Assembly: GCA_937931785.1 (NCBI GenBank)
Contig: CALHAX010000021.1
Location: 1 to 64,000 of the forward strand
Length of the DNA: 64,000 nucleotides
From: an uncultured Hyphomicrobiaceae bacterium
Lineage (GTDB): Bacteria; Pseudomonadota; Alphaproteobacteria; Rhizobiales; CALHAX01
Direction: 5' to 3'
Below the pieces are notes generated by a model, which saw nothing but the letters and a program-made list of their open reading frames with translations, had not been told where the DNA came from and did no database searches. The position numbers and the translations under genes were made by a program. Shown piece by piece: positions 1-64,000 of this stretch. Position 1 is the stretch's first letter; every line of letters starts with the position of its first letter.

Positions 1-1429
1 TTACGGTTTGCGCTCCCGTCGCGACGCCAATCTCCGTGGCATCGTTGGACCCGGTCAAAGTGATGGTGACTTGTTGCGACGCCGAGTTGCTCAAATCGCC
101 ACCGGATGAAGACGGATCTTCGAATACTGTCACGGTGTAGGTCTGGGTGATCGACTCTCCCTCTTTGAGGAAATCAATGTCGCCCTCCGCAACCGTCAAG
201 TCCCATGTCACCACACCTGTGGCTGCGCCAGTTGCGGGCGATGTCAACGACGGCACGAACGTGCCGATGAACGCTCCGCTTGGACCGGTTGCCGAATCAT
301 TCGTTGCGCCGACCAGATGTGAATCCGTATCGAGATCCGTAAAGTCAAATGTGCCCGTCACAGTGACATCAGGTTCGGCATTTTCATCCGCTAAAGGAGA
401 CAAATCCGACCGTTCAGTGATGACTCGTCCGGTTGAGCCCGTGTCCGCAATGATGACCGGATTTTCAGCATCAAGAATGGCACTGTTGCCACTGGCTGAT
501 GCAGTGTTTCCAGCGGTATCGGTAACATCGAATGTGGCAGTGAGTGCGCCATCTGCGAGGCCGGAAATATCGATGCCGGACAACACACCGGCTGTGAGGT
601 CACCCACTCCGATGCCGGACTGTGTGAACGGACCACCGCCGCCAGACGACGTAATCGTCAACACACCTGTGGCGTCGGAATCAAGACCGGCAATGTTTAC
701 GGAGATGCTCTCCGCTTCCGTGTGATCAATGTTCATGTCGACAAACGACACGGCGAGATCGTTACCGACGTCGGCGGTGGTGTCCGTTGTCACTGTATGC
801 GATGCGGAAGCAGGACTCGCATTTCCTGCCGCATCGGTAGCCACGGCCGTGAACACGTTCGTCGTGCCGTTGGACAAGCCGGATGCAGTGATGGCCCAGT
901 CGCCCGAGCCATCCGCAGTGACTGTGCCGATCGACGTGCCATTGTTGAAAATTTCGACAGTGCTGTTGGCTTCCGCTGTGCCGGCGAGAGCCAGTGACGT
1001 GTCATCACTCACACCACCGTCCGCCACAGGGCCCGTCACCGTGCCCGCATCATCCGTGACGCTCACAATTGATGGCGCGGCTGGAGCTGCCGTATCAACG
1101 GTAAAACCTACACTTTGCGTATCAGTTTCTCCATTATTGGCTGTACCGTTGATCGTTATCTCAGCCGTAAATGTCGCGAGGCCTTGAGGGAGTGTGGCAA
1201 GCTGTGCGGGGGTAAACGTAACGGTCCAATTTCCGGAGCTATCCGTTGTCGTCGACGCGCTTACACCACCCACCGTCACTTCTACGGTGTGGCCTACAAT
1301 ACTCTCCCCTGAATTTGGAAAATCATTCGTTGAAATTCCTGAAAGCGTCAAACCTGCCATAACATCAGCGCTGCTCAAATAGCCATCATCGCCGCCGACG
1401 CCCGTTCCTGTGATACCTACAGTAGCCAT
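1..1429 (-). CDS. Large Ig-like/VCBS-repeat surface protein (N-terminal part, cut by window edge)
   Basis: An open minus-strand frame of 476 codons runs from ATG at 1429 to the window edge with no stop. The start follows GGGAGA about 8 nt upstream. The protein is rich in G, S, T, D, N and A. Approximate layout: Ig-like segment (1-110), a second Ig-like segment with a SDDTSLALAGTAEANSTV-type start (111-205), a third (206-310), then a VCBS-type repeat (about 311-476) with DFLKEGESITQTYTVTV and VTITLTGSND. There is no N-terminal signal peptide. Proteins of this type are usually very large adhesins or biofilm proteins exported by a type I system with a C-terminal signal, but that end lies outside the window. 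Family is clear; substrate and export route are inferred. Confidence 0.85.
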   Translation of the reverse strand, partial: MATVGITGTGVGGDDGYLSSADVMAGLTLSGISTNDFPNSGESIVGHTVEVTVGGVSASTTTDSSGNWTVTFTPAQLATLPQGLATFTAEITINGTANNGETDTQSVGFTVDTAAPAAPSIVSVTDDAGTVTGPVADGGVSDDTSLALAGTAEANSTVEIFNNGTSIGTVTADGSGDWAITASGLSNGTTNVFTAVATDAAGNASPASASHTVTTDTTADVGNDLAVSFVDMNIDHTEAESISVNIAGLDSDATGVLTITSSGGGGPFTQSGIGVGDLTAGVLSGIDISGLADGALTATFDVTDTAGNTASASGNSAILDAENPVIIADTGSTGRVITERSDLSPLADENAEPDVTVTGTFDFTDLDTDSHLVGATNDSATGPSGAFIGTFVPSLTSPATGAATGVVTWDLTVAEGDIDFLKEGESITQTYTVTVFEDPSSSGGDLSNSASQQVTITLTGSNDATEIGVATGAQTV

Positions 1430-2113
1430 GACATTTATCTCCCGGGTATGTGAGAGGGGCTGTGCGGCCGCCTCGTAATGTGAAATTCGAATTCGGATTC
1501 AGTTCGTTGACCCACCACCGACAGGTCGAGTTGGGGTGCGCGCCGCCCGTCAGGGGCGTCGCTGCGTGTTCTTGTGTCGTTGTCTTGAGCGGACCGCTAC
1601 GCTATGCGCGGCAGGCCGTTTCCAAAGTGAATCGGGACCTCTGGCCCGGGCAGTCATATTGATAATAAAAACGTCCTGTTCCGGACTTTCTACGATTTAA
1701 AAATGGACGCAAACCAAGCCCTCCCACCTGCATTTCTGTGCGCGTATCGGGTTGCCAAAAAAGATCTGCATGCCGACATACGCCACACCTACCAAACTAC
1801 GGCTTATACGTAGCGTAGAACAGGTTGCTGATACGAGTCCCCCCCCATTTGGGGGGGAGGTAATGTTTTTTAGCACGTTTGAGCAAAAATTTTCTGCACA
1901 CACACAACTTGCAACGCCGCAACGCTTTGCCCATTTGGGGACTGAAGCGCATCTAAATAAAATGGCCGTGCGGTGCGATTCTCCAAGTGCCCGCACCAGG
2001 TTTCGAGAGTGCCTGTTCAAGGTCAGACATCCCCTGGAACTGGCCTGCCTCTTTCCTTGTTACGTCAGGTAGGAGACTGTCAGGCGTCACATTTTTCCGC
2101 ATCCCAACCGCTC
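1430..2113. other. Intergenic region of about 680 bp with no supported gene
   Basis: It lies between the adhesin start and the 3' end of the ABC permease gene, so it should hold the adhesin promoter. AT-rich patches occur around 1660-1710 and 1860-1890. Short open frames on both strands (for example 1697-2020 and 1752-2072) overlap each other, lack recognisable motifs and have no convincing ribosome sites. The only strong structure is the C-run/G-run hairpin near 1840. Confidence 0.6.
1840..1857. repeat. Homopolymeric hairpin C7-ATTT-G7
   Basis: Seven C (1840-1846, inside a run of eight from 1839) face seven G (1851-1857) across the loop ATTT. On the plus strand a T6 run follows at 1866-1871, 8 nt after the stem. 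That resembles an intrinsic terminator, but no plus-strand gene ends here. On the minus strand, downstream of the ABC genes, no T-run follows. The structure is seen directly; its role is unknown. Confidence 0.7.
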
Positions 2114-3643
2114 TTATGACTTGCGAGGACGCAAATACCAGGCGATGCCGAGAACGCAGAGCGTCAGGCAACCGGGGATGACTGCCAGCCCGTTGCCAGC
2201 AGCCCAAAGGCCGACTGTGCCTGCACAGAGGAGGGTTGCAAACGCTTCGCAGACTGTTGACGTGCGGGATGCCACCTGACGGCGCCGGAAGTTGGCTCGT
2301 TTGGCCTGAGCGCGGAAACACAGCTGGATGAAAATGGCGCACGACGCCGCTGCAACTGCGCCGATGAACGTTACGAATGCGCTCCACACGGACAGCAGCG
2401 CGATCGCCAAGACAAACGGTGTCGCAACCATCACTGCAATCATGAGAACGGCGTTGACCTTGGCAGAGATCATGGCGCGTGGACCAACGGGGGCCGTGGC
2501 CACAAGATCCGGAGCGTCTTCACCCGAGATCGCAAGCCACGCGAGCCCACCGGCAAGTTGTCCAACCGCCATCACAATGACAGGAGCAATAATCGCCGAT
2601 AGCCCGGTCTTGCTTCCGAAACTGACCCAGAGCATCAATGCAGGCGGAACAAGATAGAGCAATTGCATCAGTGTCTGGGATATCAACCACGGATCCCGTG
2701 CGAGCAACTGAAACTCCTTGCGCATGACCGAACGATGCGTGGAGCGGCGCTGAAATGTCGCGCCAGTTGGAACGTGGCTGAATGAATTGTCAGACACACC
2801 GAGCGCCGCAACCACAAGCTTACGAAACTGGTTCGCCCCCCTGAATGCGGCAAATGCGAAGAATAATCCAGACAAGACAAGCATCAGGATGAGAGATGCA
2901 AAATCACCGGACAACGCATGGGCAGGCAGCCAAAGCAGGCTCTCGATACCCGGTGCATTCTCAATTACGACGTCCGAGTTCATGACGGACCAGCGCGACA
3001 TCGTTCCGTAGGAGAAAATTGCGACGACCTGTATTCCTATCAGGAAAGCTGCGCCTACGACGGCTGCGGTGATTTGCGCGACCAACCGCGTCCGTTTCGC
3101 CCCAATGGATCTGAACAACCAAAGGACAGTGAGCACGGCACACGCTGTCGCGACACCTGAAATGGCGAGCACCACGCCATAACCCGCAAGCCAATGTGGT
3201 CCATCAAGATATGCGGCCACGTTTATGAAAGGTGCGACCATCAACCCGGACATCATCGCCGTTGTAATTGCCATGATCGATATGCGTACCGCAAACAGAT
3301 CACGTGAGGAGGCGGGGGATGACAGAATGAGATCGAGATCGTCCCGCGCATAAAATGCGCGTGTTACCGATTCCATCGCCTGCGAAAGCATCATTGTGAA
3401 GGTCAGTAGAACGCCACTTGTCAGCATGACCAAGCGTGTTGTTTCCGTGGGAGCATCTGCCCCGAAGAACGGTTTCGACACCGCGTAGGCCAGGCCATGG
3501 AGTGCGGCGGCGAACACAATCATGCCGACGACAATTGCTCCGTTCTTGAGGGCTCGACCGCCTGACATCAGCGCAGCCCAGTCCCGCCACGCCAGGTTCA
3601 GTTCATGACGTACAAACCAGGAGAGAGAAGCAACACCGGTCAC
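2114..3643 (-). CDS. ABC exporter membrane subunit
   Basis: A 509-aa integral membrane protein with many hydrophobic segments (for example around residues 35-60, 80-95, 135-160, 165-185 and 205-230, with more in the C-terminal half). It starts inside the stop of the upstream ATPase gene (ATGA overlap, 3640-3643), so the two are translationally coupled and should form one transporter. It resembles ABC-2-type export permeases more than importers, and no binding-protein gene is near. The substrate cannot be told from the sequence. Confidence 0.75.
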   Translation of the reverse strand: MTGVASLSWFVRHELNLAWRDWAALMSGGRALKNGAIVVGMIVFAAALHGLAYAVSKPFFGADAPTETTRLVMLTSGVLLTFTMMLSQAMESVTRAFYARDDLDLILSSPASSRDLFAVRISIMAITTAMMSGLMVAPFINVAAYLDGPHWLAGYGVVLAISGVATACAVLTVLWLFRSIGAKRTRLVAQITAAVVGAAFLIGIQVVAIFSYGTMSRWSVMNSDVVIENAPGIESLLWLPAHALSGDFASLILMLVLSGLFFAFAAFRGANQFRKLVVAALGVSDNSFSHVPTGATFQRRSTHRSVMRKEFQLLARDPWLISQTLMQLLYLVPPALMLWVSFGSKTGLSAIIAPVIVMAVGQLAGGLAWLAISGEDAPDLVATAPVGPRAMISAKVNAVLMIAVMVATPFVLAIALLSVWSAFVTFIGAVAAASCAIFIQLCFRAQAKRANFRRRQVASRTSTVCEAFATLLCAGTVGLWAAGNGLAVIPGCLTLCVLGIAWYLRPRKS

Positions 3644-4413
3644 GCTGCTATTCCGTCCGTTGCAACTCTCGCGATCCCATCATCTACGAGGTTCAGGAAA
3701 ATCTCCTCAAGATTGGTATCGCTCCGACCTGACGTCTGGCGGAGTTCGTCCAGTGTCCCTTCTGCGATCAATTCACCTCTGGCAATGACGCCAATGCGTG
3801 CCGCCATACGTTCGGCCACTTCAAGGATGTGCGTTGTCATGATCACCGTAACACCGCCCGCAACCAGATCCGTCAACACGGATTTGACCCGACGTGATGA
3901 TCCTGCATCGAGCCCGGTGAGCGGTTCGTCGAGGATGATAAGTTGCGGTTCGTGGATCAGTGCGCCAGCAAGCGCAACTTTCTGACGCATGCCTTTCGAG
4001 AACCCCTGGCAGCGTTGATGTACGTGATCCTCGAGACCGAGTTGGGTCATTAGCTCATCGGCCTTGTAGCGGGCCAGATCGCGATCCATGTCCCACAAGC
4101 CTGCAACGAATTCGAGATACTCGAGTGGTGTGAGCTTGTCGTACACCATTGGTTCGTCAGGAACCCAGGCGAGCAAACGTTTCGCGTCGACGGGATGGCG
4201 TTGGGCATCAATGCCACAAACCCTGATCTCACCGGCGTCCGGTTGGAGCAGACCTGCAACCATACGCAAGGTCGTGGTCTTGCCTGCGCCATTGGGCCCA
4301 AGAAGAGCATAGAACTCACCCACATTGATTGTAAGTGAGAGATCGTTCACTGCAGGAGTGGTGAATGACTTGTGGAGGTTTATAATTTCAAGAGCGTGAG
4401 AACGTTCGTGCAT
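3640..4413 (-). CDS. ABC transporter ATP-binding protein
   Basis: A 257-aa ATPase of the CcmA/DrrA export type. Walker A GPNGAGKTTT lies near residue 39, the signature QGFSKGMRQKVALAGAL near 138, and Walker B with D-loop LIILDEPLTGLDAG near 157, followed by the switch His in TTHILE. It is the first gene of a two-gene operon and overlaps the permease start by 4 bp. It should hydrolyse ATP at the inner membrane to drive export of an unidentified substrate. Confidence 0.92.
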   Translation of the reverse strand: MHERSHALEIINLHKSFTTPAVNDLSLTINVGEFYALLGPNGAGKTTTLRMVAGLLQPDAGEIRVCGIDAQRHPVDAKRLLAWVPDEPMVYDKLTPLEYLEFVAGLWDMDRDLARYKADELMTQLGLEDHVHQRCQGFSKGMRQKVALAGALIHEPQLIILDEPLTGLDAGSSRRVKSVLTDLVAGGVTVIMTTHILEVAERMAARIGVIARGELIAEGTLDELRQTSGRSDTNLEEIFLNLVDDGIARVATDGIAA

Positions 4414-4668
4414 CGGATACCCGGACCGTTACAAGGTGAGACGAGAAACAACACGATGTTCATAGATGTCTTGTTTCCGTTCGACTTTACACAACGGCCG
4501 TTTATCTACGGTGAATGCCGACATATTTTATTGGCACACTGGATTGTCTATGCGACGCCTTGACCGGGGCGAGTTTCGACCCTGCCTCTGCTCCAAACGC
4601 TGTCGGAATTGCATTGACACCACCGTCATCCTGGACACAACGGGCCCGCTGGTCAGGGAAGCAAAATT
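4414..4668. other. Intergenic DNA between the ABC ATPase start and tRNA-His
   Basis: About 255 bp with no supported gene. It is upstream of the ABC operon and downstream of the tRNA, so it may contain the ABC promoter. Short open frames here (such as 4515-4718) run into the tRNA and are not credible. Confidence 0.5.
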
Positions 4669-4745
4669 TGGTACCGCCTCTCCGGATTGAACGGAGGACC
4701 TCTAGATCCACAATCTAGCGCTCTAACCAACTGAGCTAAGGCGGC
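4669..4745 (-). tRNA. tRNA-His (GTG)
   Basis: A 77-nt cloverleaf with encoded CCA. The acceptor stem GCCGCCT/AGGCGGT includes a G1-U72 wobble. The D arm begins GCTCAGTTGG. The anticodon stem CTAGA/TCTAG holds loop TTGTGGA (anticodon GTG), and the T arm contains TTCAATC. The base before G1 is T and the discriminator base is A, so the universal bacterial G-1:C73 pair is absent. Loss of G-1/C73 with a matching divergent HisRS is established for a clade of alphaproteobacteria and is a useful taxonomic marker here. Confidence 0.95.
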
Positions 4746-4784
4746 ACATCCGGCTGGCGTATCACCGAACCGAGGCGGCGTTGT

Positions 4785-4801
4785 CAGGCGAAATGCGCCT
4801 G
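4785..4801 (-). terminator. Short hairpin between the phasin gene and tRNA-His
   Basis: Inverted repeat CAGGCG/CGCCTG with a 5-nt loop, about 50 nt after the phasin stop. There is no T-run, so an intrinsic terminator role is only possible. Confidence 0.25.
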
Positions 4802-4848
4802 TCGTCAAGGCCAGCGACACAGATAACTGCGTCGAGACGTTTCGTCAG

Positions 4849-5241
4849 CTATTTTTTACGAGTTTTCTTGGCCGTGTCCTGAGCCTTACCGGCCAATTTC
4901 GTCATCGCTTCGGTCATGGCCTGTGTTTGCTCAACATAGGCCTTCATCTGTGACTGGGCATACTCCTGCTGGATGCGCAATGCTTCCGTCATGTCGCCAG
5001 CCTGTGAAATGCGGGTGGCGAAGTCGAAACTTGCCTCCATGTTTTCTTCAGCGAAATCCAGGGCCTTGCGCTGCAGGCGATCCGTACCAGATGCAACAGG
5101 ACCGGTTGCCGTTGGCGTGAGAGCTTGCGCTTTCTTGGTCATATCCATGAAGCGCTCATAGGCCTCACGCGCCTGATCGATGTTGCGTTCAGCAATATCA
5201 CGCATACTTTGAGGAATCTCGAATCCGGACTTGTCTGCCAT
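4849..5241 (-). CDS. Phasin family protein
   Basis: A 130-aa helical protein starting MADKSGFEIP. The start at 5241 is preferred over an upstream in-frame ATG at 5253 because GGAGG (5247-5251) sits 5 nt before it. The family signature region is residues 9-40 (IPQSMRDIAERNIDQAREAYERF) and the tail is rich in K, T, A and Q, as in phasins. Phasins coat polyhydroxyalkanoate granules and control their size. No PHA synthase is in the window; a secreted depolymerase-like esterase lies at 12 kb but is not linked. Confidence 0.85.
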   Translation of the reverse strand: MADKSGFEIPQSMRDIAERNIDQAREAYERFMDMTKKAQALTPTATGPVASGTDRLQRKALDFAEENMEASFDFATRISQAGDMTEALRIQQEYAQSQMKAYVEQTQAMTEAMTKLAGKAQDTAKKTRKK

Positions 5242-5470
5242 TGGAACCTCCATTTTCCTGTATGATACGCAGGAGCAACATCACACGTCCAGCTTGCTGC
5301 GCGTTTACGACAGTTTCGAATTCTGCTGACGAATCCCACACATGCGTCGAAAAGTTGCTAACCAATAGCCGTGAGTTGTATGCGCTTTTTGATTGCACCA
5401 CCATGTCCAGACTGAGCAATGTGCGCCTGAAAACAACGGCTTGACGCTAGTATTCGAGATGTGACGCCCC

Positions 5471-7036
5471 TTGACGGACAACTTTTCCCAGCTTCCAGAC
5501 GCCTCGGCATCGCTCGTACAGCCGTTCGAGGGCGCCCGTGCGTTCGAGGATTTACCCTATCCCGTGTTCGTCTGGGATAGCGATCTTGGTGGATTCGTGT
5601 GGGCCAATGCGGCTGGCCTTGAGCGCTGGGGCGCTCTCAGCCTTGCATCATTTCGTGCCAGTCGTCTGGATCGGGCCATGCCCGCAATGCTTAAGCTGAA
5701 GGATCTTTGCGCGGCGGCATTGCCGGTCGAAGGTGTGACACAAACCCTGACCTTCTGGACGCCACGTGGGGCAGCCCGCATGGCCTGCCGCTGTCGACCG
5801 ATCGATCTTGGTGATGACGGACATGGCCTTGTGATTGAGGCTGCCGATGAAAATTCCGGGCTGGTCGAATGCCGTGGCCGCGCCCCGGCTCCCGTTCGCC
5901 TTCGACCTGCTGCCCGAACCGCCCACGCCCCGAACGATCGAGGGCAAGACCGCATCCGAACAATGCTCCCCAGCACCACACCAAAACGGGTGGCTGGTTT
6001 CCTGAACGGTGAAGGTGGGGGGGACACGACTGCCGCAACAACAGCAGAGCCCAACATGCCTGCACCAACGCCCGACGATCATCTGGCCATGCAGGAAATT
6101 GCGCGCATGCTTGGCCGACCGAGCACAAAAGACAGGGAAGATCTTTCCCTACCAACGACTTCCCATCTCAACGGACTCGAAGCGGGAACCTCCGGCATTG
6201 TTCCCCCCGTTGGTGCGGAGCTGCGTAAAGTGACCGAAGTTCTGGCAAAACGTACAAGCACTGCAGTCGAGCAGACACTGACGGTAGAAACTTCTATTGA
6301 GCCAAATACTCCATCGTCGGATACAGCCGGAATGCAGTTCGACACATTGAACCATGAACTCCGCACACCTCTGAATTCGATTATTGGGTTTGCCGAGATG
6401 ATGCACCGTGAGCAGCTTGGCCCGATCGGCAATGACCGATACAAGGAATATGCAGGTGATATTCTTGACAGTGCCCGCCACGCCCTCAACCTGATCAACG
6501 ATCTTCTGGATGCATCGCGTGTGCGCGCCGGACATCTCGATGTGGTGCCCGAGGAAATCAATGTCCCCGAGTTGCTCGACCGTGTCGTTGCCTTGACCGC
6601 ACCCCAAGCACAGGCTGCATCCGTCAAAGTTGTTTGCGGATACCCGGACCGCATGCCGCCACTTCATGCCGATACACGCGCCCTGCGTCAGATCTTACTG
6701 AACATTCTGACCAATGCCTTCAAGTTCACGCCAGCCGGAGGGCATGTGTTCGTCTCCGCACGCCAAAGCAATACGGAGTTCATCATCGACATTCGTGATA
6801 CCGGGATCGGCATGACGGACGAACAGATCGCGGATGCAATGAAGCTCTGGGTCAGGAACAATGGGTCGGGTCATCCACCGTCCGCTCCTGCTGGATCGGG
6901 GCTCGGACTCCCCCTCGTCAAAGCTTTAACAGAAGCCATGGCGGGCGAACTGGAGATTACATCTGCGCCTGGCGAAGGCACCTGCGTGACCGTTCGCCTG
7001 CCGGCAGAGCCCAACTTGGCAGTGACCGGAACTTGA
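5471..7036 (+). CDS. PAS-domain sensor histidine kinase
   Basis: 521 aa, starting at TTG (5471); an in-frame stop at 5462 rules out a longer form. The N-terminal PAS-like region includes ALEDLPYPVFVWD-type residues (about 24-100). A low-complexity linker (about 130-280) leads to HisKA with His295 in NHELRTPLN, then HATPase_c with N box NILTNAFKFTP, G1 DTGIGM and G2 GSGLGLPLV. No membrane segment is seen, so it is probably cytoplasmic. No response regulator is adjacent. It resembles cell-cycle or redox PAS kinases of alphaproteobacteria; the signal is unknown. The gene is divergent from the phasin gene. Confidence 0.88.
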   Translation: MTDNFSQLPDASASLVQPFEGARAFEDLPYPVFVWDSDLGGFVWANAAGLERWGALSLASFRASRLDRAMPAMLKLKDLCAAALPVEGVTQTLTFWTPRGAARMACRCRPIDLGDDGHGLVIEAADENSGLVECRGRAPAPVRLRPAARTAHAPNDRGQDRIRTMLPSTTPKRVAGFLNGEGGGDTTAATTAEPNMPAPTPDDHLAMQEIARMLGRPSTKDREDLSLPTTSHLNGLEAGTSGIVPPVGAELRKVTEVLAKRTSTAVEQTLTVETSIEPNTPSSDTAGMQFDTLNHELRTPLNSIIGFAEMMHREQLGPIGNDRYKEYAGDILDSARHALNLINDLLDASRVRAGHLDVVPEEINVPELLDRVVALTAPQAQAASVKVVCGYPDRMPPLHADTRALRQILLNILTNAFKFTPAGGHVFVSARQSNTEFIIDIRDTGIGMTDEQIADAMKLWVRNNGSGHPPSAPAGSGLGLPLVKALTEAMAGELEITSAPGEGTCVTVRLPAEPNLAVTGT

Positions 7037-7321
7037 CACGCTCAAGCGACGCCGCGCATCTGATCCCGTATGCGATATCTGGTCTCAACCACTCGGATTG
7101 AGGCTCTGGTTCATTGGAGTGATCTCATTGGTATCGTTTTCCCGTGGTTGCGTCATCTTGTGCCTCGTTGCGCGTTGCCATTGACGACACTTCTGCTGAT
7201 GTTCGGTGTCGATACGGGTGCGCTCCTGATCAGAACGGAGACCATGCAACCTGCGCTCATAGCTGGCGCTATCGAGGACAGATCTTGTGACACCACAATC
7301 CAACCCTGAAAAGGATTATAA

Positions 7322-8233
7322 ATGAGCAACTCCGGACGCATTGCAATTCTTGGCCTCGGCTCCATGGGACTTGGCATGGCACGCTCGGCATATGCTGCCG
7401 GGTTGGATATTATAGGCTATGATACATTCGCCGGATCACGAACCGCCTTCGCGGACGACGGTGGCAAGGTTTCTGACAATCTGCGAGATGCGGTCGCAGG
7501 CCGTGACATCATTATGTGCGTGGTGGTCAACGCAGAGCAGACAGAAAGTATCTTGTTCGGGGCAGACGGTATTGCCAAACATCTACCAAAGGGTGCCGTG
7601 TTTGCCGGGTGCAGCACGATGCCTCCAGCAACTGTGATTGATCTGGCGGCGCGTCTCTCGAAACATGACGTGCATTATCTTGATGCACCGATGAGCGGCG
7701 GGCCGGTTAAAGCAGGAGAAGGCGCGTTGACGTTCATGGCGTCGGGAACGCCGGAAGCGTTCGAAACGGCTCAACCTGCGATCGATGCGATGGCGGAAAA
7801 AATCTATCGACTGGGCGATGCAGCAGGGCAAGGTTCGTCCATGAAGATGATCAACCAGTTGCTCGCCGGTGTGCATATCGCGACGGCCTGTGAAGCCATG
7901 AGCCTTGCCGTGCGCATGGGGCTGGAGCCACGGGACGTTTACGACGTGATCACCAATGCAGCGGGTAATTCGTGGATGTTCGAGAACCGGGTGCCACACA
8001 TTCTGGATGGTGACTATTCGCCTAAAAGTGCCGTCAATATCTTCACCAAGGATCTGGGTATCGTCACGGACACAGGACGAGCAAATGATTTCCCGCTCCC
8101 GATGGCTAGCCAGGCCCTGCAGATGTTCACAATGGCGGCTTCAGCGGGCATGGGTGCTGATGATGATGCGTCGGTTGCGCGAGTCTATGCCGCGCTCAGC
8201 GGACTCTCATTGCCGGGCGCGAAGGACACATAA
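7322..8233 (+). CDS. 3-hydroxyisobutyrate dehydrogenase family oxidoreductase
   Basis: 303 aa, preceded by AAGGA 6 nt upstream of ATG. The Rossmann motif GLGSMG is at 11-16, the substrate-binding DAPMSGGP at 121-128 and the catalytic Lys175 in SSMKMINQL. The family includes tartronate-semialdehyde reductase and L-threonate dehydrogenase (LtnD). The next gene, 1 nt downstream, encodes a hydroxypyruvate-isomerase-like protein, a pairing typical of both glyoxylate/hydroxypyruvate and C4 tetronate catabolism. No tetronate kinase (OtnK) or aldolase (OtnC) is nearby, so the substrate stays open. Confidence 0.88.
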   Translation: MSNSGRIAILGLGSMGLGMARSAYAAGLDIIGYDTFAGSRTAFADDGGKVSDNLRDAVAGRDIIMCVVVNAEQTESILFGADGIAKHLPKGAVFAGCSTMPPATVIDLAARLSKHDVHYLDAPMSGGPVKAGEGALTFMASGTPEAFETAQPAIDAMAEKIYRLGDAAGQGSSMKMINQLLAGVHIATACEAMSLAVRMGLEPRDVYDVITNAAGNSWMFENRVPHILDGDYSPKSAVNIFTKDLGIVTDTGRANDFPLPMASQALQMFTMAASAGMGADDDASVARVYAALSGLSLPGAKDT

Positions 8234-8234
8234 C

Positions 8235-8996
8235 ATGCCACGCTTTGCCGCCAATCTGACGATGATGTTTACCGAGGTGCCATTTCTCGAACGCTTCAAG
8301 GCTGCTGCAGATGCGGGTTTCAGGGCTGTAGAGTGCATCTTCCTCTACGACCATGCGCCCGAAGCCATTGCCACGCTATTGCAGGACCACAATCTTGAAA
8401 TGGTGCTGATGAATTCGCCACATGGAGACTGGAACTCTGGCGAACGTGGTTTAGCGGCGCTCGAGGGACGAAAGAGCGACTTTCGCGCAGCGGTGGAACG
8501 AGTCTTCCCGCTTGCTGAAGCGACGGGATGCCGTCGGTATCATGTCATGCCGGGATTATGCGAGCCGAACGAGGATGCGCTGGATCGGTACAAGGCAAAT
8601 ATCCGCTGGGCCGGAGAACGGTTTGCAGAACATGGTCTGGAGGTTCTGCTTGAGCCAATCAACCGGCGTGACATACCCGGGTTCATGCTGCATGATTTCG
8701 GCCTTGCAGCACAAGTGATCAAAGACGTCGATCTTCCGAATGTGCGGTTACAGTTCGATGTCTATCATCGGCAGGTTCTTCACGGCGATATCGTGCGCGG
8801 CCTCGAAACGCTGATGCCACTGATCAGCCATGTTCAGATTGCGGACGTTCCGGAGCGCCATGAGCCTGGAACGGGCGAGATCAATTTCTCGCGCGTATTC
8901 GCGAGTCTGGACGAATTGGGTTATGATGGCTGGGTCGGGTGTGAATATCGACCGCAAGGTGCGACGAGAGATGGCCTGGGCTGGATACCTTCCTGA
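8235..8996 (+). CDS. Hydroxypyruvate isomerase / 2-oxo-tetronate isomerase-like protein
   Basis: 253 aa, a TIM-barrel sugar-isomerase fold. The likely ATG at 8235 is 1 nt after the upstream stop. The paired catalytic Glu of the Hyi family are present: Glu140 in LLEPINRRD and Glu237 in CEYRP, with metal or substrate residues around QFDVYHRQ (173-180) and HVQIADVP (199-206). It should interconvert a 2-oxo acid with its semialdehyde and feed or receive substrate from the co-transcribed dehydrogenase. A longer in-frame reading from 7956 overlaps the previous gene and is rejected. Confidence 0.85.
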   Translation: MPRFAANLTMMFTEVPFLERFKAAADAGFRAVECIFLYDHAPEAIATLLQDHNLEMVLMNSPHGDWNSGERGLAALEGRKSDFRAAVERVFPLAEATGCRRYHVMPGLCEPNEDALDRYKANIRWAGERFAEHGLEVLLEPINRRDIPGFMLHDFGLAAQVIKDVDLPNVRLQFDVYHRQVLHGDIVRGLETLMPLISHVQIADVPERHEPGTGEINFSRVFASLDELGYDGWVGCEYRPQGATRDGLGWIPS

Positions 8997-9095
8997 GCAT
9001 ATTGCGCACATTGCTCTGGTGCGTCCAATGACGGACATACCGCCGCGTTATTTTGAACGGCCAACAGTCGGTTCGACGACACCAAGGAGATCACT

Positions 9096-9377
9096 ATGCG
9101 CCACATGATGAAAACCATGCTCCTTCTAACGCTCGTGGCAAGTTTTGCGCCCCACGTTCTGGCGAAGAGCGCCGTGCACATCGACCGTCAATGTTATCGC
9201 TACAGTAATTTCTGCGGGGCTAAGCATGACACTCAACGTGCAACAAAGGTCTACAAAGCATCAAAGGCGACAGCCAAAGCATACAAGTCTCAGAAATCTG
9301 TGGTGGCACACCCCGCTTACAGGGATTCTGAACCGTTCATCGAGCGGCAGTGCACGCGTTATGGGCATTTCTGCTGA
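9096..9377 (+). CDS. Small secreted protein with duplicated RQCxRYxxFC motif
   Basis: 93 aa, ATG preceded by AAGGAG. Residues 1-23 form a signal peptide (MKTMLLLTLVASF core, likely cut after VLA). The mature part has the motif IDRQCYRYSNFC at 29-40 and again IERQCTRYGHFC at 82-93, which are the last residues of the protein. A Lys/Ala/Tyr-rich linker (KVYKASKATAKAYKSQK) separates them. Four Cys suggest two disulfides or a metal or heme site in the periplasm. I do not recognise a family. A second secreted-protein gene follows 25 nt later. Confidence 0.75.
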   Translation: MRHMMKTMLLLTLVASFAPHVLAKSAVHIDRQCYRYSNFCGAKHDTQRATKVYKASKATAKAYKSQKSVVAHPAYRDSEPFIERQCTRYGHFC

Positions 9378-9402
9378 ATCCAAGTGCAAGTGTATTCGCG
9401 AA

Positions 9403-10032
9403 ATGATGAAAAATTTCAGATACTTGCGGAGCGGCTTACTCCTCTGCTGTCTCTTCTCTGGCCCCGTGATCGCTGCTGATTATCCCTATACCGGCGCCTA
9501 TACCATTGGGGATAAAACTCCTGACAGTGCGCGATGGCGCAAGGCCGCATGTCTCACGCATTTTCTCACACAGACAGCGAGTGGAAAATATGCGCTTTTT
9601 CATCTTGACCCGCGCGCTTTGATGCAACTGAACGAACTTCGATATGTTGTCTACGAAACAGGTCAGTGTACCCATAACTCCAAAGATAATATCGATTCCT
9701 GTGAGGTGCACTACAGCTACCGTAACGCCCTTGAACCCTATTTTATCCGGTACGAAAACCGCAGGTTCAATGACACACGGATCGTAATAGGTGAAAGTCG
9801 TGCCGCGCTGTCGCCACTCAATACGCAGAGATTCGGATCGACGTCCCTGCTACAGGTCAAGTGCCCGCTTACTGTCAAACAGCTTGCGCCATTTATCACG
9901 CGCAAGCGTACCACTTACCCCAAAGCCGACGTGCAGATTCTGACCGGCCTTTTTGGCCTCGCACCGCTGCTTGAGTTTCACAAGCGTGTCCGCGCCATTC
10001 TTGCCAAGCAGGGCTTGCAGGATACGGAATAA
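9403..10032 (+). CDS. Secreted protein of unknown function with four Cys in the mature part
   Basis: 209 aa from ATG 9403 (an adjacent ATG at 9406 is equally possible). The N-terminus is a signal peptide (basic start, LLLCCLF core, cut near VIAAD). The same frame continues upstream into the previous gene, but the signal peptide fixes this start. The mature part has Cys in KAACLT, GQCTHN, DSCEVH and QVKCPL, enough for two disulfides. No domain recognised. Its stop abuts the stop of the convergent permease gene with no gap. The shared signal peptides and Cys content with the upstream gene suggest a functional pair (inference). Confidence 0.7.
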   Translation: MMKNFRYLRSGLLLCCLFSGPVIAADYPYTGAYTIGDKTPDSARWRKAACLTHFLTQTASGKYALFHLDPRALMQLNELRYVVYETGQCTHNSKDNIDSCEVHYSYRNALEPYFIRYENRRFNDTRIVIGESRAALSPLNTQRFGSTSLLQVKCPLTVKQLAPFITRKRTTYPKADVQILTGLFGLAPLLEFHKRVRAILAKQGLQDTE

Positions 10033-11853
10033 TTAAAACGGCCAAACGATAAGGATCATCGGTATGGCAACAGCGATCACGATGATTTCGAGTGGTAGCC
10101 CCATACGCCAGTAGTCGCCGAACTGGTAACCGCCTGGCCCCATGATCAGCGTGTTGTTCTTGTGGCCGATGGGCGTCAGAAACGCACAGGACGCAGCAAC
10201 CGCAACGCACATCAGAAACGGATCCGGGCTGACGCCCAGCTTGCCCGCAATATCAATGGCGATCGGGGCGGCAATGACTGTCGTGGCAGTATTGTTCAGA
10301 ACATCCGAAAGCGTCATGGTCACAATCATCAGAAGCGTCAACACAACCCACGGAGCTGCGCCTGCAGCAATATCGACAATGCCTTGTGCGAGCAGCGCTG
10401 TACCTCCCGACGCCTCAAGAGCAGCACCGAGTGGGATCATGGACCCAAGCAGGACAATGACGGGCCATTCGATGCTCGTGTAAAGCTCACGAAGCGGCAC
10501 GATGTTCAACAGAACCATCAACACACACGCTGCGGCCAGCGCGACGGGGAGATAAAGCACACCAAGGCTTGCGAGTAGAATTGCACCACCGAATATTCCA
10601 CAGGCCAGAAGTGCCATCTGACGGTTGATCACCTGCAGTCCACGCTCCGCCAATGGCAAACCGCCAATCCAGTCAGCGATCTCGGGCAGGCGTTCGCCTG
10701 GGCCCAGCAGCAGAAGCACGTCGCCGGCTTCGATGGGCAATTTACGAACCCGCTCGCGGATCTGTTTGCCGTGTCGGGATACACCAAGCAGTGTCACGCC
10801 GTGTCGATTAAGAATGCGCAGTTGCAAGGCAGAGCGCCCTTCGATGCGAGCGTTGGAGGGAACGACCACTTCCATCAGAGACAGGTCGCCACTTGCAACG
10901 GCTCCACCGTGTTTATCTGCGCCAACATATTCAAGGCCGCTTTCGCCAACAAACGCATCAATGGCTTTGGCAACAGCTTCCAGAACAAGTACGTCGCCGT
11001 TGCGAATTTCCTGACGACGTGCCTGTCCCGGCAGCCGTTTGCCACGGCGGACAAGACCAACGATCGCCACGTCAGCCTCTTCCACCATATCATCGAGTTC
11101 GCGCACCTGCATGCCAATGATCTTCGACCCCTCCGGCACGACAACCTCGGCGATGTAGGCATCGATCTTAAACAAATCTTTCGGAACATTATTTTCTGCA
11201 CGCGATTGCGGAATCAAACGCCAACCGATGAAGGCAACGAAGAGAACGCCAACGACCGCACACACCAAACCAACGGGGGAAAAATCAAACATCCCAAATG
11301 GTTCCATCGTGCGGGTGCACGTCGCGACCGGCTCCGGACAATCAGGGTGGGGCAGTTTTCCGCGAAAGCTGGCGATGATGATATTGGGAGGTGTTCCGAT
11401 CAGCGTTACGAGTCCGCCGAGAATCGTCGCAAAGGACAACGGCATAAGGGTGAGCGCCGGAGACCGTTTCGCCTTTTCTGCTGCCTGAATGTCGATCGGC
11501 ATCAAAAGCGCCAGCGCGCCCACGTTATTCATCATAGCCGACAGCGCGGCTCCAACCCCCGCCATCACCGAAATATGCGCCCACAATGCGCGTGTTCCGT
11601 CGACCACATACTTTGCGATCAGCTCGATAGCTCCGGAATTCGACAACCCGCGACTGACAATCAGTACCAACGCAATAATCACAGTGGCGGGGTGGCCGAA
11701 GCCCTCGAACGCCCGATCAACGGGCACAACACCAAGGATCAATGCAACAGTGAGTGCGGCGAATGCGACCAGATCATAGCGCCATCGCCCCCAGATCAGC
11801 AGTCCGAAGACGCAGACGAGCAGGCTGAACAGGATGATCTGGTCGGTTGTCAT
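10033..11853 (-). CDS. SLC13/DASS-type anion permease with two TrkA-C domains
   Basis: 606 aa. N-terminal and C-terminal membrane halves flank a soluble centre. The first half contains GTPPNII (about 155-161), the second DVLNNTATTV and TPIGHKNNTLI; these paired motifs mark the DASS/ArsB superfamily substrate and sodium sites. The centre (about 205-390) holds two RCK_C/TrkA-C modules (for example VVPEGSKIIGMQVREL and MEVVVPSNARIEGRSAL). Bacterial members carry sulfate, dicarboxylates or other anions; the substrate is not predictable. It stands alone, convergent with the secreted-protein gene. Confidence 0.88.
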   Translation of the reverse strand: MTTDQIILFSLLVCVFGLLIWGRWRYDLVAFAALTVALILGVVPVDRAFEGFGHPATVIIALVLIVSRGLSNSGAIELIAKYVVDGTRALWAHISVMAGVGAALSAMMNNVGALALLMPIDIQAAEKAKRSPALTLMPLSFATILGGLVTLIGTPPNIIIASFRGKLPHPDCPEPVATCTRTMEPFGMFDFSPVGLVCAVVGVLFVAFIGWRLIPQSRAENNVPKDLFKIDAYIAEVVVPEGSKIIGMQVRELDDMVEEADVAIVGLVRRGKRLPGQARRQEIRNGDVLVLEAVAKAIDAFVGESGLEYVGADKHGGAVASGDLSLMEVVVPSNARIEGRSALQLRILNRHGVTLLGVSRHGKQIRERVRKLPIEAGDVLLLLGPGERLPEIADWIGGLPLAERGLQVINRQMALLACGIFGGAILLASLGVLYLPVALAAACVLMVLLNIVPLRELYTSIEWPVIVLLGSMIPLGAALEASGGTALLAQGIVDIAAGAAPWVVLTLLMIVTMTLSDVLNNTATTVIAAPIAIDIAGKLGVSPDPFLMCVAVAASCAFLTPIGHKNNTLIMGPGGYQFGDYWRMGLPLEIIVIAVAIPMILIVWPF

Positions 11854-11953
11854 ATCGGGGTCCGCCGCAAATGTTATGTGAGCACGGCATAGCGGATTTG
11901 ATGTGATGGTTCAAAGACTGCGACGCCTCGTGCCCAGATCATTTGCGCGCAGA

Positions 11954-12781
11954 TCACTCAACCTCAAACCACTCAAATACACGATTGTCCCAGCCGCGTG
12001 GCATCTCATGCCCTCGGGGGTGCAGACAGAACTCGATATCCTTGCCACTCTTGCATGTTGTCCACTGGCGGCATTGATAGCGGCCCTTCGTCGTGTATCC
12101 CGTCGGATTGCTGCGACACCCGTTTGTCTTGCGCAGTGTCGACAGCGCTTCGAAGACATCGCCCTGGTGCCAGTCACGGATGCCACGCCCTTCGAGCGGA
12201 ACCTGTGCATCAGCAAAACCATGAATATGCAACAAGCGGAACGGGCCTGCCGGGCAGCGACCCTCTGGCACAGGACGGCGCAAACCGCCAGCAACCGGGG
12301 CGTAAGCGGTGAACGTGTCGAACGTGTAACATGCAAGATGCCACGCCATAGAGCCGCCGGACGAGAAACCGGTGACCAGAATTTTCTTCTCATTCAATGC
12401 AACACGCTGGCGAACGGCGTTCATCACTTCGCTGGTAAATGCAACATCATCACGACGCCCCTTTGCCATCCTGTTCGCGGGCCAACCAAGCGCGGTGCGG
12501 CCACTGCCTGCCGTCCCGTTTGGTGCGATCATTACGTAGCCCCGTCCGGTAATCTTGCGTAAGAGCCCCTTATTCCGTACGGCATTGCGGCCGGATGAAT
12601 TGTGACCATGAAAAAAAACCACAGCGGGAAGTGGCGAACGTCCATCCCATTCATCCGGGAAAGCGAGGTGATACGTGCCGCTGGCTGTCTTGCAAGGGGC
12701 ATCGGCGCCGCACGGGCGATCAATAGCGTGCGCCGTCGCCACCAAGCAGATCATCCACGCGATGCAAGCCATTATCCTCAT
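11954..12781 (-). CDS. Secreted PHB-depolymerase-like esterase (LpqC family)
   Basis: 275 aa with a signal peptide (1-19). The alpha/beta-hydrolase core has the oxyanion segment VVFFHGHNSSG (54-64), the nucleophile motif GFSSGG (138-143, Ser140), an acidic region near HGFADAQVP and the C-terminal His in HPRGHEMP. The mature protein has several Cys (CGADAPC and CRQWTTC-type pairs), consistent with an exported, disulfide-stabilised enzyme of the CE1/feruloyl-esterase/PHB-depolymerase group. Substrate could be a polyester or an acetylated or feruloylated polymer. The gene is divergent from the PhyH gene. Confidence 0.82.
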   Translation of the reverse strand: MRIMACIAWMICLVATAHAIDRPCGADAPCKTASGTYHLAFPDEWDGRSPLPAVVFFHGHNSSGRNAVRNKGLLRKITGRGYVMIAPNGTAGSGRTALGWPANRMAKGRRDDVAFTSEVMNAVRQRVALNEKKILVTGFSSGGSMAWHLACYTFDTFTAYAPVAGGLRRPVPEGRCPAGPFRLLHIHGFADAQVPLEGRGIRDWHQGDVFEALSTLRKTNGCRSNPTGYTTKGRYQCRQWTTCKSGKDIEFCLHPRGHEMPRGWDNRVFEWFEVE

Positions 12782-12960
12782 CTGGTCGCCACCTTTTTAC
12801 GTTTGGACCGCACCGTTCAAGCGACACGCCAAGCACCGGTCAACAGAAGTCGACGCACAATGACGTCATTTTCATTCTTGCCTGACGCAGATATCCCGCA
12901 CAAACTCGGAACTGAAGCCAAATACATTCAGTGACACGATTAACGGGAAAGGGATGTGTG

Positions 12961-13821
12961 ATGTTGCGTGAAGATCAGGTCGCATTCTACCGGGACAATG
13001 GATATCTCGTCATACCCGACGTTTTTTCTGCAGAACAACTGACGGACCTTAACGCGGTCACGGATACATTCGTCGAGCGCTCTCGAGATATTGTGGAGAG
13101 CGACACGGTGCTGGATATCGCGCCGGACCATACGGCTGAAGTACCGAAACTGCGACGCGTCAAGGACCCGACACGACAGCACGAGATCTATGACCGCGCA
13201 TCGCGAGATCCGGCGCTCCTTGTCATTTTGCAGCAACTGCTCGGACCGTCGATCCGCTTCGATCATGGCAAGCTGAATTTCAAACCGGTTGGTGGTGGTG
13301 CGACCATAGAATGGCACCAGGACTGGGCGTTTTATCCGCACACCAACGACGACATGCTGGCGGTTGGGTTGTACCTCGAAGATTGCGGTTTGGAGAATGG
13401 ACCGTTGCAGGTGATCCCGGGAAGCCACACCGGCCCGGTTCATGATCATCACCACAATGGTGTTTTCGTTGGTGCAAGTGATCCGGTAGCCTTCCAGGAC
13501 AGGCTACCGGATGCTGTTCCACTCACGGGCAAGGCTGGGTCTATCACCATTCATCATGTGCGTACCATGCACGCGTCGACCGAGAACACAGGGGATCGCG
13601 AGCGGCGCCTGTTGTTGTTCTCCTATGCCGCAGTCGATGCGTGGCCGCTTTATCCGCAACCCGACTTCGAAGAATTCAATTCGCGCATCCTGACCGGTTC
13701 GCCTACGTTCGAGCCGCGCCAGACCGCGGTTCCGATACGGCTGCCATTGCCGCCAGTTGAAAACGCAGATTCCATCTACGACGATCAAGCTGCGGTTCTT
13801 GGACGCTCGTTCGCCGCGTGA
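12961..13821 (+). CDS. Phytanoyl-CoA dioxygenase (PhyH) family protein
   Basis: 286 aa, an Fe(II)/2-oxoglutarate-dependent oxygenase. ATG 12961 is chosen because GGGA lies just upstream; an in-frame GTG at 12931 would add ten poor residues. Iron ligands are His119 and Asp121 in EWHQDW and His204 in RTMHAST, with an Arg about 10-12 residues later (RERRL) for 2-oxoglutarate. The family hydroxylates many small substrates. It overlaps the YbgC gene by 4 nt (GTGA), so both are co-translated. Confidence 0.85.
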   Translation: MLREDQVAFYRDNGYLVIPDVFSAEQLTDLNAVTDTFVERSRDIVESDTVLDIAPDHTAEVPKLRRVKDPTRQHEIYDRASRDPALLVILQQLLGPSIRFDHGKLNFKPVGGGATIEWHQDWAFYPHTNDDMLAVGLYLEDCGLENGPLQVIPGSHTGPVHDHHHNGVFVGASDPVAFQDRLPDAVPLTGKAGSITIHHVRTMHASTENTGDRERRLLLFSYAAVDAWPLYPQPDFEEFNSRILTGSPTFEPRQTAVPIRLPLPPVENADSIYDDQAAVLGRSFAA

Positions 13822-14285
13822 GCCGCTCAACCACATGGCCTGATCTCGCTGGCCGCCTCGTGAACAGCGGGCACGTTCTACCTGTGCGCGTCTACTTCGA
13901 GGACACTGATTTTTCCGGTGTTGTCTATCACGGAGCTTATGTGCACTGGTGTGAACGCGGGCGTTCGGATTTCCTGCGCCTGCTTGGCGTGCACCACAAT
14001 GAACTGATCGACGGGAGCGAACCGGCAGCTTTCGTCGTCCGCCGTATGGAGTTCGATTTTCGCGCGCCGGCACGGATTGACGATGTGCTTGAAGTTCACA
14101 CCAACGTGGAGAGCACACGGGCCGCAGACGTCTGGCTCTCACAAATCATCCGGAAAGATGACAAGGACATTTGTCGTGCGCGCGTGCAAGTGGTTCTGGT
14201 ATCGCAGAGCGGCAAACCGCAACGCCTGTCCGGACGACTGCGGGATGCTTTTGGCATGGGTGTTGCCGGGAAAGGGAAAAAGTAG
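13818..14285 (+). CDS. YbgC-type acyl-CoA thioesterase (hotdog fold)
   Basis: 155 aa, start GTG overlapping the upstream TGA. The 4HBT signature VYFEDTDFSGVVYHGAYVHW gives Asp31 as the catalytic acid and His38, with WCERGRSDFLR helix residues following. YbgC proteins normally sit at the head of tolQRAB-pal and hydrolyse short acyl-CoAs. Here no tol gene is present and the partner is a PhyH dioxygenase, so a catabolic thioesterase role is also possible. Confidence 0.85.
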   Translation: MSRSTTWPDLAGRLVNSGHVLPVRVYFEDTDFSGVVYHGAYVHWCERGRSDFLRLLGVHHNELIDGSEPAAFVVRRMEFDFRAPARIDDVLEVHTNVESTRAADVWLSQIIRKDDKDICRARVQVVLVSQSGKPQRLSGRLRDAFGMGVAGKGKK

Positions 14286-14287
14286 CG

Positions 14288-15109
14288 TTACGCAATTGCC
14301 ATGATGCGAGCCGGGCCGCCGGAACCGTCGCGATGTTTTGGAGCACCGACAAACAATGTGGCGCCCTTCGCTGGCAGCTTTTCAAGGTTGGTGATGTTCT
14401 CGATACCCCAGCGATTGGTCGGCAACCAGGCGTAGTGCGTGGCGAAATCGCCGGACGGACCATGATCGAGAGACAACGTGTCGACGGCCATGCCGATGGT
14501 GTTGCCGTCTTCGATCAGCATTTTCGTTGCTTCGACGTGAAAACCTGGGAAGTGCATCTTGCCCTTATCGTCCGCATTACGGAATTTCCTGGTTGCAACG
14601 TGTTTTGACCAGCCGGAGTGCATTGCAACGCAACCGCCCTTCGGCAACGGACCATGCTTGGAAATCCACGCCTTGATATCCTCCGGCGTAACCTGTGCAT
14701 CTGGGTTTTCTGACGCCTTGCCGTGGATATGAATAACGCTGAGGGGAACGACGAGGTTTTCAACAGGGATTTCTGACACCGACTGACCATTCTCTGAGAA
14801 ATGCAACGGCGCATCGATGTGTGTTCCGGTGTGCTCGTTAATAGTGAGCACATTCAAATTGAATTTTTCTTTGGCGTACGTAAATTTGGGATCCATCTTG
14901 AAGCCGGACTCACCGAAGTACGTCGGAAATTCCGGATAAAGCTCGTGGGTCAAATCAACCGGTTTACCGTTCGAGATGGAGATGCTTGCCGCTGATGCGG
15001 GCATCGCCGCCGCCACGGCTGTCGCTGCCATTGCTGCGCCTCCACCCAACAGGGTGCGGCGACTGAGCATTCTGTTTTTGACGGATTCGATGCAACAAAG
15101 ATCACACAT
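14288..15109 (-). CDS. Tat-exported cyclase family protein (kynurenine-formamidase-like)
   Basis: 273 aa from ATG 15109, which has GAGGGA 8 nt upstream; ATG 15127 in frame has no ribosome site. The N-terminus MCDLCC leads to a twin-arginine motif SRRTLLGGG and an Ala-rich signal ending ASA. The mature part has the metal motif HTGTHIDAPLH (cyclase/KynB family HxGTHxDxxxH) and later HSGWSK. Family members are Mn/Zn amidohydrolases such as arylformamidase or isatin hydrolase; periplasmic location makes a kynurenine role unlikely. It ends 2 nt from the convergent YbgC gene. Confidence 0.85.
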   Translation of the reverse strand: MCDLCCIESVKNRMLSRRTLLGGGAAMAATAVAAAMPASAASISISNGKPVDLTHELYPEFPTYFGESGFKMDPKFTYAKEKFNLNVLTINEHTGTHIDAPLHFSENGQSVSEIPVENLVVPLSVIHIHGKASENPDAQVTPEDIKAWISKHGPLPKGGCVAMHSGWSKHVATRKFRNADDKGKMHFPGFHVEATKMLIEDGNTIGMAVDTLSLDHGPSGDFATHYAWLPTNRWGIENITNLEKLPAKGATLFVGAPKHRDGSGGPARIMAIA

Positions 15110-15214
15110 GGCAGTTTCCCTCGGCATTGCGGTTCGTGAAGCCTACGAGAATTCTCGGTTACGTGAAAGCAGGCGTACTTCACGATAATGTTTGCAGGTC
15201 ATCATCAACGCCAG

Positions 15215-15988
15215 TCATGCGTCAATTTTCAATTCATCTCCCACGCCGACAGCTCCCCCAGCCTTCACCGTCGCATAAATACCCACGTCCGTGTGGCTGT
15301 AGAGGCGTTGAAGCTGGCGAGGGAGGGAAAGATCGCGTGCGGCGGTGGCAGGATTGACGTTGGTGGCATCGCAACGTTCCGTGCGGGCAAAGCCGCGCAG
15401 GGTTGCACTACCGATCGAAATGTTACGGTCGATCCAGTTGAATTCTTCCCATGCTGGCAATCCGTCGATGATCAGGTTGGCGCGGAAGCGTAGGGGATCA
15501 ATTTTGTCTCCTGTCTTCTGTTCCAGATCGCGCACTGTCGCCAAACTGACAATGTGAATGCAGGGCGTCGCCATATCAGAGAAAGTGTGCCCCTTTGCCG
15601 AGACAATCTTCGGTGCGCCGCGCAGTTCGTCTTTCATGTAGGCCGCAAAAAACTGCTCCAGCATGGTACGACCGATGGGCAAGCTGAGATTGCCCTTTGC
15701 GACCTGTTTGCCATCACGGGTGACGGTGAGGGTTTGGGTGTCTTCGTCGAAGTGCGTGCCGAGCGTGGCAAGCCGTTCGTCGCGCATCAGCATTAGGAAA
15801 GCGATTTTCGGCAAGGGTTTCGGCGCCATCGGATCGAATTTTCCAGCACCATTCTCGATGGCCCAAGCACGATCGTGGGGTAAAGCCTCGCCAGTGTTCA
15901 AGGCGACGTTGTCCAAGCGCTCGCCTGTAAGCCCCTTGACCGGAAAGCGCCAGATTTCAGTAACTTTCGGATTGGTTGTATGACCCAT
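15215..15988 (-). CDS. MOSC domain protein
   Basis: 257 aa. The N-terminal MOSC beta-barrel (ITEIWRFPVKGLTGERLDNVAL-like, residues 8-30) precedes the MOSC domain with RANLIIDGLPAWEEFNWI (about 180-197). The usual MOSC Cys is probably the one in RTERCDATNVNP, the segment that binds the molybdenum cofactor or sulfur in YcbX and mARC proteins. Likely an oxidoreductase or sulfur carrier linked to molybdenum cofactor. It has no operon partner. Confidence 0.85.
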   Translation of the reverse strand: MGHTTNPKVTEIWRFPVKGLTGERLDNVALNTGEALPHDRAWAIENGAGKFDPMAPKPLPKIAFLMLMRDERLATLGTHFDEDTQTLTVTRDGKQVAKGNLSLPIGRTMLEQFFAAYMKDELRGAPKIVSAKGHTFSDMATPCIHIVSLATVRDLEQKTGDKIDPLRFRANLIIDGLPAWEEFNWIDRNISIGSATLRGFARTERCDATNVNPATAARDLSLPRQLQRLYSHTDVGIYATVKAGGAVGVGDELKIDA

Positions 15989-16032
15989 GCGTTTCCCAAT
16001 TTGATCTGGCGCAATTTCCTTGCTGCCACCCC

Positions 16033-16061
16033 CTTTATGCTGCGTTGCGGCATCCCTATAT
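16033..16061 (+). promoter_or_regulatory. Candidate sigma-32 (heat shock) promoter of clpB
   Basis: CTTT (16033-16036) and CCTATAT (16055-16061) are separated by 18 nt. The alphaproteobacterial RpoH consensus is roughly CTTG-N17-18-CYTATNT, so the -10 fits fully and the -35 differs at one base. It lies 130 nt upstream of the clpB start, leaving a long leader. Confidence 0.4.
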
Positions 16062-16190
16062 CACGTTCAGAGAGCGTTGCATCCGGATGCCGTCACGGGT
16101 CCGGCTGCGCGCTACCATAATTTCGATGACGACGCCGCTGTTCGTGCCGCTTTTGCGGGCTGACATGGCGTGCTGAGAAGGATTTGACAG

Positions 16191-18857
16191 ATGAATTTCG
16201 ACACATATACGGATCGCGCGCGCGGGTTTGTGCAATCAGCGCAAGGCCTCGCGCTGCGTGAAGGGCACCAGCAGTTCACACCCGAGCACCTGCTGAAAGT
16301 TTTATTGGATGACGAGGAAGGTCTTGCAGCCGGCCTCATTCAACGCGCTGGCGGACGGCCCCAGGATGCACTGCTGGGCACCGAACAGGCGCTCGCCAAG
16401 ATGCCCAAAGTGACGGGCAGTGGCGCGGGACAATTGAGCCTGGCTCCGGCGTTGGCGAAGGTTTTCGATCAGGCGCAGCAGGTCGCAAAGAAGGCGGGCG
16501 ACAGCTACGTTACCGTCGAACGCATGCTTTTGGCCCTCGCGGTTGAAACGAGCGCTGCAGCAAGCGGCATCCTGAAGAACGCTGGCGTGACGGCGGCGGC
16601 GCTGAACACCGCGATCAATGATCTCCGAAAGGGACGTACCGCCGACAGCGCGTCTGCCGAGGATAGTTTCGAGGCCCTTTCCAAATACGCCCGCGACCTC
16701 ACGGAAGCGGCAGCAGAAGGCAAGATCGATCCCGTCATCGGGCGCGACGAGGAAATTCGCCGCGCCATGCAGGTTCTTTCGCGGCGGACGAAAAACAATC
16801 CCGTTCTGATTGGCGAGCCGGGAGTCGGTAAAACGGCGATCGCGGAAGGCCTCGCCATGCGCATCGTCAAGGGTGATGTACCGGAAAGCCTGAAGGACAA
16901 GAAGCTGCTTTCGCTCGACATGGGCGCGCTAATTGCCGGTGCGAAGTACCGCGGTGAGTTCGAGGAGCGGTTGAAGGCTGTTCTCTCGGAAGTTGAAGCC
17001 GAGGCTGGACGCATTATCCTCTTCATTGACGAGATGCACACGCTTGTTGGTGCAGGCAAGTCGGATGGTGCGATGGATGCGTCGAACCTGCTGAAACCGG
17101 CGCTGGCCCGTGGTGAATTACACTGCATCGGCGCAACGACGCTCGACGAATACCGCAAGCATGTGGAAAAGGACGCCGCCTTGGCGCGTCGCTTCCAGCC
17201 TGTGATGGTGGTCGAACCGACTGTGCCGGACACCATCTCGATCCTGCGCGGACTCAAGGAAAAGTATGAACTGCACCACGGTGTGCGGATCACGGATAGC
17301 GCGCTGGTTTCGGCTGCAACACTGTCGAACCGCTACATCACGGATCGCTTCCTCCCAGACAAGGCCATCGACCTGATGGACGAAGCGGCTTCACGGCTGC
17401 GCATGCAGGTGGACTCCAAGCCGGAAGAACTGGACGAACTGGATCGCCGTCTGCTGCAATTACAGATCGAGCGTGAAGCGCTTCGCGTCGAGGAAGATCA
17501 GGCATCGAAGGATCGTCTGGCGACGCTGGAGAAGGAAATTGCCGACCTTGAGGAGCAGTCTGGTGCCCTGACACAACGTTGGGAAACCGAAAAAGGCCGC
17601 CTCGCCGGGGCGCAGAAAATCAAGGAAGAGCTTGAAGCCGCCCGCATCGAGTTGGAGCAGTCGCAACGGCGCGGCGATCTCGCCAAGGCTGGTGAGCTGT
17701 CCTACGGCACCATCCCGCAGCTTGAGGCAAAACTGGCGGAAGCCGAGAATGCGGAGAATGACGGCGTGATGCTGGAAGAGGCGGTGCTGCCTGATCACAT
17801 CGCGCAGGTCATCTCGCGCTGGACCGGAATACCCGTAGACAAGATGCTGGAAGGCGAGAAAGAAAAACTCCTTTCCATGGAAACGAGCCTTGCCAAGCGT
17901 GTCATCGGGCAGGAAGAGGCCGTCACCGCTGTTTCAACTGCCGTGCGACGTGCTCGCGCAGGTTTGCAGGACCCGAACCGTCCGATCGGTTCATTCATGT
18001 TCCTCGGGCCAACGGGGGTCGGCAAGACAGAGTTGACCAAGGCGCTCGCAAGCTTCCTGTTCGACGATGAGCAGGCGATGGTGCGGATCGACATGTCGGA
18101 GTTCATGGAGAAGCATTCTGTGGCCCGCCTGATCGGTGCGCCGCCCGGTTATGTCGGTTACGAGGAAGGCGGAACCCTGACTGAGGCCGTACGCCGTCGA
18201 CCTTATCAGGTGATCTTGTTCGATGAAATCGAGAAAGCGCATCCGGATGTCTTCAACGTCCTGCTGCAGGTGCTTGATGACGGGCGTTTGACGGATGGGC
18301 AAGGCCGTACCGTAGACTTCCGCAACACACTGATCATCATGACATCAAACATGGGGGCTGAGTATCTGGTCAACCTTGGTGAGGATCAGGATGTGGACGC
18401 GGTGCGTGACGATGTCATGGGCGTCGTGCGATCGAGTTTCCGTCCTGAGTTTCTCAATCGACTGGACGAGATTATTCTCTTCCATCGCCTCAAGCGAAAC
18501 CAGATGACGGCAATTGTCGACATCCAGATGATCCGTTTGCAGAAACTTCTGACGGAGCGCAAAATCACGCTGGACCTTGATGACGATGCCCGCACATGGC
18601 TTGCCAACAAGGGTTACGACCCGGCCTACGGCGCGCGCCCTCTGAAACGTGTGATCCAGAAAGCGGTTCAAGATCCGTTGGCGGAATTGCTGCTCGCTGG
18701 CAATGTGAAGGACGGTGAGACCGTCGCCATCACAACCGCCGACGGCACCATTGTCATCAACGGTCATGCCGTCGAGGTGCGGGATGTTGGCGGTTTCGGT
18801 CCCGGCATGGCCACACGTAGCGGCACCGACGGAGCAGCGACCATGCCGCTGCACTGA
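16191..18857 (+). CDS. clpB: ATP-dependent disaggregase ClpB
   Basis: 888 aa, full length for the family. The Clp-N repeat domain (1-145) is followed by AAA-1 with Walker [14 protein letters not shown] near 208, the coiled-coil middle domain (about 405-530), AAA-2 with Walker [14 protein letters not shown] near 605, and the C-terminal domain with [20 protein letters not shown]. It rescues aggregated proteins with DnaK. AAGGA precedes the ATG. Single-gene unit with a possible heat-shock promoter upstream and a strong hairpin downstream. Confidence 0.98.
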
Positions 18858-18875
18858 TGCCAGATGGTGGGTGAA

Positions 18876-18911
18876 AATGAGGGTTGAGGCTTCTGCTTCA
18901 CCCCTCATTTC
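18876..18911 (+). terminator. Long hairpin after clpB
   Basis: A 9-bp perfect stem AAATGAGGG/CCCTCATTT continues after one mismatch into six more pairs (one G-U) around loop TTCT. It begins 18 nt after the clpB stop. There is no clear T-run on the plus strand, but the stem is strong enough to stop transcription or protect the mRNA end, and it lies between convergent genes. Confidence 0.65.
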
Positions 18912-19012
18912 ATGCTTACTTAATGCGTCTTGAGTCGCAACGGCCTATGGCACAGCCTGTCATTGAACCGAATAAATTCCAGCGTACACCTAGATTGCAA
19001 TTCGCGTGTGCT

Positions 19013-20059
19013 CTACTCCGTCAACAAGGATCGATCTGACCAGGCAGCAACTTTCTGCGCAACGACCTGCTGGTTTTCGGGAGAGAGTTTCGAGGCGATG
19101 ACGTCAAGCTTGAAGTCGGCGACGCCGCGTGAACGGGCGAGAATGTGCCACTTGGCAGCATCGACTCGAGATTGTTTGACACCAATTCCGAATGCGTAGA
19201 GGCGCGCCAACCTGTTCTGCGCCACAGGATTTCCAGCTTCGGCTGCAGCCAGAAAATACCACGCGGCACGTTCAATGTTTTTCGCCACACCGCGCCCTTT
19301 GAAGAGCATAACTGCATATTCGAGCTGCGCGCTGACGAGGCCTGCTGCTGCGGCCTTGCCCGTCCAGTCTGCGGCTTTCTTTTCGTCCTGCTCCACACCC
19401 TGCCCGAGTGCATACAATGAACCGAGGTCGTATTGCGCGTTGCGGTCGCCGGCGTGCGCGGCCCGTTGCATGAGCTTTGCCCCCCCTTTGACATCGCGCG
19501 TACGCCCATGGCCACCGAGGTAGGCAAGGGCAAGATTGTAGGTTGCGCCAGCATGCCCCCTTCGTGAGGATTCGGCAAAGAGTGCAGCGGCTTCCTTCGG
19601 ATCTTTCTGGACACCGTCACCCGTTGCGTAAATCACGCCCAGTGCAAAGGCAGCATTCTCATCGCCGAGTTCAACGCCCTTGCGGTACCACGCGATGGCC
19701 TTTTCGATATTCTTTGCGATACCCAAGCCGTCTGCGAGAATACGGCCAAGCAATGTGTGTGCGGCTGCGTCGCCTTCAGCGGCTGCAACTTTGGCGCGCT
19801 CGATGGCGGTCAGATAGTGGCCGCTTTCGAAGGCGGCGAAGGCTGGGTCCGGGCTGTTGGCCGATGCGTCAAGTGCGGCGGTTTTCTTTTGCGCTGCGGG
19901 TTCCTTACGAGACTTGACCTTGCGCGCCTTCTTCCTGGTTTTGGGTTTGGCGGGCTCAACACTTTGGCTCCATGAGCTGTTGGCGGCCAGAGACTGTGTG
20001 TTACCACCAACGGAGATGATCGCCGCAAGACTGACAAAAATTATTGCGCGGATCAGCAT
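19013..20059 (-). CDS. Exported Sel1-repeat protein
   Basis: 348 aa with a signal peptide (1-26), then a very basic linker (KPKTRKKARKVKSRK, about 38-55) and six or so Sel1-type repeats from about residue 75 (units such as ALGVIYATGDGVQKDPKEAA and DLGSLYALGQGVEQDEKKAA). Sel1 repeats are scaffolds for protein-protein contacts; in alphaproteobacteria exported ones often act in envelope or exopolysaccharide control. It starts 3 nt after the stop of the ThiE-like gene and is the second gene of that unit. Confidence 0.8.
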   Translation of the reverse strand: MLIRAIIFVSLAAIISVGGNTQSLAANSSWSQSVEPAKPKTRKKARKVKSRKEPAAQKKTAALDASANSPDPAFAAFESGHYLTAIERAKVAAAEGDAAAHTLLGRILADGLGIAKNIEKAIAWYRKGVELGDENAAFALGVIYATGDGVQKDPKEAAALFAESSRRGHAGATYNLALAYLGGHGRTRDVKGGAKLMQRAAHAGDRNAQYDLGSLYALGQGVEQDEKKAADWTGKAAAAGLVSAQLEYAVMLFKGRGVAKNIERAAWYFLAAAEAGNPVAQNRLARLYAFGIGVKQSRVDAAKWHILARSRGVADFKLDVIASKLSPENQQVVAQKVAAWSDRSLLTE

Positions 20060-20062
20060 CGA

Positions 20063-20638
20063 TTATGCCTCGACCAGCACGATCGCAGCGACAGCACCTT
20101 CCAACGCACGAAGCGCTTCCAGATGTGGCGGAGCGGAAATAAATTCAACTCCGTGGCGCGCGAGGTTCGCTGCCTCCTCGGGAGAAAGTGAACCCAGTGC
20201 GACGGATGGCACTTCAAAAATTTCGGACCACCACTGCAGATCATCGTGTCCATCGGGAAGTGTAAACGCCATGTAGTCCGCCCCCGCTTCGGCAAGCACC
20301 ATGGCAACGTGTCGATTGGGGCCAATTTCGGTGCCGACAATTCTGTCTTCTGGCAATTTTTCCCGGGTGGCCGCGTAGATCTCCGCGATGTCAGAACTCG
20401 TGGACAGGTGCACACCGTCGGCTTCCAAGGCGATGGCCAGTTCCACATCATCACAAACAAGCGCCGCGACGCCGGCGCTCTGCAAGATACGAACGGTTCC
20501 CTCGATATCGGTTGCGCTACCCGACGGCAAAAGAGCACACGCCACATCCCCCGCTCCAAGTATAGCGACGAGATCACCGGAAACTGTGGCGTCGCGAAGA
20601 TCGACGATCAGGCGGGTGCGGAGTTTAGGTTTGCTCAT
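20063..20638 (-). CDS. Thiamine-phosphate synthase-like (ThiE/TenI) protein
   Basis: 191 aa from ATG 20638 (ATG 20647 is also possible); a longer in-frame reading to 20767 adds residues unlike the family. The TIM-barrel pattern is visible: LRTRLIVDLRD, VAALVCDDVELAIALEADGVHLS (the family's ADGVHL), GADYMAF and GVEFISAPP. Not all ThiE active-site residues can be confirmed: the usual Lys and the GxxT/S phosphate motifs look altered, so it may be a non-thiamine paralogue. No other thi gene and no TPP riboswitch is nearby. Confidence 0.65.
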   Translation of the reverse strand: MSKPKLRTRLIVDLRDATVSGDLVAILGAGDVACALLPSGSATDIEGTVRILQSAGVAALVCDDVELAIALEADGVHLSTSSDIAEIYAATREKLPEDRIVGTEIGPNRHVAMVLAEAGADYMAFTLPDGHDDLQWWSEIFEVPSVALGSLSPEEAANLARHGVEFISAPPHLEALRALEGAVAAIVLVEA

Positions 20639-20773
20639 TTTGGACATTTGCGGTTGCACAGCGGGTGTTGCCAGCCATACTGCTGTCGATTCAGGCGAAC
20701 AAGTGGCGAGATGCGTGCCATTTATCACTGAACTGCGGCGCTTCGCTTTGGAATTCAAGGAACACATCGAAAC

Positions 20774-20950
20774 ATGACGAAAATTGTGATGCTGTTCTTT
20801 ACAGCCATGGCTTGTATTCAGGTGATCCGCCCACTGGGCTGGCCAGGCCTGAAGACCCGCCAGGATGCCTGGAAGCTGGCCGTTGGTGGCATGGTGATCG
20901 CCTTCCTGCTTGTGGCGATCACGTCTGGTTTCAAATCAAATGTCAGCTAG
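20774..20950 (+). CDS. 58-aa membrane protein overlapping the MBL hydrolase gene
   Basis: ATG 20774 to TAG 20950. Residues 2-16 (KIVMLFFTAMACIQV) and 35-51 (AVGGMVIAFLLVAIT) are hydrophobic, giving two short membrane segments around a polar loop with RPLGWPGLKTRQDAWK. The stop overlaps the next gene by 11 nt in another frame, implying translational coupling. I do not recognise the family, but the position, hydrophobic pattern and tight overlap support a real gene. Confidence 0.65.
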   Translation: MTKIVMLFFTAMACIQVIRPLGWPGLKTRQDAWKLAVGGMVIAFLLVAITSGFKSNVS

Positions 20951-21830
20951 GCCAAACGCATTTTTACTGACGTTGCTGGGCACCGGCTGCCCAGTTGCGT
21001 CGCCACGTCGCTATGGTGCGGCCAATCTGGTGCAGTGCGGCGGATTGACGATTCTTGTGGATGTCGGATCGGGTGCCACGCAACGTCTCGTGGCAGCAGG
21101 GTCGAACGGATCGAAGATCGACGCGCTGCTCATCACCCATATCCACTCCGACCACCTTGTCGATCTCTACCAGTTCATCGTTTCGTCCTGGCATCAGAAC
21201 CGGGATCGTCCGCAATTGATTTACGGACCGCCCGGCACGCAAGCGTTCGTGGAAGCGCAAATGGCGGCGTGGAAGGATGAACGCGAACTGCGGATTGCGT
21301 TCGAGGAACGCACGTCGGTAGAGGCGTTCGAAATCGAAGTCATTGAGTTCGACGAAAGCGGCCCCTTGATCGGAACAGATCATGGTCAGGTCTCTGCCGT
21401 TCGCGTTGATCATGATCCGATCGAGCATGCGTTCGGATTCGTGTTCGAGAGCGAGGACAAGAAACTTGTGCTCTCAGGCGACACGCGACCCTGCCCGGCG
21501 TTGATAGAAGCAGCGCGAGATGCAGACGTTCTGGTGCACGAAGTTTTCGTACACAGCGTGATCCCGCCTGCAGGTACACGCTCAAGGCAAACGATTTCGA
21601 AAGTGGCAAGTTACCACACACTTTCGACAGATGTGGGCCGTGTAGCGTCAGACGCCGGAGCCAAGGCGCTTGTGCTGACACATATCGTGCCGCCGGATAT
21701 GGAGCCACGCGTGCTGTTGAGCCATGCCAGCACCGCCTTCAAAGGTCCAATTATTGTTGGAGAAGACCTGATGGAGATCGACGTGCAGCGTGGGTGGGTT
21801 CGATCGGGTGATCTGCAATTTGCATTCTGA
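20940..21830 (+). CDS. Metallo-beta-lactamase fold hydrolase (RNase Z-like)
   Basis: 296 aa from ATG 20940, where the family's N-terminal strand begins (LLTLLGTGCP). The zinc motif THIHSDHLVD gives His67, His69, Asp71 and His72. Later ligands are VHEVFVH, SGDTRPCP and LTHIVPP. It resembles arylsulfatase/RNase Z-like MBL enzymes that act on phosphodiesters or sulfates; the substrate is unknown. It overlaps the 58-aa membrane protein gene and is followed on the same strand by a cupin and a GST. Confidence 0.85.
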   Translation: MSARPNAFLLTLLGTGCPVASPRRYGAANLVQCGGLTILVDVGSGATQRLVAAGSNGSKIDALLITHIHSDHLVDLYQFIVSSWHQNRDRPQLIYGPPGTQAFVEAQMAAWKDERELRIAFEERTSVEAFEIEVIEFDESGPLIGTDHGQVSAVRVDHDPIEHAFGFVFESEDKKLVLSGDTRPCPALIEAARDADVLVHEVFVHSVIPPAGTRSRQTISKVASYHTLSTDVGRVASDAGAKALVLTHIVPPDMEPRVLLSHASTAFKGPIIVGEDLMEIDVQRGWVRSGDLQFAF

Positions 21831-21897
21831 GGTTTGCGGCAGGGCGGGACTAAGCTAAAGCAACGCCAACCGCTGGCGACGACACAAGGCAAATTCA

Positions 21898-22305
21898 ATG
21901 GATCATTATCGCAATGGCGCACGGGCATCACGCTCAGGCCCGGCTGACTACTTCAGCGGAACAGTTGTCATAGACCCCATCGTGGAGGCGCCCGAACCGT
22001 CACGAGTCCGGGCGCTCCGTGTGAGTTTTGCGCCCGGCGCGCGGACAGCATGGCATACACATCCTCTCGGGCAAACGCTTTACGTGCTGTCAGGCATCGG
22101 ACGCTATCAAACACTCGGCGCACCTGTTCAGACAATCCGGGCTGGCGACACAATCTGGATTCCACCAGGTGAGAAGCACTGGCACGGCGCTGCGCCGGAC
22201 AACGCGATGGTGCATATCGCAATTCAGGAAGCACTGGATGGCAGCAATGTGGACTGGATGGAACATGTCACGGACGAAGACTACAACGTTACGCCTGACG
22301 CCTGA
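21898..22305 (+). CDS. Cupin domain protein
   Basis: 135 aa, a single cupin barrel. Motif 1 is WHTHPLGQTLYVLSGIGRYQ (metal ligands His in HTH and Gln/Glu position, with the partner Tyr) and motif 2 GDTIWIPPGEKHWHG. It resembles carboxymuconolactone-associated or quercetinase-like small cupins, with a metal-binding site that may be catalytic. Its place, 67 nt after the MBL gene and 26 nt before the GST gene, suggests one transcription unit. Confidence 0.85.
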   Translation: MDHYRNGARASRSGPADYFSGTVVIDPIVEAPEPSRVRALRVSFAPGARTAWHTHPLGQTLYVLSGIGRYQTLGAPVQTIRAGDTIWIPPGEKHWHGAAPDNAMVHIAIQEALDGSNVDWMEHVTDEDYNVTPDA

Positions 22306-22331
22306 TCGCCCGCAACTGAAGAGCATTCGCA

Positions 22332-23261
22332 ATGACTGATGTTATTCTCCACCATTATCCACAGTCGCCCGTTGCGGAGAAGGTGCGGGTCGGCCTCGGG
22401 ATCAAGGGCGCGGAATGGCATTCCGTCGAGATCCCACGCATTCCGCCGAAGCCGGATCTGATGCCGCTTACTGGTGGTTATCGCCGTACGCCTGTGATGC
22501 AAATAGGTGCAGACATCTATTGCGACAGCCAGTGTATCCTGCGGGAGCTGGAGAACCGGATTCCATCACCGACGTTTTTTCCAGAAGGATCGATTGGACT
22601 GAACTGGTTGTTGAGCCGTGCGACTGAGGCGGATCTGTTCACACATATGATCCGTGTCGTACTCGGCGCGAACGTCGCAGACCTGCCGGATGCTTTTGCA
22701 AACGATCGGGGGCGTCTCTACTTCGGTCCGGAGTTTGATCTTGAACAGGAAGCGGCCATTCTCCCCCATGTTCTGGCGCAAATCCGCGCACACTATGGAT
22801 GGGTCGAGCAGCAACTTGCTGGAGGAAGCAAATTCCTCTTCGGCGATGCGCCAGGATTGGCCGACGCTGCTGTTTATTATCTCGTGTGGTTCCTGAGAGG
22901 CCGTTGGTCCGGTGGGCCAGCATTTCTTTCGGAGTTTCCGGCGCTGGAAGCCTGGGAGAAACGGGTTGAAGGACTTGGACACGGGACACAAACTGAAATG
23001 TCTGCGGAGGCTGCGCTGGAGATTGCACGCACGTCGAAACCAAGCGAACCTATCACCGGGGATCCACTTGATCCGCAGGGCTTCAAACCCGGCGAACGCG
23101 TTTCCGTTGTCCCGGACGTGGATGGCGGCGATCCCGCCGTGAAAGGCGCGATCCATGTCATCACGCGCGACAGCATTGGCATTCTGCGGGATGATCCACG
23201 GGTTGGAGAAATCTGCATTCATTTCCCACGCGCGGGATATCGTGTCGTGGCGCTGGACTAG
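22332..23261 (+). CDS. Glutathione S-transferase-like protein with C-terminal SH3-like extension
   Basis: 309 aa, about 90 longer than a normal GST. The thioredoxin-like N-terminus (LHHYPQSPVAEKVRVGLGIKG) has Ser in the catalytic position region. The helical GST-C domain ends near residue 225. The extra tail (about 240-309) contains FKPGERVSVVPD and ICIHFPRAGYRV, with strand-like spacing that resembles a small SH3-like barrel. Substrate unknown. Its stop overlaps the stop of the convergent CoA-transferase gene by 4 nt. Confidence 0.8.
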   Translation: MTDVILHHYPQSPVAEKVRVGLGIKGAEWHSVEIPRIPPKPDLMPLTGGYRRTPVMQIGADIYCDSQCILRELENRIPSPTFFPEGSIGLNWLLSRATEADLFTHMIRVVLGANVADLPDAFANDRGRLYFGPEFDLEQEAAILPHVLAQIRAHYGWVEQQLAGGSKFLFGDAPGLADAAVYYLVWFLRGRWSGGPAFLSEFPALEAWEKRVEGLGHGTQTEMSAEAALEIARTSKPSEPITGDPLDPQGFKPGERVSVVPDVDGGDPAVKGAIHVITRDSIGILRDDPRVGEICIHFPRAGYRVVALD

Positions 23262-24526
23262 CCGATAATCCCCTTGTTGCGCAGCTCACTCTGCATGGTT
23301 TCATCGAGAGAGAGAATTTCACTCAACACATCGCTTGTGTGTTCGCCAAGTATGGGCGGACCATGACGATACGTGGGAGGCGTACCCGACATCCGTACGG
23401 GACTCGCGATCTGCGGAATCATTCCACCGGCGGCCACTGCATGTGGCATCTCGAACTGCATGCCACGTGCCTGAACCTGCGGATCTTCAAACACCTGATC
23501 AATGGCGTTGACCGGCCCGCATGGAACGCCCGCCTTCTCCATGGCTGCGATCCAGTCTGCTTGTGACCGGGCTCGCATGATGTCTTCCATCTGCGCTTCC
23601 AGTTCCCCGCGCAACCGCACACGACCTTCATTCGTGTGAAAACGTTCATCGTTCTTGAGATGCGGGCAATCAGCAGCGTCGCACCATGCTGCAAACTGCC
23701 GATCGTTGCCCGCTGCGATTATGACGTGCCCGTCCGCAACCTCGAACACCCGATAGGGAACAATGCTCGCGTGCGCGTTGCCAAGCCGTGCAGGCCGCTC
23801 GCCGGAGATCAGCGCATGCATGCCGACATTCGAGAGCCAGGCGATTTGTGTGTCGAGGAGAGAAATATCAATGTGCTGGCCGCGACGTTGGACCTTTGCA
23901 TCTGTTCCAGCATCAGCATCACGTTTGTAAAGCGCGGCAAGAATCGAGCTGAGTGCATACATTCCCGCCATCAGGTCTGAAACAGCAACACCAGCCTTCA
24001 TGGGTTGCCCGTCAGGTTCGCCTGTAATGCTCATCAGGCCCCCCATGGCCTGGATCAGAAAATCATACCCGGCACGGGGCGCATAGGGTCCTGTCTGACC
24101 GAAGCCTGTGATGGAACAATAAATCAGATGTGGAAATTCCGCACGCAACGTTTCATGATCGAGGCCATATTTTGCCAAACCACCAACCTTGAAATTCTCA
24201 ATAAAGACATCGGACATCGCAGCAATTTTGCGAACTATGTCCGCACCTTCAGGCGTCGCGATGTCAACTGCGACCGATTTCTTGTTGCGATTTGCGGAGG
24301 TGTAGTAGCTGCTTTCGGTTGTTTCGTTCCCCATGTCGTCACGAACGAACGGTGGGCCCCATTTACGGGTATCGTCGCCACGCTGGGGATGCTCGATCTT
24401 GATCACATCAGCGCCGAGATCGCCCATGATCTGGGTGGCAGAGGGGCCCGCCAGAATGCGGCTCAGATCCAGGATGCGAACGCCCTGCAGTGCGCCGCCT
24501 GACGCGCCTGGATCAGAACGTACCAT
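23258..24526 (-). CDS. Family III CoA-transferase (CaiB/BaiF)
   Basis: 422 aa from ATG 24526, where the family start GVRILDLSRILAGPSATQIMGDLGADVIKIEHP follows; an upstream in-frame extension overlaps the TPP-enzyme gene. The catalytic Asp lies in AVSDLMAGMYAL (about 185). Other conserved parts are SANRNKKSVAVDI and PCGPVNAIDQVFEDPQVQARG. These enzymes move CoA between carboxylates. The overlap with the preceding TPP-enzyme gene (14 nt) shows a two-gene operon. Confidence 0.88.
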   Translation of the reverse strand: MVRSDPGASGGALQGVRILDLSRILAGPSATQIMGDLGADVIKIEHPQRGDDTRKWGPPFVRDDMGNETTESSYYTSANRNKKSVAVDIATPEGADIVRKIAAMSDVFIENFKVGGLAKYGLDHETLRAEFPHLIYCSITGFGQTGPYAPRAGYDFLIQAMGGLMSITGEPDGQPMKAGVAVSDLMAGMYALSSILAALYKRDADAGTDAKVQRRGQHIDISLLDTQIAWLSNVGMHALISGERPARLGNAHASIVPYRVFEVADGHVIIAAGNDRQFAAWCDAADCPHLKNDERFHTNEGRVRLRGELEAQMEDIMRARSQADWIAAMEKAGVPCGPVNAIDQVFEDPQVQARGMQFEMPHAVAAGGMIPQIASPVRMSGTPPTYRHGPPILGEHTSDVLSEILSLDETMQSELRNKGIIG

Positions 24527-26126
24527 CGTAGGATTCCCTATCGATTTCTGCCGCAATGACTGTGAACGTGTCTGCATCCAATGCGTCTTTCAGCGCACTC
24601 TCAAGCTCTGCGCTTGAGGACACTGAAATACCGTTGCCACCCATGGCCGCTGCGATCGCTGCAAAGTTGGTGTGGCCAAAATCAACACCGACGTTCTGCA
24701 GTTGACGCTGGCGTTGCTTGATATCGATCAATGCAAGCGAGCGGTCCACAAACACAACGACAATGATCGGAAGTTCAAGCTCCGCTGCGCTGGCAAGTTC
24801 ACCCAGAATCATCAGAAGGCCGGCATCGCCGATGAAGGCAACGCTTGGGCGTTCCGGTTCCGCGATTTTTGCGCCCAGTGCGAGCGGAACCGCACACCCC
24901 ATTGTGCAGAGCCCCGTTGATTGGAGAAGCGTACGCGGCTCCGTGCACGTCCACATCTGCGAGAGGAGTATGCGATGCGCGCCACTGTCTACGCTGGCGG
25001 TCGTGTTGGTAGGCAGAACTTTCCGCGAAACTGCAACCACGGCGCCTGGCCCCCAATCGTCTGGCGCGTCGAACTTGGCGTCCAGTCGCGTTCGTGCTTC
25101 CTCAGGTTCGCCATCGCTCCATGTTCCGCTGCTCGTCTTTGACGGTGCCAGTGCTTTCAGACCAGCTTCGATGTTGCCGACAAATGTCACGGAGGCGGTG
25201 TGCATGTCGTGATCATTCGGATTGGTCGTCAATTCGATAACGTGCTGTGTGGTCGTGTCCCATGGATTGCGCCAACCCGTGCGCATTTCAATCGGATCGT
25301 ATCCAACCGTCACGATAACGTCAGCCCTGCGCACAACCGGCAAGAGAATATCGTCTGCTATCGGCGAAAGTCCCGCCCCGCCAAGAACCTGGCGATGATT
25401 TTCCGATACGACACCCTTGGCTTTGTAGGTGGTTATGAGTTCCGCTCCAGTTGTCTCGATGAATGTTGTCAGCTGCGCGCTGGTCGCGGCATCCATGGCT
25501 TCCAGACCGGCAATCACAAGAGGGCGCCTGGCGGATGCCAGCCATTGTTTTGCCTCCTTCAATTCCTTCCCTTCCACCGGTCCTCCGGTCACCGGAGCAG
25601 GCGGGGGAAAATATCCTTCTGCGGACGCGGGGGCCACAGCTACGGAAATTGGAACATCAATGTGTACTGGCCCCGGACGTGATCCGGTTGCGCATCTCAC
25701 TGCACGATCTGCGACAACAGCAGCAGCATTGGCATTCAGCTTCAGGCTTGCGCGGGTGATCGGACGCAGCAATTGCTGATGATCGAAAACCTGGTGGGTG
25801 TACGTCATGGCCTCATCGTCATCAACGCATCCCGTGAGGAAAATCAGTGGCACACGATCTTGTTCCGCGTTGGCGACAACGTTTATGGCATTCGCAACGC
25901 CCGGCCCCAGAGTTGCAACCAGTATGCCCGGTGCGCCCGTACGGTGGTAGATACCCTCCGCCATGAAGCCTGCCGAGTTTTCGTGCTTGGCAAGGATGAA
26001 GTCGATACCGGCCTTCGCGAGCGCATCAACCAAGGTCAGTACCTCACCTCCAGGGATGCCAAACGCATGGCGGCATCCAGCGTCGTACAAACGGCGGGCA
26101 AGCACATCGGCAGCACGGTCGGTCAT
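24513..26126 (-). CDS. Thiamine-diphosphate enzyme of the acetolactate synthase fold
   Basis: 537 aa with three TPP-family domains. The activating Glu is Glu49 in AKHENSAGFMAEG. The TPP motif is GDAGLLM... with the downstream Asp in VVVFVDRSLA (GDG-x-D type, here GDA). The middle domain (about 185-330) is complete. It could be an acetolactate synthase, an oxalyl- or 2-hydroxyacyl-CoA type lyase or a decarboxylase; residues specific to oxalyl-CoA decarboxylase cannot be confirmed. Overlap with a CoA-transferase points to a CoA-linked carboxylic acid pathway (inference). Confidence 0.75.
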   Translation of the reverse strand: MTDRAADVLARRLYDAGCRHAFGIPGGEVLTLVDALAKAGIDFILAKHENSAGFMAEGIYHRTGAPGILVATLGPGVANAINVVANAEQDRVPLIFLTGCVDDDEAMTYTHQVFDHQQLLRPITRASLKLNANAAAVVADRAVRCATGSRPGPVHIDVPISVAVAPASAEGYFPPPAPVTGGPVEGKELKEAKQWLASARRPLVIAGLEAMDAATSAQLTTFIETTGAELITTYKAKGVVSENHRQVLGGAGLSPIADDILLPVVRRADVIVTVGYDPIEMRTGWRNPWDTTTQHVIELTTNPNDHDMHTASVTFVGNIEAGLKALAPSKTSSGTWSDGEPEEARTRLDAKFDAPDDWGPGAVVAVSRKVLPTNTTASVDSGAHRILLSQMWTCTEPRTLLQSTGLCTMGCAVPLALGAKIAEPERPSVAFIGDAGLLMILGELASAAELELPIIVVVFVDRSLALIDIKQRQRQLQNVGVDFGHTNFAAIAAAMGGNGISVSSSAELESALKDALDADTFTVIAAEIDRESYDGTF

Positions 26127-26176
26127 GTTGGGAAACTCTTGAAGGGGGCGAAATCAGATGACAGGTTTACCGCTCA

Positions 26177-27139
26177 TTACTGGCGCATCGCAAGTTGTAT
26201 AGCTTGTGAAAATGTTTGCGGCGGGTTCCAGGCCAAACGTCGCCTGGCATGTGTGATGTCCAGCTTAAAAGACCCACAAAGCTGGTTTGCCATTGCACCA
26301 CGCCCGACGACCGCGAGTCCTCGCGTGAGAACCGGTGCAGGCACAGGCCACAGCCTTGGGCGTTTTCCAAGCCCATTTGCAATAGCCCGGATTACGTCGG
26401 GGGTTGATTGATCGTCATCGTCGGACACCAGGAATGTGTCATTTGCTGCGGCGGGGTGCGCAAGACAGGTCATCAGAAAATCAACGAGATTGTCGCGTGA
26501 AATAAAGCTGCGGCGATTGACGATGCTTGCAAGAGGCAACGGTAGACCGCGCCGAATGATGTGGACGAGTTTTCCGAAGTTTCCTGGAACTTCGCCAGGG
26601 CCGTAAACCAGGGGAGGCCGTACGATGACAACCTCCATGCCAGTGTTTTCTGCGACGCGCCACAGGGCCTCTTCGGCGTCGCGTTTGGACACTGCGTAAG
26701 CGGTATGAGGGTTGTATCCGGATTTTTCCGTGAAAGGGTGTTCGAATGTAAGCGGACCATGCACTCCAGCAGAACTCAGGAAAACAAATTTTCTTACGCC
26801 CACTCGCGCAGCCTGTTCCGCAAGACGGCGTGTTCCAGCCACATTCACGGCATGGAACGCTGCATCTGGATCGACGTCTTTTTCATCCAGAACGTGCACA
26901 CGCGCAGCGGTATGAACGACTACAGAGCACCCGTCCAGCGCACCTCGCCATTCTGTGTGTGGGCCGATGTCACCAACAGCGTGATACTTATCAGCCTTGG
27001 TATTGATCGGGGGCGTACGGGCCACGCCAACAGGCACATAAAACGCACTTTGCTGCAGTTTCTGAATGAGACCTCGGGCGACAAATCCAGTTGCGCCGGT
27101 GACGGCAATTCGATCTTGTTTGATCCCGCTATCAGACAA
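26177..27139 (-). CDS. NAD-dependent nucleotide-sugar epimerase/dehydratase
   Basis: 320 aa, an extended SDR. Cofactor motif TGATGFVARGL (14-24) and the active triad in SSAGVHG and YAVSKRDAE (Tyr-x3-Lys). UDP-glucose/UDP-GlcNAc 4-epimerase-like. Last gene of a three-gene minus-strand polysaccharide unit (sugar transferase, ugd, this gene); the gap to ugd is 11 nt. Substrate probably a UDP-sugar made or used with UDP-glucuronate. Confidence 0.85.
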   Translation of the reverse strand: MSDSGIKQDRIAVTGATGFVARGLIQKLQQSAFYVPVGVARTPPINTKADKYHAVGDIGPHTEWRGALDGCSVVVHTAARVHVLDEKDVDPDAAFHAVNVAGTRRLAEQAARVGVRKFVFLSSAGVHGPLTFEHPFTEKSGYNPHTAYAVSKRDAEEALWRVAENTGMEVVIVRPPLVYGPGEVPGNFGKLVHIIRRGLPLPLASIVNRRSFISRDNLVDFLMTCLAHPAAANDTFLVSDDDDQSTPDVIRAIANGLGKRPRLWPVPAPVLTRGLAVVGRGAMANQLCGSFKLDITHARRRLAWNPPQTFSQAIQLAMRQ

Positions 27140-27150
27140 CGGCGTTATCC

Positions 27151-28515
27151 CTATTCTGCAGCCTGCGCACGGCGTTCTCGGTCATCGATCGATGCACCTC
27201 GCCCAACTCCGTAATAGAGAATACCAGCATCAGAGAATATTGACGGATCGTAGATATTTCGCCCGTCGATCAACACGGGTACTTTCAACTTCGCCTTGAG
27301 AACAGACGGATCCACGATGTGGAATTCTTTCCACTCCGTACAGACAACAAGCGCGTCTGCGCCCTCTAAGGCTGCGTCACGGGTGTCGACAATGTCCAGA
27401 TCATCCCGCTCTCCGTAAAGCCGTCTACACTGATCGCCGGCTTCAGGGTCAAAGGCTTGAACTCTTGCGCCTGCTTGCCAGAGTGCTTCCATCAATGTGC
27501 GGCTGGGTGCCTCACGCATGTCGTCTGTGTTCGGTTTGAAGGCAAGGCCCCACACGGCAATGGTGCGACCACGCAACCGCCCATCGAGCGCCTGAAACAA
27601 TTTCGCAAATAGCGTTTCCTTTTGCCGCGCATTGACGCTCTCGATCGCGCGCAGCAACTCTGCGTCATAACCAACGTCTTCTGCGGTGCGCACAAGCGCT
27701 TGAACGTCTTTCGGGAAGCAGGACCCGCCATAACCGCACCCTGGATTGATGAACTGAAAACCAATCCTTGGGTCTGTCCCGATGCCGCACCGCACATCCT
27801 CCATGTCGGCGCCAAGGCGTTCGGCCAGGTTTGCGATTTCGTTGATGAAGCTGATCTTGGAGGCGAGCATTGCATTGGCGGCGTACTTGGTCAGTTCAGC
27901 AGCACGCTCGTCCATGACGATCAGTTTGACATTGTCGCGCGTGAACGGCGCGTAACACTCACGCATAAGAGCTGCAACACGCGTCGAGGCGGTTCCGACG
28001 ATAATCCGCGATGCGTTCTTGAAATCCTCGACAGCCGCTCCGCCGCGCAGGAACTCAGGATTGGAGCAGACGTCAAAGTCCTGGGTCACGCTTCGCTGTG
28101 ACAATTCAGTACATACAGCTGTGCGCACCAGATCCGTGGTGCCAACCGGGACGGTCGATTTGTTGATGATGACCCGATAGTCGTTAATGTGCCGACCGAT
28201 CTGCGACGCCACTGCGAGAACATGCTTCAGGTCGGCCCGTCCATCCTCATCAGGTGGTGTCCCGACAGCTATAAACTGGAGAAGGCCGAAGGCTACCCCC
28301 TCCACCGCGTCACTCGAAAACTGCAAACGTCCGGCTTCGGCATTGGTCCGCACAATTTCAGCAAGCCCTGGTTCATAGATTGGCAGCACACCATTCTTCA
28401 GGCTCTCGATCTTGCGTGCGTCGACATCGACACAAAGCACGTGGTGTCCAGCGTCAGCCAGACAAGCGCCACTGACAAGACCGACGTAGCCGCTGCCATA
28501 AACAGTGATCTTCAT
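27151..28515 (-). CDS. ugd: UDP-glucose 6-dehydrogenase
   Basis: 454 aa. NAD site [10 protein letters not shown] (8-17), catalytic Cys in [14 protein letters not shown] (about 255-268), and the C-terminal UDP-binding domain with [16 protein letters not shown]. It oxidises UDP-glucose twice to UDP-glucuronate for exopolysaccharide or lipopolysaccharide. Transcribed after the sugar-transferase gene with a 127-nt gap, before the epimerase gene. Confidence 0.97.
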
Positions 28516-28642
28516 TCAACCCGCCCTCTGGTCCGGATGCATTGTGCGTTGTCTCGGTCCTCCGTCGATAACGGCGCGGGTCGTTTAGCGCAAGTTCGCT
28601 CATGTGACGTCGCACATCCATTCACGAACAGGAAAACAAGCT

Positions 28643-29203
28643 TCAGTGTTTAATGTTACGGCCGCCCAAGACTTTCGGAACAGTGAGCACCAAAATCCAC
28701 AAATCGAACCCCCACGATTGTCTCGTCAGGTATTCTGCATCAAATGCAACTTTTTGTGCCACTGTGAGCGCATCGCGACCATTGACCTGCGCCCAACCGG
28801 TCAATCCCGGAACGAGCCGGTCGATCCCGCGCTGCTTGCGCAATGCGATCAGGTCGGTTTGATTGAAAAGCGCAGGTCGCGGTCCAACAAGCGACATTTC
28901 TCCTCTGAGAATGCACAAGAGCTGTGGAATTTCATCAAGGCTCGTCTTGCGCAACACTTGTCCAATAGGCGTCATCCATGCGTCGGCATCAGACAGTTCA
29001 TGCGATGCAACATTCGGGGTGTCCGCACGCATCGTGCGAAATTTCAACATCATGAACTGAACGCCATGCTGCCCAATACGTGGCGAACGATAGAAGGCCG
29101 GGCCGGGGGACGTCAGCCTGACCGCAATTGCGATCAGCGCCATCGGAAGAAGACAGATCACCAGGCCGCAAAGCACAACAACAATGTCCGTGAGCCGCTT
29201 CAT
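28643..29203 (-). CDS. Undecaprenyl-phosphate sugar phosphotransferase, PglC-like
   Basis: 186 aa, the catalytic module alone without the multi-spanning N-terminal part of WcaJ. The membrane helix (1-30) is followed by GPAFYRSPRIGQHG and KFRTMRAD, then the active Asp-Glu in TSLDEIPQLLCILRGEMSLVGPRP and VPGLTGWAQVNGRD. It moves a sugar-1-phosphate onto undecaprenyl phosphate to start a glycan repeat. First gene of the polysaccharide trio; no glycosyltransferase, flippase or polymerase is in the window. Confidence 0.92.
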   Translation of the reverse strand: MKRLTDIVVVLCGLVICLLPMALIAIAVRLTSPGPAFYRSPRIGQHGVQFMMLKFRTMRADTPNVASHELSDADAWMTPIGQVLRKTSLDEIPQLLCILRGEMSLVGPRPALFNQTDLIALRKQRGIDRLVPGLTGWAQVNGRDALTVAQKVAFDAEYLTRQSWGFDLWILVLTVPKVLGGRNIKH

Positions 29204-29365
29204 ACCAATTCCGATTCCAGATCACAGGAGCAATCTTGTTCACGTTCTCAACGTTACCGTCTCGATCAACCGTTGCCGACTGTCGCCGGGCGGGCACGTA
29301 TTAGCCTATTTGCTCAGTGAACGCCCTTCGAATTCTCCAACTGTCCGAAAGATTTTTCGAATCCG

Positions 29366-31387
29366 TCATACCTGCTCTCGCGGGATCGTTTCAGACCATG
29401 TTTTTTCGTGAAACAGATCATCACCTTCATAGGCTTCAACGCTCGCCTTGATATGGAATGCAGCATTGTCTGAATGCATGGATATGCGCGCTTCAGTCCG
29501 CACGGACCAGCCTTCCCGATCGAGGGTCTGTGTCCAGTGTGCCGCCATGCTTGCGCATAACGGATCGGCGGGGTGAATACGTTGCACCTCACGAGCGCAC
29601 TGCGACGTGGTCAATCGCGTATCCAGATCCTCGCTCTCGCCGAAATCGTCCAATATGTGCAATGACATCGCGCCCGTCGCCTGATCCGTCTCCAGTCTTC
29701 GCGTGTGCTCCTCCTCGCGAATGGTGCGCAGGCTCTGCTCCGGGGCCGCTTGTGGTTTTTCAAACAGATCTGACGGACTATCGCTGGCACAACCTTCACA
29801 GACTGGCACGCTGAGAACAGCGTCTGCCAGTGCGATCTCAAACGTAACGCGCTCTGGCGTCGGCCAGATTAACGGCCAATAAGCGGAAGATATCGAGAGC
29901 CGCAAGCTGTGACCGGCGGGTACACGATACCCGACATCGTCCAGTTGAAGCCGCACGTTCATCCATTCGCCCGGCACAACGGGTTGCGGCGCGGCACTGC
30001 CGTTTCTATGGCGCAGGTTCATGACCTCGTGCGTGATGCGCGTGACGGACCCATCCGGGCGCACATCGCACAAACGCGCGGCGATGTTTGCATACGCCTT
30101 GTCTGCCTTGAGTTTGATATCGACGGTCGCAGCGCCCAGCACATCGAGCGTTTCCAACAGTGGAGCGCTGTCGAATGTGATTGAAAGTGCGTCATCCCGC
30201 CGTTGATCACCTGGCAGATCGGGTCCAAGCCAGATGGCACAATACTCTCCACCATCATGACCACATGTTTCGGGAGAGGAAATATGTAACGTCTCAGTGC
30301 CCCCTGCTCCTGACGCTTCGACCAGTTGCCCCGGTGCCAGCCCCCACGCCTTCCGATTCTGCGATTGTGCTGGCCAAACTGGAGCACTTACCCAACGTCC
30401 CGCCCGCTCCGTATACCAGGTTTGAGGTGGTGCGCTGTTCATGACGTAAGCACGCAGATCGGGATCACCCTCTACTCCCGTTTCCACTCCCTTGAGCCAA
30501 TGGTCCCACCAACGCAAGGCTTCCTGGAGGAATCCGATGCGGGGTTCAGGAACCGCAAAATGTGGATATTTATGTACCCATGGCCCAATGATCGCCTTGC
30601 GTGGACAGGTCAGCCCTTCGAGCATGCGCGGAATGGCGTTGGAATAGGCGTCGCCCCAACCGCCGACGAGCAATGTTGCGGCCTGAACAGATGAAAAATC
30701 CTCACAAATCGAGCCATGATGCCAATATGCGTCACGCGTCTGGTGGCGGAGCCACGTATCGATCAAAAGCGGTTGCGCTTCAAGACGCTCTTTCCACATA
30801 CCGCGCCACGCTGGACCGACCAGATCAGGATCGGGTGGACGAGAGGAATACGACAGCATGGTCGCCCCCCACCCCAGATTTTCATTCAGCAAACACCCAC
30901 CGGAAAAATGGATATCGTCCGCGAACCGATCGTCCGTGGAACAGAGTGTGATGACAGCCTTCAAGGCTGACGGCTGGAGTGCGGCAACCTGGAGCCCGTT
31001 GAACCCACCCCATGAGATACCCATCATTCCAACAGAGCCATCACACCACGATTGAGCAACCAGCCAATCGATGATTGCCAGGGCGTCGTCCTGTTCCTGT
31101 CGTGTGTACTCATCCGTCATCAAACCTTCGGACTCGCCATTCCCGCGGATATCAACCCGCACGCAGGCATATCCATGACCGGCGAAATAAGGATGTGTCA
31201 GCGCATCGCGAGCGGCCGTGCCATCCCGTTTGCGATACGGCAGATATTCAAGAATGGCTGGAACCGGAGACTGCGATGCGCTTTCGGGCTTCCAGATCCG
31301 GGCTGCGAGTTTTGTGCCGTCCGGCATCGGAATCCAGACGTTCTCGTCACAGGACACCTTATTTGGATACTCCAAAACGTATTCCAT
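29366..31387 (-). CDS. CocE/NonD family serine hydrolase (X-Pro dipeptidyl-peptidase fold)
   Basis: 673 aa, cytoplasmic (no signal peptide). The S15 alpha/beta-hydrolase domain has nucleophile Ser125 in GISWGGFNG, an acid in an Asp region near 290-320, and GRNGNGESEG-type motifs before it (VRVDIRGNGESEG). The C-terminal jelly-roll domain starts near 330. Relatives include cocaine esterase, glutaryl-7-ACA acylase and X-Pro peptidases. Physiological substrate unknown. It is separated from the downstream sugar transferase by 162 nt. Confidence 0.87.
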   Translation of the reverse strand: MEYVLEYPNKVSCDENVWIPMPDGTKLAARIWKPESASQSPVPAILEYLPYRKRDGTAARDALTHPYFAGHGYACVRVDIRGNGESEGLMTDEYTRQEQDDALAIIDWLVAQSWCDGSVGMMGISWGGFNGLQVAALQPSALKAVITLCSTDDRFADDIHFSGGCLLNENLGWGATMLSYSSRPPDPDLVGPAWRGMWKERLEAQPLLIDTWLRHQTRDAYWHHGSICEDFSSVQAATLLVGGWGDAYSNAIPRMLEGLTCPRKAIIGPWVHKYPHFAVPEPRIGFLQEALRWWDHWLKGVETGVEGDPDLRAYVMNSAPPQTWYTERAGRWVSAPVWPAQSQNRKAWGLAPGQLVEASGAGGTETLHISSPETCGHDGGEYCAIWLGPDLPGDQRRDDALSITFDSAPLLETLDVLGAATVDIKLKADKAYANIAARLCDVRPDGSVTRITHEVMNLRHRNGSAAPQPVVPGEWMNVRLQLDDVGYRVPAGHSLRLSISSAYWPLIWPTPERVTFEIALADAVLSVPVCEGCASDSPSDLFEKPQAAPEQSLRTIREEEHTRRLETDQATGAMSLHILDDFGESEDLDTRLTTSQCAREVQRIHPADPLCASMAAHWTQTLDREGWSVRTEARISMHSDNAAFHIKASVEAYEGDDLFHEKTWSETIPREQV

Positions 31388-31639
31388 CCGTACCTCAACT
31401 GTGAGTCATCATTCCCGAGAGGCTTCAAGTGAACTTAAAAATGTACGTGTTTCAAGTTGCTATAACCGCTTGCACGTCTTTCATTTATTCGGAGAACGGA
31501 CATCTGGCGTTACATGTGTTGTCATGCCGCAGAAACGAAGCTGTACGGGCATCCAGCCTCTCGGATACGGTTACAGAGAGTTGATCAAATATCAGCTCCG
31601 ACCAATGCGAACCTCAGTCAAAAAATCGAAAGTTACGGT
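31388..31639. other. Divergent intergenic region upstream of the CocE and S-formylglutathione hydrolase genes
   Basis: About 250 bp more AT-rich than its neighbours, with no credible gene. It should contain promoters for both divergent genes; no consensus I trust is visible (a TATAAC at 31461 lacks a matching -35). Confidence 0.4.
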
Positions 31640-32485
31640 ATGGCACTCGAACAGATTGCAGAAACCTCCTGCTTTGGTGGTCGCCAGCTCAGATTCACCC
31701 ATCAATCTGACGCCTGCAACTGCACTATGACTTTTGCAACCTATCTGCCACCACAGGCTGAAAACGGACCTGTTCCCGTTCTCTATTGGCTTTCCGGTCT
31801 CACATGTACGGACGAAAATTTTTCGCAGAAAGCTGGCGCTCAGCGATATGCGGCGGAGCATGGCATCGCAATTGTTGCGCCTGATACGAGCCCCCGAGGT
31901 GACGATGTGCCAGACGCCTCCGACGGAGCCTACGATTTTGGTCTCGGTGCAGGGTTTTACGTCAATGCAACGCAATCACCATGGTCGAAGCATTACAATA
32001 TGTATGACTATATTACCAAGGAACTTCCCAAAGCCGTTGAAGGCAATTTGCCAGTTCATCCAGAACGCAAATCTATTTCTGGCCATTCCATGGGCGGACA
32101 TGGTGCCTTGACGATTGCTTTGAAAAACCCGGGTGAGTATCGCTCGGTTTCTGCATTCTCGCCAATTGTTGCACCAAGTCAGGTTCCATGGGGGGAAAAA
32201 GCACTCGGAGGTTATCTTGGGGAAGACAAAACCGCATGGGTTGAATATGACGCATGCAGCCTAATTGGCAAGGCCAGTGAGAAACTACAACTGCTTGTTG
32301 ATCAGGGTGCGGCAGACAATTTTCTGGAAAACCAGCTCAAACCCGAGCTTCTCAAACAAGCCTGTGACGCGGCAAACCACCCGCTCACGCTCAGAATTTC
32401 ACCTGGTTACGATCATAGTTACTACTTCATTTGTTCTTTTATTGGCGATCACCTGTTACATCACGCAGAAGCCTTGAACTCATAA
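31640..32485 (+). CDS. frmB: S-formylglutathione hydrolase
   Basis: 281 aa, esterase-D family. Nucleophile Ser150 in SGHSMGGHGAL, His in SPGYDHSYYFI, and family motifs WLSGLTCTDENF and APDTSPRGDDVPD. It hydrolyses S-formylglutathione to formate and glutathione, the last step of glutathione-dependent formaldehyde removal. ATG 31640 is chosen from family length; the upstream open frame has no homologous residues. The glutathione-dependent dehydrogenase gene is not in the window. Confidence 0.92.
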   Translation: MALEQIAETSCFGGRQLRFTHQSDACNCTMTFATYLPPQAENGPVPVLYWLSGLTCTDENFSQKAGAQRYAAEHGIAIVAPDTSPRGDDVPDASDGAYDFGLGAGFYVNATQSPWSKHYNMYDYITKELPKAVEGNLPVHPERKSISGHSMGGHGALTIALKNPGEYRSVSAFSPIVAPSQVPWGEKALGGYLGEDKTAWVEYDACSLIGKASEKLQLLVDQGAADNFLENQLKPELLKQACDAANHPLTLRISPGYDHSYYFICSFIGDHLLHHAEALNS

Positions 32486-32745
32486 CTGGTGTTACTACTA
32501 TTTAACCCAACAGTTCTGTACGAATATAGCGCTCAATGCATCGACGCCTGTTCAATTTTACGATAGCAGGGTGATATATTCTTAAATCGTACGTATTTTC
32601 CGACGTTTTCATGTGCGGCCAATTGTTGCAATATGCTGCAAATTCAATGTTTTGTTCATAATGACAAAATATTATATTTACGACTTATTAAGTTCTAATA
32701 TATACCTCCAGAATTCAACGAAAAATCCAGAGGAACTTTTTAACG
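32486..32745. promoter_or_regulatory. AT-rich leader of the H-NS-like gene
   Basis: This 260-bp gap becomes extremely AT-rich: only 11 of 60 bases in 32641-32700 are G or C, far below the rest of the window. Such DNA is the kind bound by H-NS proteins, so autoregulation is plausible. GAGGA lies 11 nt before the ATG. Confidence 0.5.
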
Positions 32746-33066
32746 ATGGCACGCGTAAATCTCGCGAAATTATCCAAGGCGGAACTTGAAGCACTGGAAG
32801 GTGAACTTGTTGCTGCCAAACGTGAACGGGCAGAATCCGAGTTGCAGGAACTGCGCGATGACGTAACCGCACTGCTTGAAAAACGCGGCTACACATTCGC
32901 AGAAGTCTTTGGCAAGGGTACAGGTCGCAAAACCGGACCAGTCAAACCGAAATTCCGCAATCCGAAAAACCCAAGCGACACCTGGACCGGACGTGGACGC
33001 CGTCCAAGGTGGCTCGAAGCTGAATTGAAAAAAGGAAAATCTGTAAATTCTTTCCTTATCAAGTAA
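32746..33066 (+). CDS. H-NS family nucleoid protein (HvrA-like)
   Basis: 106 aa. Residues 1-47 are a charged helix for oligomerisation (LAKLSKAELEALEGELV). The C-terminal DNA-binding domain holds TWTGRGRRPRW at 79-89, the H-NS core loop that reads the AT-rich minor groove, followed by LEAELKKGKSVNSFLI. Proteins of this type regulate photosynthesis, acid or virulence genes and silence foreign DNA. Single gene behind an AT-rich leader. Confidence 0.92.
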   Translation: MARVNLAKLSKAELEALEGELVAAKRERAESELQELRDDVTALLEKRGYTFAEVFGKGTGRKTGPVKPKFRNPKNPSDTWTGRGRRPRWLEAELKKGKSVNSFLIK

Positions 33067-33137
33067 TGAATTGGCGGATTTCTTTTTTTACTCCTGCATC
33101 ACAGCCTGAATTCCACTGGCTTACAGGATCTTTAATA

Positions 33138-33770
33138 TCAGGGAGAACCGCTTGTCTTTATTCCGCTTGATGAAGACTGCGGTTCTCCACTCAAACAGCT
33201 CGCAATAAATCTCATAATTCCCGGATCATCCCAATCTGCATCCTGCAACACAGCAGCGATCTCGTGGCCATGGCTGTCGATCAGCAATGTGGTCGGCAAT
33301 GACGCGATGCGTGCGGCCTTCATAAACGATCGCCCCGGGTCCCAATAAGGCGACAGGGCAGTTGCATCGACTTTTGCGAGAAATGCGGCAACGGCGGCTG
33401 AGGATGTCAGATCCTCGTTGACCACGACAATATCAATTCCGCGATCCCTGAGAGCAACTTTCAATCGGTTGAGTGCAGGGAGCTCCTTGACGCACGGGGG
33501 GCACCATGTTACCCAGACGTTGAGAAGTACCGCGTGCCCTTTCCAGTTTGTTATGGAATGTACCGAATTCGCCGCACCGCGAAACGTCGCAGTGGTAACG
33601 GGTTTGACTCCGTCCACCGGAAGATATCCGGACAAATAAACATCGCGCGCTCGCGAGGCTGCGCACTTGCCTGGTTCGTTCTCGACAATGGTACGGCTTT
33701 GACCTGCTGCCCCGGCAACTGCACATGGCCCAATCGTGAAAACAAAAAGTAATGTCAGAAGAAAACGCAT
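33138..33770 (-). CDS. Exported thioredoxin-like protein (TlpA type)
   Basis: 210 aa with a signal peptide (1-22). The redox motif WCPPC (Cys90, Cys93) sits in a TlpA-like fold (HAVLLNVWVTWCPPCVKELPALN) with the cis-Pro in IASLPTTLLID. Likely reduces periplasmic disulfides, for example in cytochrome or copper-site assembly. Downstream of cueR on the same strand (22-nt gap), suggesting a copper-linked role. The last codons contain a 10-bp inverted repeat (33142-33151 and 33179-33188). Confidence 0.87.
   Translation of the reverse strand: MRFLLTLLFVFTIGPCAVAGAAGQSRTIVENEPGKCAASRARDVYLSGYLPVDGVKPVTTATFRGAANSVHSITNWKGHAVLLNVWVTWCPPCVKELPALNRLKVALRDRGIDIVVVNEDLTSSAAVAAFLAKVDATALSPYWDPGRSFMKAARIASLPTTLLIDSHGHEIAAVLQDADWDDPGIMRFIASCLSGEPQSSSSGIKTSGSP
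33142..33188 (-). repeat. 10-bp perfect inverted repeat at the end of the TlpA-like gene
   Basis: GGAGAACCGC and GCGGTTCTCC are separated by 27 nt and overlap the last coding residues. A possible mRNA 3' structure between two convergent genes; no T-run follows. Confidence 0.45.
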
Positions 33771-33792
33771 CGCATGCCGTTCGTTTCAATTT

Positions 33793-34191
33793 TCATTCGT
33801 CGCGTTCCGTACCGGACAGACCATTGAGTATAGGGCAATCCGGACGCTGATCACCGTGACATGCTTTCACAAGTGCATGAAGTGTGTCGCGCAAATCCTT
33901 CATCTCGGCGATCTTCGAATCGATCTCGCGTAGATGGCCATTGGCAAGTTGCTTTACGTCTGCACTGGCCCGCCCCTGATCTTCATAGAGTGAAAGAAGC
34001 TGACGACAGGTTTCCAACGGAAAACCCAAACTGCGTGCGCGATGTAGAAACGCGAGTTTGTGCACGTCCTGAATACTATAATCACGATATCCGTTTTCGC
34101 GACGGGTTGGCGCAATCAGTTTGCGATCCTCGTAATACCGAATGGTTTTTGTCGGTAAACCAGACTTGCGTGCGGCATCTCCAATGTTCAT
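33793..34191 (-). CDS. cueR: Copper-responsive MerR-type regulator CueR
   Basis: 132 aa from ATG 34191 (GGAG 4 nt upstream). The winged-helix domain starts MNIGDAARKSGLPTKTIRYYED, then a dimer helix, then the metal loop with Cys111 and Cys119 (ACHGDQRPDCPIL), spaced as in E. coli CueR and suited to Cu(I)/Ag(I). It should activate the copA promoter at 36634-36664. The gene follows copA by 16 nt, so the regulator is in the operon it controls. Confidence 0.93.
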   Translation of the reverse strand: MNIGDAARKSGLPTKTIRYYEDRKLIAPTRRENGYRDYSIQDVHKLAFLHRARSLGFPLETCRQLLSLYEDQGRASADVKQLANGHLREIDSKIAEMKDLRDTLHALVKACHGDQRPDCPILNGLSGTERDE

Positions 34192-34207
34192 GACGCTCCA
34201 CCGTTTT

Positions 34208-36598
34208 TCATCGCTCAAGATCAATCGTGTTCAATCGCAACGCATTCGCTATGACCGATAGCGATGACAGGCTCATTGCTGCAGCCGCAATTGCGGGCGA
34301 TAGCAGAATTCCAAACGTTGGATATAGTATTCCCGCTGCGATCGGCACGCCTATCATATTGTATCCGAAAGCGAAGGCGAGATTCTGCCAGATATTACGC
34401 ACGCTCGCCTTTGCGAGTGTGTGCGCTCGCACGAGGGCTGCTGGATCGCCGCCTATCAGCGTGATGCCTGCGTTTTCAATTGCAATGTCTGTTCCTGTGC
34501 CCATGGCAATGCCGATATCAGCACTGGCGAGGGCGGGCGCATCGTTGATACCGTCGCCGACAACAGCCACGATATACCCGTCAGCCTTGAATTTCGTAAC
34601 GAGTGCTGCCTTGTCCTCAGGCTTCTGTTCGGCATGAACGCTGGCAATGCCGAGGCGATTCGCAACGGCTGTTGCTGTCGACGTCGCATCCCCTGTCGCC
34701 ATGACGACCTCCAGCCCTGCTCCCTGCAGCGCGCGAACGGCATCTGAGGCATTCGCACGAACGGGATCTGCAACAGCAATGAGGCCTGCGAAATCATGGT
34801 CAATGGCGACATACATGACGGTCTGCCCTTGTGCGGCTCTCCTTTCAACTTCTGACAGAACGTCACGGACATCGATACCGACCGCAGTCATCAAACCAGC
34901 ATTTCCGATCGCAACGCCGCGCCCGGAGACTTGACCGAAGATACCACCGCCGACGTGCGCTACAACATCTGACACGGGTTCAAGACGAGTGATGTTACGC
35001 TCTTTAGCTGCATCAACGACTGCCAATGCCAGTGGATGTTCGCTGGACCTTTCTAAAGCTGCCGCGTGCGCCAGAATATCGAGATCCGTGTATGGGCCGT
35101 GAGGTAAAAGCTCTGTTACGACAGGCTTTCCCTCCGTCAGAGTTCCAGTCTTGTCTATCACAATTGTCGTGACATCTGACATACGCTCCAGGGCAGCCGC
35201 ATCCCGGATCAGAACACCTGCACTAGCCCCCTTTCCAGTGGCAACCATGATGGACATGGGGGTCGCCAACCCCAGCGCACAGGGACAGGCTATGATCAAC
35301 ACCGCGACGGCGGCCAGCATTGCGTGGGCCAATGCGGGAGATGGACCAAGCATTGCCCAGGTGAAAAAAGCGATCACTGCAACAGCAAGCACTGTCGGTA
35401 CGAACCATGCAGCAACCCGGTCCACACGCGCCTGTACGGGTGCGCGACTGCGTTGCGCCTCTGCTACAAGTTGGACGATCTGCGCCAGACGCGTTTCCGC
35501 TCCGATTTTCTCCGCAGACATTATGAAGCTACCGGTGGTGTTCAACGTTCCGGCTATCACATCATCGTCGACGTCCATGCTCACAGGCAAAGGTTCACCG
35601 GTCAACATGGACTGGTCGATGGCAGAACGACCGGACAAGATACGTCCGTCGACCGGGATACTTTCGCCAGGAAGAATACGGATTTCATCTCCGACCATGA
35701 TTTCCGTTACCGGCACTGTTTCGTCCGTTGCTCCATCAGATCGAACACGACGGGCGGTTTTTGGTGCAAGATCAAGCAAGCTGGCTATGGCAGCACCAGT
35801 TCGTGCACGAGCACGCAGTTCGAGAATCTGCCCGAGGAGAACCAGAACCACAATCACGGCTGCGGATTCGAAATAGACGGGTACGTGTTCGTTCGCTCCG
35901 CGGAACCCGACCGGGAAAATATCAGGAACAATGGTGGCGACCGTGCTGTAGGCAAACGCGACGCCGACGCCAATCGCGATCAGAGTCCACATGTTGAGGT
36001 TGCCAGTCCGGACCGACGCCCAGCCGCGTTCAAAGAATGGGTGCGCACACCAAAGAACGACGGGCGCTGCCAGCAGCAGTTCTGCCCGCGGCGCGAACCC
36101 GCCCAGCACGGCTGTGACCGGGAGGCCCACCATTGGCCCCATTGCAATCAGGAACAAGGGCACAGTGAAGGCTAACCCAATCCAGAACCGGCGCGTGAAA
36201 TCGACAAGCTCAGGGCTCGGACCTGCGTTTGGATCCGGTAGGCCCATGGGTTCCAATGCCATGCCACATACCGGGCAGGTGTCCGGTCCGTCGCGGACAA
36301 TTTCCGGATCCATCGGGCAGGTGTAGAGCGTGCCTGCGGGCATGGCCTCTGGAGGTGGGGGACCGTCCTTGTATTTGTCCGGATCGGCGTCGAATTTCGT
36401 CTTGCAAGACGCCGCGCAGAAAAGAATCCTTGCTCCCTGGTGCTCGGACGTATGCTTGCAGGTGGCAGGGTCGACGGTCATTCCGCAAACGGGATCGCGC
36501 ACGGTTCCATCGTCATTCATCCCTGTCCCAGCGATCTGCAACGCGCTGTCATGCCCACTATCAGGACAGCATCCAGTCGATTTGACGTCACGTTGCAT
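34208..36598 (-). CDS. copA: Copper-translocating P1B ATPase CopA
   Basis: 796 aa from ATG 36598. The N-terminus has a CC pair (10-11), a YHS domain (33-80) and a heavy-metal-binding domain YTCPMDPE...CPVCGM (92-113), but no HMA domain. Membrane part with the CPC motif at 438-440 (IIACPCALG), phosphorylation site DKTGTLTEG near 480, and [10 protein letters not shown]. It exports Cu(I). An in-frame GTG at 36634 is ruled out because it overlaps the -10 of the CueR-type promoter. First gene of copA-cueR-tlpA. Confidence 0.95.
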
Positions 36599-36633
36599 GC
36601 GTTTGCACCAGTTGGGGTTGTGAATTGATGGCA

Positions 36634-36664
36634 CAGTTACGCCTTCCAGTTACTGGAAGGTCAA
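36634..36664 (-). promoter_or_regulatory. CueR-type copA promoter and operator
   Basis: On the minus strand -35 TTGACC (36659-36664) and -10 TAACTG (36634-36639) are 19 nt apart, the over-long spacer typical of MerR-family promoters. A perfect dyad with a single central base, CCTTCCAGT-T-ACTGGAAGG as read on plus (36642-36660), overlaps the spacer and matches the CueR/CopA box pattern. Transcription would begin near 36627. Confidence 0.93.
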
Positions 36665-36814
36665 GCGATTGGGCAAAACGCTTGCGTGCGGCCTTACAGA
36701 TTTCGGTGCACGGGCAAATCATGTTAGAGAGCCACGAGAACAAAAGCGCAACGATTGGTTCATCCGACTCGCTGAGGGTGTGGCAAACCAAAGGATTGGC
36801 GTGAGGGGCGATGC

Positions 36815-37891
36815 ATGACGGACGAGCGGATCATCGACGGGACACAGCGCGATCCGGAGGAGCAGGACGCTGCGCTGCGACCGTCCGGCCTTGACGAGTT
36901 CATCGGACAGGAGCGTGCGCGCGCCAATCTCAAGGTGTTCATTGAAGGCGCAAAGAAACGCGGCGATGCGCTGGACCACGTTCTGTTTGCAGGGCCACCC
37001 GGACTTGGCAAGACAACACTCAGCCAGATCATGGCCCGCGAACTAGGCACGGGGTTTCGTGCGACGTCTGGCCCGGTGATCGCGAAGGCGGGCGACCTTG
37101 CGGCGCTACTCACCAACCTTGAAGAGCGCGATGTGTTGTTCATCGACGAAATTCACCGGTTGAGCCCAGCGGTAGAGGAAATTCTTTACCCAGCGATGGA
37201 GGATTTCCAGCTCGACCTGATTATTGGCGAGGGACCTGCGGCCCGGTCCGTGCGGATCGACCTGCCGCGTTTCACCTTGGTGGGTGCAACGACGCGCGCC
37301 GGATTGCTGACGACACCGTTGCGCGACCGGTTCGGCATTCCCATACGGCTGAATTTCTATGAAGAACACGAGCTTGTGGAGATCGTGGCGCGCGGTGCAC
37401 GGTTACTGAACGTCAACATGAGTCCGGATGGCGCACTGGAAGTGGCACGGCGTGCGCGCGGAACGCCCCGTGTGGCCGGGAGATTATTGCGGAGAGTACG
37501 CGATTTTGCCTCCTTCGAGGACGCAGAAGTGGTGAACGCAGAAGTTGCTGACCGTGCACTTGGGCAGCTTGAGGTCGACAGCCGTGGGCTGGATGCGCTG
37601 GATCATCGTTATTTGATGTGTATCGCAAAAAACTACGACGGCGGACCGGTAGGGATCGAAACGATGGCTGCAGCGCTGTCCGAACCGCGCGATGCCATTG
37701 AAGAGATCGTAGAACCGTATCTGTTGCAGCAGGGTTTCATTGGCCGGACGCCCCGCGGACGCGTTCTGACATTGAACGCCTATCGCCATCTCGGCTTGAC
37801 GCGATCATCGTCCGCAGAAGAACGGCAGATGGGATTGTTCGGGAGTGGCAAGGCGGACAATGACGACGGTGGTGCGGAAGAGACGGGGTAG
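36815..37891 (+). CDS. ruvB: Holliday junction branch-migration helicase RuvB
   Basis: 358 aa, normal length. [19 protein letters not shown] at the start, Walker [13 protein letters not shown] near 60, Walker B FIDEIHRL, sensor-1 [21 protein letters not shown], and the winged C-terminal domain ending with [16 protein letters not shown]. It drives branch migration with RuvA. Unusual context: ruvC and ruvA are not upstream; the divergent copA is. ybgC, the usual downstream neighbour in alphaproteobacteria, lies 23 kb away. Confidence 0.98.
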
Positions 37892-37939
37892 GGCTGCACT
37901 CCACCAGAGTTGAACCTCGCTCCTTGAGAGGCTGTGATC

Positions 37940-38788
37940 ATGACCACCACTGTTTTTATCGCCGTCATCGGCGCAGCCGTTCTGCATGCGGTATGGAATG
38001 CGCTGCTCAAGGATGGGCATGACAAGCATCTGAGCATGTCGGCTGTGGTTCTTGGTCATGCGCCTTACGCGGTCGTTGCGCTGCTCTTTGTGCCCGCACC
38101 CGCACCGGAAAGTTGGTCGTATCTTCTGGCAGGCACCTTGCTTCATGTGGGCTATCAACTTTTCCTCCTGACATCATATCGCTTCGGCGATCTGACACAG
38201 GTGTATCCGATTGCGCGCGGATCGGCGCCGATTCTGGTTGCAGGGGTGTCTGTGGTTTTTCTTGGCGTGCATATGGAACCACTGGAGCTTCTGGCGGTAT
38301 TCGTCATTGCTGCGGGAATCATCAGTCTCAGTCTTGTGCGGGAACAGGACGGTGGGCGAAACATCAAGGCGGCGGGCCTCGCATTTACGACCGGATGCTT
38401 TATCGCAGCATACTCGCTCGTGGACGGAACGGGCGCACGGTTGGCAGGAACAGCTATAGGATTTTATAGCTGGCTGACGATTGGCAATGCGATCATTTTT
38501 GCAGCGTTCATGGCCTGGATGAAACCGGGAACGATCAGGCAGGTTCTACCGCGTGCCAGAAAGGTTTTTGTTGTCGGAGGTGGCGCGTCGTTCGCGGCGT
38601 ATGGGCTTGTCACATGGGCTTTCACGCAAGCCCCGATTACACTTGTGACCGCGTTACGAGAAACAAGCATCGTATTTGCGCTCATGATCGGCGTGTTCTT
38701 TTTGGGAGAGAAACTAAACCTCGTCAAGGTCATGTCGACGATGATCACACTCTTTGGTGCAGCACTGTTGCGGTTCTCGAAGTCATAG
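37940..38788 (+). CDS. DMT-superfamily (EamA) transporter
   Basis: 282 aa with about ten hydrophobic segments in two EamA halves (for example VFIAVIGAAVLHAVWNALLKDG at the start and the second repeat from near residue 145). AGAGG lies 8 nt before ATG 37940; a GTG two codons upstream is also possible. EamA proteins export amino acids, metabolites or nucleotide sugars; substrate unknown. It follows ruvB by 48 nt on the same strand. Confidence 0.85.
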   Translation: MTTTVFIAVIGAAVLHAVWNALLKDGHDKHLSMSAVVLGHAPYAVVALLFVPAPAPESWSYLLAGTLLHVGYQLFLLTSYRFGDLTQVYPIARGSAPILVAGVSVVFLGVHMEPLELLAVFVIAAGIISLSLVREQDGGRNIKAAGLAFTTGCFIAAYSLVDGTGARLAGTAIGFYSWLTIGNAIIFAAFMAWMKPGTIRQVLPRARKVFVVGGGASFAAYGLVTWAFTQAPITLVTALRETSIVFALMIGVFFLGEKLNLVKVMSTMITLFGAALLRFSKS

Positions 38789-38834
38789 GTGTGCTCGGGT
38801 GGCGCTGGATTGCGTTTCGGAACGACAAGGACAA

Positions 38835-39281
38835 TCACAACACCTTGCAGAAAAAAATACGGCTGAAAGCTTCTTCTTCCCACCGGCCGATTTCGTCATA
38901 ACCACGCCCGAGATAGTACGGGATATTTTCGGTCATCTTTTCGTTGGTGTAGAGTTCGACACGATCGAGACCGAGATCGCGGGCGGATGACTCTACGTGT
39001 TCGATCAACCGTGTCCCGAGCCCTTGACCATGCGCTGATGGAGCGACAGCAACATTTTCGAGGTGCATGTGATCATTGCGCGGATAGTAGACGACGAAGC
39101 CTGCGACCCGTTCATCAAGTTCCACGACGTGCAGGATTCCACCTGAGATTTGCGCCGCGAAATCCGCCACCATGGGAGCAGGCTCGCGACCAATGCGGGC
39201 GACGTACATGGCGTAGGCGGCGCGGGCGATGCTGCGTATGACCGGAAGATCATTTGCGGTTGCGAGACGAATACGTGCCAT
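38835..39281 (-). CDS. GNAT family N-acetyltransferase
   Basis: 148 aa. Acetyl-CoA loop VAPSAHGQGLGTRLIEHVES (Q/R-x2-G-x-G/A form) and C-terminal YTNEKMTENIPYYLGRGYDEIGRW. N-acetyltransferase acting on an unknown amine. It begins 4 nt after the enolase-superfamily gene stop, so it is probably the third gene of efp-MR/MLE-GNAT. Confidence 0.88.
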   Translation of the reverse strand: MARIRLATANDLPVIRSIARAAYAMYVARIGREPAPMVADFAAQISGGILHVVELDERVAGFVVYYPRNDHMHLENVAVAPSAHGQGLGTRLIEHVESSARDLGLDRVELYTNEKMTENIPYYLGRGYDEIGRWEEEAFSRIFFCKVL

Positions 39282-39285
39282 CGGA

Positions 39286-40470
39286 TCAAATCAACGGCAA
39301 CCGTCGCATGACACCGGGATTGTCGGGATCGAAAAACTTGTTCAGCGGGCCCTGATCGATAAACAACCGGTGCATGTGGGCAAGCTTCTCACGATCCAGC
39401 GTCACACCGAGTCCTGGTCCGCTGGGAACGTCGAGATGGCTGTCCTTCATGCGGTACGGCCCTTCTTCAATCACATCCAACGACTGCATGTGAAACAGTG
39501 ACTGGTTGTGGCGTCGCAGGTGCTGCGTCGCAGCGCAAAGGTGCAGGTAGGCAGCGCTCTGAATACCCGTATCACCAGAGTAGCACCAGAAATCCATATT
39601 GGCGGCTTCACATGTGGCGATCAGTTTTTGTGTGCGGAGAAACCCGCCATTCCCGGAGATGCCGGAAACCAGCGCATCCGGCACACCAAGGCGCATCGCT
39701 TTCGGAAGGTCGGTGTTATGGCCGGACAGACAGAGCCGGGTGTGGGGGCGAAGCGCTGCCATTTCCTCATAAGATCCGACTGGATCCTCCCAGTTGTCGA
39801 TGGCGAGTTCTTCCAGTGCCGGAGCCATCTGGCGGGCTGTTGTTACGGAATAAGCGGCGTTCGAATCAACGCGGATCAGAACGTCGTCACCAAGTGCTTT
39901 GCGCAATGCGGCGACCATTGCGATGGCGTCGCGCGGGTTCGCGTCCGACATTTTTCCTTCAAAGGCTGTGGAGCCAAAATCAGCCTGCATGCGCTGGCAG
40001 TATTCAACAACATCTTGTGGCGTTTGCTCTCCGCCCTTGCCACCAAGCCTGTCGCGGTAGACAAAATAATCGGTGAAGGGGACGCGATCGCGCACCTTGC
40101 CGCCAAGCAGATCGCATATCGGGCGGCCCCAGGCTTTGCCGCGCACATCCCACAATGCCATTTCGATCCCGCCAAATGTGGCAAGTGAAGCAAAATCGGA
40201 AATGCTCTGCACACCGTGGCCATCCGGAAGAACCGCCAGCTCGCATCCATGGATATCGATCGGATCGCGACCAATCAGAGGTTCGGCGAAACCTGCATCG
40301 ATCATACGTGCCGGTGCGGGACCGGGGGCTTCGCCAAGGCCGACAAGTCCGTCTGACGTTTCGACTTCGATTATGGTTTGCGTGAAACCCGGGAAACGCC
40401 CGTAGGACCAGACATAGGGTGCGTCGAGCGGCACATTGACCGGTGTCGCGCGGATGGCGGATATCTTCAC
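39286..40470 (-). CDS. Enolase-superfamily enzyme (mandelate racemase/glucarate dehydratase-like)
   Basis: 394 aa from GTG 40470, which has AGGGAG 6 nt upstream; an upstream open frame to 40551 overlaps efp and is not homologous. N-terminal capping domain, then a barrel with Lys173 (FEGKM), Asp202 and Asn204 (RVDSNAAY), Glu228 (NWEDPVG) and His251 (SGHNTD). Relative to glucarate dehydratase the first Lys of KxK looks replaced by Glu and the late His by Tyr297 (WCYSGD). It likely acts on a sugar acid or related acid by proton abstraction. 22 nt after efp. Confidence 0.82.
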   Translation of the reverse strand: MKISAIRATPVNVPLDAPYVWSYGRFPGFTQTIIEVETSDGLVGLGEAPGPAPARMIDAGFAEPLIGRDPIDIHGCELAVLPDGHGVQSISDFASLATFGGIEMALWDVRGKAWGRPICDLLGGKVRDRVPFTDYFVYRDRLGGKGGEQTPQDVVEYCQRMQADFGSTAFEGKMSDANPRDAIAMVAALRKALGDDVLIRVDSNAAYSVTTARQMAPALEELAIDNWEDPVGSYEEMAALRPHTRLCLSGHNTDLPKAMRLGVPDALVSGISGNGGFLRTQKLIATCEAANMDFWCYSGDTGIQSAAYLHLCAATQHLRRHNQSLFHMQSLDVIEEGPYRMKDSHLDVPSGPGLGVTLDREKLAHMHRLFIDQGPLNKFFDPDNPGVMRRLPLI

Positions 40471-40492
40471 GGGCGCTCCCTTTTCCTGACGA

Positions 40493-41056
40493 TCAGTCCG
40501 TACGGCGCAAGTAGGTGATCTCGTTTGTGTCAACGATGATTTTTTCTCCAACCTTGATAAATGGCGGCACCATCACGCGTACACCATTGTCGGTCATTGC
40601 CGGTTTGTACGAGGATGAGGCCGTTTGACCTTTGACCACGGCTTCGGTTTCGACCACCTCCAAAGTCACCTGATCCGGGAGTGAAACGCCAATGTTCATC
40701 TCCTCGAAACTCTCCACCACAACGGTCATGCCATCCTGCAGGAATGCGGCGCGTTCGCCGACAAAGTCCTTGGGAATTGTGATCTGGTCGTAGGTTTCCT
40801 GATGCATGAAAACGAGATCATCGCCTTCTTCATAGAGATACTGGTAATCGTTCTGTTCCAGACGTACGCGCTCGACGTTCTCCGATGCACGAAACCGTTC
40901 GTTCAACTTGGTCCCCTCGATCAGGTTCTTGAGCTCGACTTGCGCGTAGGCTGGGCCTTTGCCAGGTTTGACGTGATTGGTTTTCACCGCTACCCACAGG
41001 CCACCCTTGTGCTGGATGACATTGCCCTGGCGGATTTCGTTGCCGTTGATTTTCAT
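40493..41056 (-). CDS. efp: Translation elongation factor P
   Basis: 187 aa, full length. The tip loop [16 protein letters not shown] has Lys33 at the position that is modified in other EF-P proteins. Domains II and III follow ([31 protein letters not shown] and PLTVKGxT-like [20 protein letters not shown]). It helps ribosomes through polyproline stretches. epmA/epmB genes are not in the window. First gene of a minus-strand run with an enolase-superfamily gene and a GNAT gene. Confidence 0.97.
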
Positions 41057-41146
41057 GAGGGTGCAAACTTCTTTGTCTGGCGCCGGAATTTGGCCCCTAT
41101 GGGCCCGCTTCGCGCTATCCTGTCAAGGGTAGCAGGGAGAGATGCA

Positions 41147-42115
41147 ATGAATGAGAGCCGTTGGCAGGATCGTCCAGAGCGCACGTTTGAACGGATGGTG
41201 GCCCCGATGCTCTCCACTATGGAGGCCTCACGGCTGGAGGCGGTGGCGGCATACCAAAAGCGGTTATTCACCTGCGGCCCGGTGGCTGTGATCGGTATTG
41301 GCGCGACCGGTTGGGCAACGTGGTCAACCCCTTTCTTCACAGGGATCACCCTTGTCGTCGCGTTCGCGCTGGGGTTCGGTGCGTGGTTCTGGGTGACACG
41401 TCCGAAAAAGCAGTTCGTTGATCAGCAGCGGCAGACCGTGCTCGACGCCGTTTGCGCCCATGTTGGCGACCTGACCTATTCGTACGCCGTTGGCTCGACT
41501 GATTTCTCAATCGATGTCTACAGAACTGCGAAAATCATCCCCAGCTACTCAACTTCGAGTCTGGAAGACCTGATCAAGGGGCGATATCGGGGGTGCAACT
41601 TCGCGCTGGTCGAAGCGGAATTAACACGCAAGACCGGAAAGAGCAGCACCACTGTTTTCCAGGGGTTGTTGCTGGAAATCAGCCTACCACAAGCGGTGAA
41701 GAGTCCGATCAGCATCGTGCGCGACCAGAGCGGCTGGGGAACGCTTGCGAAATCCATCTCCGGCTGGTTCGTGCCAGGCGATCCCGTGACTGTGCCGCAC
41801 GCAGCTTTCGAAGCCAAATACGATGTGTATTCAAAAGATGCCGCAGGTGCGCTCTCCATCATTACGCCAGAGTTTGTAGAAAACTTTCTGGAACTGCCAC
41901 ACGTCCTCAAGAGTGACAAAATTCTTGCTGCTTTCCATGAAAACATGTTCCTGATGAGCGTTGCGGACACTCCAGCATTTCTTGATGGGTTTTCGGCAGA
42001 CAGTCCCGTGACGGAGCTGCATGGTTCGTTCGAACGTGTCGTTGAGGAAGTTCGGGTCATACATCGTGTGATCGACCAACTCCTCAAAAATGATCGATAT
42101 GCGCCGGGCGCGTGA
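41147..42115 (+). CDS. DUF3137 membrane protein
   Basis: 322 aa from ATG 41147, preceded by GGGAGA. Two adjacent membrane segments near residues 43-80 (VAVIGIGATGWATW and ITLVVAFALGFGAWFWV), then a soluble domain with SYSTSSLEDLIKGRYRGCNFALVEAEL-like residues, the pattern of DUF3137 proteins. A much longer in-frame extension upstream is antisense to efp and rejected. Function unknown; divergent from efp and 30 nt before the CapA-like gene. Confidence 0.8.
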   Translation: MNESRWQDRPERTFERMVAPMLSTMEASRLEAVAAYQKRLFTCGPVAVIGIGATGWATWSTPFFTGITLVVAFALGFGAWFWVTRPKKQFVDQQRQTVLDAVCAHVGDLTYSYAVGSTDFSIDVYRTAKIIPSYSTSSLEDLIKGRYRGCNFALVEAELTRKTGKSSTTVFQGLLLEISLPQAVKSPISIVRDQSGWGTLAKSISGWFVPGDPVTVPHAAFEAKYDVYSKDAAGALSIITPEFVENFLELPHVLKSDKILAAFHENMFLMSVADTPAFLDGFSADSPVTELHGSFERVVEEVRVIHRVIDQLLKNDRYAPGA

Positions 42116-42145
42116 ACCGCTTCAACCGGACACAAGGAGAACGGC

Positions 42146-43393
42146 ATGAACCGACGAGCGATACTGACCGGTTTTTCTGCTCTATTGACCTGCGCATCGC
42201 ATGCCGCCGCCGAGGAATTCACGATTGTTCTGACGGGAGATACGGGGTTCAGCCGCAACCACTCGCCTGTGCATCCGAAGGGGGTTCTGAAATATGGGAA
42301 ACGCCCCCCATTCCGTGCGGCGCTTTCTGGAGTTGCCGGGGACATTAATGGCGATCTGAATTTCACCAACATCGAAACAGTGGTCACGGATCGCAACGGG
42401 CTGAAACGTGATTTCAAGGGGCAACGCGGGCCGTTCAATTTCCGTACCCACCCGAACGGTATCACGGCGCTGACGGACGCGGGGTTCAATGTGTTCTCGC
42501 TCGCGAACAATCACGCAATGGACTATGGACCTGCGGGGTTGCGCGAGACGCTGAAGCACATTTCTACCGTTCCAAAGAGCAAATTGTTGGCGGCCGCGGG
42601 CCTGGGATTGAACAGTTCTGAAGCTGGCAAACCGCATGTCATGAATGTGCGCGGTGCGGATGTCGCATTCTCGGCGCTTGGGATTGTGACGAACAATCTC
42701 GGGCGGCATCGCGCCGGCAAAAACAAACCCGGGCAAATGGCGTATCGGTTTGATGACGATTTTCGCGATGTCCTTGCCCGACTGACTGCGACGCCCGCCG
42801 ATTATCGCATGCTGTCCGTCCACTACGGTGTTGAGGGACAAGTGCGCACAGACCGCCGTCAAGTGAAGGACTGGCGCAAGATCGCGGTGCTCGACAAGGG
42901 TGTCGATCTGGTGATCGGTCATCATGCGCACGTGGTGCGTGCCGTTGAGCGGGCCGGAGATTCCGTGATCTTCTACGGACTTGGGAATTTTATTCATCAC
43001 GGCACGGCTAATATGACAGCGAAGGGGATTTGCAAGGATTATGGTTTGATGGCGCGGGTCCATCTGAAACGTCAGGCGGATGGCAAGCTGGCGGCGCGCG
43101 CTGTTGAAGTGATGCCGGTGACGAACACGCACATTGCAGTGAAACGACTTCCTGCGGCAAAGGCCCGCCAGCGTGTACATGCTTTGAATCATCTGGCGCG
43201 CAAGCTGCCCAAGGGCGGTGATGGTGTTGAGGGCATGCGTTTTACACCACAGAGTGATGGCCGCGGCCTGTATTGCTTCAAGGGGGCTGCAGAGGATGGC
43301 GGCAAGATTGGCAAACTATGCAGCGGTTGGACACCTGCGCCTTCCATCCCGGCGAATATCCGTGGGCGGATCGCATCGTCGTGCCGAAGCTGA
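42146..43393 (+). CDS. CapA-family (PGA_cap) exported metallophosphatase-like protein
   Basis: 415 aa, AAGGAG before ATG, signal peptide about 1-22 (ILTGFSALLTCASHAAA). The calcineurin-like CapA fold motifs are TGDTGFSRNHSP, GDLNFTNIETV, SLANNHAMDYGPAGLRET, and VDLVIGHHAHVVRAVE with FYGLGNFIHH. CapA proteins take part in poly-gamma-glutamate or other capsule anchoring; no other capsule genes are near. Directly downstream of the DUF3137 gene. Confidence 0.87.
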   Translation: MNRRAILTGFSALLTCASHAAAEEFTIVLTGDTGFSRNHSPVHPKGVLKYGKRPPFRAALSGVAGDINGDLNFTNIETVVTDRNGLKRDFKGQRGPFNFRTHPNGITALTDAGFNVFSLANNHAMDYGPAGLRETLKHISTVPKSKLLAAAGLGLNSSEAGKPHVMNVRGADVAFSALGIVTNNLGRHRAGKNKPGQMAYRFDDDFRDVLARLTATPADYRMLSVHYGVEGQVRTDRRQVKDWRKIAVLDKGVDLVIGHHAHVVRAVERAGDSVIFYGLGNFIHHGTANMTAKGICKDYGLMARVHLKRQADGKLAARAVEVMPVTNTHIAVKRLPAAKARQRVHALNHLARKLPKGGDGVEGMRFTPQSDGRGLYCFKGAAEDGGKIGKLCSGWTPAPSIPANIRGRIASSCRS

Positions 43394-43415
43394 ATGAGAG
43401 ACTGGGTCGACGGCC

Positions 43416-43793
43416 ATGACACCCAAAGCTTACAACACATTCTGCGGCTCCCTCCCTCACACCACACATGTCGTCCAGTGGGGCGACGCCGATGTGTGGA
43501 AGGTCGGAGGGAAGGTTTTTGCTATTGGCGGATGGAACCCGGAGAGCGATGCCAAGGATTTTCTGTACGTTACGTTCAAATGTTCGGAGATCAGCTACGA
43601 TCTGCTGAAACAGGAGGACGGGTGTCGACCCGCGCCATACCTTGCCTCGCGCGGCATGAAATGGATTCAGCGCACGTCTCGCGATGTCATAGACGATGCG
43701 ACACTGAAAAATTATCTGCGCGAGAGCTATCGTCTGGCATCGCTGAACCTGACCAAGAAACTGCAAAAAGAACTGGGCCTCAATCAGGATTGA
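43416..43793 (+). CDS. MmcQ/YjbR-family protein
   Basis: 125 aa, small CyaY-like fold. Typical spacing: FCGSLPHTTHVVQWGDADVWKVGGKVFAIGGW, then FKCSEISYDLL and ARGMKWIQ. YjbR/MmcQ proteins are DNA-binding-like small domains of uncertain role. 22 nt after the CapA gene, and convergent with the DMT gene, its stop 6 nt away. Confidence 0.82.
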   Translation: MTPKAYNTFCGSLPHTTHVVQWGDADVWKVGGKVFAIGGWNPESDAKDFLYVTFKCSEISYDLLKQEDGCRPAPYLASRGMKWIQRTSRDVIDDATLKNYLRESYRLASLNLTKKLQKELGLNQD

Positions 43794-43799
43794 CGGCTG

Positions 43800-44726
43800 T
43801 TACGCTCTTCGCGCCGCAAGAGCGACACCCGAAATGATGAGAGCGAAGCCGATGATGTGATAGGGCTGCAGTGTTTCACCGAGGAGCCCGATCGCCATAA
43901 CGCTGCCGAACAGCGGGACAAGGTGCAAGAACGCTCCCGCTCGGTTCGAGCCAATCATCTGCACACCGCGATTGTAGAGGTTGTAGGAAATGATCGACGG
44001 AAAAATTCCAGCATAGAGAACACCGACGGTCGATTTCCATGAGAGCTGTATCGGAGTGCCATTCCAGTGCTCCATCATCCACATTGGAAGATTGAAGAGC
44101 ACACCCAGCATCGCGAGCATTGTTGCGAAAGTCAGCCAGTGCACCTTCGGCCCTTTGCGCAGGAAAACCGTGTACAGCGCCCAACTGGCGAAACCTGCCA
44201 GGATGAGAAGATCACCGAAGTTGAACGACAGTCCCAGCAGCGCATGGATGTCGCCGCGTGCGATCACGATCAGAACGCCCGTCATGGACGTCGCAATGCC
44301 CACGCCCTGGAGTGTCGTAAACCGATCGCGAAACAGGATGAAGCTCGTTATAACGATCAAAATCGGTGCAGCGGACTGCATGATCAGCCCGTTCAGTGCT
44401 GATGTGTAGTTCAGTCCAACATAGGCGATGGTGTTGAACAACGTCGGGCCTGTCAGACCGAGCAACGCCATGATACCAAGATGTTTGCGCACTACGGGCC
44501 AGTCGCGCTTCAGGTGCGACCAGGCGAACGGCAGAAGAATGAGGCTGGCCACAACCCAGCGCATGCCACCTAATGCAAAGGGTGGAACATCACCCGCCAC
44601 CCATTTGCCCATGATGAAGTTCCCCGCCCAAAACAACGGCGTGAGGGTCAACATCAGATAGGCGTTCGAGAAAAACCAGGACTGCTTTTCGGAGGTCGAG
44701 GTGTTGCCGGCATGTTGTGTGCTCAT
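43800..44726 (-). CDS. DMT-superfamily (EamA) transporter
   Basis: 308 aa from ATG 44726; ten extra upstream codons have no support. Ten membrane segments in two EamA repeats (FWAGNFIMGKWVAGDVPPFALGGMRW at the start). Drug/metabolite exporter of unknown substrate. A CGCTCTT/AAGAGCG inverted repeat (43803-43824) spans its last codons and could be a weak shared terminator with the MmcQ-like gene. Confidence 0.87.
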   Translation of the reverse strand: MSTQHAGNTSTSEKQSWFFSNAYLMLTLTPLFWAGNFIMGKWVAGDVPPFALGGMRWVVASLILLPFAWSHLKRDWPVVRKHLGIMALLGLTGPTLFNTIAYVGLNYTSALNGLIMQSAAPILIVITSFILFRDRFTTLQGVGIATSMTGVLIVIARGDIHALLGLSFNFGDLLILAGFASWALYTVFLRKGPKVHWLTFATMLAMLGVLFNLPMWMMEHWNGTPIQLSWKSTVGVLYAGIFPSIISYNLYNRGVQMIGSNRAGAFLHLVPLFGSVMAIGLLGETLQPYHIIGFALIISGVALAARRA

Positions 44727-44756
44727 GGGTGCGAGCCATAACCTGTTGAGGCACAA

Positions 44757-45157
44757 AACAAAACGTTGATTTTCACCATGCGAACAACGCGGTCTGCACC
44801 ATTATCAGGGTATGCATATCCTCAAATCGAGTGTACGCGTGCCGATGATTTTTAATCCGTTTTTCGCCGCGACACTCACAAATCTGCCACACTTGTGCAC
44901 GGATATCGCAGTGGTCCGGTGATCGGGGGGAAACGAACCCGGACTTCAAATGCGCATTTGCCGGGCGGCTGGCCTAGCGGAATGATGCGCCCAAAACGAC
45001 AGTTTGCACGAGGGCGCATGGCTGCGCTTTCTGTTTTTTCCACACAGGATTTTTCCTCTGTGGTCACAGCTTCCGATCGACAACGCGCTGTACCAGAGTC
45101 CAACCGGGTCGCCGTTTCACGGTGCTCGCCGGTGCGTTCGTATCAGGAGTATACGCC
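44757..45157. other. Divergent intergenic region of about 400 bp
   Basis: No credible gene. Contains a 12-bp palindrome AAATGCGCATTT (44948-44959) and a GTCCGG...CCGGAC hairpin (about 44914-44944). A segment with ACCA and TTCG near 44890-44950 resembled a tRNA on first look but does not fold as one. It should hold the promoters of the divergent DMT and TAXI genes. Confidence 0.45.
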
Positions 45158-46501
45158 GTGCGTTCACCTTCCCGCTATCTGTCATTTTTATCTGTTCTGA
45201 TCGTCTCGATCTTCTTCCTTGATCACCCCGCCTCCGCGCAATTCTTCACATTTGGTACGGGTGACAAGGTTCCCGCGGTCAAACAGAAGGAGACGGTGAA
45301 AGCTAAGACCGTTCGCAAGCGTGTCATCCGGCGCAAACCGCGGACAGCGAAGTTGCGGGCGAAACCCCGTGTCGCACTGCGCACGAAGAAGACACAGCGC
45401 AAACGAGCTGTAAAAGCGAAAATCCGACCAACAGCTTCCACAACAAAAAAACCTCGTAAACGACGCGTTCGCAAGAGCGGGCTTTCCCGCTCCGATCAGG
45501 TCAACAACGGGCGCGTTGGATTGATCTCTGGCGGCATCGGCGGAACATACATCCGCATCGCCACCGATCTGGCCTCCGTACTGAACGGTTTGGACAATAT
45601 GCGCATTCTCCCGATTGTCGGACAGGGCTCTGTGCAGAACATCACCGACATTCTGTACCTCAAGGGTGTGGACGTTGGCATCGTACAGTCTGATGTTCTG
45701 GCCTATATCAAGGCCCGCGGCCTGCATCGAAATATTGATCGACGCATCCAGTACATCACCAAACTCTACAACGAGGAATTCCACCTCGTCGGCGGGCGCG
45801 AGATCGAAGATATCCGCGACCTGGAAGGAAAACGGGTCAATTTCGGCGTGGCAGGATCCGGCACGTTCATGACAGCGACGACAGTCTTCGAGAAGCTCGG
45901 CATCAACGTAATACCGGTCAACCACGATCAGGCGCTTGCAATTGAAAAACTCCGAAACGGAGAAATTGCAGCGACTGTTTTTGTTGCCGGAAAACCGGCA
46001 AGTGCCGTTGCGGACCTCAAAGGCGCTTATGGTCTTCAGCTCATTCCGGTTCCCTATGATCGCGCATTGCAGAACGCCTATCTGCCTGCACGCTTTTCTG
46101 CTGAAGATTATCCGGAATTGGTACCCAACGGTGAGACTATCAATTCAATCGCGGTCGGTGCCGTCATGGCGGTGTACAACTGGTCATCCGACACAACGCG
46201 TCGGCAACGTGTTGAACGGTTCGTGGAAGCTTTCTTTGCGCGCATCAAGGAGTTTCGCGTCGAGCCGCGCCATAAGAAATGGCGAGAGGTCAACCTCGCT
46301 GCCAAACTACCTGGATGGAAACGTTTGCCTGCCGCTGAGCGTTGGCTCCAGAAAAACACACCAGAGGTACGTGATCGCCTGAAGGTGTCTTTCAGCGCCT
46401 TCCTCAACGAGAACGCGTCCGGCGATGCGTCGGCACAAACTGCAGAAGAACGCGACGTCTTGTTCAAAAAATTCCTCGATTGGCAGAAGTCTCAACCCTG
46501 A
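45158..46501 (+). CDS. TAXI-family TRAP substrate-binding protein with very basic N-terminal segment
   Basis: 447 aa from GTG 45158, with AGGAG 8 nt upstream; a longer frame begins at 45122. Signal peptide (about 1-27). Residues 42-106 contain 32 Lys/Arg of 65, then the TAXI domain begins (GRVGLISGGIGGTYIRIATDLASVLN). The TAXI domain pattern VDVGIVQSDVLAYIKARG and GKRVNFGVAGSGTFMT is clear. TAXI proteins bind glutamate-like or other solutes for fused TRAP permeases; no permease gene is in the window. A basic tail between signal and ligand domain is not a usual feature. Confidence 0.85.
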   Translation: MRSPSRYLSFLSVLIVSIFFLDHPASAQFFTFGTGDKVPAVKQKETVKAKTVRKRVIRRKPRTAKLRAKPRVALRTKKTQRKRAVKAKIRPTASTTKKPRKRRVRKSGLSRSDQVNNGRVGLISGGIGGTYIRIATDLASVLNGLDNMRILPIVGQGSVQNITDILYLKGVDVGIVQSDVLAYIKARGLHRNIDRRIQYITKLYNEEFHLVGGREIEDIRDLEGKRVNFGVAGSGTFMTATTVFEKLGINVIPVNHDQALAIEKLRNGEIAATVFVAGKPASAVADLKGAYGLQLIPVPYDRALQNAYLPARFSAEDYPELVPNGETINSIAVGAVMAVYNWSSDTTRRQRVERFVEAFFARIKEFRVEPRHKKWREVNLAAKLPGWKRLPAAERWLQKNTPEVRDRLKVSFSAFLNENASGDASAQTAEERDVLFKKFLDWQKSQP

Positions 46502-46585
46502 GGCACCTGATCTCACATGGGCTGGCTTGGGAGCCAACGCCTTACCTCACCTTGTCACATTACGCCTTCGGGCTGGGAGCGTCAC

Positions 46586-47752
46586 ATGACATCGCATGAC
46601 ACCACACACCGTACTGCACCACATCTAACGGAACCACAGTGTGTCCAACGCACCGCGCGTTTGACGGAAAGGCTACGCCAATCTGCAAGTGCGCATCAGC
46701 ACAACGCAATAACGCCGCAACCGGCGAGTGAAAGAGAAATTATTGAAAGCCTCAATGCCACAATTCACGGGTTGATGAACGAGCAACCACTCATGCTACC
46801 GGAGCCTATTTCTGCACCAGAGCAAGTTTCAGCCCTTGATCAGCCTCATGACCCTGCATCCACACCAACCGGCCTTGTGCCCCGTGCTGAAGATGGCGAT
46901 CTTCGCGAATGGCTCACAAGACCAGCAGACGAACAGCCGGAAACACGATCCAGAAGTAGCGTCGTTACGCTGTGTGTCGGGACGATGCTGTTGTCGGTTC
47001 TTGCCGGTTACGGCAGTGCCCAGTTGCTCAATCGTTCGCTTGATACAACAGAGCAAAATGAACCAAACTGGAAAACCGTCGCGAGCAACGCTGCCATGTC
47101 TTTAACCTGGCCATCATCGACCGGCGCCTCCCACCCCGAGACGAGTGGAACGCCTCCAAAGCGTCAGGTGGAACGCGTTCGTGTCGTTCCTGTGGTCCAG
47201 ACCAAAGCGGGGCTGGTGCGCGTTTCGGGGGATGACATCACCAGTGGCGCACTTGATGACACGAGTGAAACAAAACCACCCGTATCCGTATCACCACAGA
47301 CAGCGCAGGAAGATGGAGGCAACCACTCTCTTGCGGGTCTCGAGGCGAACAAGGTTCTCAAACCAACGCAAACTGTCGAGACAGGGACGATCGCCGGGAC
47401 GAACGAAGAGCGTCAGACGCGTGCTCCAAAACTGGAACTTGCAGCCGCAGCAACCGGAATCGTGCAGATTCCAGACGAAGAGAGCGACCGTTTGTTCCGC
47501 CGCGCCGAGCAGCTCATTTCGGATGGTGACATCGCTGCGGCGCGATTAATGCTCCGGCACCTTGCAGAAGCCGGGAATGGTCCAGCGGCTCTGCAACTGG
47601 CGCGGGCTTACGATCCCGAATGGCTCACAGAGAAAGGCTTTGGCGGTGTTCCGGCGAATCCCGACCTCGCCTTGCGCTGGTACACGATGGCCCGGGATCG
47701 GGGCCAAGACGGTGCTGCACAACGGGTCGAGGCCATGGAAGCAGCACAGTGA
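46586..47752 (+). CDS. Membrane-anchored Sel1/TPR protein
   Basis: 388 aa from ATG 46586 (GGGAG 6 nt upstream; a longer frame exists). Residues 1-115 are polar and Gln/Pro/Glu-rich, one membrane segment near 127-150 (SVVTLCVGTMLLSVLAGYGSAQLL), a low-complexity region, then two Sel1-like units at the C-terminus (SERLFRRAEQLISDGDIAAARLMLRHLAEAG and PDLALRWYTMARDRG). Probably one soluble N-terminal side in the cytoplasm and periplasmic Sel1 units (inference). 84 nt after the TAXI gene. Confidence 0.75.
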   Translation: MTSHDTTHRTAPHLTEPQCVQRTARLTERLRQSASAHQHNAITPQPASEREIIESLNATIHGLMNEQPLMLPEPISAPEQVSALDQPHDPASTPTGLVPRAEDGDLREWLTRPADEQPETRSRSSVVTLCVGTMLLSVLAGYGSAQLLNRSLDTTEQNEPNWKTVASNAAMSLTWPSSTGASHPETSGTPPKRQVERVRVVPVVQTKAGLVRVSGDDITSGALDDTSETKPPVSVSPQTAQEDGGNHSLAGLEANKVLKPTQTVETGTIAGTNEERQTRAPKLELAAAATGIVQIPDEESDRLFRRAEQLISDGDIAAARLMLRHLAEAGNGPAALQLARAYDPEWLTEKGFGGVPANPDLALRWYTMARDRGQDGAAQRVEAMEAAQ

Positions 47753-47811
47753 TTGCCTTTGTGACCTCTTGAACAGTTGCGGCACCGCGATGCGCGCGCT
47801 ATCGCCAACGC

Positions 47812-49050
47812 ATGGAAGGCTGCAACATTGCGATTATCGGCGCCGGGACGGCTGGACTTGCGTCCGCGCTCTATCTCGCGCGCGACGGTCATCGCATCAC
47901 GATCTTCGAGCAATTCGATACGCCAAAGCCGGTGGGCGCAGGCCTCATGCTTCAGCCAACGGGACTGGCCTGTCTTGCGGTGCTTGGGCTCGACAAAACG
48001 GTTATTGCGAACAGCCGGATTATCAATCGCATTGACGGGCGGACGATCCGTGGACGACGGGTTCTCGACATCGGATACGATGCTCTGGGCGCCAATGCGT
48101 TTGGCCTCGGCGTTCATCGGGCAACGCTGTTTGGCGCCCTCTACAATGCCGTTCAGAGCGAAGACATCAAGCTCCTGACATCAACTATGGTTCGCGACAC
48201 GCCGCTGAAACATGAAGCGCGAAGCATTGTAGGTGCGAATGGCGCATATCACGGACCGTTCGATTGCATCATTGACGCATCGGGTGCCCGGTCTCACTTG
48301 CGAAGCCTGCATGCTGATGTCCGGTACGTGAAACCCTACCCCTATGGTGCAGTGTGGGGTGTTTGCAATGAGCCGACTGACTGGCCCTGGCCGGATATAC
48401 TGGCACAACGCTTCGATGCAGCACGACATATGCTGGGCATTCTCCCGCTCGGACAACGTAATGGGGCTGAGACGTCGCAAATGGCATTCTTCTGGTCCCT
48501 CCCTGCCAACAGCTACGATACGTGGCGGGATAATGGCATCGATGCATGGCATGCACAGGTCGCTGCGTACTGGCCGGAAGCCGGGGCCCTGGCTCAGCAG
48601 TTTCCTTCTCCTGACGCGATGACGTTCGCAACGTATCCTGACGTCGTACTCAAACAACTCTACAGCGAACGCATGGTGTTTCTCGGGGATGCAGCGCATT
48701 CGACAAGTCCGCAACTCGGACAAGGAGCCAACCTGGCGCTGGCAGACGCGTTGACATTCGCCAAAGCCGTTCGAACTGCAGAGAGCTTCGAGGCGGCGCT
48801 GATGATGTTTGCGCGTGACCGCAAGGCACACCTGCGTTTTTATCAGGTTGCCAGCCGGTATCTGACGCCGTTCTTTCAATCTGACAGCCGACTGGCGGCT
48901 GGACTGCGAGACGCCAGCTTCGGCCCGATGACCATGGTGCCCTACATCCAGAGGGAAATGGTTCGCAGTCTCGCGGGCGTGAAGAACGGGATATTTACGT
49001 CGCTTGATCCTGGCGACTGGCATGAGCGGTATGCTGGGATGCGCGTTTAG
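47812..49050 (+). CDS. FAD-dependent monooxygenase (PHBH family)
   Basis: 412 aa. FAD-binding GxGxx[21 protein letters not shown] (6-25). The second FAD motif is [27 protein letters not shown] (about 290-316). Aromatic or quinone ring hydroxylase type (salicylate hydroxylase/UbiH-like); substrate unknown. Its stop overlaps the convergent ubiE stop by 4 nt; adjacency to ubiE hints at quinone hydroxylation, but the genes are not co-transcribed. Confidence 0.85.
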
Positions 49051-49805
49051 ATTTTCCATCCCGAATGGATAGCTGCAATACCACCTGTCAGATTGCGGTA
49101 TGTGGCGTGCTCGAGCCCGGCATCGCGGATCATCGTCGCGAACTGCTCTTGCTTCGGAAATTTTCGAATACTCTCGACGAGGTACTGGTAAGAGTCACGA
49201 TCACCAGCCGTTAGCTCACCCAGTCGCGGGATGGCCTGGAATGACCACGCGTCATAGGCTTTGTCGAGGATAGGGATCTGCACTTCGGAGAATTCGAGGC
49301 AGAGGAACCGCCCCCCCGGCTTCAACACACGAAAGGCTTCGCGCAGAGCGACATCGATGTGAGTCACATTTCGGATACCGAATGCGATCGTGTAGGCATC
49401 AAACGATTTTTCCGGGAACGGCAAATCCTGCGCATTGCCTTGAACAAAAGTCAGTTTTTGTCCGTCTGGATCTGTCTCGGCTTTGCGCACGCCCTCCATA
49501 AGCATCTCGTTGGAAATGTCGCAAACGGTGGCGCGGCCCTTGTCGCCCGTGACATGCGCGTGACGGAGCGCGACGTCGGCTGTACCACCTGCCACATCGA
49601 GTAAGTCGTGTGGCACGTCATTGCTGACCGGCGGGTTCATCCAGTTGATGAGGTCATTTTTCCAGAGCCTGTGCATGCCCGCTGACATGAGATCATTCAT
49701 CAGGTCGTAGCGGTTCGCCACGCTGGAGAAGACCTCGTTGACGAGACCCTGGCGTTGTTCCTCATCGACGGTGCGGAACCCGAATGTGTTGGCGGTACTT
49801 GTCAT
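49047..49805 (-). CDS. ubiE: Ubiquinone/menaquinone methyltransferase UbiE
   Basis: 252 aa from ATG 49805 ([10 protein letters not shown]), a better fit to family starts than ATG 49826. SAM motif [11 protein letters not shown], then motif [28 protein letters not shown] and the post-motif [17 protein letters not shown]-methylates the benzoquinone ring in ubiquinone synthesis. Works in the same pathway as IspB (58.5 kb). Confidence 0.96.
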
Positions 49806-49865
49806 GAGGTCATGTCTATAACCCACTGCGCCAACCTGCTATGAGGGGCAACGCCGCAGAGAAAA

Positions 49866-50414
49866 CTATTTCCCGCGACCCTTAACGTGCTCCTCAAGCC
49901 GAGGCATGATTTCGACGAAATTGCAGGGCCTGTGACGATTGTCGAGTTGCCACTTGAGAATGCCATTCCAGGCGTCCTTGCAGGCACCGGGCGAGCCGGG
50001 CACACAGAAGATATAAGTTCCTCCCGCGACGCCACCGCAGGCACGGGACTGGATCGTGGATGTACCGACCTTCTCGTAACTCAATTGATGGAACAGGGAC
50101 GAAAAACCGTCGATCTCTTTTTCGAAAAGCGGACGTAGAGCCTCAGGTGTCACGTCACGACCTGTGAACCCCGTTCCACCCGTCGTGATCACGACATCGA
50201 TGGATTTGTCCGCAATCCAGCCACCCACGCGCGCGCGCAACGCATGAATATCGTCTTTCTCGATGGCGTGTTCCGCGAGTTCATGCCCAGCCTCCTTCAG
50301 CATCGACGCGAGTAGCGTGCCGGATTTATCTTCTTTTACGGTGCGAGTGTCCGAGACCGTAAGCACAGCAATGCGGACGGGAATGAAGGGGCGGTTTTCA
50401 TCGAGCTTGGGCAT
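49866..50414 (-). CDS. moaB: Molybdenum cofactor biosynthesis protein MoaB
   Basis: 182 aa. MogA/MoaB fold: LTVSDTRTVKEDKSG, DVVITTGGTGFTGRDVTPEAL and FCVPGSPGACKDAW. Adenylates molybdopterin before molybdate insertion or related role. Last gene of the minus-strand run UDG, GyrI-like, nitroreductase, moaB (2 nt after the nitroreductase stop). The window also has a MOSC protein at 15 kb but no molybdoenzyme. Confidence 0.93.
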   Translation of the reverse strand: MPKLDENRPFIPVRIAVLTVSDTRTVKEDKSGTLLASMLKEAGHELAEHAIEKDDIHALRARVGGWIADKSIDVVITTGGTGFTGRDVTPEALRPLFEKEIDGFSSLFHQLSYEKVGTSTIQSRACGGVAGGTYIFCVPGSPGACKDAWNGILKWQLDNRHRPCNFVEIMPRLEEHVKGRGK

Positions 50415-50416
50415 GA

Positions 50417-51250
50417 TTAATCCAGTTTGAAACCCTGATTGCGGATGTAGGCACCGAAGTCGGAGCGTTCCGGTTCGGCATATTGGCGGGCCTTGTCTTC
50501 GGACCAGCCGTAGTTTTCGACGTCGCCAAAGCGTTTGGAGGCCCGTTGGGTTGCGTAGGGTTTTGTCTTGTTCCGACGCACGTCGTATTCGGCAATGGCT
50601 TCGACGGAGTTGGCTGCGTTGTACGTATTGGTATGGATTGTGGATGCCAGAGAAAGGCGGGGCGATATTGTCGCAGGCTCTTCCGGCCAGCCAAGCGCCA
50701 GACCCGCAACGGGGAAAACGTGTTGTGGCAGCTCAAGGATATTCGTGATCTCTTCGGCGTGGTTGCGAATGGCGCTGATCGGACAACACCCCAGTCCAGC
50801 TGCTTCCGCCGCAATCACAAACGAGGAAAGCGCAATACCGGCGTCCACTGCCGCGTTGAAGAACGCATCGAGGTGGTCGTTTGCGAACGGACGGGCGTGC
50901 ATGTCGTGCAACATGCGCTGGCGCTGATTGTTGCCGCAGAAGATCAGCAACTCGGGGATGTCCTGCGTCCACGCTTGATCGACGAGGAGAGCGGCGATCC
51001 GATTGCGGAATGTCGGGGATTTGACGTGGATGATATCGCGTTGCTGAAGATCGCTCTTGGTTGGCGCACACAAAGCAAGTGCGGACAGGCGTGCCACAAG
51101 CGTCGCGTCGATGGGCTTGTTGCTAAAACTCCTCACTGACCCCCGTGTCGCAAGAGTGGCCCAGACTTCTGGAGCATCGATGCCAGGGGCATCACCAGCT
51201 TCACCGAAGCGCGCTTTCAAATGTGCATCGATATCTGTGATGTCTGTCAT
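50417..51250 (-). CDS. Nitroreductase family flavoprotein
   Basis: 277 aa. FMN-binding RGSVRSFSNKPIDATLV (33-49) and LCAPTKSDLQQRDI, then a second helix AGLGCCPISAIRN. NAD(P)H-dependent nitro/quinone reductase; natural substrate unknown. One nt after the GyrI-like gene, two nt before moaB. Confidence 0.87.
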   Translation of the reverse strand: MTDITDIDAHLKARFGEAGDAPGIDAPEVWATLATRGSVRSFSNKPIDATLVARLSALALCAPTKSDLQQRDIIHVKSPTFRNRIAALLVDQAWTQDIPELLIFCGNNQRQRMLHDMHARPFANDHLDAFFNAAVDAGIALSSFVIAAEAAGLGCCPISAIRNHAEEITNILELPQHVFPVAGLALGWPEEPATISPRLSLASTIHTNTYNAANSVEAIAEYDVRRNKTKPYATQRASKRFGDVENYGWSEDKARQYAEPERSDFGAYIRNQGFKLD

Positions 51251-51251
51251 G

Positions 51252-51722
51252 TCAGCTTTCGATCGGGATGCAGAGATCCGTCAACAGCTCGTCTTCGGGA
51301 ACGTTGGCGTTGACGTAAATTTCAAGGAATGGGCGCGATGGATCGATGAACAATCCTTTTTCAGGCAATACCGTATTCCGAAGATCCTGAAAACAATCGC
51401 TCATGCGATGATAAGAGCCTTCCATCCGGTAGACTGCATACCATCCCCCAGGAATTGTTTGCACTTTCATTCCGGCCTCTTCATCAGCTACCGGGGTGCC
51501 ATGAAGTTCGACGCAAGCTTCGTAGCGCATCTGCTCTGGTGCCGTTGCAACGGGATTGTCCAGTCCGAACCCGATCATGCGTTTGGTATTTTCCGCCAAC
51601 CCCTTCTCGTTCAACCATGTCCACAGTGCAGTCCACGCCTCTGGAGCAGACTGACGGTATGGGCCGGTGCGGCGCGTATAAACGACGTCTCGCGGCGTGA
51701 ATTGTTCAGCGCTTATCTCCAT
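51252..51722 (-). CDS. GyrI-like small-molecule-binding domain protein
   Basis: 156 aa. GyrI/AraC effector-domain pattern: DVVYTRRTGPY, IGFGLDNP, EACVELHG and GGWYAVYRMEGSY, ending with EIYVN and DLCIPIES. No DNA-binding part. Stand-alone GyrI-like proteins bind ligands or hydrolyse cyclopropene-like compounds. Three nt after the UDG gene in the same run. Confidence 0.85.
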   Translation of the reverse strand: MEISAEQFTPRDVVYTRRTGPYRQSAPEAWTALWTWLNEKGLAENTKRMIGFGLDNPVATAPEQMRYEACVELHGTPVADEEAGMKVQTIPGGWYAVYRMEGSYHRMSDCFQDLRNTVLPEKGLFIDPSRPFLEIYVNANVPEDELLTDLCIPIES

Positions 51723-51725
51723 GGG

Positions 51726-52556
51726 TCAAAGCTCCCCCTTTAACTTGTCACGTACGGCCTGCAGATCAAGCCACGCCATTTTCTTGGCAAGTGGCGTACG
51801 CAGCAGATAGGCAGGATGCAACGTCGGCATGGCTGGAATTTCGTGCGCTCCGACCGTAAAACTCTTCCATCTGCCACGGAGCTTCATGATGCTGTCGGTA
51901 TTGTTCAGCAGGTTGTTCACAGCCGGGCGCCCCAGGATCATGATCACATCCGGTGCAACCAGTTCGATCTGACGATCAAGGAACGGGCGACAGACCAGCG
52001 CCTCCTGTGGCGTAGGGTTGCGGTTTCCGGGCGGTCGCCAATAAACGATATTCGTGATGTGCGCTGCCGTGTCGTCCATGTCGATGGCGGCCAACATCTT
52101 GTCGAGCAACTGCCCTGCCGGACCCACAAACGGTGTCCCGGACAAGTCCTCGTCGCGCCCTGGTGCTTCACCGATAATCATGAGGCGGGCCTGTGGCGCA
52201 CCACGGTAGAAACACAGATTCTTGGCCGTTGCTTTCAAACCGCACCCGTCGAATGTCGCGAGCGATTCGTGCAACGCCTCTAGTGTTGGTGCTGCTGCAG
52301 CCTGCTCGCGTGCGGCAAAAACGGCTTCATCTGGTGTTGCTGCGGGAGTTGCGGGTCGAGGCGGGGCGTTTCGTTTCGGCGGCGGTGTTGGATTTGAGGG
52401 CTGCGTCGATGGCACCGTTGCAGGCGCTGGCCGGGCAGCCTGCTCACTCAATTCGAACCAATTCTGCGCAACAGTGCCCACGCCCAGATCCACGCCCATG
52501 GCGGCGTGCCAGTCCAGATAGGCTTGCGCCTCATGTCTCAGTGCTTCGTTGTCCAT
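51726..52556 (-). CDS. Uracil-DNA glycosylase, family 4/5-like
   Basis: 276 aa. Motif A GEAPGRDEDLSGTPFVGPAGQLL (129-151) and motif B HPAYLLR (near 252) are intact. The N-terminus (1-100) is a Pro/Ala-rich region not found in short UDGs. Only three Cys occur (105, 115 and one near 191), so the four-Cys iron-sulfur site of classical family 4 enzymes is not complete. Removes uracil from DNA. First gene of the UDG-GyrI-NTR-moaB run and divergent from ETF-QO. Confidence 0.85.
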   Translation of the reverse strand: MDNEALRHEAQAYLDWHAAMGVDLGVGTVAQNWFELSEQAARPAPATVPSTQPSNPTPPPKRNAPPRPATPAATPDEAVFAAREQAAAAPTLEALHESLATFDGCGLKATAKNLCFYRGAPQARLMIIGEAPGRDEDLSGTPFVGPAGQLLDKMLAAIDMDDTAAHITNIVYWRPPGNRNPTPQEALVCRPFLDRQIELVAPDVIMILGRPAVNNLLNNTDSIMKLRGRWKSFTVGAHEIPAMPTLHPAYLLRTPLAKKMAWLDLQAVRDKLKGEL

Positions 52557-52686
52557 GTCGACCTGTTTAGCGCTCCTGGCACACTGGTGCTATCCGTACA
52601 GGGCATTTGGCGACTTGACCCTTGGGAAAACGGCCCCTAATCGACTGTAAAACACTGTTATCACGCATTTTACGGGGCAGGCAGCA

Positions 52687-54366
52687 ATGGCTGAAAATGG
52701 CGCAGTACGCGACGATCGCGAGTCCATGGATGTTGACGTCGTCATTGTCGGCGCGGGGCCTGCGGGACTTTCAGCCGCCATCCGGTTGCAGCAACTGGCC
52801 ATCGAGAACGATCAGGAGCTGATGATCGTTGTACTGGAAAAGGCCGGAGAAGTCGGCGCACACATTCTTTCTGGCGCCGTGATCGACCCGGTGGGCATCA
52901 ACGCGCTTATTCCGGACTGGAAGGAAAAGGGCGCGCCGATCGAGACAAAAGTGACGGATGACCAATTCCGCGTGCTTGGTCCGGCCGGTGACCTGCGTCT
53001 GCCAAATTTCATGATGCCTCCACTGATGTCGAACCACGGCAACTACATTGTCTCGCTCGGGCAGGTCTGCAAATGGCTTGGCGAGCAGGCCGAGGAAATG
53101 GGTATTGAAGTTTATGCCGGAATTGCCGCGTCCGAAGTGCTGTACGATGACGCCGGGAAGGTTGTTGGCGTCGCGACGGGCGATCTGGGCATCACCAAGA
53201 ATGGTGAGCAGGGTCCCGGTTTCACCCCCGGCATGGAACTGCGCGCAAAATATACGCTGTTTGCCGAAGGGGCGCGTGGGTCGCTGTCCAAAGAGGTGAT
53301 CAATACATTCGATCTGGCGAAAGACAGCGAACCACAGAAATATGGGATCGGCCTCAAGGAGCTTTGGGAGGTCAAGCCTGAGCAACATCGCGCCGGACTC
53401 GTCCAGCATTCGTTCGGCTGGCCGCTCGACATGAAAACCGGGGGCGGCTCGTTCCTTTATCATTATGGCGACAACCTGGTGGCTGTCGGTTTCGTGGTCC
53501 ATCTGAACTACACGAATCCATACCTCTCACCCTACGATGAGTTTCAGCGTTTCAAGACGCATGAGTCTGTCCGTGAGACGTTCGAAGGTGGCAAGCGCAT
53601 TGCCTATGGTGCCCGGGCGATTACCGAAGGCGGATGGCAGTCGATCCCAAAACTGGTCTTTCCTGGTGGTGCGCTGATCGGTTGCGCTGCTGGTTTCGTC
53701 AACGTGCCGCGTATCAAAGGGTCGCACAACGCGATTCTGACCGGCATGATGGCCGCAGAAGCCGCGTTCGACGCGCTGAAAGATGGTCGAGCCAACGACG
53801 TACTGGCGGCCTATCCGGATGCGGTGGAAAAATCCCAGATCGCGAAAGATCTGAAACGGGTGCGAAACGTGAAACCACTCTGGTCGCGGTTCGGCACGTT
53901 GCTCGGCATTCCGCTCGGCGCCGCTGACATGTGGCTCAACACGATATGGCCGGGGGGCTGGTTCACCATGAAGCATGGCAAGGCCGATCACGAGACACTG
54001 AGACCAGCCTCCGAGTGTGAACCAATTATTTATCCCAAACCCGATGGTAAGCTGACGTTCGACAAGCTTACAAACATTTCGTTCTCAGGTACCAATCACG
54101 AGGAAGACCAGCCCGTACACCTCAAGGTGCAGAACCTCGCACTGCAGAAATCGAGCGAGTACGAGATCTACAACGGACCGTCGAACCGGTTTTGTCCGGC
54201 AGGTGTTTACGAGTGGGTTGCGGATGATGAGAACGGTGGCGTGAAATACCAGATCAACGCGCAAAATTGCGTGCATTGCAAAACATGCGACATCAAGGAC
54301 CCGAACCAGAATATCAATTGGACAGTGCCGCAAGGTGGCGAGGGCCCGGTTTATCCGGGCATGTAG
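52687..54366 (+). CDS. etfD: Electron transfer flavoprotein-ubiquinone oxidoreductase
   Basis: 559 aa. FAD motif VIVGAGPAGLSAAIRLQ near 20, GEVGAHILSGAVIDP, and the C-terminal ferredoxin-like 4Fe-4S site NCVHCKTCDIKDPNQNINW. It passes electrons from ETF (fatty-acid and amino-acid oxidation) to ubiquinone at the inner membrane. ETF subunit genes are not in the window. Four nucleotides before the threonine-dehydratase-like gene on the same strand. Confidence 0.97.
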   Translation: MAENGAVRDDRESMDVDVVIVGAGPAGLSAAIRLQQLAIENDQELMIVVLEKAGEVGAHILSGAVIDPVGINALIPDWKEKGAPIETKVTDDQFRVLGPAGDLRLPNFMMPPLMSNHGNYIVSLGQVCKWLGEQAEEMGIEVYAGIAASEVLYDDAGKVVGVATGDLGITKNGEQGPGFTPGMELRAKYTLFAEGARGSLSKEVINTFDLAKDSEPQKYGIGLKELWEVKPEQHRAGLVQHSFGWPLDMKTGGGSFLYHYGDNLVAVGFVVHLNYTNPYLSPYDEFQRFKTHESVRETFEGGKRIAYGARAITEGGWQSIPKLVFPGGALIGCAAGFVNVPRIKGSHNAILTGMMAAEAAFDALKDGRANDVLAAYPDAVEKSQIAKDLKRVRNVKPLWSRFGTLLGIPLGAADMWLNTIWPGGWFTMKHGKADHETLRPASECEPIIYPKPDGKLTFDKLTNISFSGTNHEEDQPVHLKVQNLALQKSSEYEIYNGPSNRFCPAGVYEWVADDENGGVKYQINAQNCVHCKTCDIKDPNQNINWTVPQGGEGPVYPGM

Positions 54367-54369
54367 CGT

Positions 54370-55347
54370 ATGGGGATGTTCACACTCGACCAGTTACATG
54401 CAGCCGGGACGTTGGTGCATCGGTATATCCAGCCGACCCTGCAATACAACTGGCCGTTGCTGTGCGAGCGAACCGGTTGTGATGTCTGGGTCAAGCACGA
54501 GAACCACACGCCGACGGGTGCGTTCAAGGTGCGCGGCGGGATTGTCTATCTCGATAACTACGTACGGTCCAAGGATGGTACGAACGGATTGATTACAGCA
54601 ACCACCGGCAATCACGGGCAGTCCATTCCGTGGGCGGCACGCCTACACGATGTGCCTGTCACAATTTATGTACCCAAAGGCAATTCGCCGGAGAAAAACG
54701 CATCAATGCATGCGCTCGGAGCTGAATTGGTTGAGCATGGCGCAGATTTCGATGAAGCCTGGCCCGCAAGCGAAAAGGCTGCTGCAGATCGCGATCTGCA
54801 TTTCGTCAAGTCGTTTCACGAGTTGCTCGTCAAAGGCGTATCAACCTATGCGCTGGAATTATTCAGCGCTCACGATGATTTGGATACAGTCTATGTGCCG
54901 GTCGGCATGGGATCCGGCATTTGCGGCATGATCAGTGTGCGGGATGCGCTCGGCCTCAAGACCAAAATTGTGGGTGTTGTCGCTGAACAGGCTCCAGCGA
55001 TTGCACAATCCTTTGCGGCGAAACGTCCCGTATCGTCAAATTCGTCTGCAACGTTTGCCGCCGGTGTCGCGTGTCGCAATCCTGTTGCGGAGGCGGTTGA
55101 GGTGATCTGTGCCGGGGCTGAGCGAATCGTACAGGTGAGTGAAACCGAAATTGCAGATGCGATGCGCGCTTATTTCCACGACACGCACAACGCTGCTGAA
55201 GGAGCCGGGGCGGCGCCGCTTGCTGCCCTGATGCAGGAAAAAGACACTATGAAGGGTCGTAAGGTGGGCGTCATTCTGTGCGGTGGGAATGTGGACGGTC
55301 CTGCCTTTGCGACGGTTCTCAAGGGCGGCATACCGACCCGGGCGTGA
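54370..55347 (+). CDS. PLP-dependent threonine dehydratase-like enzyme
   Basis: 325 aa. Fold-type II with the PLP Lys in TPTGAFKVRGG (about 49-59), the phosphate loop VPVGMGSGICG (about 177-187) and NHGQSIPWAA. Threonine/serine dehydratase-like or a related beta-elimination enzyme. ATG 54370 is 3 nt after the ETF-QO stop; ATG 54376 is also possible. It lacks the ACT regulatory domain of biosynthetic IlvA, so a catabolic type is likely. Confidence 0.85.
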   Translation: MGMFTLDQLHAAGTLVHRYIQPTLQYNWPLLCERTGCDVWVKHENHTPTGAFKVRGGIVYLDNYVRSKDGTNGLITATTGNHGQSIPWAARLHDVPVTIYVPKGNSPEKNASMHALGAELVEHGADFDEAWPASEKAAADRDLHFVKSFHELLVKGVSTYALELFSAHDDLDTVYVPVGMGSGICGMISVRDALGLKTKIVGVVAEQAPAIAQSFAAKRPVSSNSSATFAAGVACRNPVAEAVEVICAGAERIVQVSETEIADAMRAYFHDTHNAAEGAGAAPLAALMQEKDTMKGRKVGVILCGGNVDGPAFATVLKGGIPTRA

Positions 55348-55450
55348 CGCCGTTCGTGTCTTTCACAGGCAACAAAGGCGACTTTTGACCCATATGCGCA
55401 TTTCGCTGTGTAATCGCCTTAATGTGACCAACATGCAACGCCTCGCTGGT

Positions 55451-55478
55451 TTGTAGATATGGCAGAATGCGGTACACT
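55451..55478 (+). promoter_or_regulatory. Possible housekeeping promoter before the TPR gene
   Basis: TTGTAG (55451-55456) and TACACT (55473-55478), spacer 16 nt, lie about 90 nt upstream of the start. Weak match to -35/-10. Confidence 0.3.
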
Positions 55479-55567
55479 TTAAGTTCTTGGTTATGTGCGC
55501 GTTTTGACGCTCCAGTCGTCGCTGTCACTCTTTGTCAGCGGCCACGAACAGAGGTGACACCCTGCTG

Positions 55568-57595
55568 ATGCGGTTGCTGTTTTCGAACGTGCTTTCTCGG
55601 TTGTCCGCTCCGTGCCCAACCATTGCTCTCGCTGCGTGTCTGACTGTGCCTGTTTTCGGCGCTGTTCAAGACGCAAACGCGGCCTCGCGCGAAAACCTGG
55701 AGCGCCAGTCACTCTTCGGCAGCTACTTGTCCGGTCGTATCGCTACGCGACAGCGCGACATGGACGCCGCTGCGGACCACTATGAACGGGCCTTGATCAA
55801 GGACCCAAACAACAGCGATATCGTCAAGCAGGCCCTGCGCGCTGAATTGGCGACCGCGAACTGGGACCGTGCAACAGCGTTGGCTCCGAGTGTTGTCAAA
55901 CTTGATGATGACAATCGCCAGGCACGTCTGTTTCTTGGCATTGCTGCTTTCAAGGGCGGCAAACAAAACGAAGCCCGCACGCATTTTGGCAAGGCTGCCA
56001 GTGGACCAATTGGCGAGTTGGCGTCGGCACTTTCGATAGCATGGACCTATGCGAGTGAGGGAGACAGTGCGGGCGCTTTCAAGGCACTCGACGCTCTGAA
56101 CAAGGCCAAATGGGCGCAATACTACCGGCTGTATCACCGCGCTCTCATCGCCGACGTGCTCGGGCTTCGGGTTGAAGCACGCAAGGCGTATGACGAGTTG
56201 TTCAAAAGTGACCAACGGACACTAAGGCTTGCTCTGGCTTATGCGCAGCACGCAGCGTCAGCATCAGACTTCAAACTTGCACGCAAGATTATCGGTGACC
56301 ACCTCAAGGTTGCCAATTCCACACATCCTCTCGCCCGTGCGCTTCTCTCCGATGTTCGCAAGAACACCGTTGTACCACTGCTGTTGGCTGACGCGTCCGA
56401 TGGCATGGCGGAGGTTTTCTATAGCCTGGGTGAGGCGCTGACAGGAGAAGGCGGTGTTGATATTGGAGCCATCTATCTGCAATTCAGCTTTTTCGTCCGC
56501 CCGGACTTCCCGATGGCACTCGTCACGATGGGCTCGGTTTATGAGGCGACACGACGCTACGACAAGGCCATTGAGATCTACGGGCGTATCCCGGCCGGAT
56601 CACCGTTGTTCTTCAACGGCGAAGTGCGTCGGGCGGTCAACCTCAATCAACTGAAGAAATTCGAAGAGGCCAGAACGGCTCTGAACGGATTGGTCGACCG
56701 GTTTGCAACCGGAATCGAAGCCACGCCGGAGCTTGAGGGCCTGGCTTTGAACGAGCGCATTCAGCGTCAACTTACCGAGCTGAAGCTCTATGATGGTGAT
56801 CTTGACGGGGTTCTGGGAGCGTCTGCACGACGTGGTATTCGTAATTTCCAGTCACAACAAGGACTTGTCGTTGACGGAATTGCAGGTCCGACAACACGAA
56901 CAGCGCTGGATTTCGCAACCGGTTCCACTGATGAAATCTTCAAGAAGGACCGCGCCCTTCGCGCGCTCCTGACACTTGGTGCCGTCCTTCGCGGTCATGA
57001 AAAATTTGAGGATGCAGTCAAGATTTATTCACGCGCAATCGCGTTACTCAAGACACCAACGAAGCAGCACTGGCGTTATTTTTACAGTCGTGGCGTCTCG
57101 TACGAACGCCTTAAAAACTGGCCAAAAGCTGAAGCAGATCTCCAGAAAGCGTTGGAACTCAATCCGGATGAACCGTTGACACTCAACTACCTTGGCTACT
57201 CCTGGGTTGATCAGAACCTTAATCTCAAGAAAGCGCTTGGGATGATCAAGAAGGCTGTCAAGATCAAGCCGGATGACGGCTACTTCGTGGATAGCCTTGG
57301 CTGGGCATATTACCGTCAAGGCAAATACGAAGAGGCAGCCAAATACCTTGAACGCGCTGTAGAGCTGCGCCCTGAAGACCCGACGATCAACGACCATCTC
57401 GGGGATGCGTATTGGCAAGTCGGGCGGCAGATTGAGGCACGGTTCCAATGGGAGCAGTCGCTCAGTCTTGGTGCGGAGAAGGACGAGGCGGTTAAAATCC
57501 GCAACAAGATCGCGAATGGCCTCAGCGATGGAAAAAAAGCACGCCTCGCCAAGCAGTCTGACGACAAGAGCAAATCCGACGCCGTCACCGAGTAG
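55568..57595 (+). CDS. Exported TPR protein with peptidoglycan-binding domain
   Basis: 675 aa from ATG 55568, chosen because it gives a clean signal peptide (1-38, cut near ANAAS). Several TPR-like helical repeats at about 60-370, then a PG_binding_1 domain at 405-460 (LTELKLYDGDLDGVLGASARRGIRNFQ, VDGIAGPTTRTAL), then further TPRs to the end (YSRGVSYERLKNWPKAEADL, LDSLGWAYYRQGKYEEAAKYL-type). Likely envelope scaffold tied to the cell wall. 8 nt before ispE. Confidence 0.85.
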   Translation: MRLLFSNVLSRLSAPCPTIALAACLTVPVFGAVQDANAASRENLERQSLFGSYLSGRIATRQRDMDAAADHYERALIKDPNNSDIVKQALRAELATANWDRATALAPSVVKLDDDNRQARLFLGIAAFKGGKQNEARTHFGKAASGPIGELASALSIAWTYASEGDSAGAFKALDALNKAKWAQYYRLYHRALIADVLGLRVEARKAYDELFKSDQRTLRLALAYAQHAASASDFKLARKIIGDHLKVANSTHPLARALLSDVRKNTVVPLLLADASDGMAEVFYSLGEALTGEGGVDIGAIYLQFSFFVRPDFPMALVTMGSVYEATRRYDKAIEIYGRIPAGSPLFFNGEVRRAVNLNQLKKFEEARTALNGLVDRFATGIEATPELEGLALNERIQRQLTELKLYDGDLDGVLGASARRGIRNFQSQQGLVVDGIAGPTTRTALDFATGSTDEIFKKDRALRALLTLGAVLRGHEKFEDAVKIYSRAIALLKTPTKQHWRYFYSRGVSYERLKNWPKAEADLQKALELNPDEPLTLNYLGYSWVDQNLNLKKALGMIKKAVKIKPDDGYFVDSLGWAYYRQGKYEEAAKYLERAVELRPEDPTINDHLGDAYWQVGRQIEARFQWEQSLSLGAEKDEAVKIRNKIANGLSDGKKARLAKQSDDKSKSDAVTE

Positions 57596-57602
57596 TGATC
57601 AC

Positions 57603-58469
57603 ATGTCGGGGGTTGTACGTACTTTTGCTCCCGCCAAGATCAATCTCAGTCTGCACGTCCATGGTCGTCGCGATGATGGCTATCACGAACTCACGAGCCT
57701 TGTGGTATTCGCTGACGTTGGCGACCACCTGACATTGTCTCCTTCGATGCACTTCTCACTGAATGTCTCAGGACCTTCAGCGGGTCAGATTGATGGACCG
57801 AACCTGATTGCAACTGCGGCGGAGCGTCTGCGCGCACGTGTACCCTCGTTCGAACCAGGCACTATTTCTCTCCATAAATCGCTACCGGTTGGCGCAGGCG
57901 TTGGTGGCGGATCCAGTGATGCTGCGGCCTACCTGCGCGCCGCGCGTGCTGCAAATCCAGCTCATGCCAGCCAAATAGACTGGCCAGAGTTGGCCTTGTC
58001 GCTTGGCGCCGATGTACCTGTTTGTCTGTACGGCAAGACCACGTGGATGTGTGGGATTGGTGAACGCCTACGCCCGCTCGCAACGCCGCTCGCCCCGATG
58101 CACGCCGTTCTTGCCAATCCCGGGAGCTCGGTGTCAACGGCGAAGGTGTTTCGTGCGCTCGACGCAGGACCACTGAAAGATACTACATTCAGTCGTGATG
58201 CGTTCATCAATCTGGAGCATCTGTCCAATGATCTTGAAGCTCCGGCGCTTCGCGTTGCCCCTGATATAGAATTGGTGCGGCAAGCGCTTGAAGCAACACA
58301 AGGTGTTCGGCTTGTTCGAATGTCGGGAAGCGGAGCCACGTTCTTCGGCATTTACGATGACCGCAATGCTGCAGAAGTTGCAGCACATTCGATCAAACGC
58401 TCCCAGCCGAACTGGTGGGTGGAAGCAACAACGCTGGGCGATGCACCGAGCGACAACCTTATCGATTGA
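57603..58469 (+). CDS. ispE: 4-diphosphocytidyl-2-C-methyl-D-erythritol kinase
   Basis: 288 aa from ATG 57603. GHMP motifs: FAPAKINLSLHVHGRRDDGYHEL (7-29), ATP loop LPVGAGVGGGSSDAAAYLRA (near 96) and C-terminal MSGSGATFFGI. Phosphorylates CDP-ME in the MEP pathway. Upstream of isoprenoid use by the IspB-type synthase and CrtY of this window. Gene overlaps nothing; convergent with the prenyl synthase by 11 nt. Confidence 0.97.
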   Translation: MSGVVRTFAPAKINLSLHVHGRRDDGYHELTSLVVFADVGDHLTLSPSMHFSLNVSGPSAGQIDGPNLIATAAERLRARVPSFEPGTISLHKSLPVGAGVGGGSSDAAAYLRAARAANPAHASQIDWPELALSLGADVPVCLYGKTTWMCGIGERLRPLATPLAPMHAVLANPGSSVSTAKVFRALDAGPLKDTTFSRDAFINLEHLSNDLEAPALRVAPDIELVRQALEATQGVRLVRMSGSGATFFGIYDDRNAAEVAAHSIKRSQPNWWVEATTLGDAPSDNLID

Positions 58470-58480
58470 TCACTGTTTGT

Positions 58481-59497
58481 TCAGCTCACGCGATTGATGC
58501 AAAACGACACGACATCCATCAACGCTGATTTTTGCGGTACGTCCGGGAAAATCGCGAGCGCGTCGCGGGCGATCGAACCATAATGACGCGCCCGTTTGAT
58601 TGTGTCGTCTATCGCACCATGCGTTGCCATGAGGTCCATGGCATGATCGAGATCCCCGTCCTGAATATCGCCATCCTGCAGCGTGCGTTTCCAGAAGGCG
58701 CGTTCTTCGCCCGAACCACGACGATAGGACAAGACAACAGGAAGCGTTATTTTGCCTTCGCGGAAATCGTCCCCAACAGACTTGCCAAGATTTGCCTGAT
58801 CGCCAGCGTAATCAAGGGCATCGTCAATCAGCTGAAACGCGACCCCCAAATTGCGACCATAAGACCGTAATGCGGAAATTTCAGTTTTCGGGCGCTCTGC
58901 TATGGCGGCGCCCACCTCACCGGCAGCCGAGAACAAAGCCGCCGTCTTGGCCTCGATTACGGACAGGTATTCGTCTTCAGTCGTTTCCATGTTCTTGGAG
59001 GCAGCAAGCTGCATCACCTCACCCTCGGCGATCACAGAAGCTGCTGTCGAGAGAATATCGAGCGCCTGAAGCGAGCCGACATCCACCATCATTCGGAACG
59101 ATTGACCGAGCAGGAAATCTCCAACAAGGACGCTGGCCTCGTTGCCCCACAGAATCCGCGCCGTCTTGCGACCGCGTCGCAAATCGCTGTCATCCACCAC
59201 GTCGTCATGAAGAAGCGTGGCCGTATGCATGAACTCGACGCTGGCTGCGAGCTTGATATGGCCATTCCCCTCGTAACCACACAATTGCGCCGCGGCGATC
59301 GTCATCATCGGGCGCAAGCGTTTGCCGCCAGAATCAATGAGATGCCGCGCGAGCTTGGGGATCAGTTCGACATCGGAACGCGCCTTGTCGAGTATGATCG
59401 CATTCACCTCGGCCATGTCTGCCTTGACCAGGTCAAGCAATGGCTTCAGGCTGGCCTGCGGATCACGGGCCTCATCCAACGATACGACGACGGCCAA
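58481..59497 (-). CDS. ispB: Long-chain polyprenyl diphosphate synthase (octaprenyl-type)
   Basis: 338 aa starting at TTG 59497, preceded by GAGGAGG 5 nt upstream; an ATG at 59602 gives a non-homologous start. First Asp-rich motif LLHDDVVDDSD and second FQLIDDALDYAG. GGKRLRPMM binds substrate. Makes the polyprenyl tail of ubiquinone. Symbol by family; chain length (C40 or C50) cannot be read. Confidence 0.93.
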   Translation of the reverse strand: MAVVVSLDEARDPQASLKPLLDLVKADMAEVNAIILDKARSDVELIPKLARHLIDSGGKRLRPMMTIAAAQLCGYEGNGHIKLAASVEFMHTATLLHDDVVDDSDLRRGRKTARILWGNEASVLVGDFLLGQSFRMMVDVGSLQALDILSTAASVIAEGEVMQLAASKNMETTEDEYLSVIEAKTAALFSAAGEVGAAIAERPKTEISALRSYGRNLGVAFQLIDDALDYAGDQANLGKSVGDDFREGKITLPVVLSYRRGSGEERAFWKRTLQDGDIQDGDLDHAMDLMATHGAIDDTIKRARHYGSIARDALAIFPDVPQKSALMDVVSFCINRVS

Positions 59498-59596
59498 GGC
59501 GGCCTCCTCTTCACAACTCGCGCACAGTAATATACCTGCGTGTGGCCCCGTTGCGGGGGGCCAGATCGCCGCAGTCATGCCCGGAGCAACACACAA

Positions 59597-59839
59597 GTGC
59601 AAGAATTGTTACGAACGAACGATCCTGTGCTGATTTCCTTTGTCGAGGCGATACTCGGCGAAGCCGGCATTGTTCATATGGTGGCGGACCAACACACGAG
59701 TATTCTCGAAGGGTCGATCGGGGCCATTCCACGGCGTGTTCTGGTTGATGGCGATGACCTCATGCAGGCGCAAAGACTGATGCGCGACGCAGATCTGGGC
59801 GCACAACTAAGCGATACGGCACAGAAAGCGAACGGGTGA
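59597..59839 (+). CDS. DUF2007 small protein
   Basis: 80 aa from GTG 59597; earlier in-frame start is within the prenyl synthase leader. Pattern LLRTNDPVLISFVEAILGEAGIVHMVADQHTSILEGSIGAIPRRVLV matches the DUF2007 ferredoxin-like fold. Function unknown. Its stop overlaps the next start (GTGA), so it is coupled with the methyltransferase gene, and it is divergent from ispB. Confidence 0.85.
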   Translation: MQELLRTNDPVLISFVEAILGEAGIVHMVADQHTSILEGSIGAIPRRVLVDGDDLMQAQRLMRDADLGAQLSDTAQKANG

Positions 59840-60624
59840 CGTCGAACGCACCAGAGGCCAACGTTACGGACGACGCCTTTCTGGGCGGTCGCCTGAACCT
59901 GCTGCAGTCGACACAGGGATTGCGGGCCGGGATTGATGCCGTCCTGTTGGCGGCAGCGGCTCCGGTGTCAGATTCCGAACCTTCGCAAATCCTGGATGTT
60001 GGAACCGGATGTGGGGTCGTCGGACTTTCGATCCTGGCCAGAGCGTCGGGGTGCAAGCTGACTGGTATCGATGTCAGCGCAGAACTCGTGTCACTGGCAC
60101 GGCAGAACGCCGACCGTAACGGATTTGCCGCACAAGCCCGCTTTCATGTCGGCGACGTACGAACGATCGCGGCGACAACAAAGGCCTGTGGGCTGACTGC
60201 CAACACGTTTGATCACGTGGTTGCCAACCCGCCCTACTTCGAGAACGGGACAGTTCAGAATGCACCCGCACCGATCAAGGATCGCGCCAACGTGATGGCA
60301 GCAGGTGAGCTTGATCTCTGGGTGCGCTTCATGACGCATGCTGCGAGAGCGAACGGCATGCTGACGATGGTTCATACTCCAGAAGCATTACCACAGCTTC
60401 TTGCCGCGCTCGACGGGCGGTTTGGTGCGCTTAACGTGTTTCCGTTGTTCCCGCGTACTGGGCAACCGGCATCTCGCATCATTGTGCAAGGTCTCAAGGG
60501 TGCGCGAACCGCCATGTCGTTGCGTCCCGGTCTTATCCTGCATGAGACGGATGGGCGCTTTACACCGCGAGCCGAGCAGGTGTTGCGGCATGGTTGTAGC
60601 CTGGCGTTGAATGACGCGTCATGA
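59836..60624 (+). CDS. tRNA1(Val) (adenine-N6)-methyltransferase-like protein (TrmN6/YfiC)
   Basis: 262 aa, GTG start overlapping DUF2007. SAM motif ILDVGTGCGVVGLSILAR (53-70), and the adenine-N6 catalytic motif NPPYFENG (near 135). LLQSTQGLRAGIDAVLLAAA is the family's N-terminal signature. Modifies an adenine in RNA, probably tRNA position 37. Confidence 0.88.
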   Translation: MTSNAPEANVTDDAFLGGRLNLLQSTQGLRAGIDAVLLAAAAPVSDSEPSQILDVGTGCGVVGLSILARASGCKLTGIDVSAELVSLARQNADRNGFAAQARFHVGDVRTIAATTKACGLTANTFDHVVANPPYFENGTVQNAPAPIKDRANVMAAGELDLWVRFMTHAARANGMLTMVHTPEALPQLLAALDGRFGALNVFPLFPRTGQPASRIIVQGLKGARTAMSLRPGLILHETDGRFTPRAEQVLRHGCSLALNDAS

Positions 60625-60732
60625 ACGCCCATCTGCCAAGCGACGCCATTGCCGTTCATTAACTTTGCATCGGCGGTGTTTGTTCGTATGTGAAAGCCAC
60701 GCTTTGCCGCTCCGTCATGATGAGGACTGAAA

Positions 60733-61590
60733 ATGGGATTGTTTGATCGTTCGCCAGTCGTACCAGTTCTTCGCTTCAACGGACCGATCGGCATGGCAAG
60801 TCCATTACGCCCCGGGCTTTCCCTTGCAACGACGGCGGGACCCATCGAGAAAGCTTTTTCGATGAAGAAAGCTCCTGCTGTCGCAATCGTAATCAATTCC
60901 CCCGGCGGTTCGCCAGTGCAGTCCCGGCTTATCTACCAACGCATTCGAGACAAAGCTGAAGAAGCGAACAAGAAAGTCTACGTCTTCATGGAAGATGTCG
61001 CTGCCTCCGGCGGTTACATGATCGCCTGCGCTGGAGATGAGATCTATGCAGACCCGAGCTCGATTGTCGGATCCATCGGTGTGGTCTCCGCAGGCTTCGG
61101 GCTCGACAAGTTCATTGCGCGCTATGATATCGAACGCCGCGTTCATACCATCGGTGAGAACAAATCGATGCTTGATCCGTTTCGCCCGGAGGACCCGAAA
61201 GATATCGAACGCCTCAAGATGATCCAGAAGGACATCCACGACGTCTTTACTGGCCTGGTGAAGGCCAGTCGTGGCAGCAAGCTCGTTGGAACGGAGAGCG
61301 AATTGTTCGATGGCCAGATCTGGAGTGGCGGGCCTGCTGTGGAGAATGGCTTGATTGACGGCCTCAGCGACGTGAGGACGAAAATGCGGGAGTTGTTCGG
61401 CGACAAGGTGAAACTGAAAGTCATCGGTAAACGGCGCGGCTTGTTCGGGTTGAACATCGGACAGAGCGCCTCTGATCCTTTGCGGGCATTGACGGAAACA
61501 CTCGACGGACAGGGGTTTGCGTCAGGACTGAGCAAAGATGTGATTTCAACGCTCGAAGAACGAGCACTTTGGGCGCGCTACGGATTGTAG
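60733..61590 (+). CDS. S49 family serine peptidase (SppA/SohB-like)
   Basis: 285 aa. Nucleophile Ser92 in EDVAASGGYMIACA and Lys144 in GENKSMLDPF form the Ser-Lys dyad, 52 residues apart. N-terminal VINSPGGSPVQS is the fold's oxyanion/substrate strand. No signal peptide or membrane segment is seen, so it may work in the cytoplasm or on the inner face of the membrane. Single gene; convergent with crtY. Confidence 0.9.
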   Translation: MGLFDRSPVVPVLRFNGPIGMASPLRPGLSLATTAGPIEKAFSMKKAPAVAIVINSPGGSPVQSRLIYQRIRDKAEEANKKVYVFMEDVAASGGYMIACAGDEIYADPSSIVGSIGVVSAGFGLDKFIARYDIERRVHTIGENKSMLDPFRPEDPKDIERLKMIQKDIHDVFTGLVKASRGSKLVGTESELFDGQIWSGGPAVENGLIDGLSDVRTKMRELFGDKVKLKVIGKRRGLFGLNIGQSASDPLRALTETLDGQGFASGLSKDVISTLEERALWARYGL

Positions 61591-61601
61591 GATTTGCTGC
61601 T

Positions 61602-62792
61602 TTACCCAACGGGCTCTGACGGCGGCCAGACGGAACTTTCCAACAAGCAGGGCAACGCCTTTGACACAGGAATCGGCGGTTTGCCGATCAGAATGCGCGC
61701 CTTGTCGAACCCGTTCAGTCGGGCGGCATAAAACCGTGAAATTGTACCAGTTCCCAGTCGATAGAAGTGCTGGAAAATATCAACGCGTTCGTGTGGCAAC
61801 GCCCCGCGGAACAGCATGCGGTTCAAGAGGCGGAAGTAACGTCGCTCACTCCAGGCCGCACGGGACAGGCGCTCGATCTCGATTGCGACGGATGTCGTCG
61901 TAAAACCATCAAGGTTGGAGATCGACTCCGCGGCACGAACAGCATCCGGAAGTGAGTAACCTGTCGTTGGATGAAAAAGCGCAGCGCGCAGGCCTAGCGG
62001 TGGCGGTGTCTCTGTGCGGTTTCGCCATAACGCATCCATGTCGCCGCCAAGCACGACGGGCAAGACACCGTTTTCTTCTCGTTCTACGTCCGCAATTTGC
62101 CATCCTTGCGCGGCGATGTAGCTCTTAACGCGTTCGCGAAGCTGATCGACAGACACATCCTCACCATCGCTATAATAGGTATCCTCAACGAGCAGGCGAT
62201 GCGTATCGAATGGCAATGTGTAGACAAAGCGATATCCATCTTTCTGCGACACCGTGGCGTCCATGATGGTGGGGCGTGTTTCGCCATGCGGTTCGATGCA
62301 GCGGATTTCGAGGCCAAGAAATTTCTGAAAGCCAAGAGCGAGCGGCAAATCCGTTTTCAACCCGCGTGCATCGATGACGCATTGCGCGTCGTACCGCTGT
62401 CCATCATTGAGGATGACATGATCTCTCCCGAGCGTCGTAACGCGCGTTGCCAATCGAACGCTCTCACCGATGCGTTCCATCGCAACAGCATGAAATTTCT
62501 CGGCCGATATCGTGTTGTAACCGACGTCAATGATGCGAGTGAATTTCGGGAATTTTAATTGCTGGTCGGGCCACGCGCAAGCGATGAATGGCTTGATCCA
62601 ATCATAGTGTTCCTGCTTCAGGTCGGTTGTGTGAAAAGACCACGTATGATTGGCACCCAGCGTTTCCGCCTGTTCGACAAGCAGAAGTTTCAACGTTGGG
62701 TGGCGTTCTCGCAAACGGACCGCGAGCAGAGTGCTCGCGAGACCACCGCCTGCCAGAATGACGTCGTAGTTTTCTTCGATTGAGTTTGCCAT
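61602..62792 (-). CDS. crtY: Lycopene beta-cyclase
   Basis: 396 aa. N-terminal FAD-type DVILAGGGLASTLLAVRL (9-26), mid HPTTGYSLPDAVRAAE (about 285-300), typical CrtY signatures. Converts lycopene to beta-carotene with reduced flavin. No other crt genes in the window. The GST gene starts upstream in the same direction with a 9-nt gap. Confidence 0.93.
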   Translation of the reverse strand: MANSIEENYDVILAGGGLASTLLAVRLRERHPTLKLLLVEQAETLGANHTWSFHTTDLKQEHYDWIKPFIACAWPDQQLKFPKFTRIIDVGYNTISAEKFHAVAMERIGESVRLATRVTTLGRDHVILNDGQRYDAQCVIDARGLKTDLPLALGFQKFLGLEIRCIEPHGETRPTIMDATVSQKDGYRFVYTLPFDTHRLLVEDTYYSDGEDVSVDQLRERVKSYIAAQGWQIADVEREENGVLPVVLGGDMDALWRNRTETPPPLGLRAALFHPTTGYSLPDAVRAAESISNLDGFTTTSVAIEIERLSRAAWSERRYFRLLNRMLFRGALPHERVDIFQHFYRLGTGTISRFYAARLNGFDKARILIGKPPIPVSKALPCLLESSVWPPSEPVG

Positions 62793-62801
62793 GTGGCTCG
62801 A

Positions 62802-63473
62802 TCAGTCGATCCCGTGCATTGCCTTTTCGCACGACGCCCATTCCGCCGGTGAACCGCCAAACGGATTCATGACGTGTTCCTGGTATGCCGGGCGATCACA
62901 CAAGCGCTTGTACCATGCCTCAATGTTTGGAAGCGATGGCCGTTCGATGTCGAGGTTGAAATAGCGATACATGGCTGCACCGAGTGGGAGGTCGGCCATG
63001 GTCAACGTATCGCCTGCAAGGAACGGAACATCGCCAAGACGGTTGTCTGCTATTTTCAACGTTTGCCCGGCCTTGATGGCCTGGGCTTCAACAGCCTTCA
63101 TGTCGCGTTGCTCCGGCTCGGTCCGCACGAGCCCCCAGAACACCGGGAAGTACGAAGGAATCGCAGTGCCGCTGCTCCATTCCATCCACTGGTCGGCAAT
63201 CGCAATCTGTTGCGGATCTTCTGGCTTCAAAGTACCGAGGCCATATGCATTCGCCAGATGACGTATGATGGCCTGGGACTCCCAAAGGGCAAAACCATTG
63301 TCACGAATGGTAGGAACGAGGCAGTTCGGGTTCATCTTACCGTATTCCTCGGTGTCGAGGCCGCCGAACGAACCGCCGGCGTTGTGGCGAACATGCTTCA
63401 AGCCCAATTCGCCGATAGCCCACATCACGGGGACGACATTACTTGAGTTTTTTCGTCCCCAGACTTCGAGCAT
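62802..63473 (-). CDS. Glutathione S-transferase family protein
   Basis: 223 aa, normal length. N-terminal LEVWGRKNSSNVVPVMWAIGELGLKHV (Ser region in NSSNV), NPNCLVPTIRDNGFALWESQAI (Glu-Ser glutathione contacts), C-terminal helical domain. Transfers or binds glutathione; substrate unknown. Upstream of crtY on the same strand; follows the luciferase-like gene with a 30-nt gap. Confidence 0.9.
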   Translation of the reverse strand: MLEVWGRKNSSNVVPVMWAIGELGLKHVRHNAGGSFGGLDTEEYGKMNPNCLVPTIRDNGFALWESQAIIRHLANAYGLGTLKPEDPQQIAIADQWMEWSSGTAIPSYFPVFWGLVRTEPEQRDMKAVEAQAIKAGQTLKIADNRLGDVPFLAGDTLTMADLPLGAAMYRYFNLDIERPSLPNIEAWYKRLCDRPAYQEHVMNPFGGSPAEWASCEKAMHGID

Positions 63474-63503
63474 TTCTAATATTTCCTATTTCAGACTGAG
63501 ATT

Positions 63504-64000
63504 TCACAAAGCGAATTTCGGACACACGTGTTCGGCAAGGCGATCCATGCTGGCAGTAATCTTCTCGTACGGGAACCCCGGAAATTGCTGCAACAGCATG
63601 ATGTGCTTCAGACCGATCTCTTCCTGGTACATCTGGATTTTTTCTGTGACGTACTGCGCATCACCAACCCAGATCAGATCATGCTTCATCAGAAAATCGA
63701 ACCAGTCGGCTTCGAGATCATCGGCGCTCGGTGTCTGACCTTTGGAGAGATAGGATGCGCGCGCCCATTCACCGCCGGGACGCGACCCACCAAGAAACTC
63801 GTAGTAGCTGTTGATGGATGAGCGGACATCTTTGGCCGCCTGCTCCATGGAGTCCGCGACATAGATTACGACACACAGTCCAACGCCTTCGCCAACCGGA
63901 ACGGTGCGACCAAGCCGTTGTGAGGCCGCATCAGAATAGGCCGTCCACGCAGCTGTGATCGCGTCGCGCGGACTGGACATGCCAATGACATTGAAGCCAC
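63504..64000 (-). CDS. Luciferase-like (LLM class) flavin oxidoreductase, C-terminal part
   Basis: The frame is open to the window edge; codons before the ATG at 63980 read GGFNVIG, typical of the family, so the gene starts outside. Visible: SEDPEQ-like helix MEQAAKDVRSSINSYYEFLGG, MKHDLIWVGDAQYVTEKIQMY and GLKHIMLLQQFPGFPYEKI. Family is F420/FMN-dependent oxidation of organic substrates. Partial, substrate unknown. Confidence 0.82.
   Translation of the reverse strand, partial: GFNVIGMSSPRDAITAAWTAYSDAASQRLGRTVPVGEGVGLCVVIYVADSMEQAAKDVRSSINSYYEFLGGSRPGGEWARASYLSKGQTPSADDLEADWFDFLMKHDLIWVGDAQYVTEKIQMYQEEIGLKHIMLLQQFPGFPYEKITASMDRLAEHVCPKFAL

Follow-up and report, generated by a model that had tools for sequence, protein, structure and literature searches.

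A two-cysteine motif at the C-terminus of apparently exported caspase-domain proteins occurs twice in a 93-residue protein of a Rhizobiales bacterium

Some exported bacterial proteins are sorted or anchored by tags at their C-terminus, such as LPXTG, PEP-CTERM and MYXO-CTERM. Here we describe a two-cysteine tag that resembles them in being short, conserved and placed at the very end of the chain, preceded by a low-complexity linker and carried by otherwise unrelated, apparently exported proteins. It differs from them in having a pair of cysteines, in lacking a transmembrane helix, a basic end cluster and a known processing enzyme, and in occurring on at most two proteins per genome. No hydrophobic helix follows the tag, which itself forms the end of the small protein at the centre of this study, P0001, and of two large caspase-domain proteins.

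The large tagged proteins fall among the exported bacterial orthocaspases (Peptidase_C14, PF00656), sharing with them the C14 domain, the His-Cys dyad, a PG_binding_1-like region and a basic tail. P0001, unlike exported orthocaspases, has no protease domain, the caspase p20 domain being absent according to Pfam and NCBIfam; all that P0001 has in common with the large proteins is the tag at the end and a linker of similar composition. A further likeness is to the BA14K-like proteins (PF07886), which are small, are exported by rhizobia and have Cys and Arg-Tyr close to their C-terminal end. P0001 has the same residues there, but matches neither this profile nor any other Pfam family up to E = 10.

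The P0001 gene and its surroundings

P0001 is encoded in the window, which is the whole stretch of 64,000 nucleotides analysed here, from an uncultured Hyphomicrobiaceae bacterium (Table 1). The open reading frame translates as MRHMMKTMLLLTLVASFAPHVLAKSAVHIDRQCYRYSNFCGAKHDTQRATKVYKASKATAKAYKSQKSVVAHPAYRDSEPFIERQCTRYGHFC* and is a credible gene, because it is preceded by an AAGGAG site, its third-position GC (0.60) is similar to that of neighbouring genes, and the codon-preference score of the annotated frame (+0.01) is the best of six, with the other five at -0.20 to -0.42. From its translation, P0001 looks like a signal peptide followed by two tags, the second of them C-terminal, with a basic Lys/Tyr/Ala linker in between; the signal peptide, the two motif copies and the spacer that a sequence-only reading had described all match this translation. 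Signal peptides of all proteins in this study were called by eye. The mature protein has four cysteines, every one of them inside the tag copies, and four histidines. A single-sequence fold prediction was uninformative, its mean pLDDT of 54.6 being too poor to interpret.

Table 1 Features of the P0001 locus, with positions in the window.
Feature	Position	Strand	Basis or remark
P0001, 93-aa protein, apparently exported, basic; mature form ~70 aa, pI 9.7	9096..9377	+	sequence, composition
Shine-Dalgarno sequence AAGGAG	9084..9089	+	sequence; six bases 5' of the P0001 ATG
Apparent signal peptide (residues 1-23; VLA precedes the cleavage site)	9096..9164	+	by eye
Tag copy 1, IDRQCYRYSNFC (I-D-RQCYRYSNFC), residues 29-40	9180..9215	+	sequence, motif search
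Linker rich in Lys, Tyr and Ala, residues 41-81; contains two Y[KRS][AS]xK units	9216..9338	+	sequence, shuffle test
Tag copy 2, IERQCTRYGHFC (I-E-RQCTRYGHFC), residues 82-93, exact C-terminus, stop codon next	9339..9374	+	sequence, motif search
P0002, 209-aa secreted protein of unknown family (no match in Pfam or NCBIfam)	9403..10032	+	25 bp downstream of P0001
L-threonate dehydrogenase gene	7322-8233	+	upstream of P0001
2-oxo-tetronate isomerase gene	8235-8996	+	directly after the L-threonate dehydrogenase gene, just upstream of P0001
Phasin-like gene	4849-5253	-	in the window
Polyhydroxyalkanoate-depolymerase-like esterase gene	11954-12781	-	<7 kb from the phasin-like gene

As a whole protein, P0001 is an orphan in our sequence searches. 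Querying its own genome returned only P0001 itself, and no credible whole-protein homologue was found in 397 genomes of the order, among which the P0001 genome is the sole representative of its family, in a collection of 84,980 species, or among plasmids and phages; the record collections searched may omit genomes very close to that of P0001. The nine weak matches of the order that were inspected (E 0.003 to 0.07) look wrong-frame or compositional. Family libraries including Pfam and NCBIfam gave no match, in agreement with the sequence-only reading, which had recognised no family, and a phmmer search of the PDB with P0001 gave matches at E 0.6 only.

The downstream gene, P0002, had been singled out as a neighbour whose conservation might accompany that of P0001. 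Its homologues sit in genomes that do not have the tag, which rules it out as a conserved partner: the pairing of the two genes is not conserved. Weak homologues of P0002 are found in a few genomes from other families of the order, sharing a YP[YF]xG start and a cysteine pattern. We found no promoter or terminator patterns near P0001. A RiPP-type reading of P0001 was also set aside, as it shows no such motif and no modifying enzyme is encoded among the neighbours examined.

Occurrence of the tag on caspase-domain proteins

A degenerate-codon search for RQCxRYxxFC across the 397 order genomes produced four matches in all. Two are the copies in P0001. The third lies elsewhere in the P0001 genome, on a different contig, and the fourth in a genome from a second family; these last two each form the exact C-terminus of a large caspase-domain protein. 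A stop codon directly follows the tag in three of the four copies, copy 1 of P0001 being internal. The reversed pattern, run as a control on the same 397 genomes, matched three times, with 0 matches in the two tagged genomes.

The caspase-domain proteins have 698 and 656 residues, each with an apparent signal peptide. In both, Peptidase_C14 scores above its gathering cut-off (44.8 and 47.7 bits vs 21.4), the His-Cys dyad motifs GHG and ESCFSG are present, the middle region contains cysteines, and a PG_binding_1-like region falls slightly under the Pfam cut-off. A Lys/Arg-rich linker or tail of about 95-110 residues stands directly before the tag. The pair is 39-44% identical, with 44% across the caspase part; the linkers are unequal in length and sequence and barely alignable, and the last ten residues (RQCARYGNFC vs RQCNRYGNFC) agree at 9/10 positions. 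The tag is absent from the other C14 homologues of the order that were inspected, and the two tagged genes have no gene neighbours in common. The tagged caspase-domain gene of the P0001 genome has as its neighbour a gene of the animal-haem-peroxidase family (L071, 6869-9076, minus strand; PF03098, E 2.4e-13). The other tagged genome also encodes a second caspase-domain paralogue (L145, contig C7 of G038), a 922-codon open frame on the minus strand, whose C-terminus, NCSEAITTSSPWPGC, has Cys as its last residue and a similar basic linker before it, with a tail unlike the tag.

R, Q, R, Y and F as well as both cysteines are identical in all four copies. Together, these comparisons show, at the level of sequence, that [I/L]-x-RQCxRY[G/S][N/H]FC is a short peptide tag ending an apparently exported caspase-domain protein in two genomes of different families, where a variable basic linker precedes it. 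The tandem arrangement, which led the sequence-only reading to suggest a bivalent binding protein, is the exception: outside P0001 the unit is single and C-terminal on the caspase-domain protein. The repeat within P0001 exceeds chance, as judged from the protein sequences, the independent evidence being that the same motif ends two caspase-domain proteins. At the seven invariant codons, the two P0001 copies differ at none of the 14 first and second positions and at five of the seven third positions, and are therefore not a recent DNA duplication. Across all tag copies compared, first and second positions of these codons likewise agree and third positions differ at up to 5/7, although, the codons having been chosen for being conserved, this comparison is not independent proof of selection.

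Absence of homologues, which would refute the sequence-only reading, thus holds for P0001 as a whole and fails for the motif, which recurs; nor are the relatives single-copy proteins devoid of conserved cysteines, as both cysteines are kept in the single-copy proteins. The tag is nevertheless rare in our searches, at least in its strict form, because strict matches in wider collections prove to be chance and relaxed searches added nothing convincing. In the collection of 84,980 species, 14 strict matches end in TAA or TGA, and all have at most 42 open codons before the motif, several being interrupted by stops; six strict viral matches, again with at most 42 open codons 5', were rejected likewise. 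A relaxed class-wide pattern gave 25 further matches, with the reversed control matching at least as often; the longest of these relaxed matches ends 77 open codons and has no signal peptide. The searches that omitted RQ covered 385 genomes of the class and 22 of the order. In two species of one genus, CVRYPKFC ends a 19-residue open stretch (L074, L075), probably by chance. Relaxed patterns revealed no further convincing tagged protein in either tagged genome, and motif searches of the other tagged genome found neither a second tagged protein nor a P0001-like one. The tagged genomes therefore number only two, and the case for conservation comprises one homologue pair and P0001. None of four fragments of the tag sequence was found in the literature searched.

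Possible roles of the tag and of P0001

The tag is probably a CX6C disulfide loop. Apart from the catalytic one, the exported caspase-domain proteins contain 8 and 10 cysteines, and the number in P0001 is also even; with two cysteines in each tag, this makes plausible the disulfide part of an earlier proposal that the two Cys pairs form disulfides or bind metal or heme.

We tentatively favour, at somewhat short of even confidence, a model in which the tag docks the caspase-domain protein and P0001, probably derived from its tail, competes for the same partner or bridges it. The two cysteines would close, under the oxidising conditions of the periplasm, an eight-residue CX6C loop, which would present Arg, Tyr and Phe and so would dock its protein on a partner in the envelope. 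P0001, which probably arose from the tail of a caspase-domain protein, would then occupy or bridge that partner, acting as a competitor or a two-headed adaptor, and would tune where or when the caspase-domain protein acts. We found no docking partner of the tag. P0001 is not needed for the tag to function, because only one tagged protein is seen in the other tagged genome. The different ending of the second caspase-domain paralogue in that genome also counts against the model.

The origin of P0001 was addressed by aligning mature P0001 with the caspase-domain tail. With the tag included, the alignment beats 5,000 of 5,000 shuffles; with the tag removed, leaving the P0001 linker alone, 2,540 of 5,000 shuffles equal it. 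Descent of P0001 from this tail is unproven by sequence comparison, because its linker, once the tag is taken away, resembles the tail no more than shuffles do. Y[KRS][AS]xK units are enriched over shuffles in both the P0001 linker and the caspase-domain tail, two units being reached by 48 of 100,000 shuffles for a pattern that was picked after the sequences had been viewed.

An unlikely alternative to docking makes the tag a regulatory propeptide, which the caspase-domain protein would release by cutting itself after Arg or Lys in the basic linker, with P0001 as a substrate or inhibitor mimic. Orthocaspases are described as cutting after positively charged residues (PMC6426788), Lys/Arg-rich linkers directly precede the tag in the caspase-domain proteins, and P0001 has the same layout of basic linker and tag. 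However, the retention of 9/10 tag residues while the linker drifts would go unexplained unless the tag binds something, nothing like P0001 is encoded in the other tagged genome, and the protease activity itself is predicted from sequence. Equally doubtful is the idea of a structural clip, in which a C-terminal disulfide shields exported proteins whose tails are long and disordered from carboxypeptidases and no partner is involved. This would account for the two cysteines per copy and for the three of four copies that end a protein after a low-complexity basic linker, but a clip requires only the cysteines, yet five further residues are invariant, and copy 1 of P0001 is internal.

We consider it very improbable that P0001 binds metal or heme at two sites, the other half of the earlier proposal: although its mature form of 70 residues holds four Cys and four His, it has no CXXCH (the cysteines being spaced CX6C), no recognised metal-site pattern and no family match, no metal-handling gene lies among the neighbours examined, and the tags of both caspase-domain proteins are devoid of His. 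Least credible is a chance resemblance with P0001 as an unrelated orphan, for while only two other proteins bear the tag and wide scans do yield chance DNA matches, rough residue frequencies predict only ~3e-8 such C-termini per genome of this size, and the tagged caspase-domain protein of the P0001 genome has a homologue in another family with the same terminal tag.

Returning to the docking model, its broadest form would give exported proteins a new kind of C-terminal address, a disulfide loop, and would make P0001 a small, dedicated two-tag protein bridging or titrating the receptor of a periplasmic caspase-like protease; we put this forward as a speculative possibility that is more probably wrong than right. 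We found nothing that settles the role of exported bacterial caspase homologues, and a conserved tag common to one such homologue and a tiny two-tag protein offers a handle for finding its partner and its regulation. Should the tag prove to be a docking signal, exported proteins would have a short C-terminal address of a kind as yet undescribed.
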